The notes beneath the pieces were generated by a model that saw only the letters and a program-made list of their open reading frames with translations, did not search any database and had not been told where the DNA came from. Shown piece by piece: positions 1-33,524 of a stretch of 33,524 bases of DNA. This DNA is from a virus: the IMG/VR virus record IMGVR_UViG_3300028840_004237, positions 1 to 33,524 of that record. One strand, written 5' to 3'. Position 1 is the stretch's first letter; the number at the start of each line of letters is the position of its first letter. Position numbers and translations under genes: made by a program.

Positions 1-353
1 TAAACACAGAAGATGCTAAATTGTGTTATATTTTCGATAAACTTTATCCTATAGAAATTATAAAAGATTTTTCATTTCCAGATTATTTCTATTTCGATCT
101 TACTGAATGGATTAGCGAAGAAGACATGACAGAGGAAGAAAAAGGAGCACATCCAACGTATAAAACGACGGGGGGATATTTGAAAGAGTATGCTTACCAA
201 GAAGCGTGGCGAAAGAGTTGGGACGAAGCAGCATTAGAAGATAAAAAGAAAACACTTACAATTCCAAATTGGAATAATGAGAAGTTTAAACAAATATCAG
301 GTATAGATGTTGAAAAGGAGCTTGCAATGTTTGACGAAGTGGATGAAGGATGA
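1..353 (+). CDS. NTG-repeat protein, C-terminal part (5' end missing)
   Basis: The frame is open from the first base, reading LNTEDAKLCYIFDKL at the edge, and stops at 351-353. It matches the C-terminal domain of the complete NTG-repeat protein at 29190-29972 almost residue for residue (DFSFPDYFYFDLTEWISEED, then HPTYKTTGGYLK, then LTIPNWNNEKFKQISGI). It lacks the repeat part and start codon, which are most simply supplied by the unfinished gene at 33342-33524 at the other end of the contig. The function is unknown. The repeat arrays in this family are pentapeptide-like and probably form a beta-solenoid. The divergent last residues (ELAMFDEVDEG) differ from the paralog. Confidence 0.8.
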   Translation, partial: NTEDAKLCYIFDKLYPIEIIKDFSFPDYFYFDLTEWISEEDMTEEEKGAHPTYKTTGGYLKEYAYQEAWRKSWDEAALEDKKKTLTIPNWNNEKFKQISGIDVEKELAMFDEVDEG

Positions 354-357
354 ACAG

Positions 358-627
358 ATGAAAAAATTATTAATAGATATATTTAACGGTGATCAAATAT
401 CATACATGCAAGAATTAGGAGTTATGCAAGCCGAAGCACAGTTAAAACAAACACATGATATTATTACTATAACAACTAATTTTATATATCAATTAAAAGT
501 AAAAAAATTATTAAAATCGTTTAACTTTTCTTATAAAATTGACAAAACCAGTTTATTTGAAAGAAAGTTCACAATTTATTGTCCTTTTGGGGAGGTAAAA
601 TATTTTGTTGATACATTATTTAGGTGA
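358..627 (+). CDS. hypothetical protein, 89 aa
   Basis: I do not recognise this protein. It has a mixed alpha/beta composition with a lysine-rich middle (YQLKVKKLLKSFNFSYKI) and no membrane segment or motif. I chose the ATG at 358 because AAGGA lies 7 bases upstream. An in-frame ATG at 343 would lack a ribosome site and overlap the preceding NTG gene. It lies 4 bases after that gene and 5 bases before the next, so the three are probably one transcript. Confidence 0.6.
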   Translation: MKKLLIDIFNGDQISYMQELGVMQAEAQLKQTHDIITITTNFIYQLKVKKLLKSFNFSYKIDKTSLFERKFTIYCPFGEVKYFVDTLFR

Positions 628-632
628 AAATC

Positions 633-935
633 ATGAGCAGGAAAAAATGTGATAAAATCCTTCGGAACATAATGTCATTATATGATGCAATATGTACAGA
701 ATTTAGCTATTTCATTCACCATAACTTCTTTGAAACAAATGAAGTGCGCATTTTTTTATCTATTCAGATAAATTTTTCAAATTCTATTTCTTTTTCTATT
801 CATGATTATATTTTAATTAACGATGAAAAAGCTCTTAAAATTTTAGAGGAAAAAATAGGATATTTTAGAGCAGCATGCACAGGCTTTGAACAGCTTTATG
901 AGAAAGAACGCGACTATCTGCTTACAAAATATTGA
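633..935 (+). CDS. hypothetical protein, 100 aa
   Basis: Unrecognised small protein beginning MSRKKCDKILRNIMSLYDAI, rich in aromatic residues and ending in a charged helix (LYEKERDYLLTKY). The ATG at 633 is preceded by AGGTGA at a good distance. A GTG at 624 in the same frame is a weaker alternative. The gene follows the 358-627 gene directly and its stop abuts the stop of the convergent minus-strand gene at 936. No terminator is visible between the two convergent genes. Confidence 0.6.
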   Translation: MSRKKCDKILRNIMSLYDAICTEFSYFIHHNFFETNEVRIFLSIQINFSNSISFSIHDYILINDEKALKILEEKIGYFRAACTGFEQLYEKERDYLLTKY

Positions 936-1112
936 TTATTTCTTTTTAGGTTTGTTTGTTCTTTTTTTCGGCTTTTTTAATTTTTTCTTTTTACTTTCGC
1001 CTGCTTCTGAATATGCAATTGCAACAGCCTGCTTTTGAGGATAGCCTGATTTTATAAGCTCTTTTATATTTTCAGACTTTACTTTTGCTGATTTACCTTT
1101 CTTTAACGGCAT
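936..1112 (-). CDS. small lysine-rich phage protein (PQKQA family)
   Basis: A 58-residue very basic protein. Residues 1-40 contain the pattern [20 protein letters not shown] followed by AYSEAGESK, typical of a widespread family of tiny phage and bacterial proteins of unknown function (MPLKKGKS start, PQKQAxAIA core). The C-terminal 18 residues are almost only K, P, R and T, suggesting nucleic-acid contact. The start is supported by GAGG on the minus strand 5 bases upstream. It is the last gene of the leftward late operon, and a perfect 16-bp palindrome precedes its ribosome site. Confidence 0.7.
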
Positions 1113-1123
1113 AAAAACCTCTT

Positions 1124-1139
1124 TGTTCTACGTAGAACA
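1124..1139. promoter_or_regulatory. perfect 16-bp palindrome
   Basis: TGTTCTACGTAGAACA reads the same on both strands. It lies exactly between the stop of the 1140-1322 gene and the ribosome site of the 936-1112 gene. With no loop, it looks more like a dimeric protein-binding site than an RNA hairpin. No promoter was identified next to it. Confidence 0.5.
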
Positions 1140-1322
1140 TTACTTAAATATTCTATAAAAATGTTCAATAAAAAAGCAACTAACTGCGCCTAATATTCCC
1201 CACAATAATCGGCTTATTGTTCCATTTTTAGCATTTAATAAATCTTCTAAACTCTTAACTCTTTCCTCAAGTTTAGCTATTCTCTCTCCGTGTGAAATAT
1301 CAATATCGTGCTGGGTTGCCAT
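1140..1322 (-). CDS. small coiled-coil/membrane protein, holin-accessory-like
   Basis: A 60-residue protein with an N-terminal amphipathic coiled coil (residues 11-31, HGERIAKLEERVKSLEDLL) and one hydrophobic segment (about 38-54, RLLWGILGAVSCFFIEHF) with a basic C-terminal end. This layout resembles XhlA-type hemolysin/holin-accessory proteins encoded beside phage lysins. Its start overlaps the stop of the hydrolase at 1322-1900 (ATG shared at base 1322-1320), consistent with a lysis cassette. With one membrane segment it could be a small holin or a spanin-like partner. The assignment rests on architecture and context, not on a signature motif. Confidence 0.6.
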   Translation of the reverse strand: MATQHDIDISHGERIAKLEERVKSLEDLLNAKNGTISRLLWGILGAVSCFFIEHFYRIFK

Positions 1323-1900
1323 TAGATCAATTTACCTTCATAAATAATACGCCAATTTTCTGGATGAGCTAATGCTCTATCGTGAATATCATCAGGATTA
1401 TGCCCTCTCCATTCATCCACAAGCCCAATATCATGATAAAACATATCGACCCATTCAGAGCATACAGCCATATTATAAGAAACCCATTTTGCTGTTTTAA
1501 GCCTGCATTTTACACCAATCTTTCTTAAAATCCAATTTACAGAATTGTCTACGGCATGCAATATTAAACGATGAAAAGGGTAAATATCGCCCAAATGTGG
1601 GCGTATTACATTTATAACTGCTTTTTCGTATCTATCAAATGTCATAAGATTATGTCTTATCAAACATATATCATAGTCGATATATTTATGAAGTGTTTCT
1701 TCCTTAAGTGTTTCTGCTGCCTCATATATATGCGGTGGGGAATCACTTATTATTGCAGCATGTGTATAAATTGCTTCGTCGCCTTGAAGTTCCTGAAACC
1801 ATTTTATAACTGTGCCAAGGATATTTGGATTTCTTACCAATAAAATATCCCCGTATCTAACTAGTTTAATTAAGTCATATAGTGCTATCGTGTCTTTCAT
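1322..1900 (-). CDS. permuted NlpC/P60 (papain-like, YiiX-type) hydrolase
   Basis: 192 residues. The N-terminal stretch GDILLVRNP (17-25) followed by YTHAAII (45-51) is the His-bearing half of the circularly permuted papain-like fold. Cys147 in AVCSEWVDMFYHD is the nucleophile candidate, and Glu60 lies at the expected acidic position. The order His before Cys identifies the permuted group (YiiX/LRAT-like) rather than classical NlpC/P60. Known members cleave amide or ester bonds. Beside a lysozyme-like gene and a small membrane protein, a role in peptidoglycan cleavage or virion entry is plausible. No signal peptide is visible. Confidence 0.65.
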   Translation of the reverse strand: MKDTIALYDLIKLVRYGDILLVRNPNILGTVIKWFQELQGDEAIYTHAAIISDSPPHIYEAAETLKEETLHKYIDYDICLIRHNLMTFDRYEKAVINVIRPHLGDIYPFHRLILHAVDNSVNWILRKIGVKCRLKTAKWVSYNMAVCSEWVDMFYHDIGLVDEWRGHNPDDIHDRALAHPENWRIIYEGKLI

Positions 1901-1958
1901 GTTAACTCCTACTTAATGTAGTTTATGTTCATTTTCTATATCATAAATTAGCTTTTTT

Positions 1959-2498
1959 TCAAATGATTCCATATTTTTTACCTTTCCTAAAAAACTGTTC
2001 TTTTGTTGCTTTTCCTTCGCTGCTATTCCACCACTTTTTATAATAAAGCCACATTCCTTCGTTATCGTCAACATCAGGTAGTGTGTCTGCGGTTTTATAC
2101 CAGTATATTAATCTAGCAATCGCTGTTTGATAAAATAAATTTCCGATTATATTACGAGGATAATTTATAAATTCTGATGTTGGAATTTTAAATTTAAGTT
2201 CAAGTGCCTTAGAGAGAGGATATTTATATGATCTCTTAAGTACCCAGCTTAAAGTTAATTCCTCTATTTGATATATCCCCATTCCGCCATTGTTAGAGGC
2301 ACACATCACAGTTTGTTCAATAAAATGCCCCATGTCGCTTTCTATTGCTGCTGTTAAAAGCAATAATTTAACTGCGGAACGATTTAATATTCTGCCTTTG
2401 TATAATTTATTATCATATTCTAAATATTGCAATGTTGGTTCAATAATACACGTTTTAAGCTGCTCGCTATCCATATTACTATCCATATTAGAGATCAT
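1959..2498 (-). CDS. lysozyme-like / transglycosylase-type phage lysin
   Basis: 179 residues. LLLLTAAIESDMG (45-57) carries Glu53 at the position of the catalytic acid, and GMGIYQIE (72-79) matches the G-x-G-[IV][YW]Q[IM]E signature of a phage lysozyme-fold family commonly annotated as transglycosylase SLT-like. The rest is aromatic-rich. It probably cleaves the glycan strand of peptidoglycan. The annotated ATG at 2498 overlaps the stop of the HTH gene by 11 bases. In-frame ATGs at residues 5 and 9 are alternatives because no start has a good ribosome site. It lies between the HTH gene and the permuted hydrolase. Confidence 0.65.
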   Translation of the reverse strand: MISNMDSNMDSEQLKTCIIEPTLQYLEYDNKLYKGRILNRSAVKLLLLTAAIESDMGHFIEQTVMCASNNGGMGIYQIEELTLSWVLKRSYKYPLSKALELKFKIPTSEFINYPRNIIGNLFYQTAIARLIYWYKTADTLPDVDDNEGMWLYYKKWWNSSEGKATKEQFFRKGKKYGII

Positions 2499-2808
2499 TT
2501 AAAATCTTATCAGCCACTAATTTTCCTAAAAACTCTTTTGTCCTCAATTTTACTTCTTCTAATGAGTTTTTTAATGGATCTGGTAATGTTTGTGGAATGT
2601 CAGCGGTTAGAATGTTAATAATAAAAATAGGAAGTTCTAACCTATTGAAAATTTTTACTAATGTAGAATATGGAACGTCTTCCGCATATTTTCCATCTTG
2701 CAATAATCGTGCTAAATAACTTACTGAAAATCCAGTTTTTTTTGAAAACTCTAATAGATTGTAAGCAAAAATTTTCTTAATAAGTTTTAATAAAATAATA
2801 TTATTCAT
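2488..2808 (-). CDS. helix-turn-helix (XRE-like) protein in the lysis cassette
   Basis: 106 residues. Residues about 17-45 (LLEFSKKTGFSVSYLARLLQ) have the shape of a Cro/CI-type helix-turn-helix: an alanine/serine-flanked turn and a recognition helix SVSYLARLL. The C-terminal half (LKNSLEEVKLRTKEFLGKLV) is a likely dimerising helix. AAGGAG precedes the ATG at a good distance, and a promoter is present at 2833-2861. It heads the lysis-type cassette, so it may time lysis or be an autoregulator. It could instead be an antitoxin-like protein. The target site is unknown. Confidence 0.5.
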   Translation of the reverse strand: MNNIILLKLIKKIFAYNLLEFSKKTGFSVSYLARLLQDGKYAEDVPYSTLVKIFNRLELPIFIINILTADIPQTLPDPLKNSLEEVKLRTKEFLGKLVADKILNDL

Positions 2809-2832
2809 AAATTACTCCTTCTTAATTTTGTT

Positions 2833-2861
2833 ATTATAATGTTTTTTTCTAAAAAAGTAAA
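2833..2861 (-). promoter_or_regulatory. sigma70-type promoter for the lysis cassette
   Basis: On the minus strand TTTACT (2861-2856) and a perfect TATAAT (2838-2833) are separated by 17 bases. They lie between the adhesin stop and the HTH start. This gives the lysis-type genes their own start in addition to read-through from the tail genes. Confidence 0.6.
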
Positions 2862-2865
2862 TTAT

Positions 2866-4761
2866 TTATTCTATTTCAGCAGATAAAAACCAGCCCTCCC
2901 GATAATTTGGATTATCAATAGACCGGTAAAATTTAGATGTGTCGCTTTTGCCTAAAATTAGATCAGTTAATTCAATTTCAGGAAGATTTGGAATGATTAC
3001 ATTCTCATACGTGATTATTTTTGTTTCATCTCCGTTTGTATATTCAATTTGAATGAAGACATATTGATTGATTGTTTCTGTTTCAACGGCTGTTATTTCA
3101 AATTTTCCTTCACTGTCGGTTAGTGTAGACGCATTCATCAATATAATTGATTGACCGTGTTCAATAGGATCAGTACGTTTAATGCTTACTTTTGCGCCTT
3201 CAACAGCTATTCCGTCGTGGTCAATAACTCGCCCATACACTAAACATTCGTCCGGCTCTTGTGAAGTAAAAAAGAAATCGTACAAAATCTCATTTGATTC
3301 TAATTGTAAATTATTTTGACCGTCAGAATGAAGAAAAACTTTTAGTTTTAATGCTAACCCAAAAGTAATTGCAGTTGCTTTGTTGGCTTCTATTTCTGCT
3401 GCGGTATTAGATTGTGCATAAGTACCATCAGAAGTAACCCAAGACGCACCATTCCACCATTTTTGTATGCCGTTTTGAACAAGAATATATTTTAATTCTA
3501 CACCGCTAGTTTTAGTTGCAATTTCAGCAAACCCGTCAATTCCATCCATTTTTGTATAAGATTTTACCGTCAAAGAAGGATTAGAAATATTATATCGTCT
3601 TCCGATATATTCTATGATCAAATTATCAATATAAGCTTGTGTATTTGAATTTGGAGTTATAATTTTTACTGTAACAGTATCTGCTGGAACAAAAAGATAA
3701 ATATTTGATGAAATTTCAGAAGCAGTATTTGACTGTGCATAAGAATTATCGCTAGCAACCCAATCCATGCCATTCCACCAAAGATTATTTAATGTATAAT
3801 GCGGTACATCACCTTGAACAGTAATAAAATCAGTAAATGCCTGTAAGCTCTCTGGATAGCCTGTAGATGCATAATCAAACAAAGGAAGGGTTATAACATC
3901 GGTTAAATAAATCGTGTCTGGAATGTCTTGAAATGGCGTATAATTTGCTGTGTGCTGCACGGCATTAAAAACAGCAAAATCTTTTATTTTTGCATTTTCA
4001 GTTTGAGCCAACGCATATCCAGTACCTATCTGTAAAATTAACGGAGCATTTCTTGCTCCTGTTCCCGTCTGTGTTGCGCCAAATTGAACACCATTTACAA
4101 ATAATCTAGTTGCTCCTGCGGTAATATCGACATTTAATTCAAATTCATAATCTGTTAATGCTGTTGGAGACCATGCGCCAAGATCAGCGGAAACAATAGC
4201 AGCTCCTCCTAAACTTCGTATTTCAAGATGTATTTGACCAGTTGTTAAATGCGATAATTCGATCCTATTTTGATTAGATCCAACAGCTGTGATAATGGAA
4301 AAAAAAGATCGATTAACAGTTGGACTTCCTGAATATTGAGGCTGTCTAACAAGACGAATAGTACCTATTTGTGTCCAGTCTGCATTTAAAACGGCTGAAT
4401 AAGTTACGTATTTTCCGCCTCCAGATAAATCCAAATAACCACCGCTAATTGCAGCACCTCCAACTGGCGTTCCAGTCAAAGAGCCATTAGCCCAATTTGC
4501 ATCAATAAAAGAAGTTAATGCAGCATAAAAAGCAGCATTTGCTGGGCGTTTATCAACTTGTTCAACACGTCCAGCTGAAAAGGTGCTCAATGAAGGATCA
4601 TAAGTAAATCCGCTGCTGCTTGAAAAATCTTGAGTAAATTCAGAACCAGGATCATTTTCTGTTGTTAATTCAACATAACTTCCTGCAAAATTTACAGCCG
4701 TTTCATCTGAAATATCAAAATTATCTGAATTGTCGTAATTAATAGTTAATATTAATGACAT
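2866..4761 (-). CDS. tail adhesin with LamG-like and carboxypeptidase-regulatory-like domains
   Basis: 631 residues. Residues about 80-285 (ending near AKIKDFAVFNAVQH) look like a concanavalin/LamG-type jelly roll, with RLFVNGVQFG a typical strand pair. Residues about 325-475 contain two copies of a motif, WWNGMDWVASDNSYAQSNTA and WWNGASWVTSDGTYAQSNTA, about 110 residues apart. Residues about 505-600 (CLVYGRVIDHDGIAVEGAKV, then LTDSEGKFEITAV) match the CarboxypepD_reg/Big-like beta-sandwich used in phage tails. It is most likely a receptor-binding or decorative tail fibre. The three recognisable modules suggest assembly by domain shuffling. The start overlaps nothing and lies 2 bases after the preceding gene. 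Confidence 0.6.
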   Translation of the reverse strand: MSLILTINYDNSDNFDISDETAVNFAGSYVELTTENDPGSEFTQDFSSSSGFTYDPSLSTFSAGRVEQVDKRPANAAFYAALTSFIDANWANGSLTGTPVGGAAISGGYLDLSGGGKYVTYSAVLNADWTQIGTIRLVRQPQYSGSPTVNRSFFSIITAVGSNQNRIELSHLTTGQIHLEIRSLGGAAIVSADLGAWSPTALTDYEFELNVDITAGATRLFVNGVQFGATQTGTGARNAPLILQIGTGYALAQTENAKIKDFAVFNAVQHTANYTPFQDIPDTIYLTDVITLPLFDYASTGYPESLQAFTDFITVQGDVPHYTLNNLWWNGMDWVASDNSYAQSNTASEISSNIYLFVPADTVTVKIITPNSNTQAYIDNLIIEYIGRRYNISNPSLTVKSYTKMDGIDGFAEIATKTSGVELKYILVQNGIQKWWNGASWVTSDGTYAQSNTAAEIEANKATAITFGLALKLKVFLHSDGQNNLQLESNEILYDFFFTSQEPDECLVYGRVIDHDGIAVEGAKVSIKRTDPIEHGQSIILMNASTLTDSEGKFEITAVETETINQYVFIQIEYTNGDETKIITYENVIIPNLPEIELTDLILGKSDTSKFYRSIDNPNYREGWFLSAEIE

Positions 4762-4763
4762 TT

Positions 4764-5309
4764 TTAAGTTCCTGAATAAGGATTTGGCGGATAGCCTTGT
4801 GTAATATCGATGCTTTCTGGATCTGATGATGCCATAATCTGTGTTCGATAATATTCTTGTTTATCTTTGAATAACTGATTAATTTCATCACATAAAGCAA
4901 ACATTGCCTGACGATCAACCTTAGTTGTAGAATGTGCAATATTATTTATATCATACCAATTACGGGTATCTATTCCATTCGAAATTGACCGTAAAAGATT
5001 TGTCTGGCTTTTATCGTTACCTTCATAATCATATCCGCCAAAAACTATCTGCTGTATTGATTTTTTATAATAAGCATATTCTTTCATATTTGAAATACAT
5101 GAAAGGCGTCTAAAATATAAATCAGCATCAGACTGAACCGCTTCTAAAGCTGATAAATCAGGTTTAGGATCTGGGTTTGATGGTGTCCAATAAAGCGTAT
5201 CATATTGGGCACTCAATGATCCAGTCCCAGAGCAGTTATAAGTATTTTTCCTGCCAGAATAAACAGTTTCAATATAATATTTTAAACATTGTGGAATATT
5301 TGCACTCAT
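4764..5309 (-). CDS. tail-associated protein, DUF4376/fibre-assembly-like
   Basis: 181 residues from the ATG at 5309 (MSANIPQCL), chosen because AGAGG lies about 6 bases upstream and the frame then begins 1 base after the spike gene. The longer start MKKEVN would overlap that gene. The middle contains YWTPSNPDPKPDLSALEAVQ and a helical C-terminal region ending in a proline-rich tail (GYPPNPYSGT). The size and place between two tail-spike genes recall tail-fibre assembly chaperones or DUF4376 proteins, but no diagnostic motif is visible. Confidence 0.45.
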   Translation of the reverse strand: MSANIPQCLKYYIETVYSGRKNTYNCSGTGSLSAQYDTLYWTPSNPDPKPDLSALEAVQSDADLYFRRLSCISNMKEYAYYKKSIQQIVFGGYDYEGNDKSQTNLLRSISNGIDTRNWYDINNIAHSTTKVDRQAMFALCDEINQLFKDKQEYYRTQIMASSDPESIDITQGYPPNPYSGT

Positions 5310-5310
5310 A

Positions 5311-6825
5311 TTAACCTCTTTCTTCAATCTCTATTCTTGAGCGAGCCGTACCACCACCTCTTTGTCCTAAAAAGGAATTTCCATTTATAGTAAATTCATC
5401 CGCTGTTCCAAACCCATTAATACCGCCCCTAACTTGAAACTGCACAGGATCTAAAGATGTAACAGTATGAAAAATTTTAACACTCAATGTTTCTATATAA
5501 GTGTCAAAGGATGTTAAAGTGGGATAAAGTTTTGGTTTAGATGCTAAAGCATTTGTAACTCCATTAAGAAATAGCGCGATATGACCCCAAACGCGGGTGG
5601 CATCAACAGGACGTCGTCCCATTTCAAAAGAAGCGGTGACTTTTAAAACATTTCCAATTTGTTTTGGTGTATAAGATGAAGTTTGTCCAATTTGAACACC
5701 TTCTGTAATTTCAGGAGGATCATTATCAAGCCACCACGTAGTTACAATTGATGGGTCTGTATATTGTGTATATGCATTAATTTCAGTTACAGCAGAATTT
5801 ATATAGTTTAGATCGTCCCATGTTAGCACTTTTCCATTTCTTTTAATTAAAACTTGCTGTGCACTTCCTTCTCCTTCAACATGAACGTTTTGAATTAAAG
5901 TTCCGATTCCAGTACTTGTTCCTGTAAAACCCTCAATTTCAGTTGTTACTATTCTTCCAGAAGCGTTAGATATATTATATGAAGTATCGCAGTCTCCAGA
6001 TCCAATGGAAGCTATAATTGTTCCGGTAGAAGCATTATGAAAACCAGTGATATTTGAAACGCCAGCATCTCTTGTAATTCTATCAACTTTTGCAATTAAT
6101 TTTTCTGGAGATGATCCAGAAAAATAGACAACAACTGGATCTTGTTTATTAGCTCCAGCAGCAGAAAAATGAACATGCTCAAGGTGAACCATTGAATCAT
6201 TATCTGGATTACTATCAGACGGCGTTACACTTATTACTTGTGTATCAGAAGATGAAAAATTTTCATAATTTGTATAAACCCCATGAACAACGAATCTGTG
6301 TAAAACACTTTGATGTTTTATAACTGAATAATCACCAATCACAAAAGCTTCATTATATTTTATATAAATTTTTTTTCCAAATGCACCACTTTGAAATATA
6401 TCATTATTATTATTTTTTAATCTATTAACATAAATATATTGTTCACCGTTACAATTAATTAATCCTGTTAATGTGGCTGATTCAGCCTTTAAATTAACAA
6501 AACGCGGCAACGTAAAATTTGATGCTGATTCTGCATCATTTAAAATATTAATAGTAAATCTATTATTATCTGCTGGTACCAATGCAGAAATAACAGAAAT
6601 TGCATGCGCAATTGTTTTAAAAGGGGATATAACTGTTCCTGAATTTGTATCATTTCCATTTTCAGTATCTACGAAATAATTAGAACTATTTGCTAAAAAT
6701 AAATCTCTAAATTTATCAACGGTAGAGGATACATTTCTATTGCCAGAAACATCCGCGAACGCAAGTATATATTCATTTTCTAATGTAGCAATAGGAGCTA
6801 ATTGTGAGAATTTTGATTTTGCCAT
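5311..6825 (-). CDS. tailspike-like protein with beta-helix (pectin-lyase-like) domain
   Basis: 504 residues. After a short N-terminal adaptor (residues 1-48, MAKSKFSQLAPIATLENEYI) comes YFVDTENGNDTNSGT (51-65), then SPFKTIAHAI, the standard entry to right-handed parallel beta-helix spikes. Repeated short strands and Asn-rich turns (LINCNGEQYIYVNRLKNNNN) follow to about residue 320. The C-terminal 170 residues look like a separate beta-sandwich (EGVQIGQTSSYTPKQIGNVL, VWGHIALFLNG). It is probably a receptor-binding or polysaccharide-binding spike. Catalytic residues cannot be assigned by eye. Confidence 0.6.
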   Translation of the reverse strand: MAKSKFSQLAPIATLENEYILAFADVSGNRNVSSTVDKFRDLFLANSSNYFVDTENGNDTNSGTVISPFKTIAHAISVISALVPADNNRFTINILNDAESASNFTLPRFVNLKAESATLTGLINCNGEQYIYVNRLKNNNNDIFQSGAFGKKIYIKYNEAFVIGDYSVIKHQSVLHRFVVHGVYTNYENFSSSDTQVISVTPSDSNPDNDSMVHLEHVHFSAAGANKQDPVVVYFSGSSPEKLIAKVDRITRDAGVSNITGFHNASTGTIIASIGSGDCDTSYNISNASGRIVTTEIEGFTGTSTGIGTLIQNVHVEGEGSAQQVLIKRNGKVLTWDDLNYINSAVTEINAYTQYTDPSIVTTWWLDNDPPEITEGVQIGQTSSYTPKQIGNVLKVTASFEMGRRPVDATRVWGHIALFLNGVTNALASKPKLYPTLTSFDTYIETLSVKIFHTVTSLDPVQFQVRGGINGFGTADEFTINGNSFLGQRGGGTARSRIEIEERG

Positions 6826-6837
6826 ATTCTAAAGTCC

Positions 6838-6993
6838 TCAATCTGAATCATCAGTGATTAATTGTTTATCATCTTCTGTTATTAAATATAATCCATCTTC
6901 TGTTATAAGTTCTATAACATCTAAAATAATTTCCTTATTTTTTTTGTTTATTTCTGTTTGCCATTTTTGGCAATTTTCCATTTTAGTGCGCAT
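6838..6993 (-). CDS. small tail-region protein with ITED repeats
   Basis: 51 residues from the ATG at 6993, which has GAGG 7 bases upstream. A longer frame from 7020 would overlap the previous gene. The N-terminal half is basic (TKMENCQKWQTEINKKNKEI) and the C-terminal half has a triplicated acidic motif (LITEDG, LITEDD, LITDDSD). Such short acidic LITED repeats recur in small proteins encoded among phage tail genes, function unknown. Confidence 0.5.
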   Translation of the reverse strand: MRTKMENCQKWQTEINKKNKEIILDVIELITEDGLYLITEDDKQLITDDSD

Positions 6994-7000
6994 TGTTACC

Positions 7001-7297
7001 TCATAACGCAGCTTTATCAATAAAGCTTGATGCTGTTTCTGCCCAATATAAATCTGATGCTGTTGCTGAAACTAACTTAGAATAAGCCATAAATATAGTT
7101 TCACCGCCTGCGATAGGAAATGTAAAAGTTTGATCATTGTATCTATTATAAACAGTTACTGTCCCGCCAGTTCCTGCGCATTTTATAACATTTACAATTC
7201 GCGCTAAATCCTGTCCGGCAGATAATGTTCCTGCATTTGTAATAGTAATTCCCGTCTCATCATTTCTGATTACTTCGTTAAATTTAACTGCTGTCAT
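7001..7297 (-). CDS. small tail-region beta protein
   Basis: 98 residues, nearly all beta-strand and turn in composition (TAVKFNEVIRNDETGITITN, then GGTVTVYNRYNDQTFTFPIA, then ETIFMAYSKLVSA). No family signature is recognised. Lying between the collar fibre and the spike, and short enough for one beta-sandwich, it may be a decoration or tail-tip protein. The ribosome site is GAGG before the ATG. Confidence 0.5.
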   Translation of the reverse strand: MTAVKFNEVIRNDETGITITNAGTLSAGQDLARIVNVIKCAGTGGTVTVYNRYNDQTFTFPIAGGETIFMAYSKLVSATASDLYWAETASSFIDKAAL

Positions 7298-7307
7298 AAT
7301 ATTTTCC

Positions 7308-9245
7308 TCAATATTTAATCATAGCCATAGAATATTTGTTTATTGGGCGAGTTTCATTTCCGCCTGTCGCTCCGCTGTCGGCAGCTACAGAATCATACGC
7401 TGCTGCCTCACTTCCGGCGCCCCTTAAATCACTTCTTAATACTAACGATGTGTTTACGCTATGGAAATGTTCTTTAATAGAATCTGGTTGAGTACTGCCA
7501 ATAGTATCTCCTCCAGTTCGTATTGCAGCATCTGGATCTATTCCAGCACCATGATTCCATACACGCCAGAAATAGCCCCTATAATCTGGTACTTGATACA
7601 TAATAGGATTTAGAACATTCTTTATTTTTTCTGCTACTTCTTCTGACGTATCAGTGCTTAAAATATCTTTTACTAGAATTAACGTTCGATCTGCAACAAT
7701 TGGTATTTTTAAAAATTTATCTACAATTAAAACAACATAAAATTCATTATCGTATATCACAGTACCGCTAATATCAGTTCCTGCAACAGTATTATACAAA
7801 AAGTAAGATCCGCTTTGAGTTGATGATCCAGCATTGCATGTGATTGTTGAAATTTGTACTTTTGTTTCATCTCCATATTGTGTTACAGCAAAACTATAAC
7901 CAGTATCTGCATCTGTAATATCTGGTACTAATCCAAAACCAGTATTTGTAACGGTTATAACATTTCCAGCTCTTTCAGCCGTAGCGGATGATTCAGATAT
8001 TGAAAAATCATAATTATCTTTTATTGCATTATATAATCTATTATATTTCCATTTTTCTATGGTTTGACTATTACATTCAAAAAATGCTGGATCAACATTT
8101 TGTGAGTGCATAGGCACAATTGTACCTACCGGAACACAAGGACGTAATTCGTATTTCATACCTGAATTTAAATAGGTATTACTTTGTAAATCAAAACCTG
8201 TGAAAACTGCTGTCAATACATCATATCTCTGCTCTGCTTCAATTACAGAAGGCAATAGCATATTAGGAAGCGTTTCAGCTTGACTTCTAGGTGTTGGATT
8301 ATATTCAAATTCAAGAACTTTTGGTCCTATATTTATTTGATAATTTACAGAATCAACTTGAGCAATTGAATTTAATGGAAATATTAATGAAATTGCAATA
8401 AAATCATCATTATTATCTCCTTTTGTTTTATCTGCAATAGAAGGAATTAATGCTCCGTTTATTTCGTATTTTGTCCACGCTGTGGTTAAATCAAAAGTAC
8501 CTAATATAGTTTCAACTTCACTGCTTGGACTTCCTCCAGTTCCAAAATCCTGAACTGCGGATATTTTAACTGTACTGGCAGTAGAACTTTTACCATAAAA
8601 TGCAATTGAAATTGTTTCATTTGCAAAAGTATGAACACCATAAAATCTTTCAATAACTGCGTGATTTTTAGTTTCACCAACACCAGCTTCTGTGCAGTCA
8701 TACCGTAAAAAACGTTCCGGTCCTCCTTCTAAAGAATCTGATTCATCTAACGGCAAAAAAGATACTGAAACAGTAGAAGTATTATTGCTTTTTTCATATC
8801 CATATGTTGGAGCTATATAATATATTCCAGTTTTACTTACATCAAATGCTGTAAAGTCATTTGAATATAATTCTCTAAATTGCGGATTAGTTACGTAATT
8901 ATCAAAATCTATTTCTGTCGGCGTTGGTGTTGGAGGAGTTCCTTCAACATTTGGAATATATCCGTCTATTGGCGGTCTAATATTAGCAATTCCATCTCTG
9001 CTTACAAATCTTATATAGTAAGGCTCATCTGTTTCAAACCAGATTATAGGTGTTGATCCAGACGGATCAATTGGTACTCCCTCGATTGGGTATGCGTTTA
9101 AACCTGACGCATCTTTATAAACTAATTTATTTGTTTTTTTATCAGAAGATTTAAAAAATTTAATTTTTCCGCCAGCAGCTTGTAAAGTCGTGTTTTGATT
9201 AAAAATAACCCAGTTTGGCACACTGCCAAGTGCTAAATTAGCCAT
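7308..9245 (-). CDS. tail fibre with phage collar domain
   Basis: 645 residues from the second of two adjacent ATGs (9245), which gives a 6-base spacing from GGAGG and a TGATG overlap with the preceding gene. Residues 1-95 form an N-terminal virion-binding-like region (SVPNWVIFNQNTTLQAAGGK). Beta-rich repeats follow. From about residue 370, CVPVGTIVPMHSQNVDPAFF then CNSQ and VPDYRGYFWRVWNHGAG are hallmarks of the phage tail-collar/short-fibre domain. Near the end, STQPDSIKEHFHSV and NETRPINKYSMAMIKY complete that domain. It probably binds the host receptor as a trimer. Confidence 0.75.
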   Translation of the reverse strand: MANLALGSVPNWVIFNQNTTLQAAGGKIKFFKSSDKKTNKLVYKDASGLNAYPIEGVPIDPSGSTPIIWFETDEPYYIRFVSRDGIANIRPPIDGYIPNVEGTPPTPTPTEIDFDNYVTNPQFRELYSNDFTAFDVSKTGIYYIAPTYGYEKSNNTSTVSVSFLPLDESDSLEGGPERFLRYDCTEAGVGETKNHAVIERFYGVHTFANETISIAFYGKSSTASTVKISAVQDFGTGGSPSSEVETILGTFDLTTAWTKYEINGALIPSIADKTKGDNNDDFIAISLIFPLNSIAQVDSVNYQINIGPKVLEFEYNPTPRSQAETLPNMLLPSVIEAEQRYDVLTAVFTGFDLQSNTYLNSGMKYELRPCVPVGTIVPMHSQNVDPAFFECNSQTIEKWKYNRLYNAIKDNYDFSISESSATAERAGNVITVTNTGFGLVPDITDADTGYSFAVTQYGDETKVQISTITCNAGSSTQSGSYFLYNTVAGTDISGTVIYDNEFYVVLIVDKFLKIPIVADRTLILVKDILSTDTSEEVAEKIKNVLNPIMYQVPDYRGYFWRVWNHGAGIDPDAAIRTGGDTIGSTQPDSIKEHFHSVNTSLVLRSDLRGAGSEAAAYDSVAADSGATGGNETRPINKYSMAMIKY

Positions 9246-11176
9246 CATAACCCTCCAAATCCAATCTTTTTAAAAGCAATTCCAGCAGCGGGCGCAGCTC
9301 TACGTAAAAATAAAGGAAGAGCTTTAGTTCCTCTTAATGGTTGTTTTTGTACAATATTTTCAATTAATTTTTCAGCTAAAATAGGATCTTTTTCTATTTT
9401 TTCACGAGATAATCCCGACAAAGCAGAAAGTCCTGTTCTAGCGATAGCTTCTGCGCTTTGGAATGGAAAAGTACCAATAGTCAAAGGATGGCTTACATGC
9501 TGTTCAAAGGCTTTCGGAGATTGTGCTTTTAATTTAGATAATTGATCTAATTCATCTGAAAATTCAGGTAAAAGCTGTCGTTTTTGTGCAGTTCCAAGTT
9601 TATTCCATCGATCTATCATTTTAGCTGGATCACCTTCTGTATCTTTTAACCACCAATAAGCAACTTGGCGCCGGCTAATTCCATTATCATTTGGCAATAA
9701 CTTAAACAATTCATTTAATTTTCCAACTCTATCCGCTTCTTTTCCGCCTTTAACATAATGACTTAAAATATTTGACGGCTCACCTTCTCCATAGGCGTAC
9801 CATTTCCAAAAAGGAGTGGCTTTCTTTGTTCCAGCTATTTTCTTAAATGGAACAACTTGTTTAGCATATTGTTGATCTGCGTTTAATAATGCATCTTTTA
9901 ATAATGGATTGCCTTTCGCTGTATCTTGCATACTTTGTCTTACAGAAGATTTTAACTTTTCAAGATTAGATATTGTAGAATCTCCTACTGGAAGTGCTTT
10001 AATTTGTTCATTAATCGCTTGTTTCATATTCGCAGCATCAGAAAAATTATTTATCTTTTCATTTTCAAATGGTTTTAAATACGACATAACTTTTCTCTGC
10101 TGCACTGTTGCAGTACCTAATTTTTTTCTTTTCTTTAAAGGCGATAATGTATTTTCCAATTGTTTTGAAACAGCACGCATATCGTAACGCGGTAATGGTT
10201 CTTTTGAGCTAAAAAGTTCTTCTGGAGAAATTTCACCTTTTTTTATAGCATTAATTTCTTCTGTCGTAATAGGTTGATAAGTAGGATGGGCTAAACTTAA
10301 TTCATGGAATTTGTCATATAACGCCCCAACACTTTCATGCGGAGCTCTATAAATATAATCTTCAGGTGTTAAATTTCCCTGTCTTTCCAAATATTCTTGT
10401 TTTAAAGTATGTGCAATATCATTAGCTACTGTTCCGGCTTCGCTTCCTCCTTTCAGAGTGTCTAAAATTTCTCCAGTCCTAGAGGCAATTCTGCTTTTTA
10501 ATAGATTAGCCATTAGTGGGCTTAAACGCACTCCTGCTTCTTCTAATCCTTTAGCTCCTGCACCTAATGTTGTTCCTGCTACACCTCCTACCTCAAATGG
10601 GGCTGCTCTTACTTCTCCTGTTCTACCGGCTGATTCTAGCCCGCTCATTAATGCTGCTGGTGCAGCAGCTCTTGCGGTTCCCTTTAATATTTTTCCTAAT
10701 AATGAGGTTTCTTGGGCTCCTTTTAACTCCGGAGCAATCCATAATAACGGATCTAATAATTGTCCTGCTTGCGCTAACGCTGGAACTTGCGCGCGCGAAA
10801 TTACATTAGGAGCTCGCATAAAAGCTTGTCCATGAAGTTCTCTTTTTAATTTAGGAGAAAATTCAGATTCTATTTTTGCAATTAAATTTCCAAATCCAGC
10901 TCCAATATTAAGATAATCCTGTAAAGCACCTCGCCCAAGACTTTCGGCTGCTGCTTTTGTTCGTCCCCATGCTCCGGGTTCAATGAATTGAGTAGTTTGT
11001 GAAGGTTCGCTTTGTGAAAGTTTAGCCAATTTTTCTTCTACAGTAGGCTGCTGTAAGAACTGCAATGCTTCTTCTCGTGAAAGTCCAGATTGTGCAGGTT
11101 GTTCTGAAACTTTAGCTGACTGTTGCGGAATCTGACCTCCTAACATAGCTAAGGCTTCTTCTCTTGAAAGCGCCAT
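9245..11176 (-). CDS. large ejection (internal virion) protein, gp16 position
   Basis: 643 residues, close to the 609 of P22 gp16, and third in a row of three proteins where P22 has gp7-gp20-gp16. The N-terminus carries the duplicated motif LSREEALAML / LSREEALQFL. Residues about 150-220 are rich in Ala and Gly with helix-forming stretches. The remainder is highly charged and helical. Weak sequence conservation is normal for ejection proteins, so the role (delivered into the cell with the DNA, forming part of the trans-envelope channel) is inferred from position, size and composition. The start overlaps the previous stop (TAATG), and AGGAGGAA is the ribosome site. Confidence 0.6.
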   Translation of the reverse strand: MALSREEALAMLGGQIPQQSAKVSEQPAQSGLSREEALQFLQQPTVEEKLAKLSQSEPSQTTQFIEPGAWGRTKAAAESLGRGALQDYLNIGAGFGNLIAKIESEFSPKLKRELHGQAFMRAPNVISRAQVPALAQAGQLLDPLLWIAPELKGAQETSLLGKILKGTARAAAPAALMSGLESAGRTGEVRAAPFEVGGVAGTTLGAGAKGLEEAGVRLSPLMANLLKSRIASRTGEILDTLKGGSEAGTVANDIAHTLKQEYLERQGNLTPEDYIYRAPHESVGALYDKFHELSLAHPTYQPITTEEINAIKKGEISPEELFSSKEPLPRYDMRAVSKQLENTLSPLKKRKKLGTATVQQRKVMSYLKPFENEKINNFSDAANMKQAINEQIKALPVGDSTISNLEKLKSSVRQSMQDTAKGNPLLKDALLNADQQYAKQVVPFKKIAGTKKATPFWKWYAYGEGEPSNILSHYVKGGKEADRVGKLNELFKLLPNDNGISRRQVAYWWLKDTEGDPAKMIDRWNKLGTAQKRQLLPEFSDELDQLSKLKAQSPKAFEQHVSHPLTIGTFPFQSAEAIARTGLSALSGLSREKIEKDPILAEKLIENIVQKQPLRGTKALPLFLRRAAPAAGIAFKKIGFGGL

Positions 11177-12186
11177 TATTTTATTCCTCCTGCCTGCATT
11201 TGAGAAACAGCAGGGGTATGCTGTACACCCGCAGCTTTTAAAACTTCACTGCGACTATATATTCGTCCGTCTTTTCCAATATAAAATCTTTTTCCTGTAC
11301 CTAATACACCAGCATTTTTTGCTTCTTGTTCTTCTTTAATAGCTTCATTTGACCATAAGTTTGATGCCTCAAAAGGATTATATTTCCCTGATGACACGTA
11401 ATCAGAATAGAATTGATTTTTCCTAATACTTGTTAAATATTCATTCCTTAATGTCTGCAATGTCTTTGCTAACGCTTCTGGATTTTGTTTTAAATTTCCT
11501 ACTGCTGCTATAAGTGTATTAAATTCTGCCAAATTTCTAATACCTTTTGATGCTTGAATAACAGTTCTTTGTAATTTTGAAATAAGAGCTTTCATTCGCT
11601 GACCATTTGTAGAGCCCCATGCAACAACTCGTCCGCCGGCAGGACCAAGTGAAGCAGTAGATTGTGGAATAAGATCTAATAACTGATCTATAATAGGAAC
11701 ACCTTTTGCTGCTGCGGAAGCATCTGTAGATACATCTTTTGTAACTTGAAAGAATTGATTAGTTTCTGCTTTTGCAGCAGGATCTGTAAGTTTTGCTTTT
11801 TGTTCTGCTAACGCTAATTTTATATCAGGAGTGAACATTGCGTTAGTTTTTGCCTGTTCTGTTTGTGCTTTTGTTAAATTAATAAGTGCCTGCTCTTTAT
11901 CTGGAGCACTTTGTAATAATAATCTTTGCGTTTGTGTTTGTTGAGGCAGTAAACTTTGTTCTGCTTTTGCTTGTTGTTCAGCAAGTAAACTTTGCGCAAG
12001 TTTTGTTTTTGTCTCTTGCGGAAGTGTTTGAAGTCCAGCTTGTGTTTGTGCTTGAAGTAACGGCATAGCTTGTTTTAAAGCTTCTGTTTTTTGTTCTTCA
12101 CTTTGCGCCTGTTGTAATTGAAGAACCTGCTGGAATAAATTTTCTGTAGGATCTTTAAATTCTAACGGTTTTACAAACTGCATCAT
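11176..12186 (-). CDS. ejection protein, gp20 position
   Basis: 336 residues. The first 140 are strongly helical and Gln/Ala-rich with repeated LLxQQ-type segments (SLLAEQQAKAEQSLLPQQTQ), typical of virion ejection proteins. The second half has TKDVSTDASAAAKGVPIIDQ and a C-terminal GKRFYIGKDGRIYSRSEVLK, a pattern also found near the end of other podovirus injection proteins. P22 gp20 is 471 residues, so this one is shorter. The function is inferred from position between gp7-like and gp16-like genes. Two adjacent ATGs (12186 and 12183) are equally possible starts. Confidence 0.6.
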   Translation of the reverse strand: MMQFVKPLEFKDPTENLFQQVLQLQQAQSEEQKTEALKQAMPLLQAQTQAGLQTLPQETKTKLAQSLLAEQQAKAEQSLLPQQTQTQRLLLQSAPDKEQALINLTKAQTEQAKTNAMFTPDIKLALAEQKAKLTDPAAKAETNQFFQVTKDVSTDASAAAKGVPIIDQLLDLIPQSTASLGPAGGRVVAWGSTNGQRMKALISKLQRTVIQASKGIRNLAEFNTLIAAVGNLKQNPEALAKTLQTLRNEYLTSIRKNQFYSDYVSSGKYNPFEASNLWSNEAIKEEQEAKNAGVLGTGKRFYIGKDGRIYSRSEVLKAAGVQHTPAVSQMQAGGIK

Positions 12187-12197
12187 AACTTTATACC

Positions 12198-12929
12198 TTA
12201 ACTAGATGAACCGCCCGATGAACCGCCCGATTTACCGCCCGATTTACCGCCCGATTTACCGCCAAACATTCCGCCGATCTTTCCAAAAGCAGCTAATCCA
12301 CCGCTTAATAATGAACCCATTCCGCTTTCTCCTGCTTCTTCGCCCTGTCCCTGTGCTGCGTACATCTGACCAAGAAGATTAGCAATATCCTGTGCGCTCA
12401 TCATTCCAAACTGACCTTGTAAAGCTGCTGCCTGCTGTCCTCTGCCTGTTAGGTCTTCTAAACCACCTAAATATTGCTGTCTTAATCCAATAACATTCCC
12501 TAGATATTTTTGAAGATCTCCAGACGTTACTTGCTGGGCTTCTTGCGCTAAAGCTCTTTGCTGTGCACCGCTTCCAACAACTCCTCCAGCAGCCCCTATA
12601 TTTTCAGCAGCTTTTTGCGCCTCCTGTATTTGAGTTTGAGCAAATGGCGAAAGCTGAAATTGAGAACTATATTGACTTAATAATTTTGTTGGATCTGCTC
12701 CCTGCGCTAATGATTGCTGTAATAAAGGCAAAGATTGAGTCCCTGCCTGTGCATATGGGTCTAATCTTCCAATTGCTTGTGCTCCAGCTTGCCTAATTTC
12801 TTTTTCAACACTTGGCATTTGTTCAGCAAAACCTTCCATTCCCTGCTGTTGTCCTTTGGACTGGAAATATTTTAAAACGTAAGGTGCTATTGTAGCAGCT
12901 GCTTGAACAGCAATTTGAGGCCATGACAT
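12198..12929 (-). CDS. ejection/DNA-transfer protein, gp7-like
   Basis: 243 residues, close to P22 gp7 (229). The pattern YAQAGTQSLPLLQQSLAQGA (residues about 58-77), then QFQLSPFAQTQIQEAQKAA and VVGSGAQQRALAQEAQQ, then YLGNVIGLRQQYLGG is the recognisable core of this family: Ala/Gln-rich helices ending in a GLxxQYLGGL segment. The C-terminus is a low-complexity GGKSGGKSGG repeat, encoded by an imperfect 12-bp tandem repeat near 12210-12260. In P22, gp7 is packaged and ejected with DNA and is processed at the N-terminus. GGAT precedes the start, and a dedicated promoter with a palindrome lies just upstream. Confidence 0.7.
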   Translation of the reverse strand: MSWPQIAVQAAATIAPYVLKYFQSKGQQQGMEGFAEQMPSVEKEIRQAGAQAIGRLDPYAQAGTQSLPLLQQSLAQGADPTKLLSQYSSQFQLSPFAQTQIQEAQKAAENIGAAGGVVGSGAQQRALAQEAQQVTSGDLQKYLGNVIGLRQQYLGGLEDLTGRGQQAAALQGQFGMMSAQDIANLLGQMYAAQGQGEEAGESGMGSLLSGGLAAFGKIGGMFGGKSGGKSGGKSGGSSGGSSS

Positions 12930-12955
12930 GAGTTTATCCTTTCTGTAAATTTATT

Positions 12956-13001
12956 TTGAACTAAATGTTCAAATTATATAATAATTACGGCTTAATGTCA
13001 T
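12956..13001 (-). promoter_or_regulatory. promoter with overlapping palindromic operator before ejection genes
   Basis: Minus strand: ATGACA (13001-12996), 17-base spacer, perfect TATAAT (12978-12973), then immediately TTGAACATTTAGTTCAA (12972-12956), an inverted repeat with 6-bp arms and a 5-base centre. The palindrome would cover the transcription start. The -35 element lies within the end of the 12985-13755 gene. Confidence 0.6.
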
Positions 13002-13755
13002 CTAATTTTAACTTTTCTATAGTATGATCAATAAATAAAGATGTAGGAAGATTATTAAATTCTGCTTTTAAAAAGTACAAATTAAAATCAACGCGATCAA
13101 CCAGATCAAATAAGACCAACCGTACATATTGGGTATTGTTTCTATTATCTTCTGTAATGTTTGGTGTGGTTATTTGCGCTGCGAATGGTTTTCTAACAGT
13201 TGTATCTCCAATATAAAAAATATTAGAATCAGCAGAAAACTCAAATGTGCCATCGTTGTTTGTATCAAAAGCTATATTGCATTTCGCCTTTATTTGACTT
13301 CCAAAATTATTTTGTACAAGACCCGATACAACTAATGTCTTATTATGAAAATAAGATAATGTTTTTGGCAGTTTTTGGTATATTTCAAATTGATTTTGAT
13401 TTATTGTATTTATTTTTACATTAATATATCTATCTGATCCTGTTTGTGATGAGACATCAGTGTTTGTGTAATATTTAGGCGTTACGACAAATTTCATCTC
13501 ACCGCCTTTTACAAACCATCCTTCTACAAACTCACCATCAGTAAGCGTAGGTTTATTTTCATTAGTTCTTGACCAGTGAAAATCAGAATTAATTAAGGCA
13601 TTTTGTGCAGTTAAATTATTATGATGCTCGAGTAAATCATTTGTTTGGCGAGCCCAATTTGTCCATTCTTTCTCCATAGGCATTTGTTCAACAACATTTG
13701 CTTTATAGGGCACATTTTGTATTGGTAATGCTTTGTAATTTGTTAATCCGCTCAT
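12985..13755 (-). CDS. virion protein in tail-needle position (gp26 slot)
   Basis: 256 residues. It follows the gp10-like gene with an ATGA overlap, precisely where P22 encodes the tail needle gp26 (233 aa). Unlike gp26 it is not a long coiled coil. After a 60-residue N-terminal segment (VEQMPMEKEWTNWARQTNDL) it is beta-rich, with LINSDFHWSRTNENKPT, a motif resembling the N-x-x-INGxFxxW entry of carbohydrate-binding jelly-roll domains of tail proteins, and GTFEFSADSN. It may therefore be a tail-tip plug with a jelly-roll head, or a minor adhesin replacing the needle. Not recognised by sequence. Confidence 0.5.
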   Translation of the reverse strand: MSGLTNYKALPIQNVPYKANVVEQMPMEKEWTNWARQTNDLLEHHNNLTAQNALINSDFHWSRTNENKPTLTDGEFVEGWFVKGGEMKFVVTPKYYTNTDVSSQTGSDRYINVKINTINQNQFEIYQKLPKTLSYFHNKTLVVSGLVQNNFGSQIKAKCNIAFDTNNDGTFEFSADSNIFYIGDTTVRKPFAAQITTPNITEDNRNNTQYVRLVLFDLVDRVDFNLYFLKAEFNNLPTSLFIDHTIEKLKLDDIKP

Positions 13756-15191
13756 AATTTATTGCTTACTAAAATATCTGCGTACATATCACCTAAAATA
13801 AAAGGCATTTCACCGAAAAATTCGAATTTAAACACCCAGCCAAACCCATCATCTCCACCCGCTAAGCCAAGCGTATCAAGAACAACACGAACGCCAGTAT
13901 TTCCAATAGGTGGAAGTTTTATATCTTTTCCATTATCGAATGTATAACCGCCGTCTTTAGAAATAAATAAAATAAGACGCGGTGTGTTTTCAGGAAAAGT
14001 TACATTTCCCTGTCCGGGTAAAATATTAATAACTAACTTTTTAATATTTATAGATCTGCCAAATTCATCCTTAAAAATCTCACTTGTTCTAATTCTTCTA
14101 ATCGGTTTATCTATATATTGATGATAATTTGCCGACATTTCATAAATTTTTGCTTCATTATATAAACCTATTAAATGTTTATTTGAATAAAAAATATGAG
14201 ATGCTCCAACAAACCGGCTAAAATCATTTGCACAGCGCCTATACCACTGATCTATATTAAAATCATACGTCCACGTTACATTTTCACTTGGAACAGAAAA
14301 TTCAAAAAACAAATGACCGTCAAAATGATAAATATATCCTTCTGATTGATCTAAATCTGAATATAACTGCAACTGTTGTTCAATGATAGTTGTGCTAATT
14401 TTTTTAGGTCGTCCCCCATCAGTTGCCATGATTGACTGGAAACCATTTTTTGTAAATGCAAGCCAAACTAAAATTCCTGAACCAGTAACTATGCATTTTC
14501 TTGCAATACTCCCATTTTCAATTAACGCTCCGTTATTGCGCGAAAATGGGAACACGTTGCTTGGTACAATATCCCACGGTTCTATTGCATCTTGTCCAAA
14601 AATATAAACCGATTGGTTTAATGTTCTAATCGCTTGAATTTTAGTTGATTTACTTTCTATTAATGCAACATCTAACGCATTCCATGATGAGCCGTCTCTA
14701 TACCGCGATTTATACCATTCGGATGTATCGCCTCTAGCGACCAAAAAGAAACCATCAATCTGCGCAATATCTACAGGAGGCAAAGGAAAACCGTCAGCTG
14801 CTATTTCTTCAAAGACGCTTTGTACAAAGTCGAATCTCCAGCCTTTCGAACCATCTACAAATAATACTTCATGATCATTTGATTCAATACCAACATATCC
14901 GACAGAAGTCCCAATGTTGCCAATAATGCTTGCGTTAAATTGTTCATCAACTTGATAAATTGAATTGGAAGCAACAACAAATAATTTCCTATCATCTGTT
15001 ATATGCAATCCTCTGATATTATTTTTACCTGAAAATTGAAGAATTGGAGTATCGGAGAGCCCTGCCATACTACGCATATATTTTTCAGCTGTATCAACCG
15101 TTTGGTACATGTTATACGTTTCACCGCTATTCAATAATAACGGAGATTGTTTTGTATAACCGCCTACTAATGGAATGCGAGCTAAAGGCAT
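13752..15191 (-). CDS. P22 gp10-like tail/DNA-stabilisation protein
   Basis: 479 residues against 472 in P22 gp10. The N-terminus MPLARIPLVGGYTKQSPLLL then SGETYNMYQTV is characteristic: these proteins begin with a conserved L-V-G-x-Y segment followed by the N-M-Y motif. Seven-bladed propeller-like repeats follow (for example IGNIGTSVGYVGIESNDHEV and VAGRGDTSEWY-type turns). The family forms the tail hub below gp4 and retains packaged DNA. The start overlaps the stop of the gp4-like gene (TAATG), consistent with translational coupling. Confidence 0.8.
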   Translation of the reverse strand: MPLARIPLVGGYTKQSPLLLNSGETYNMYQTVDTAEKYMRSMAGLSDTPILQFSGKNNIRGLHITDDRKLFVVASNSIYQVDEQFNASIIGNIGTSVGYVGIESNDHEVLFVDGSKGWRFDFVQSVFEEIAADGFPLPPVDIAQIDGFFLVARGDTSEWYKSRYRDGSSWNALDVALIESKSTKIQAIRTLNQSVYIFGQDAIEPWDIVPSNVFPFSRNNGALIENGSIARKCIVTGSGILVWLAFTKNGFQSIMATDGGRPKKISTTIIEQQLQLYSDLDQSEGYIYHFDGHLFFEFSVPSENVTWTYDFNIDQWYRRCANDFSRFVGASHIFYSNKHLIGLYNEAKIYEMSANYHQYIDKPIRRIRTSEIFKDEFGRSINIKKLVINILPGQGNVTFPENTPRLILFISKDGGYTFDNGKDIKLPPIGNTGVRVVLDTLGLAGGDDGFGWVFKFEFFGEMPFILGDMYADILVSNKL

Positions 15192-15913
15192 TATGTCGTC
15201 CTCAAACGATCATAATTTCTATAATAATCATATTCTGAAAATCTAGGGGCTTCGACGTGAACATCTAGATTTGGTAAGCTGTCAGACTGAACTTTACGCA
15301 ATAAATTCATATATTCTTTTTCTTTTAAATCTGTCCACGAAACTTCTCGATCTGTTATAGGGGCTAATTCTCTAGCTAGTGCATAAACTAAAAATTCATA
15401 GTATTGATCAGGAACACCATCCAGAATAGTATCGTTAGTTTGTTCGGTTAATTTTTGTTTTACTCTAAAAGTAAATGTGTAATTTTGATCTGGTTTTGGA
15501 AAAATTGTAAATCTAGAATAATTATAAAAATATTCGTTCAAAATCCATGCAGGAAGGCTTGAAACAGAAGTATCTCGACCATGTATATAGAAAAGGTTAT
15601 AACTTTTTATATTTAATCGATAAATACGCGCATCTCTTTCGTAAAAAACATTATCTATATGCGTGATAGGTGTTCTGTTAAAATCATAGGAGGTACTTTT
15701 ACCAACTGTATAAACATCTTTTCCAGATGAAATATTCAGATCAAATGTTTCATAAAGCGGTAAATACTGTTGAATTTGAGAATAATGCGAAAAAAGATCA
15801 TTTAAAATGTCTATTGCTTCTGTGAGTTTTGTCCCTCCAAGTACTTCTTCTCGACCCATTGCCTGAATAAGCCGATAAGATCTAAATATTAAACGATTAA
15901 CAGTACGAGACAT
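15191..15913 (-). CDS. P22 gp4-like head-tail adaptor
   Basis: 240 residues. It begins MSRTVNRLIFRSYRLIQAMG then EAIDILNDLFSHY, the helical N-terminal bundle typical of gp4/T7 gp11-type adaptors. DGVPDQYYEFLVYALARELA followed by the ELAP and YMNLLRKV helices is the C-terminal signature of the same family. It would bind the portal ring and close the filled head. It is longer than P22 gp4 (166). Its ribosome site is weak (GAG), and a terminator hairpin lies immediately upstream, so expression should be well below that of coat. Confidence 0.75.
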   Translation of the reverse strand: MSRTVNRLIFRSYRLIQAMGREEVLGGTKLTEAIDILNDLFSHYSQIQQYLPLYETFDLNISSGKDVYTVGKSTSYDFNRTPITHIDNVFYERDARIYRLNIKSYNLFYIHGRDTSVSSLPAWILNEYFYNYSRFTIFPKPDQNYTFTFRVKQKLTEQTNDTILDGVPDQYYEFLVYALARELAPITDREVSWTDLKEKEYMNLLRKVQSDSLPNLDVHVEAPRFSEYDYYRNYDRLRTT

Positions 15914-15926
15914 ACAAATAGCTCAC

Positions 15927-15952
15927 AAAAAGCCGGAGCATTGCGCTCCGGC
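15927..15952 (-). terminator. intrinsic terminator after the coat gene
   Basis: Minus strand: an 8-bp perfect GC-rich stem (GCCGGAGC/GCTCCGGC, 15952-15945 with 15939-15932) with a 5-base loop, followed by a run of five T (15931-15927). It lies 11 bases past the coat stop and before the gp4-like start. It probably acts as a partial terminator, reducing downstream transcription. Confidence 0.8.
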
Positions 15953-15963
15953 ATATTGAAAGA

Positions 15964-17226
15964 TTATGGAGTGGTTGTTGCTGATGCATTCGATAACGCA
16001 AGACAACAAAAGTCTGTGTCATAACTAAACGCCATTTCAGCATCAAGACGCCACGCGGTATTTGATTCAGCCAAATCACTGTCAAGCGATAATCTAAGAC
16101 TATCAACTCGAGTTAATACATCTTGTTTAGATGTTTTTTTGACCATAGGCATTAATGTAGACGACTCAATTCCTCGAAGTGCCGGAAGCGGAGGAGTCGC
16201 AACATGTAGTCCAAATTTAGAATATGCGATATTTCCAACGTATTTCCAAATAAGGCTTACATAACTATCTGCTACTATCTGGCGATCAACATTTGATACA
16301 GTAGTTAACAGTGTTGCTGGGGTAATTGGCTCTGATAATGTTAAGGTAACATCTCCTGCTCCATCCGCCTGTGCGTCTACTGCAACAGTATTACTGTATG
16401 TAACAGTAAGAGGCGATCTATAGGCATCTACCCAAAAATACGTCGGGAAATCTAAAATAGTCCCTTTGTCAATATAGGTATTTGCAGGAAGTCCTTTTAA
16501 AGTAATCGTTGAGGTTCCAAGAACATCAAGTGGAACATCAACTTTAACCTGCACATTTGTAACGGCACTTAGATCATCCTGATTAACAAATGCAGCGATA
16601 TCATTTTCCTCGAAAAACGTCATGCCTGATAAGGAACCTAGCGTTGCAGATCTAAGAATCTCTGTGTTAATTGGCGTATTAAATGAATCAGAAAGTGAAT
16701 TGCGCAGTGAATTAGCATCATCATTAGCTAATGCTAAATATATTTCACTTCCAGTTGCCCGCATTTTGCGAAGCAAAGTAATGACGCTGCTAATATTCGA
16801 ATAACTTGATAAATTACCCGACACAACCGGCGTGTGATGCGTTAGTTTCCCAATTGCACCCGATGCGATTTCTCTATTCATGCCTTGCAAAATATCTTGT
16901 GCAGCTGGACGCGCAACCCTTTCCTCAAAATCATGAATAAAACGAGATGGGTCTGTATCGATATATTCAACAAATTCAGAAAACTGGGGGAGAATCGTCA
17001 TCGTCTCAATTCTATCTTGAATAGGCGACGTACCTCCAAGAGATTTACCGCGCTGCAAATAGCCACGATTCGCTTTGCGATAACTTATAGTATTACCCGG
17101 TTCATATGTTTTTTGCGTGAATTGTCCTTCGTAACTGCGGTCAGCAGTTGCTAAGAATGTAGAATCTGTAGTAAAAAATGCTCCGCATCTTGCGACAAGA
17201 TCGGAAATTTCAAAAGAGTTTGCCAT
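15964..17226 (-). CDS. major capsid (coat) protein, P22 gp5-like
   Basis: 420 residues from the ATG at 17226 (MANSFEISDLVARCGAFFTT), the start having AGGG upstream. P22 coat is 430. The order of N-arm, then the long-helix region (PGNTISYRKANRGYLQRGKS, EFVEYIDTDPSRFIHDFEE) and a later telokin-like insertion (AVDAQADGAGDVTLTLSEPI) agrees with the P22-type coat fold. HK97-fold proteins of this group need a scaffold, which is encoded just upstream. The gene lies between a hairpin over its ribosome site and a strong terminator, both consistent with tuned high-level expression. Confidence 0.75.
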   Translation of the reverse strand: MANSFEISDLVARCGAFFTTDSTFLATADRSYEGQFTQKTYEPGNTISYRKANRGYLQRGKSLGGTSPIQDRIETMTILPQFSEFVEYIDTDPSRFIHDFEERVARPAAQDILQGMNREIASGAIGKLTHHTPVVSGNLSSYSNISSVITLLRKMRATGSEIYLALANDDANSLRNSLSDSFNTPINTEILRSATLGSLSGMTFFEENDIAAFVNQDDLSAVTNVQVKVDVPLDVLGTSTITLKGLPANTYIDKGTILDFPTYFWVDAYRSPLTVTYSNTVAVDAQADGAGDVTLTLSEPITPATLLTTVSNVDRQIVADSYVSLIWKYVGNIAYSKFGLHVATPPLPALRGIESSTLMPMVKKTSKQDVLTRVDSLRLSLDSDLAESNTAWRLDAEMAFSYDTDFCCLALSNASATTTP

Positions 17227-17229
17227 CTT

Positions 17230-17261
17230 AAAAGCCCTCAAAAAATAACCCAAAGGCTTTT
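17230..17261 (-). promoter_or_regulatory. hairpin overlapping the coat ribosome-binding site
   Basis: On the minus strand AAAAGCC (17261-17255) can pair with GGCTTTT (17236-17230). The GAGGG ribosome site of the coat gene (17239-17235) lies at and inside the 3' arm. The hairpin also has a U-rich 3' end, so it may attenuate transcription as well as limit coat translation. Confidence 0.4.
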
Positions 17262-17271
17262 AATTGAAATA

Positions 17272-18081
17272 TTATTTTCCGCGTAATCTCTTTAGCGTTT
17301 TAAAATAAGCATCGTCGGATGAAACATAATCGCCATAGACTGCTGCATTTCCTGCACCTTCTATTGCTAATGTTTTAACTTCTGAATTGCTTTTTTTATC
17401 CGCTATAGATTTTTCAGCATCTTCATATTTCACTAAAAGCCGCCAAAATTCTTGTTCGACTTCGTCTTCCGGCAGACTTTGAAGATGCTTAATTTTTTCA
17501 GGATGGTTTTTACCTATTTTGTAGAGTATTTCTGGCGAATTTTGATGCTTTTTGCAAATTTCCATCAAAGATGGAATTTTCTCTAAAGTCGGATCAACAT
17601 TTTTCACCATAACATCGTTGAAATCATCAATCGTGTCAGCTAAATAGGTTACTTTTGACAAAAGTTTTCTATCTCTATCTTGTATTTTTTTTGTTATTTC
17701 TTCTTTTTTTGCTTCTGAAACAACTTGCAGTAATTTTCTTTTAAATTCATCATCATTTTCATTACTAGCATTATTTGTTTGGTTATAAGATAAATTATTG
17801 CCAGCTAACCTATTTTGCAGATCAGTAATTTGCTGTTTAAGTTCATACAGCATATTATCTGACTGCGATTTATACCGTTTCGTTACATTCTTAACGGCTT
17901 TATCAGCAGCACTTCTCTTAATGCGTTCAACATCTTCCTCTGAATAGGTCTTTTGTCCTTCTGAAAAATTATCATCTTGCGTGTCTTCCGAAATAATTTC
18001 GTCGACATTATTTTCTGCATTATCTTCTGCTGCATTTTCTTGCTCGCTCGCCGTTGCAGATGGCTCTAAATCTTCGATCAT
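17272..18081 (-). CDS. scaffolding protein
   Basis: 269 residues (P22 gp8 has 303). Very acidic N-terminus (ENAAEDNAENNVDEIISEDT), central charged coiled coil (SDNMLYELKQQITDLQNRL), and a helical C-terminus ending in basic residues (DDAYFKTLKRLRGK), which in P22 is the coat-binding helix-turn-helix end. Position between portal and coat is the P22 position. It would direct procapsid assembly and leave before packaging. Similarity is by composition, architecture and order; no motif is strictly diagnostic. It has its own promoter at 18145-18172. Confidence 0.75.
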   Translation of the reverse strand: MIEDLEPSATASEQENAAEDNAENNVDEIISEDTQDDNFSEGQKTYSEEDVERIKRSAADKAVKNVTKRYKSQSDNMLYELKQQITDLQNRLAGNNLSYNQTNNASNENDDEFKRKLLQVVSEAKKEEITKKIQDRDRKLLSKVTYLADTIDDFNDVMVKNVDPTLEKIPSLMEICKKHQNSPEILYKIGKNHPEKIKHLQSLPEDEVEQEFWRLLVKYEDAEKSIADKKSNSEVKTLAIEGAGNAAVYGDYVSSDDAYFKTLKRLRGK

Positions 18082-18144
18082 ATTATACCTTTTGTCATAT
18101 AATTTTAAAAAAATAGACTCGCCGTATGGTAAAGGCTGACAATT

Positions 18145-18172
18145 AGTATAATAATTTTTAATTGTTTGTCAA
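18145..18172 (-). promoter_or_regulatory. strong sigma70-type promoter for scaffold-coat
   Basis: Minus strand: perfect TTGACA (18172-18167), 16-base spacer, TATACT (18150-18145). It sits in the 94-base gap between portal and scaffold genes. AATT-flanked partial inverted copies (TGACAAACAATT and AATTGTCA) straddle it and could be an operator, but this is weak. Confidence 0.7.
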
Positions 18173-18175
18173 GTA

Positions 18176-20170
18176 TTATACAGTTTTAATTACTGATCTT
18201 TGATAATCAAGGAGGGCTTTGCGTATTTCAGCTTCGGCTTTTATCAATTCTGCATTATGTTTGTTGTCTGTATCTCTCGCATCAGTTTCAGCGCGAAGCA
18301 TGTCGGCATCTGCTTTTTTTAGATCAGCAAATACGCGCTGTTGTTCTAAGTCTAGCTTTTTCTGCTGTACCATCATTTGCTGTTGCTGCTGCTGCTGCAT
18401 TTGCTGCTGACCTTGACCGCTTAATGATGCTTGTAATGCGATTAATGATGATTGTGATAACATTCCAAGACGCTGCTGTAAGACATCCCTAATGCTGCTG
18501 TCCAAGAAACGCGGATATTGATCAGCAATAAGTGAAAATAATTGCGCTGCATTACCAGAAGCCATAACCATAGAATTAAGTTGATTTAATTCATTCGTTC
18601 TTTGCGTTCTAAAATTAGCTCCGCTAGATACTTCTACCTGCAATGAAGCAAAACGCAAAAGTACCTCATTTTCATTAGGATTAAATTCTTGTATATCTGA
18701 TGAGCCGTCTTTATTTCTAATCCTTAATTTTCGTTCTGTATTATAAATGTACGGAATAACATCAAATACAATTTGCGCTCCCTCTCTGATTGCGTCTAGC
18801 GCATTGTCAAATAAAATTGAGTTAGACAGATCGCCTTGGGATATTTTCCGCTCTATCGCAACACCGCTTACCTCATTACCTATCTCACCTCGGTTTGCTT
18901 CGAACATTCCGAATGCTTCTTTAATGTCTTGGAGGGTTGATTCATATTGTTGCAAAAAAGATTGAGGAATTTCGGGCATTGCCCATCTTTGCGGCATCAT
19001 GCCAGTTTGCATGTCTGGATTAAACGCCATAAATCCTTGTATTTGAGAAATATTTTTTACCGTATCTTCGCGGCCAAGAATATTGTCCGGAGTGCCGACT
19101 ATAATTTCTCTGCGCAATGTGCTTATTGTGTGCGCCATTTCCGACTTTAGATAATTTAGATATCTCTGCGGGTCTTTAGCAAATTCAACGGCACTTGTGG
19201 TTATTTGTTTACCATCATCATATCTGCTGTCTCCATCACAAAAGACAATTGGCAATCTAGGAGAGTTCCATATCTCTTGATCTAATATTCTGCTTCCAGC
19301 TATCTTATAGTGCGTAATAACATCATCCCTTTTTACTTTTTCGTCGATTACTGTTACAAATCCAGCCATATCTCCTTGTTCTTTCATCTGATTATCTATT
19401 ATCTGTTTAAAATCTTTCCATTCTGACTCTTTTACAACCATATTGTTAGACAACAAAAGATATTTGACTTGTTTTTCGCTCCGTTCGTAATAGTCTAAAA
19501 TTAATACATTATCATCAAACGCATCACCATTAAAACAATTCATAGGTATGAATAAATCTTGCGCAGGCTCATATCCGAATTTTGACTTGAACATGGCTTT
19601 ATTCATCCAACTACAAACACCAGCAAATTGCCCATCTGTTTTGGTTGCTTTTTTGGCAGCCGGATCAAAAAATGCTGCTCTTGAATCTGGTAAACTCATA
19701 TACCGAACTGTTTTCAGGAATGGATTAAGTCTGTCATCGTCAGCGTAGATCGCAAAAACGCCATATCCGCCCAACACAGCGTTGCGAAACATTTCTTGGT
19801 ATATTTTTTGTACATTGCTCTCATGATGAATCTGTCGCATTAGATCAGTTAGAAAATCTAACTTATCTTGCGTTAACGGCTTACCAGCAAGTCTAACATC
19901 TCGTAATTTATAATCCGGTCTGAACGATCTAAATTCGCCAGCGATATATCTATAGAACGAATATATCTTGTTAACAGTAATTGTAGGCTTCTTAAGATCA
20001 TGCTGCACAGCTCTATCTTGATCTGTCCATTGCTGACCGTAGGCGAAATTTATTGAGTTTTGATAACGTTCATTATTATCCGAAAACATCGAATGCCATG
20101 CAGTAATATTGCGCGTAATATGATCAACAAAATCTCTATCTTGCTGAATTTCTTTAGAATTTTTTGGCAT
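18176..20170 (-). CDS. portal protein, P22 gp1-like
   Basis: 664 residues from the ATG at 20170, which has GGAG 9 bases upstream and starts 2 bases after the terminase stop. The longer frame would overlap terminase. The N-terminal section RYQNSINFAYGQQWTDQDRA then KPTITVNKIYSFYRYIAGEF is the hallmark of P22-type portals, as is NEVSGVAIERKISQGDLSN (about residues 425-445). The C-terminus has a Gln-rich stretch (about 583-603) and a 60-residue charged helix, matching the helical barrel of P22 portal (725 aa). Twelve copies would form the DNA channel and packaging motor dock. Confidence 0.85.
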   Translation of the reverse strand: MPKNSKEIQQDRDFVDHITRNITAWHSMFSDNNERYQNSINFAYGQQWTDQDRAVQHDLKKPTITVNKIYSFYRYIAGEFRSFRPDYKLRDVRLAGKPLTQDKLDFLTDLMRQIHHESNVQKIYQEMFRNAVLGGYGVFAIYADDDRLNPFLKTVRYMSLPDSRAAFFDPAAKKATKTDGQFAGVCSWMNKAMFKSKFGYEPAQDLFIPMNCFNGDAFDDNVLILDYYERSEKQVKYLLLSNNMVVKESEWKDFKQIIDNQMKEQGDMAGFVTVIDEKVKRDDVITHYKIAGSRILDQEIWNSPRLPIVFCDGDSRYDDGKQITTSAVEFAKDPQRYLNYLKSEMAHTISTLRREIIVGTPDNILGREDTVKNISQIQGFMAFNPDMQTGMMPQRWAMPEIPQSFLQQYESTLQDIKEAFGMFEANRGEIGNEVSGVAIERKISQGDLSNSILFDNALDAIREGAQIVFDVIPYIYNTERKLRIRNKDGSSDIQEFNPNENEVLLRFASLQVEVSSGANFRTQRTNELNQLNSMVMASGNAAQLFSLIADQYPRFLDSSIRDVLQQRLGMLSQSSLIALQASLSGQGQQQMQQQQQQQMMVQQKKLDLEQQRVFADLKKADADMLRAETDARDTDNKHNAELIKAEAEIRKALLDYQRSVIKTV

Positions 20171-20172
20171 AA

Positions 20173-21573
20173 TTAAAATCTCCAAGCTCGTACAATTTTG
20201 TGTCTATCTCGTGTATTAATGTTAGGCAACGCATAACCGAATTTATCGCATAAATAGCGTAATCCCTGCGAGGTTGTATCAACACAATCGTCATGTTTGC
20301 CAGCGGGAAACGATGCTAGCTCATTAATATAATCAGATACCCAGCCAGCAGTCGTAGGCAAATAAAATTTTGCTGTGTCGAATATATGCGTTGTACAATG
20401 TGCGCGTGCTACTTTGTCTTTGAGGGGTTTTACCGGCATGATTGGATAATCTTTGCGCAGGTCTCTATTTAGCATTACCCCTGCACCTTGTGATTCAAGC
20501 ACTATTTTGTGCGGGCGATATGTCTGTGCATAAGATATTATCATTGACTTAAGATCGTCATAGCTCCAATGCCCTTTTGCCAAATCTAACCCGTAGTAGC
20601 AGCCATCTTTATACATCATCGTCTGTATTACACTGTAATCATTTCCTTCTTTGCCTCCGAATGCTGTGTCTATCGATAATATGATATGTCCGTCTAATGC
20701 TGGTCGCTTATCATAATATTGGATCATAGAGATATCATATACAGCACCAGTCTCGGATGTTGGTCTCTGTTGGAAAAGCGCAGAAAATTCTTTTGGAAAA
20801 AGCGCCCGCTCACGCTCTAAAAAGTCTACGTCATATCTATCAGCCCATAATGCATCGCCAGCAGCTCTGCCCAAGATGTCATTATCTCCAGCGATAGCAG
20901 GCAGATTAACAATTGTCCACTCGTCGGCTTCATCGCTTGCCAAGATTCGTCCAGCTAAGTCATCCTCATGCCATCTAGTCTGTATTAATATTATTGCACG
21001 ATGGGGTGGCTCTCGGCGTGTGCGTATGTCCATACTATAAGCTTGCCATATCTTGTCTCTATATACTTGGCTATACGCCTGCTCTGCTGACTTGATGGGG
21101 TCGTCAATGACTATTAATTGACCGCCCTTGCCTGTGATACCGCCGTTGATGCCATAACATCGGTACATCCCGCCAGCCTCAAGCTGCCATTGCGCAATCC
21201 TATCACAACGCTTGTCAACTAGTAGATGACGCTCTCTTGCTATACGTCTGGACGCTCGACTAAAATCATCTGCAAAGCCTTGCGTATGTCCTATAACTAA
21301 TACATTGTGCGTTGGGTATCTCTCAAGCCATCTGACAGGTAGTCTTATTGTTGCCATGGCAGATTTACCATGACGCGGTGGCATCATGATCATTAGTTTG
21401 TTTATTTTTTGATCGAGCAGATCGTCTAATTGTTTGGCGAGGTAGATATGATGGGGTTGACGCCAGTCATAGTCCTGATCTATTGCCTCCAGATAATCTG
21501 TATAATTCTGCTTAGCCCGCTGTCTGCGTCTACGCTCATAGACTAACAGCCCATAATCACGCGCTGTTAGCAT
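20173..21573 (-). CDS. terL: terminase large subunit
   Basis: 466 residues. The ATPase domain has Walker A PPRHGKS (65-71), Walker B LIVIDDP (153-159) and the coupling segment QTRWHEDD (198-205). The RNase H-like nuclease has Asp302 in LSIDTAFGG, Glu360 and the HDDCVD motif (427-432). It packages DNA into proheads and makes the terminal cut. The PPRHGKS form and QTRWHEDD put it with terminase_6/COG5410-type large subunits rather than P22 gp2 itself, so the packaging module is mosaic. The start overlaps the small-subunit stop by 17 bases. Confidence 0.9.
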   Translation of the reverse strand: MLTARDYGLLVYERRRRQRAKQNYTDYLEAIDQDYDWRQPHHIYLAKQLDDLLDQKINKLMIMMPPRHGKSAMATIRLPVRWLERYPTHNVLVIGHTQGFADDFSRASRRIARERHLLVDKRCDRIAQWQLEAGGMYRCYGINGGITGKGGQLIVIDDPIKSAEQAYSQVYRDKIWQAYSMDIRTRREPPHRAIILIQTRWHEDDLAGRILASDEADEWTIVNLPAIAGDNDILGRAAGDALWADRYDVDFLERERALFPKEFSALFQQRPTSETGAVYDISMIQYYDKRPALDGHIILSIDTAFGGKEGNDYSVIQTMMYKDGCYYGLDLAKGHWSYDDLKSMIISYAQTYRPHKIVLESQGAGVMLNRDLRKDYPIMPVKPLKDKVARAHCTTHIFDTAKFYLPTTAGWVSDYINELASFPAGKHDDCVDTTSQGLRYLCDKFGYALPNINTRDRHKIVRAWRF

Positions 21574-21994
21574 CTACACGCCTACCAGTAAGGAGTCTGT
21601 CAATATCATCATCAGACAGATTGTCGACTTGCTCCGCCGTTAGCTGATGATCTATAGATATATGATCGCGTGTGTCGTATAGCTTGCCGATCGACTTGCC
21701 TAGATAGATATATATTGGCACATTAATTATCAACTCATCGTCTTTAGTCGACTCTAGATGTCGCCTGCCGAATTGCATATACCAACTATGCCACGCTATA
21801 TGTGCCCTGTCCATCGCATCTCGCCATTCCGCGTGATCTTTGGCCCAAACTGTGCATGTTGCAGTTGATATACCGATACGATGTAAGCACTCCTTGATTG
21901 ATAGTCCCTCTGAACTCCATTCTACTATCTTGTCGCAATATTCCGGCGCGTATTTGCTCTTACGTCCACCGAACTTAGCTGGTGTATTACGCAT
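21557..21994 (-). CDS. terS: terminase small subunit
   Basis: 145 residues from the ATG at 21994 (MRNTPAKFGGRKSKYAPEYC), chosen because GAGG lies 6 bases upstream. A start at 22006 would lack a ribosome site. Residues about 20-55 (KIVEWSSEGLSIKECLHRIG then ISTATCTVWAKDH) are a helix-turn-helix typical of small terminases that recognise the pac site. A linker and a charged C-terminus (LSDDDIDRLLTGRRV) follow. Position directly before terL confirms the assignment. Confidence 0.75.
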   Translation of the reverse strand: MRNTPAKFGGRKSKYAPEYCDKIVEWSSEGLSIKECLHRIGISTATCTVWAKDHAEWRDAMDRAHIAWHSWYMQFGRRHLESTKDDELIINVPIYIYLGKSIGKLYDTRDHISIDHQLTAEQVDNLSDDDIDRLLTGRRVDANSA

Positions 21995-21995
21995 T

Positions 21996-22190
21996 TTATG
22001 CCTCATTACTAGCTACAGCGTCTTTCTTCTTTTTGGCTTTTTTTATAGGTTTTACTATGCGCTTAGATGCCGGCAATAAGCTATAAGTAATCTCTACAGG
22101 CTTGTCTGCACGATCCATGGCTTTCAAGATGTCGCGCTGGTGTTGCAGCACGATGTTTTCTAGGAGATTGATTTTATTAGTATTTGTCAT
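21996..22190 (-). CDS. small hypothetical protein, 64 aa
   Basis: A helical, basic protein (KINLLENIVLQHQRDILKAM) with a Lys-rich C-terminal stretch (PIKKAKKKKDAV). The ATG shares bases with the stop of the preceding small gene (TAATG) and the stop lies 1 base before the terminase small subunit start, so it is translationally coupled in the packaging operon. The family is not recognised. A DNA-binding accessory to packaging is possible from charge and place only. Confidence 0.55.
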   Translation of the reverse strand: MTNTNKINLLENIVLQHQRDILKAMDRADKPVEITYSLLPASKRIVKPIKKAKKKKDAVASNEA

Positions 22191-22291
22191 TATTTAGAGC
22201 CTCGTTTTGATAATTTTTTATACAATTCTTTGAAACGCCCCCCTTCACCTAATTTAGGTTTTTTAGCCTGTTTTCTTGCGCTTTTAGCCAT
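22190..22291 (-). CDS. tiny basic phage protein (KPKLGxGxRF family)
   Basis: A 33-residue protein, MAKSARKQAKKPKLGEGGRF then KELYKKLSKRGSK. The KPKLGxGxRFKxL pattern recurs in tiny basic proteins next to phage packaging genes. AGGTGA precedes the ATG at a good spacing. It is the first gene of the leftward operon and its stop is shared with the next ATG. Function unknown. Confidence 0.6.
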   Translation of the reverse strand: MAKSARKQAKKPKLGEGGRFKELYKKLSKRGSK

Positions 22292-22322
22292 ATTTCACCT
22301 CATTTTTGACCAAAATAATGAA

Positions 22323-22351
22323 ATTCTGCCTGAAAATGTACTTTTAGTCAA
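22323..22351 (-). promoter_or_regulatory. candidate promoter of the leftward late operon
   Basis: Minus strand: TTGACT (22351-22346), 17-base spacer, CAGAAT (22328-22323), 31 bases before the first leftward start. The -10 is only a four-of-six match, so it may need an activator. Confidence 0.4.
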
Positions 22352-22452
22352 GTTTTTTTGCACAGGAAGCGAGTCAATCTTATCTAATTTTTCCTACATT
22401 TTATTCTGCAAATTACCCACAAAAAAATAATCAAAAAAATTTTAAATCCCCA

Positions 22453-22480
22453 TTGACATGTATGGATTAAGTGCTATTAT
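22453..22480 (+). promoter_or_regulatory. strong rightward extended -10 promoter
   Basis: Perfect TTGACA (22453-22458), 16-base spacer, TATTAT (22475-22480) preceded by the extended -10 element TG (22472-22473). The expected start is near 22487, just before a 7-bp inverted repeat, ATGATGC (22489-22495) and GCATCAT (22508-22514), that would form a 5'-end hairpin or an operator. It drives the accessory/LRR region. Confidence 0.75.
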
Positions 22481-22490
22481 ATTGCTAAAT

Positions 22491-22531
22491 GATGCTGTAA
22501 TTATGCTGCATCATAACTACTTATAAGAGGA
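22491..22531 (+). repeat. 41-bp leader duplicated at 23103-23143
   Basis: The 41 bases before the 22539 gene, from GATGCTGTAATTATGCTG to the ribosome site AAGAGGA, are repeated exactly before the first LRR gene at 23103-23143. The second copy lacks the promoter. It shows that the two genes were joined to the same leader by duplication. Confidence 0.9.
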
Positions 22532-22538
22532 TATTATT

Positions 22539-22766
22539 ATGAGCAATTTAAAACCTGACTTGCGCAGAGTGCGTTACAGAATTAGCTCTAGCGCGAAAGA
22601 TTTTTCCCACCGTGGACTTTTCCATGAGTTTATATCTCAAACAAATAGATATGGAGATCCTATCATCGGCTATTCAACTGCAAATGAGATTTTTGCGCTC
22701 ATTGAAGATATTGATAGTGGAGAATGCAAATTGATTCGTATAGATAATTTTAAATTTACCAACTAA
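22539..22766 (+). CDS. small accessory protein, MSNLKPDLRRVR family
   Basis: 75 residues, unrecognised. Residues 1-12 (MSNLKPDLRRVR) are shared with the 55-residue protein at 23743-23910, whose remainder is different. The body contains a compact beta-type stretch (YGDPIIGYSTANEIFALIED) and ends FKFTN. It is the first gene behind the strong rightward promoter with an AAGAGGA ribosome site, so it should be abundant early after infection or in lysogeny. Confidence 0.6.
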   Translation: MSNLKPDLRRVRYRISSSAKDFSHRGLFHEFISQTNRYGDPIIGYSTANEIFALIEDIDSGECKLIRIDNFKFTN

Positions 22767-22778
22767 GAGGATATTACT

Positions 22779-23099
22779 ATGAGCACAAAAAATATTTCAG
22801 GCGCATCAGAGGATGATTTCATTCGGTGCGAATTAATAATTAGAAAAGATCAAAATAATATGGAAATACAAAAGATTATAACCAATACAATAAAAGACGT
22901 AATAAATTTATGTTTAACCGAGCAATATAAATATAACTGCTTGCCAGAAATTATAGAAACAACATTTATTATAAGTGACTCCGATCCCGTTCCATATATT
23001 CGAGATTTAAAATTTTCTAAAAATTCAATATCTCAAATTGAAGAACATTGCGTATCGGCTGTAAATTCTATTCTTAATTCAATTTTCAAAGAGGACTAA
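22779..23099 (+). CDS. hypothetical accessory protein, 106 aa
   Basis: Unrecognised, predicted mixed alpha/beta (CELIIRKDQNNMEIQKIITN, then FIISDSDPVPYIRDLKFSKN). AGAGGA precedes the ATG. It lies 12 bases after the previous gene. A 57-base piece of its coding sequence (22981-23037) is repeated at 23604-23660, where it forms the foreign 3' end of the first LRR gene in another reading frame. Confidence 0.55.
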   Translation: MSTKNISGASEDDFIRCELIIRKDQNNMEIQKIITNTIKDVINLCLTEQYKYNCLPEIIETTFIISDSDPVPYIRDLKFSKNSISQIEEHCVSAVNSILNSIFKED

Positions 23100-23150
23100 A
23101 ACGATGCTGTAATTATGCTGCATCATAACTACTTATAAGAGGACATTATC

Positions 23151-23633
23151 ATGAACATCGACGAACTGAAAGACATATTGAATAGTGATTTAGCACAACT
23201 TAATTTAGCATGTGAAGATATCGGCGATGAAGGCGCGAAAGCCTTAGCCGATGCGTTGAAAGTTAATGATACTTTGAAAAGGCTTTATTTAGATAATAAT
23301 TCAATCGGAGCAGAAGGGGCGCAAGCATTAGCCGAGGCGTTGAAAGTTAATAAAACTTTGGAAATGCTTGATTTAGATAATAATTCAATAGGCGATGAAG
23401 GAGCGCAAGCATTCGCAGAAGCTTTGAAAGTAAATAAGACTTTGGAAAGGCTTCATTTAAGAGATAATTCAATCGGCGATGAAGGAGGGCAAGCCATAGC
23501 AGAAGCTTTGAAAGTTAATGATACTTTAGAGCTGCTTTATTTATTTGATAATTCAATCGGAGCTGAAGGCGCGCAAGCATTAGCCGAGGCTTTGAAAGTT
23601 AATCCGATCCCGTTCAATATATTCGAGATTTAA
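23151..23633 (+). CDS. LRR cassette 1 (ribonuclease-inhibitor type), truncated chimera
   Basis: 160 residues. An N-terminal cap (MNIDELKDILNSDLAQLNLA) is followed by about four 28-residue repeats of the form LKVNxTLxxLxLxxNSIGxE then GAxAxAEA, the ribonuclease-inhibitor class of LRR (alternating strand and helix, horseshoe). The last repeat is cut after LKVN and continues as PIPFNIFEI, encoded by a copy of sequence from the 22779 gene in a different frame. The C-terminal cap seen in other copies (DFKFSD-RV-C) is missing. It is presumably a protein-binding scaffold. There is no signal peptide or membrane segment, so it would act in the cytoplasm. Confidence 0.75.
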   Translation: MNIDELKDILNSDLAQLNLACEDIGDEGAKALADALKVNDTLKRLYLDNNSIGAEGAQALAEALKVNKTLEMLDLDNNSIGDEGAQAFAEALKVNKTLERLHLRDNSIGDEGGQAIAEALKVNDTLELLYLFDNSIGAEGAQALAEALKVNPIPFNIFEI

Positions 23634-23660
23634 AATTTTCTAAAAATTCAATTTCTCAAA
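23604..23660 (+). repeat. 57-bp copy of 22981-23037 at the end of LRR 1
   Basis: Starts CCGATCCCGTTC and ends CAATTTCTCAAA. It differs from 22981-23037 at two positions. It replaces the end of LRR cassette 1, marking a recombination junction at 23603/23604. Confidence 0.9.
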
Positions 23661-23742
23661 ATACAGGAGGGCAAAACAGCGGTTATTAGATGATATTATC
23701 ATTAAAATTTTTTTAATTATTACTAAATAAGAGGATATTACT

Positions 23743-23910
23743 ATGAGCAATTTAAAACCTGACTTGCGCAGAGTGCGCACAAAAGATTGTCAAAATTACT
23801 ATTATTTTCATCATGTTGTTGCATTTGGAGATTTACTTATGGTTATCTGTGAAGATGATAACGGATTTTTGCACAGTCTGCCAATGTCTGCAATTCAATT
23901 TATTTCTTAG
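23743..23910 (+). CDS. small accessory protein, MSNLKPDLRRVR family (second copy)
   Basis: 55 residues. The first 12 residues and their DNA are the same as in the 22539 gene. From residue 13 the protein is different (TKDCQNYYYFHHVVAFGDLL then MVICEDDNGFLHSLPMSAIQ). It has a good ribosome site, AAGAGGATATTACT. This is a second example in this region of a conserved 5' end joined to a different 3' part. Function unknown. Confidence 0.6.
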   Translation: MSNLKPDLRRVRTKDCQNYYYFHHVVAFGDLLMVICEDDNGFLHSLPMSAIQFIS

Positions 23911-23921
23911 GAGGATATAGT

Positions 23922-24143
23922 ATGCTTGATTTGGACAAACTTAAAAGATATGAAGAAGTTGGAGAGAAAAGCATTCGAATAATGAGAGATTTAGAGAGGG
24001 CTTTTTTTATGCAAATGATTGATGCTCCAACATGTAATCTTTGTATTGATTTTAAGGAAACGATAAAAGAGATTTACGGGACTCTCGAGGAACTAGCTCT
24101 TATTTACAATAACGATAATGAATTAGAGAATGCACCTTTTTGA
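23922..24143 (+). CDS. small helical protein, 73 aa
   Basis: Unrecognised acidic helical protein (MLDLDKLKRYEEVGEKSIRI) with two cysteines in APTCNLCIDF, a CxxC pair that could bind metal or form a disulfide. GGAGG lies upstream of the ATG. A 20-base internal segment (24064-24083, coding KEIYGT) recurs at the 3' end of LRR cassette 2 (24924-24943), where the following 61 bases have been lost. Confidence 0.55.
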   Translation: MLDLDKLKRYEEVGEKSIRIMRDLERAFFMQMIDAPTCNLCIDFKETIKEIYGTLEELALIYNNDNELENAPF

Positions 24144-24160
24144 AATAGTTTAATATTTTA

Positions 24161-24211
24161 CACTACCACCGACGCGCCCTTCGGGGCGCATTTTAACAAG
24201 AGGACATTATT
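24161..24211 (+). repeat. 51-bp LRR cassette leader with UUCG hairpin (three copies)
   Basis: A 51-base leader precedes the ATG of LRR 2 (24161-24211), LRR 3 (24960-25010) and the LRR pseudogene (25726-25776). Each has a perfect 6-bp stem, GCGCCC-TTCG-GGGCGC, closed by a UUCG tetraloop (24174-24189, 24973-24988, 25739-25754), then ATTTTAAC and the ribosome site AAGAGGA. A degenerate version precedes LRR 4 near 26383-26420. The hairpin with a short T run may be a weak terminator or an mRNA-stabilising element. Confidence 0.85.
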
Positions 24212-24952
24212 ATGGACACAGACGAATTGAAAAGAGTATTACAAAGCGGAGACGACTATATTGATTTATCATCTGAAGATATCGGAGATGACGAATCGAA
24301 GATTATAGCAGAAGCGTTGAAAGTAAATAAGACTTTGGAATGGCTTGATTTATGGAGTAATTCAATTGGCGATGAAGGCGCGCAAGCCATAGCAGAATCT
24401 TTGAAAGTAAATAAGACTTTGGAAAGGCTTAATTTAGATAATAATTCAATCGGAGCTGCTGGAGCGAAAGCATTCGCAGAAGCTCTGAAAGTTAATGATA
24501 CTTTGGAAAGGCTTGATTTATGGATTAATTCAATTGGCGATGAAGGCGCGCAAGCCATAGCAGAATCTTTGAAAGTAAATAAGACTTTGGAATGGCTTGA
24601 TTTAAGAGATAATTCAATCGGCGATGAAGGAGCGAAAGCCATAGCAGAAGCTTTGAAAGTTAATCAGACTTTGGAAAGGCTTGATTTAGATAATAATTCA
24701 ATACGCGCTGATGGAGCTAAGATTATAGCAGAAGCTTTGAAAGTTAATCAGACTTTGCGACAGCTTTATTTGTGGAGTAATTCAATTGGCGATGAAGGCG
24801 CGCAAGCCATAGCAGAATCTTTGAAAGTAAATAAGACTTTGGAAAGGCTTAATTTAGATAATAATTCAATCGGAGCTGCTGGAGCGAAAGCATTCGCAGA
24901 AGCTTTGAAAGTTAATAATACTTTAAAAGAGATTTACGGGACTATAGTTTAA
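24212..24952 (+). CDS. LRR cassette 2 (ribonuclease-inhibitor type), fused 3' end
   Basis: 246 residues. The N-cap MDTDELKRVLQSGDDYIDLS then SEDIGDDESKIIAEA is shared by cassettes 2-4 and the pseudogene. Seven full 28-residue LRRs follow. Repeats 1-2 and 6-7 are encoded by 132 identical bases (24353-24484 and 24773-24904) exactly 420 bases, or five units, apart, so part of the gene arose by recent duplication. The last repeat stops at LKVNNTLKEIYGTIV, the end being a fragment of a gene like the one at 23922. The C-cap is absent. Probable cytoplasmic binding protein of unknown ligand. Confidence 0.8.
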   Translation: MDTDELKRVLQSGDDYIDLSSEDIGDDESKIIAEALKVNKTLEWLDLWSNSIGDEGAQAIAESLKVNKTLERLNLDNNSIGAAGAKAFAEALKVNDTLERLDLWINSIGDEGAQAIAESLKVNKTLEWLDLRDNSIGDEGAKAIAEALKVNQTLERLDLDNNSIRADGAKIIAEALKVNQTLRQLYLWSNSIGDEGAQAIAESLKVNKTLERLNLDNNSIGAAGAKAFAEALKVNNTLKEIYGTIV

Positions 24953-25010
24953 TATTTTACACTACCACCGACGCGCCCTTCGGGGCGCATTTTAACAAGA
25001 GGACATTATT

Positions 25011-25709
25011 ATGGACACAGACGAATTGAAAATAGTATTACAAAGCGGAGACGTCTATATTGATTTATCATCTGAAGATATAGGAAATGACAGATCGAAG
25101 ACTATAGCAGAAGGTTTGAAAGTAAATAAGACTTTGGAAAGCCTTGATTTAGATAATAATTCAATACGCGCTGATGGAGCTAAGATTATAGCAGAAGGTT
25201 TGAAAGTAAATAAGACTTTGGAAAGGCTTCATTTAGATACTAATTCAATAGGCGCTGCTGGAGCGAAAGCATTCGCAGAAGCTTTGAAAGTAAATAAAAC
25301 TTTGGAAAGGCTTTATTTATATTCAAATTCAATAGGAGCTGAAGGAGCGCAAGCATTAGCCGATGCGTTGAAAGTTAATAAAACTTTGGAATGGCTTCTT
25401 TTAAGGTGGAATTCAATTGGCGATGAAGGAGCGCAAGCCATAGCAGAAGCATTGAAAGTTAATCAGACTTTGGAATGGCTTAATTTAAGAGATAATTCAA
25501 TCGGCGATGAAGGAGCGAAAGCCATAGCAGAATCTTTGAAAGTAAATAATACTTTGGAAATGCTTGATTTAGATAATAATTCAATCGGAGTTGACGGCGC
25601 TAAAGCATTCGCAAAAGCTTTGACAGTTAATCAGACTTTGCGCAGGCTTGATTTAAGATATAATAAAATAAAAGAATTTAAATTTTCCGACGAGAGGGTT
25701 ATTTGCTGA
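25011..25709 (+). CDS. LRR cassette 3 (ribonuclease-inhibitor type), intact
   Basis: 232 residues. N-cap, six full 28-residue repeats, a seventh repeat (LTVNQTLRRLDLRYNKI) and a C-cap KEFKFSDERVIC. The architecture matches cassette 4 in length exactly. Residues that differ between repeats fall mainly at the xx-L-x-L-xx positions of the strand (RLHLDT, RLYLYS, WLLLRW, WLNLRD, MLDLDN), the concave ligand face in this fold, while the helical half is nearly constant. No signal peptide, TM segment or enzymatic domain. The leader is identical to that of cassette 2. Confidence 0.85.
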   Translation: MDTDELKIVLQSGDVYIDLSSEDIGNDRSKTIAEGLKVNKTLESLDLDNNSIRADGAKIIAEGLKVNKTLERLHLDTNSIGAAGAKAFAEALKVNKTLERLYLYSNSIGAEGAQALADALKVNKTLEWLLLRWNSIGDEGAQAIAEALKVNQTLEWLNLRDNSIGDEGAKAIAESLKVNNTLEMLDLDNNSIGVDGAKAFAKALTVNQTLRRLDLRYNKIKEFKFSDERVIC

Positions 25710-25776
25710 AATAGATTAAGATTTCCACTACCACCGACGCGCCCTTCGGGGCGCATTTTAACAAGAGGACATTATT

Positions 25777-25964
25777 ATGGACATAGACGAATTGAAAAGA
25801 GTATTACAAAGCGGAGACGTCTATATTGATTTATCATCTGAAGATATCGGAGATGACGAATCGAAGATTATAGCCGATGCGTTGAAAGTTAATGATACTT
25901 TGGAAATCTTGATTTAGATAATAATTCAATCGGAGCAGAAGGCGCGCAAGCATTAGCCGAGGCT
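25777..25964 (+). pseudogene. LRR cassette remnant, frameshifted and truncated
   Basis: It starts as the other cassettes (MDIDELKRVLQSGDVYIDLS) with the same leader, but in the first repeat TTGGAAATCTTGATTTAG lacks one G relative to the intact copies (GGAAATGCTTG), causing a stop at 25915-25917 after 46 residues. In the corrected frame the repeat resumes as DNNSIGAEGAQALAEA and ends abruptly at 25964, where a ribosome site and a six-codon frame of another gene begin. It is a decayed copy that could still donate sequence by recombination. Confidence 0.8.
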
Positions 25965-26037
25965 AAGAGGCTTATTTTATGATAAACAGTGATTTGTAAT
26001 AAAAATGCTCCACTGGAACGCCGGAATGAAATTTTTA

Positions 26038-26178
26038 TTTTTATAATAATAACAACAGGTTATTGTCGATAGGAACGTTATCGGAACGGTATCGGAACGA
26101 ATTTTTTGTTTTTATAATAATAACAACAGGTTATTGTCGATAGGAACGTTATCGGAACGGTATCGGAACGAATTTTTT
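26038..26178 (+). repeat. 71-bp tandem repeat with 11-bp GGAACG iterons
   Basis: Two copies of a 70-base unit at a 71-base period (26038-26107 and 26109-26178). Each has an AT-rich half (TTTTTATAATAATAAC), an inverted repeat AATAAC-AACAG-GTTATT, and three GGAACG motifs spaced 11 bases apart (26072, 26083, 26094 and 26143, 26154, 26165). A further GGAACG lies at 26015. The spacing puts all sites on one face of the helix. This is the usual design of an iteron-type replication origin or a cooperative operator. It precedes the ribosome site of the 26193 gene. No ORF explains it. Confidence 0.85.
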
Positions 26179-26192
26179 AAGAGGATTATTTT

Positions 26193-26372
26193 ATGACAAC
26201 TGTTACTCTTACCTGCACGTTAAACATAAAAGAAGGAGATGAAGAAAAATTAAATCTTTTAATAAAAGAAACAAAAAATGAAATGTTAGATTTAATTAAG
26301 TTGCAAAGATACAGCAGTAATATTGATGTGTCTTTTAATTTAATAGTGAATGGAGAACAAATTTTACTGTGA
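26193..26372 (+). CDS. small hypothetical protein, 59 aa
   Basis: 59 residues (MTTVTLTCTLNIKEGDEEKL then NLLIKETKNEMLDLIKLQRY), a beta strand, two helices and a final strand pair (IDVSFNLIVNGEQILL). Not recognised. The size would fit an antitoxin or a small DNA-binding protein such as an iteron binder, but nothing specific supports that. AAGAGGA is the ribosome site, and the iteron repeat ends 15 bases upstream of its ATG. Confidence 0.55.
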   Translation: MTTVTLTCTLNIKEGDEEKLNLLIKETKNEMLDLIKLQRYSSNIDVSFNLIVNGEQILL

Positions 26373-26420
26373 TTTAACTACTGTACCCTACGGGGCGCAT
26401 TTTAAAAAGAGGACATTATT

Positions 26421-27119
26421 ATGGACATAGACGAATTGAAAAGAGTATTACAAAGCGGAGACGACTATATTGATTTATCATCTGAAGATATCGGAGATGA
26501 CGAATCGAAGATTATAGCAGAAGCGTTGAAAGTTAATCAGACTCTTAAAATGCTTCATTTATATTCAAATTCAATAGGCGATGAAGGCGCGCAAGCATTA
26601 GCCGATGCGTTGAAAGTTAATCAGACTTTGGAATGGCTTCATTTATGGAATAATTCAATTGGCGATGAAGGAGCGCAAGCATTAGCCGATGCGTTGAAAG
26701 TTAATAAAACTTTGGAAAGGCTTTATTTAGATAATAATTCAATCGGAGCAGAAGGGGCGCAAGCATTAGCCGAGGCGTTGAAAGTTAATAAAACTTTGGA
26801 ACGGATTGATTTATGGAATAATTCAATCGGAAACGAAGGCGCAAAAGCATTAGCCGATGCGTTGAAAGTTAATAATACTTTGGAACGGATTGATTTATGG
26901 AATAATTCAATCGGAAACGAAGGCGCAAAAGCATTAGCAGAATCTTTGAAAGTTAATCAGACTTTGGAATGGCTTGATTTATCGCGTAATTCAATCGGAG
27001 ATGAAGGGGCGAAAGCTTTAGCAAACGCTTTGACAGTTAATCAGACTTTGGAAAGGCTTACTTTATGGGATAATTCAATAGGAGATTTTAAATTTTCAGA
27101 CGATAGGGTTTTTTGCTGA
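26421..27119 (+). CDS. LRR cassette 4 (ribonuclease-inhibitor type), intact
   Basis: 232 residues with the same plan as cassette 3: N-cap, six 28-residue repeats, a final LTVNQTLERLTLWDNSIG and C-cap DFKFSDDRVFC. Repeats 4 and 5 are almost identical (ERIDLWNNSIGNEGAKALA), indicating recent duplication of one unit. Strand-face residues differ from cassette 3 (MLHLYS, WLHLWN, RLYLDN, RIDLWN, WLDLSR, RLTLWD). The leader hairpin is degraded (ACCCTACGGGGCGC). Likely a soluble binding protein. Confidence 0.85.
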   Translation: MDIDELKRVLQSGDDYIDLSSEDIGDDESKIIAEALKVNQTLKMLHLYSNSIGDEGAQALADALKVNQTLEWLHLWNNSIGDEGAQALADALKVNKTLERLYLDNNSIGAEGAQALAEALKVNKTLERIDLWNNSIGNEGAKALADALKVNNTLERIDLWNNSIGNEGAKALAESLKVNQTLEWLDLSRNSIGDEGAKALANALTVNQTLERLTLWDNSIGDFKFSDDRVFC

Positions 27120-27154
27120 AATAGCTTAAGATTCCCACTACAGAGGACTAACTC

Positions 27155-27250
27155 ATGTTTCAAATATATTTACTAGGATCATTATCGCTAATTGCGATAC
27201 CGGTTTGTTTTATAACTTGGGATTATTTTCATCAACAAGAGGATAACTAA
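27155..27250 (+). CDS. single-pass membrane microprotein, 31 aa
   Basis: 31 residues: MFQIYLLGSLSLIAIPVCFI then TWDYFHQQEDN, one hydrophobic segment (3-20) and a polar end. AGAGGA precedes the ATG, and its stop overlaps the next ATG (TAATG). Small membrane proteins in phage accessory operons may be holin-like, exclusion or toxin peptides. No closer assignment is possible. Confidence 0.5.
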   Translation: MFQIYLLGSLSLIAIPVCFITWDYFHQQEDN

Positions 27251-27381
27251 TGAACACCGTTGAACAATTATTTAAACAACATTTTGAAGAGTCAGCGCGA
27301 AAAGATGATAAAGATGAATATGCTTGGCTTGAGCGCACGGCTAAAAATTTAGCGGAAGAAAAAGATGATGAAGTTAGCTAG
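27250..27381 (+). CDS. small charged helical protein, 43 aa
   Basis: 43 residues (MNTVEQLFKQHFEESARKDD then KDEYAWLERTAKNLAEEKDD), very charged and probably helical. It is coupled to the membrane microprotein by a TAATG overlap, and its end overlaps the Rrf2-like gene by 17 bases. It also carries the ribosome site for that gene (GGAAGAAAAAG). Function unknown; a partner or antitoxin of the upstream membrane peptide is a guess based only on gene order. Confidence 0.45.
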   Translation: MNTVEQLFKQHFEESARKDDKDEYAWLERTAKNLAEEKDDEVS

Positions 27382-27754
27382 TAAAGAGACGTATGCAATA
27401 TTATCACTAATCTATATTTATTATATTAATAAAAAAAATGAAGGCTATTGGATAAGATTATTAGATATTGCTTTAACGTTAAAGGTTTCTGTATCTTACC
27501 TTGAACAAATATTCTCAATTCTTAAAGAGCAAGGATTAGTAAAAGGAAAAAAAGGCAGAAAAGGCGGTTATAAATTAAACAAAAATATTAGTGAAATAAA
27601 AATATCAGATGTGTTTAAATTATTTAATCAAAAAATAACATTTAAAACCGAAACTGAAAAAGCCATTTTAACTTTTTTTGACATTCAAACAAAAAAATTT
27701 TTTAGTAAATATCACATTGGTGATATTTGCAATTATATAGAGAATTTACGCTGA
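27365..27754 (+). CDS. Rrf2-family winged-helix regulator
   Basis: 129 residues. KLASKETYAILSLIYIYYIN (3-22) is the family N-terminal helix, SVSYLEQIFSILKEQGLVKG (42-61) is the recognition helix, and KKGRKGGYKL (62-71) is the wing, the signature of Rrf2/IscR/NsrR proteins. The three cysteines that bind a [2Fe-2S] cluster in IscR and NsrR (after the wing) are absent; only one Cys is near the C-terminus. It is thus a cluster-less member, perhaps sensing something else or acting as a constitutive phage repressor. It is coupled to the zinc-ribbon gene by TGATG. Confidence 0.8.
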   Translation: MMKLASKETYAILSLIYIYYINKKNEGYWIRLLDIALTLKVSVSYLEQIFSILKEQGLVKGKKGRKGGYKLNKNISEIKISDVFKLFNQKITFKTETEKAILTFFDIQTKKFFSKYHIGDICNYIENLR

Positions 27755-27936
27755 TGAATTGCAACTGGTGTCTAAAAAAATTATCGTTTAATGATGAACT
27801 ATCAGGAAAATGCCAATCGTGTGGCTGTTTTATTTATGATTCTGATTTTTCTGATGGGGCTGGTTCTAATAGTATTTATGAACAGTCTTTCGAGCAGTAT
27901 GTTCCAGAACGGCACTTACTGCCGGAGGACTTTTAA
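27754..27936 (+). CDS. zinc-ribbon protein, 60 aa
   Basis: Residues 1-25 hold two CxxC knuckles, Cys3/Cys6 (NCNWC) and Cys20/Cys23 (KCQSCGC), a rubredoxin-like or zinc-ribbon arrangement. The remaining 35 residues are acidic and flexible (DSDFSDGAGSNSIYEQSFEQ). The TGATG overlap with the Rrf2-like gene suggests a linked role, for example a partner of the regulator or a transcription-interacting peptide. The shorter start at 27754 is used because it is the coupled ATG and begins right at the first knuckle. Confidence 0.6.
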   Translation: MNCNWCLKKLSFNDELSGKCQSCGCFIYDSDFSDGAGSNSIYEQSFEQYVPERHLLPEDF

Positions 27937-28259
27937 ACTTAATAGATCACCAAGAGCACCAATAAACTTAATGTATTTGTTATATAGAAGTCGAATCATC
28001 CTGATTCAAATGTCAATTTCTATTGTCAACAATTTTTTTTCTTCTACCTATACGTACTCCTTTTTCTTTTTGTTTTTTTTTGTAATTATCACTGTACATT
28101 AGGTTTGTGTAAAAATCTTCCGTGTTAAATTTCTTTAGTTTTAGAAAGTCTTTAATTGAAAAGATAGATATTCTGGTCTGTTTCATAAAAGCAATTTTTA
28201 TAGCAAGCAAAAAGAAAAATGTTATCCATTATCAGTATAGACTGAATGTTAAAAATTAC

Positions 28260-28305
28260 AAGATCGGTGGGTTATAAAAAAATATCTTCACCTTGATCTT
28301 TTTTT
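28260..28305 (+). terminator. intrinsic terminator
   Basis: AAGATCGGTG (28260-28269) pairs with CACC-TT-GATCTT (28289-28300), a 10-bp stem with a two-base bulge, followed by seven T (28299-28305). It would end a rightward transcript reaching beyond the zinc-ribbon gene. Confidence 0.6.
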
Positions 28306-28413
28306 GAGCAACAAAAAAAAGATACACGCTCCGCCTAAATGTCTTTTTCATCACTCCTTGATATTGGAAAGTTTACATACAAAATGTCTAAATTCTTGAA
28401 TAGAATCGCCGTC

Positions 28414-28447
28414 GCTTATTTTGCTTGCTTAAAATAATGCTTTTTTT
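28414..28447 (+). terminator. second intrinsic terminator-like hairpin
   Basis: GCTTATTTT (28414-28422) pairs with AAAATAATGC (28431-28440, one bulged base), with an 8-base loop and a run of seven T after it. The stem is AT-rich, so it is weaker than the first terminator. Confidence 0.45.
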
Positions 28448-28768
28448 ATGCGGAATCGCTTCGCGATAATTTGGTTTTTGATTTGCGACTGGGATTTTCA
28501 GACGTAACTTGTTGAAAAGATTGTTGGTTTTGTTTTAAAGTGTGTCATCCATGACGTGGGATTTTAGCATATTTTTAGGCAAAAGTAAATAGCAAAACGG
28601 AATATTTTTTGAAGTTTTTTATTATCACTGTCTATATTATCAACCCGTCATTAAGATAATTCCAAAAACAACAAGATTTAACCCATTAGCGGTGAGTGCG
28701 TGACAAAACGTCACTACCTTCATGTGAATGATTTTTTAGTTTTAAAGCTGGTACGTTAGCAGTGAAAG

Positions 28769-28846
28769 CTTGAACGCCAACTTGAACGCCAACTTGTCTG
28801 AAAACGCCAACTTGTCTGAAAATTGTTCAATGCCACGATGCCACGA
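28769..28846 (+). repeat. short tandem iterons (CTTGAACGCCAA; TGCCACGA)
   Basis: CTTGAACGCCAA occurs twice in tandem (28769-28780, 28781-28792). It is followed by an 18-base variant CTTGTCTGAAAACGCCAA (28793-28810) and a partial copy (28811-28822), then TGCCACGA twice (28831-28846) and a tract of T. ACGCCAAC recurs at 12 and 18-base spacing. Such arrays next to AT-rich DNA are typical of origins or operators. Confidence 0.7.
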
Positions 28847-28935
28847 TTATTTTTTTTGAAAATGTGGGTTACTGATAGTTGTTTTATTACAAAACATTGC
28901 TGTTTTTTCTTATAAAACTTTAATCAAAAATTGAG

Positions 28936-28963
28936 TTGACGCCTATTTTAAAAGTAATATTAT
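28936..28963 (+). promoter_or_regulatory. promoter before the NTG-repeat operon
   Basis: TTGACG (28936-28941), 16-base spacer, TATTAT (28958-28963), about 36 bases before the start at 28999, which has a very strong AAGGAGGAT ribosome site. Confidence 0.65.
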
Positions 28964-28998
28964 ATTTATTATTTACTTATTTAAGGAGGATCACAAAT

Positions 28999-29193
28999 AT
29001 GGACTTAATGGCAAAAATTAATCAAATAACTAGCGATAATCTTATAGAAGACGCTAAATTTATCGAGGAATGTTTGTTTTATATGAAGCATAAAAACGTC
29101 TCTAAGGGCTTTAAAATCGCTTTAATGTATCAAGCAGAGGACTTTATAAAAAATTTATCTGCTTTTATTATTAATGAGAGGAAAGAATCATGA
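28999..29193 (+). CDS. small helical protein, 64 aa
   Basis: 64 residues (MDLMAKINQITSDNLIEDAK then FIEECLFYMKHKNVSKGFKI), all-helical in appearance. The start at 28999 is fixed by AAGGAGGAT 7 bases upstream, among the strongest ribosome sites in the window. Its stop overlaps the ATG of the NTG-repeat gene (ATGA), so the two are translationally coupled and may act together. Family not recognised. Confidence 0.65.
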   Translation: MDLMAKINQITSDNLIEDAKFIEECLFYMKHKNVSKGFKIALMYQAEDFIKNLSAFIINERKES

Positions 29194-29972
29194 AAGATAT
29201 TATAGAAATTGATGGGGTTAAGTATAAACGATTAGATGAATGTAATGAGAATATCAGCAACAATAACACCGGAAGCTTGAACACCGGCGAGTGGAACACC
29301 GGCGACAGTAATACCGGCGACAGTAACACCGGAGACAAGAACACCGGCGACAGTAACACCGGCGACTGGAACACCGGCGACAGTAACACCGGCTCCTGGA
29401 ACACCGGCGACTGGAACACCGGAAACAGGAACACCCGCGACTGGAACACCGGCGACAGTAACACGGGCCACAGGAACACCGGCGACTTTAACACTGGCTA
29501 CTGGAACACCGGCGACTGGAACACCGGCTACAAGAACACCGGCGACTGGAACACCGGCGACAGTAACACGGGCCACAGGAACACCGGCTACTGGAACACC
29601 GGCTACTGGAACACCGCAAATTACCACACAGGCTTTCTAAACACAGAAGATGCTAAATTATGTTATATTTTTGATGAACTTTCTCCTATAGAAATTATAA
29701 AAGATTTTTCATTTCCAGATTATTTCTATTTCGATCTTACTGAATGGATTAGCGAAGAAGACATGACAGAGGAAGAAAAAGGAGCACATCCAACGTATAA
29801 AACGACGGGGGGATATTTGAAAGCGTACGACTACAAAGAAGCGTGGCGAAAGAGTTGGGACGAAGCAGCATTAGAAGATAAAAAGAAAACACTTACAATT
29901 CCAAATTGGAATAATGAGAAGTTTAAGCAAATATCAGGTATAGATGTTGAAAAGGAGTTAAAATTAAACTAA
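29190..29972 (+). CDS. NTG-repeat (pentapeptide-like) protein
   Basis: 260 residues. An N-terminal strand pair (MKDIIEIDGVKYKRLDECNE) is followed by about 24 pentapeptides NTGxx (residues about 26-150; x mostly DW, DS, YW, HR), then a C-terminal globular domain (DFSFPDYFYFDLTEWISEED, TTGGYLKAYDYKEAWRKSW, LTIPNWNNEKFKQISGI). The repeat probably folds as a beta-helix with the two variable residues exposed. Similar NTG-repeat proteins with this C-terminal domain occur in other phages, role unknown. The repeat DNA is 15-bp periodic and GC-rich in an AT-rich genome. A second copy spans the contig ends. Confidence 0.8.
   Translation: MKDIIEIDGVKYKRLDECNENISNNNTGSLNTGEWNTGDSNTGDSNTGDKNTGDSNTGDWNTGDSNTGSWNTGDWNTGNRNTRDWNTGDSNTGHRNTGDFNTGYWNTGDWNTGYKNTGDWNTGDSNTGHRNTGYWNTGYWNTANYHTGFLNTEDAKLCYIFDELSPIEIIKDFSFPDYFYFDLTEWISEEDMTEEEKGAHPTYKTTGGYLKAYDYKEAWRKSWDEAALEDKKKTLTIPNWNNEKFKQISGIDVEKELKLN
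29265..29637 (+). repeat. GC-rich 15-bp tandem repeat array
   Basis: About 24 copies of AACACCGGCGACNNN-type units encode the NTGxx pentapeptides. Codons AAC, ACC and GGC dominate, against the AT-rich codon use elsewhere. The reverse frames are also open because of the period and are not genes. The array at 33415-33524 is of the same type. Confidence 0.9.
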
Positions 29973-30006
29973 AATATATTCTTGTGATTGTTATCCTCAC
30001 ATAAGT

Positions 30007-30110
30007 AGAATGCGCATTAAACTCCGCATACGTTCTCCGTAAACGGAAGAATCTGCTGTTTTGCCGGCTCAAGCAGAAGACGGAAGTTATCCCACTTAAT
30101 GCGCATTTTT
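30007..30110 (+). ncRNA. structured RNA element upstream of the Hfq-like gene
   Basis: A 12-bp perfect stem, AATGCGCATTAA (30009-30020) with TTAATGCGCATT (30096-30107), closes a three-way junction. Inside it are a second stem (30021-30026 with 30081-30087, one bulge), hairpin A (30033-30039 with 30044-30051, loop TAAA, one bulge) and hairpin B (TCTGCT 30052-30057 with AGCAGA 30072-30077). TTTTT follows at 30106-30110, as in an intrinsic terminator. It is either a free small RNA of about 100 nt or a leader controlling the gene starting at 30142. A promoter is not clear; TTGTGA (29982) with TAGAAT (30006) is a weak candidate. Two copies of palindrome AATGCGCATT make a DNA-site alternative possible. 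Confidence 0.65.
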
Positions 30111-30141
30111 CATTTTTAACAATTATATAAGAGCAAAAAAT

Positions 30142-30336
30142 ATGAACAACGATGTTACTGAAAATTTTTTACTTGAACTTAAAGAAAAGGAAATACCAGC
30201 GGATATCTTCTTATTATCAGGCATAAGGCTTCAAGGTAAAATTACAGCATTTGATGACCAATCGCTTTCAATTTCTGGTCAGCAGTCATTGATTGTTTTT
30301 ATAAGTGCAATAGCAACAATAGTTCCGATGTGGTAA
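30142..30336 (+). CDS. hfq: Hfq-like RNA chaperone (Sm fold)
   Basis: 64 residues aligning without gaps to the Sm core of E. coli Hfq: N-terminal helix ENFLLELKEKEIPADIFLLS, Sm1 SGIRLQGKITAFDD (residues 26-39, Hfq NGIKLQGQIESFDQ), Sm2 FISAIATIVP (53-62, Hfq YKHAISTVVP). Hfq hexamers pair small RNAs with mRNAs. Residues for uridine binding on the proximal face (Hfq Lys56, His57) are Ile54 and Ser55 here, and the rim arginines (16, 17, 19) are Lys14, Glu15 and Glu17. Distal-face Gly29, Gln33 and Thr61 are kept, and Tyr25 is Phe. There is no C-terminal tail. AAGAG precedes the start, and a folded RNA lies 31 bases upstream. Confidence 0.8.
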   Translation: MNNDVTENFLLELKEKEIPADIFLLSGIRLQGKITAFDDQSLSISGQQSLIVFISAIATIVPMW

Positions 30337-30345
30337 GCATAATCT

Positions 30346-30675
30346 GTGGAAATAATCGACTTTTTATCAAAAAATAAAATAAATACAAATGGATTTGATT
30401 ACTCAATTAATATTCTTTATGAAAATCAAAATCCAGAATTATTGCGAAATGAAATAACCGTAGGAACAACAAACTTTTTACAATCAAAAATATACTTGGT
30501 AGATCGTCCTGACAAAATAAATATGTTTTTTACATTCTTGCATGAACTTGCACATATTTTCTTATTTGAAAATCCACAAATTAAATTAGATGGAAAATGC
30601 CCAGAAGAATTATTTTGTGATGCTTTTGCATCTTTTATGAAAATATTTTTAACACAAAACGGATTTGTTAAATAA
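30346..30675 (+). CDS. ImmA/IrrE-family metallopeptidase, minimal
   Basis: 109 residues starting at GTG 9 bases after the Hfq-like stop. HELAH (66-70) is the zincin motif and PEELFCDAFASFMKI (86-100) supplies the third zinc ligand (Glu88) in the form typical of ImmA/IrrE proteins (ExxxNxFAxxLLMP). In ImmA the enzyme cleaves the XRE repressor ImmR and in IrrE it cleaves DdrO. Here no HTH domain is fused and no XRE gene is adjacent, so the substrate is unknown. It is presumably co-transcribed with the Hfq-like gene. It could inactivate a phage or host repressor. Confidence 0.75.
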   Translation: MEIIDFLSKNKINTNGFDYSINILYENQNPELLRNEITVGTTNFLQSKIYLVDRPDKINMFFTFLHELAHIFLFENPQIKLDGKCPEELFCDAFASFMKIFLTQNGFVK

Positions 30676-30702
30676 TTCTTTTAAAATGAGGTACAATTAA
30701 GA

Positions 30703-31011
30703 ATGAGTTATATTACGCTATATTTTGTCTCATCTGAAGAAAATGGAAAAGTAACACCATTTGCAATTATAAAAAACTTGTGTAAAACAATACTTCTTAT
30801 CTACGATAAATTGGCGGAAAAACATTTCAATAAAATAGGGCGTTTTTGGGAAGTGCCAGAGAAAGAATGGGATAAATTATTATACGATAAAAAAATTTCA
30901 GCGAATGCTAGAACAGCTTTATTTTTTGCAGCTAGTAATATTTTTGTTTTAAAACGAAATGAGTTTAGTTATTTTTCCGACAAACTTGATGCTTTTATAA
31001 ATGTTAATTAA
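30703..31011 (+). CDS. hypothetical protein, 102 aa, next to ImmA-like gene
   Basis: Unrecognised helical protein (ENGKVTPFAIIKNLCKTILL, WEVPEKEWDKLLYD, ISANARTALFFAASNIFVLK). It lies 27 bases after the ImmA-like gene with GAGG 10-12 bases before the ATG. Its last 8 bases overlap the end of the convergent methyltransferase gene. The position suggests it belongs to the hfq-immA operon. It might be the partner or substrate of the protease, but it has no recognisable helix-turn-helix. Confidence 0.5.
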   Translation: MSYITLYFVSSEENGKVTPFAIIKNLCKTILLIYDKLAEKHFNKIGRFWEVPEKEWDKLLYDKKISANARTALFFAASNIFVLKRNEFSYFSDKLDAFINVN

Positions 31012-31561
31012 TTTCATCTCCCCAGCAATCCCACCCTTCTGTTATTTGTCTAGCAAATAACTCAATTCTAGGGATATCGCCAAAAAGATTAACGATCCGC
31101 TCTCTTACCTCATCTGGCTTTTTAGAATGCTCACAAATTGGTGATTGTATTACAGACCTGACACTAGCACTTACGCGTTTTAATTTTCCACGCATTGCAA
31201 GCAAGCATAATTCTGCATTAGCGCGAGTATAATGTCCCATTCCAATAAAAGGTTTTTTATCTTTCCTATTTAACTTTATCCATGTAAATGCGCATGTCTT
31301 ATATTTGAAATTCCATGCTTTGATTAAATCAATCGCATTCTGTAATTGAGGCATAGTAACCCATAAAAATAATGCGCAGTTTTTTTCGCACATAAGATCA
31401 ATTGGAAATTTTTTTAACTCATTAATCTCAATAGTGCTATATTTATAAGAGGCTCCTCTTTTACCAGCTTTTCCAATATCTCTATAATTCCACGGTGGGT
31501 CTGCGTAAATTATGCTATATTTTTTTGTTGGTAAGCTTTTATACATACATTCAGTTAACAT
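31004..31561 (-). CDS. MT-A70-family adenine-N6 methyltransferase
   Basis: 185 residues. SIIYADPPWNYRD (16-28) holds the catalytic DPPW motif (21-24). CALFLWVTMPQLQNAIDLIK and GHYTRANAELCLLAMRGKLK are the usual following segments of the MT-A70 group, and EHSKKPDEVRERIVNLFGD then RIELFARQ complete the fold. Phage members methylate adenine in DNA, often to evade host restriction, and no cognate restriction enzyme is seen here. RNA methylation by the same family is an alternative. It is transcribed leftward, convergent with the ImmA-region genes. The ribosome site is poor. Confidence 0.9.
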   Translation of the reverse strand: MLTECMYKSLPTKKYSIIYADPPWNYRDIGKAGKRGASYKYSTIEINELKKFPIDLMCEKNCALFLWVTMPQLQNAIDLIKAWNFKYKTCAFTWIKLNRKDKKPFIGMGHYTRANAELCLLAMRGKLKRVSASVRSVIQSPICEHSKKPDEVRERIVNLFGDIPRIELFARQITEGWDCWGDEIN

Positions 31562-31606
31562 AACGTTTAATATTATTTAGATAAAAGACCAATATAGACA
31601 GTTCTG

Positions 31607-31691
31607 TGGAGCGGGTTAGATTCGAACTAACGCGGGTTTATAAGCCTCATGATTTACAGTCATGCCGTTTCAACCACTCACGCACCGCTCC
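31607..31691 (-). tRNA. tRNA-Tyr (anticodon GUA)
   Basis: Minus strand, 85 nt. Acceptor stem GGAGCGG/CCGCTCC, anticodon arm CATGA-CTGTAAA-TCATG giving anticodon GTA, a long variable arm as in bacterial tRNA-Tyr, and a perfect T arm GTTAG-TTCGAAT-CTAAC. The discriminator is A and the CCA end is not encoded, so it needs host CCA addition. Confidence 0.9.
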
Positions 31692-31728
31692 TTATTAATA
31701 AATTATTCATTAAAAATCGCAGGTTTGA

Positions 31729-31802
31729 TCTTGGTGGCTCGATTCGAACGATCAACCACTTACTTCCAAAGCAAGTACGCTACCAAATTGCGCCACACCA
31801 AG
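31729..31802 (-). tRNA. tRNA-Pro-like (anticodon UGG), atypical
   Basis: Minus strand, 74 nt. Acceptor CTTGGTG/CACCAAG, D arm GCGC-AATTTGGTA-GCGT, anticodon arm CTTGC-TTTGGAA-GTAAG, T loop TTCGAAT. The loop gives anticodon TGG (Pro). Position 37 is A rather than the G found in bacterial tRNA-Pro, and the T stem (GATCG/CGAGC) has one A-G mismatch. No encoded CCA. It lies 37 bases from tRNA-Tyr. Confidence 0.75.
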
Positions 31803-31908
31803 ATAACAACTTATGTCTGCGTATTTTTTACTCATACACACCCACTAATTAAAAAATTTATCTGTTTACTTTAATACTGAAAATCTAATTAAAGTTCTCT
31901 TTACTTAA

Positions 31909-32373
31909 TTAAATTAATTTATTTTTAGCTGCCTTTTTCTTTTTGAAATCTTTAATAAGATTATTTAAGAAAACACAAAATTCTGCTTTTTTTTCTCTAT
32001 CTGCAAAAGGAGAATAAAAAATTTCCTCTTTTAGTTTTGGTATGTCTATATAATCAAGGTCTACAAACAAGTCATAAAAATATTTCGAAAGTTTTTGATC
32101 ACATCTTGCACAAGCACGTTTAAATGCAAGATAGTTATATTTATGAGTATCAACGCCAAACTCAACACATGTATATATCATTTCCATATCAGCTCTATTT
32201 ATTGAATGGAGTAAATAATAGTATAATTTATCTTTTTCAAATAAAGTTAACCGGCGTCTCATCTTAAGTTGATATTTTACTCTTGCTAAAGCCAATTCAT
32301 ATTTATTATCAAAATATTCTCTAATTTGTTCAATTGTTTTACCATGACCCACATATTTTTTAACATAATCCAT
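31909..32373 (-). CDS. hypothetical helical protein, 154 aa
   Basis: Starts MDYVKKYVGHGKTIEQIREY and is mostly helical and basic, ending KKKKAAKNKLI. The middle part (SINRADMEMIYTCVEFGVDT then KYNYLAFKRACARC) resembles a pair of ankyrin-like helical hairpins, but the consensus is incomplete. GGAG lies 8 bases before the ATG, within the end of the nuclease gene 3 bases upstream, so the two form an operon. Function unknown; a nuclease partner is possible from context. Confidence 0.55.
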   Translation of the reverse strand: MDYVKKYVGHGKTIEQIREYFDNKYELALARVKYQLKMRRRLTLFEKDKLYYYLLHSINRADMEMIYTCVEFGVDTHKYNYLAFKRACARCDQKLSKYFYDLFVDLDYIDIPKLKEEIFYSPFADREKKAEFCVFLNNLIKDFKKKKAAKNKLI

Positions 32374-32376
32374 CTT

Positions 32377-32688
32377 TTATTCTCCAAGAGCTATTTTTAA
32401 AAAATCTTTTGCTGATAATGTAATAAGCCATTTTTTCCTTTTTTTCCTAAATGCAACAATAGGAATTTTATCTCCACAATCATTACAAGCTTGTTCGTAA
32501 AATTTATACGGATTTAATGTTTCCGTAAATTTAATTTCACAATGGAATGGAAGATCCCATATAATATCTGGACTGTCTTTTGTTCCTTTGAATTGTTGTC
32601 CTCTTTGTGCATTTATACCATAATCTTTACAAAGATTTACAAAATCTAGTTCACCCCTTTTTCCTTTCTGTTTAGAATTTATTGGCAT
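32377..32688 (-). CDS. PD-(D/E)XK nuclease, Holliday-junction-resolvase-like
   Basis: 103 residues. GKRGELDFVNLCKDYG (9-24) with Glu13, DSPDII (38-43) with Asp41, and CEIKF (50-54) with Glu51 and Lys53 form the E-(x)n-PD-(x)n-ExK active site. IPIVAFRKKRKKWLITL is the usual final strand region of small phage resolvase-like nucleases and Hjc-type enzymes. It probably resolves branched DNA before packaging or processes recombination intermediates. It is the only recombination-type enzyme seen, which is notable beside the highly recombined LRR genes. AGGAGA is the ribosome site. Confidence 0.75.
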   Translation of the reverse strand: MPINSKQKGKRGELDFVNLCKDYGINAQRGQQFKGTKDSPDIIWDLPFHCEIKFTETLNPYKFYEQACNDCGDKIPIVAFRKKRKKWLITLSAKDFLKIALGE

Positions 32689-32710
32689 TTAGTATCTCCT
32701 AACAAATATA

Positions 32711-32741
32711 GGCTATTTTTATAGTTCCATGGAAAATAGCC
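32711..32741 (-). promoter_or_regulatory. 9-bp inverted repeat in the leader of the nuclease gene
   Basis: GGCTATTTT (32711-32719) and AAAATAGCC (32733-32741) are perfect inverted repeats with a 13-base centre, between a candidate promoter and the nuclease ribosome site. It could be an operator or a leader hairpin; there is no T run suitable for a terminator on the minus strand. Confidence 0.5.
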
Positions 32742-32784
32742 AAACCATGTTTTTTATTAACTCTCATACTTAAGAGATAAGCAT

Positions 32785-32813
32785 AATATATAAACTAAAA
32801 AACAATAAAACAA
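32785..32813 (-). promoter_or_regulatory. candidate promoter for the nuclease operon
   Basis: Minus strand TTGTTT (32813-32808), 17-base spacer, TATATT (32790-32785). The surrounding DNA is very AT-rich, so chance matches are likely. Confidence 0.35.
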
Positions 32814-32924
32814 TAAATTTTTACGCTATTACATTATTTTAATTTATATCCTACAAATCTTTCTTATTTTTCCTACAGAATTAAATTTTTTTATGCTCTA
32901 TACTGTGTGTTAAAAAGGAAACTT

Positions 32925-33263
32925 ATGAAACAGCTTGATGACATAGAAAGACGTATTGAGCACTTAGAGGATATTATTATGAAAAATAATGCTTTATTAC
33001 AAAATATTAATCGCAAACTTGACGACAATGTCCTTTCTAAAGAAATACAATATGCGTCTGAAAAACAAAAAAATTATATTATTGTCTTATTTAAACAAAA
33101 AACAAAAGAATCAAATTTAGATTCGTATTATGTATTACAACAAAAAGCTAAGATGGAAGAATATCTACAAAGAACAATACAATATGCTACAGACAAAGAT
33201 AACAGCTTTATAATCACAAAAACAGAGGCGAAAATAATAATAGATAAGTTAAAAAAAATATAA
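32925..33263 (+). CDS. coiled-coil hypothetical protein, 112 aa
   Basis: From the ATG at 32925 (AAGGA 5 bases upstream). Residues 1-35 form a coiled coil (MKQLDDIERRIEHLEDIIMK). The second half has two similar motifs, YASEKQKNYIIVLFKQKTKE and YATDKDNSFIITKTEAKIII, the T/SEKQxxYI...L...A..II..L pattern seen in small phage proteins of unknown function. A strong terminator follows. An in-frame earlier start (32907) lacks a ribosome site. A possible -10 TATACT is at 32899-32904, but no good -35 was found. Confidence 0.6.
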   Translation: MKQLDDIERRIEHLEDIIMKNNALLQNINRKLDDNVLSKEIQYASEKQKNYIIVLFKQKTKESNLDSYYVLQQKAKMEEYLQRTIQYATDKDNSFIITKTEAKIIIDKLKKI

Positions 33264-33268
33264 CATTT

Positions 33269-33312
33269 AGCGGACATTATTTTATTGTCCTTTTTTTAAT
33301 GTCCGCTTTTTT
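33269..33312 (+). terminator. strong intrinsic terminator with alternative hairpin
   Basis: AGCGGACATT (33269-33278) pairs with AATGTCCGCT (33298-33307), 10 bp, followed by six T ending at 33312. The same left arm (GGACA) can instead pair with TGTCC (33286-33290), which is followed by seven T, so two mutually exclusive terminators share one arm. Confidence 0.85.
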
Positions 33313-33341
33313 ATTTGTTTACTTTTATGAGAGGAAGTATT

Positions 33342-33524
33342 ATGACAGAAAGTAATATTATTGAACTAAACGGAAAAAAATACAAGCTTGTTGAAATTGA
33401 GGAATGCACGACCACCGGCGACAGGAACACCGGCTTCTGGAACACCGGCGACTGGAACACCGGCAACAGTAATACCGGCGACAGGAACACCGGCGACAGG
33501 AACACCGGCGACAGGAACACCGGC
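33342..33524 (+). CDS. NTG-repeat protein, N-terminal part (runs off the window)
   Basis: 61 codons to the end of the sequence, still open. MTESNIIELNGKKYKLVEIE parallels the N-terminus of the complete NTG protein (MKDIIEIDGVKYKRLDE) and is followed by NTGxx pentapeptides (FW, DW, NS, DR). GAGAGGAAG is the ribosome site, and the terminator at 33269-33312 insulates it from upstream transcription. The missing part very probably contains more repeats joined to the C-terminal domain found at 1-353. Confidence 0.85.
   Translation, partial: MTESNIIELNGKKYKLVEIEECTTTGDRNTGFWNTGDWNTGNSNTGDRNTGDRNTGDRNTG

What the first reader, a model, noticed from the sequence alone, without database searches (positions are those of the whole stretch)
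23151..27119. Phage-borne array of recombining LRR cassettes with diversity focused on the binding face
Seen: four open LRR genes and one broken copy share an N-cap, leaders and 84-bp (28-residue) repeat units that are often identical in DNA. Across units the helical half is nearly constant, while residues at the x positions of L-x-x-L-x-L-x-x-N vary widely (RLHLDT, WLLLRW, RLYLYS, WLHLWN, WLDLSR, RLTLWD). Known: in ribonuclease-inhibitor-type LRRs these positions form the concave ligand face, and lamprey variable lymphocyte receptors diversify by shuffling LRR units. Inferred: this phage keeps a set of binding proteins whose specificities change by unit shuffling, for use against host or competitor proteins or, if the host is an intracellular bacterium, against a eukaryotic target.
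Basis: partly seen in the sequence, partly recalled or inferred. Interest (0 to 1): 0.85.

Follow-up and report, generated by a model that had tools for sequence, protein, structure and literature searches.

The report
Shuffling phage LRR binding-protein genes
This phage carries a tandem set of small leucine-rich-repeat proteins, built like the ligand-binding part of immune receptors, whose repeat units have been shuffled and whose amino-acid changes fall mostly on the predicted binding face, which suggests a home-made repertoire of variable binders; what they bind is unknown.

Summary
Four open LRR genes (A 23151-23633, B 24212-24952, C 25011-25709, E 26421-27119) and one broken copy (about 25779-25985) contain 23 full 28-residue units. 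The model of E is a ribonuclease-inhibitor-type solenoid (pLDDT 96; best PDB match NOD2). Amino-acid variation peaks exactly at concave positions 3, 5, 7 and 8 (dN/dS about 1.5, against 0.26 elsewhere).

Unit shuffling within the genome is strongly supported. B and E caps differ by 2.4%, but units at matching positions differ by 22%. Strand-half and helix-half distances are uncorrelated (r = 0.01), and PHI tests reject clonal descent. Two gene 3' ends are fused to neighbouring-gene fragments.

Two qualifications apply. The face-focused profile is shared by chromosomal LRR arrays of Rickettsiales, so it belongs to this LRR class. No independent relative of this array was found; the only sister contig is identical and breaks inside gene B, so change between phage genomes is unshown.

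Similar tandem LRR genes occur in two other unrelated phage contigs, one set between exonuclease and annealase-like genes. No reverse transcriptase was found, so a diversity-generating retroelement is unlikely. Best reading: cytosolic inhibitor or decoy proteins diversified by recombination. Target, expression and host are unknown.

The parts
22453..22480 (+). Promoter-like site (11 of 12, extended -10) ahead of the + strand gene run that includes the LRR genes
   Evidence: consensus match only, and the region as a whole has no excess of such sites
23151..23633 (+). LRR gene A: N-cap and 4 full units; 3' end fused to a copy of a segment of gene 22779-23099
   Evidence: (repeat D5, 94%)
24170..24211 (+). 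Shared leader of gene B: GCGCCC-TTCG-GGGCGC hairpin and AAGAGGA ribosome-binding site; repeated before C (24969-25010) and the broken copy (25735-25778), decayed before E (26379-26420)
   Evidence: z about -2.9 for three copies, -0.97 before E
24212..24952 (+). LRR gene B: N-cap and 7 units; a 132-bp exact internal duplication (24353 and 24773); 3' end fused to the tail of small gene 23922-24143
25011..25709 (+). LRR gene C: N-cap, 6 full units, C-cap
25779..25985 (+). Broken LRR copy: N-cap and part of one unit, frameshifted and truncated
26421..27119 (+). LRR gene E: N-cap, 6 full units (units 4 and 5 a tandem near-duplicate), C-cap; modelled as an alpha/beta solenoid, pLDDT 96
22779..23099 (+). 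Small gene, a segment of which recurs as the 3' end of LRR gene A
   Evidence: no Pfam match
23922..24143 (+). Small gene whose tail and spacer recur at the 3' end of LRR gene B
   Evidence: no Pfam match

Best explanation
The locus is a tandem family of small RI-type LRR proteins on a P22-like phage. With no signal sequence evident by eye and no other domain, they are probably cytosolic. Whole-gene duplication multiplied the cassette, and recombination between near-identical 84-bp units then rearranged unit order, number and halves. Selection, or at least tolerance, keeps the structural frame and lets residues lining the concave face change (shown: genome, fold model, within-genome mosaic, position profile). 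The proteins most likely work by binding another protein over the concave face and blocking it, as LegL1 blocks RavJ; a set of variants covers a variable partner (inferred). The partner is slightly more likely inside the bacterial cell, a defence protein or a competing element, than in a eukaryote (about 0.4 against 0.35; weak inference).
For: Fold: pLDDT 96, pTM 0.91, alternating strand and helix, with x positions 3, 5 and 7 in the strands. Top PDB matches are NOD2 (TM 0.94) and ribonuclease inhibitor in complex, with RipG4 and LegL1 bound to RavJ also matched. LegL1 is a lone LRR protein that arches over and blocks an enzyme active site (PMC5199130). Position profile: x positions dN/dS 1.49 (bootstrap for the uncorrected ratio 1.05-1.59); other positions 0.26. 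Shuffling: B and E caps differ at 3 of 123 bases, but same-position units at 17-20 of 84. Most units have their nearest relative at another position, and units at the same position are no more alike (17.1) than at other positions (16.9). PHI p < 0.0005 by site and 0.0015 by codon. Strand and helix block distances are uncorrelated, r = 0.01; A2 and C6 share an identical strand block but differ at 10 of 48 helix bases. Fused 3' ends. Recurrence: contig L058 has four tandem LRR genes between exonuclease VIII-like and annealase-like genes; L057 has two or three near replication genes; L106, related to L057, keeps one at a contig edge. Those settings look early, which favours a target inside the bacterial cell. 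The arrays of L058 and L057 also have significant PHI.
Against: Exposed LRR positions vary in nearly all LRR proteins, and chromosomal Rickettsiales arrays have the same profile (x-site pN over pS mostly about 1 to 2). Arms-race selection in the phage is therefore not separable from class-wide relaxed constraint. The bootstrap treats related units as independent. No second phage with a different version of this array was found. No binding partner, expression or host is known. Recombination may be a passive result of repeats.
Confidence: 0.5

Rival explanations
1. Lysogenic-conversion effectors: the host is an intracellular or protist-associated bacterium, the proteins reach the eukaryotic cell, and their faces vary against eukaryotic targets, as with phage-borne GogB, the LRR gene of APSE phages, or ankyphage proteins.
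For: This LRR class is common in Rickettsiales (79 of 217 genomes), found in 18 of 289 Alphaproteobacteria (mostly genomes of 1.1-2.6 Mb) and in 0 of 198 Spirochaetota. Plasmid matches are only Ca. Megaera and Legionella lytica. A distant terminase relative lies in a Rickettsiaceae genome. P22-like APSE phages of Hamiltonella carry a large LRR candidate toxin (PMC13137986); GogB is a phage-encoded effector (PMC3386239). L057 also encodes DUF4116 repeats.
Against: The host is not identified. No secretion signal was tested. No integrase was noticed in the window, so benefit to a lysogen is unproven. In L058 and L057 the LRR genes lie among recombination and replication genes. The Spirochaetota zero had no positive control.
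Confidence: 0.3
2. Selfish or passive repeat dynamics: an LRR gene was captured, and short direct repeats make it expand, recombine and decay with no selected binding role; x positions vary because structure does not constrain them.
For: Broken copy and chimeric 3' ends. The same profile occurs in unrelated chromosomal arrays. The genome also carries repeat-rich pentapeptide genes.
Against: Four reading frames stay open with framework-strand pN of 0.022 against pS of 0.270, so protein structure is under selection. dN/dS at x positions is above 1. LRR arrays recur in unrelated phages.
Confidence: 0.15
3. The array as assembled is partly an artefact: near-identical repeats from several strains or copies were joined by a short-read assembler.
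For: The sister contig stops inside the duplicated stretch of gene B, and a 132-bp exact duplication exists.
Against: The two records agree base for base over 24.4 kb. Unit junctions fall in open frames, exact repeats are no longer than 132 bp, and distinct flanking units fix most of the order.
Confidence: 0.05

Closest known systems
Ribonuclease-inhibitor-type LRR domains (RNH1, NOD2/NLRP LRR)
   Same: 28-residue unit, alpha/beta solenoid, ligand surface on the concave strands
   Different: Here the proteins stand alone, without an NLR core, and are phage-encoded tandem paralogues
Legionella LegL1 (metaeffector bound to RavJ, 4XA9)
   Same: Lone LRR protein of similar fold that blocks a partner by binding over its active site
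   Different: Single chromosomal gene; no tandem variants described in the passages read
Chromosomal LRR arrays of Rickettsiales
   Same: Same 28-residue class, same variable positions, some with significant PHI
   Different: Mostly longer single genes of about 300 to over 1000 residues; the phage versions are short tandem genes
LRR gene of APSE phages of Hamiltonella
   Same: P22-like phage carrying an LRR gene in a symbiont setting (PMC13137986)
   Different: One large 1285-residue protein, not a set of small shuffled cassettes; sequences not compared here
Fungal NLR repeats with high internal conservation (WD, ANK, TPR)
   Same: Conserved repeats, length polymorphism, hypervariable positions on the concave binding face (PMC4986451)
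   Different: Part of NLR receptors in a eukaryote; LRR motifs were not found there
Lamprey variable lymphocyte receptors
   Same: LRR units as exchangeable cassettes with a variable concave face (own knowledge)
   Different: No incomplete germline gene with donor cassettes; no somatic assembly machinery is known here

Membership tests
RI-type LRR protein (Pfam LRR_6) | 28-residue L-x-x-L-x-L-x-x-N-x-I repeat with helical second half | tested here: met
RI-type LRR protein (Pfam LRR_6) | alpha/beta horseshoe fold | tested here: met
   (predicted model)
Diversity-generating retroelement | reverse transcriptase gene | tested here: not met
   no RVT_1 match in the window, L058, L057 or L054 records; the records may be fragments
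Diversity-generating retroelement | template/variable repeat pair with adenine-directed changes | tested here: inconclusive
   A-containing codons next to the variable ones (AAT, TTA, TCA) are nearly or fully invariant, which speaks against it; no template repeat search was made
Lamprey VLR system | incomplete germline gene completed from donor LRR cassettes | tested here: not met
   four complete open genes; only one broken copy
Concertedly evolving high-internal-conservation repeats | high identity between repeats (over 85% over at least 100 residues) | tested here: inconclusive
   mean pairwise DNA identity of units 80%; protein identity was not measured against this cut-off
Concertedly evolving high-internal-conservation repeats | variable positions on the binding face with dN/dS above 1 | tested here: met
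   pairwise method; no tree-based codon model was run
Concertedly evolving high-internal-conservation repeats | repeat-number or order polymorphism between alleles | tested here: inconclusive
   shown between paralogues in one genome; no second allele available
Translocated LRR effector (GogB, LegL1 kind) | secretion into a eukaryotic cell | not testable with these tools
   host and secretion system unknown

The most novel reading that the evidence does not exclude
Unrelated phages of host-associated bacteria maintain, in their early regions, recombining arrays of small LRR binders as an adaptive repertoire: recombination keeps making new concave faces, a phage counterpart to receptor diversification that needs no dedicated mutator.
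Probability: 0.2. Interest if true: 0.9.

Novelty: new variant of a known kind. Interest (0 to 1): 0.6.

Why it matters
Phages are known to vary receptor-binding tips by retroelement mutagenesis. A repertoire of soluble LRR binders varied by unit recombination would be a different route to binding diversity, and it recurs in unrelated phages. If the targets are bacterial defence proteins it points to a broad, evolvable counter-defence; if eukaryotic, to phage-supplied symbiosis factors. Either way the proteins are small and well-folded in prediction, so they can be tested by pull-down.

Tried and rejected
DGR origin: rejected, no reverse transcriptase and adjacent A-containing codons are invariant. 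Use of the sister contig as an independent allele: rejected, it is identical to window 64-24475 and ends inside gene B. A relative in GenBank phages: none by tblastn. Genome-collection scan with the LRR alignment gave no confirmed hit, probably because the chosen peptide patterns were too specific; the genome search then found many. Host assignment from the terminase or portal: only distant matches, so left open. Relatives of the L058 annealase-like gene: 39 other phage contigs found, none with LRR units in the fetched flanks. Close relatives of L057 by its LRR gene: none beyond itself. An early unit-finding script used a wrong motif and was redone. The terminator scan did not flag the leader hairpins because the T run is short; they do fold strongly, and whether they terminate transcription is unknown.

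Full report
What is there. The window is an IMG/VR virus record of 33,524 bases. It has a P22-like portal, a major head protein and a terminase on the minus strand. They match Pfam LRR_6 at E = 1e-29 to 2.5e-41. No GenBank phage in the collection encodes a relative detectable by tblastn.

Fold. Gene E, aligned with the other three, gives a model with mean pLDDT 96.1 and regularly alternating strands and helices. Unit positions 3 to 7 form the first unit strands (E44-48, E72-76, E100-104). The best PDB matches are the LRR domain of NOD2 (TM 0.94) and ribonuclease inhibitors bound to ribonucleases. Among bacterial proteins they are RipG4 and LegL1 in complex with RavJ. That strand x positions line the concave face is established for this fold; I did not measure it on the coordinates.

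Position profile. Over 23 full units, the four codon positions with highest amino-acid entropy are 3, 5, 7 and 8. Their pN is 0.444, against 0.108 elsewhere; overall pS is 0.339. With a Jukes-Cantor correction, dN/dS is 1.49 at x positions and 0.26 elsewhere. A bootstrap over units gives 1.05-1.59 for the uncorrected x ratio. Leaving out any one gene gives 1.18 or more. Seven of 20,475 four-position sets reach as high a pN. Units are related, so the bootstrap is only a guide.

Control. Of 217 Rickettsiales genomes, 79 have matches to this LRR class, against 18 of 289 Alphaproteobacteria and 0 of 198 Spirochaetota. In chromosomal arrays with enough units, the x positions are generally the most variable, and x-site pN over overall pS ranges mostly from about 1 to 2. 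The face-focused profile therefore belongs to the class and does not by itself show a phage arms race.

Unit shuffling. The caps of genes B and E differ at 3 of 123 bases, and those of B and C at 9. Units at the same position differ by 17 to 20 of 84 bases between B and E. Across genes, same-position units are no more alike (mean 17.1 differences) than other pairs (16.9). A1 and E3 differ at one base, B5 and C1 at four, B4 and C5 at five. The PHI test rejects clonal descent by site and, treating each codon as one character, at p = 0.0015. Strand-block and helix-block distances are uncorrelated (r = 0.01). Examples: A2 and C6 have identical strand blocks but differ at 10 of 48 helix bases; B1 and B6 have identical helix blocks but differ at 6 of 30 strand bases. 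This points to exchange below the level of the whole unit.

Gene-level rearrangement. Gene A ends in a copy of a segment of gene 22779-23099 (94% over 65 bases), and gene B ends in a shortened copy of the tail of gene 23922-24143. Gene B holds a 132-bp exact internal duplication, and gene E units 4 and 5 are a tandem near-duplicate. A strong hairpin leader is repeated before B, C and the broken copy.

No independent allele. The only relative found by LRR searches, and the only close one by terminase, is IMGVR_UViG_3300017963_000729. It is identical to window 64-24475 and stops inside gene B, as an assembly would at a repeat.

Recurrence in other phages. Degenerate DNA patterns found tandem LRR genes in two more virus contigs. 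L058 has four, between an exonuclease VIII-like gene and an annealase-like gene, with a phage lysozyme nearby. The annealase reading is mine from the sequence; neither Pfam nor PHROGs names it. L057 has two clear and one diverged LRR gene near a replication initiator and SSB genes. L106, whose terminase is 50% identical to that of L057, has an LRR gene cut by its contig end. L054 carries one LRR gene among tail genes. Arrays in L058 and L057 also have significant PHI. The window, L058, L057 and L054 records have no reverse transcriptase match.

Mechanism. Shown: fold model, open frames under constraint, position profile, and within-genome exchange. Inferred: the proteins bind a protein partner over the concave face, and exchange supplies new faces. 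LegL1 shows that a lone LRR protein of this type can block an enzyme active site (PMC5199130). Fungal NLR repeats show the same evolutionary pattern, with conserved repeats and variable positions on the binding face (PMC4986451). Setting among recombination and replication genes in L058 and L057 suggests early expression and a target in the bacterial cell. The taxonomic spread of the class, phage-borne GogB (PMC3386239) and the APSE LRR gene (PMC13137986) suggest a eukaryotic target instead. I cannot decide between them.

Verdict. The sequence observation is right, and shuffling is real within the genome. The adaptive and functional reading is plausible but untested, and the headline feature, binding-face variation, is a class property. 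New variant of a known kind; interest 0.6.

Noticed in passing
window 30142-30336 (+): Small gene matching Hfq (Pfam PF17209, E = 1.2e-11): a phage-encoded Hfq-like RNA chaperone.
   Followed up: partly
window 29190-29972 (+), 33311-33524 and 1-353: NTG-type pentapeptide-repeat gene (PF01469); the two ends of the record look like the two parts of a second copy, so the genome may close there and the assembly broke at a repeat.
   Followed up: partly
window 27365-27754 (+): Rrf2-family regulator (PF02082, E = 4e-18) just downstream of the LRR genes.
   Followed up: no
window 26022-26163: 71-bp direct repeat in two tandem copies between the broken LRR copy and gene E.
   Followed up: no
L058 7183-13137: Four LRR genes lie between exonuclease VIII-like and annealase-like genes; 39 other phage contigs with a related annealase-like gene have no LRR units in the fetched flanks.
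   Followed up: partly
L058 4129-4527 and 4696-5088; window 32377-32688: PDDEXK_15-like nuclease shared by L058 (two copies) and the window at 40-45% identity, the only clear shared gene besides the LRR genes.
   Followed up: no
window 22539-22766 and about 23744-23911: Gene start SNLKPDLRRVR and its leader are repeated ahead of an otherwise different coding stretch, another sign of cassette fusion in this region.
   Followed up: no
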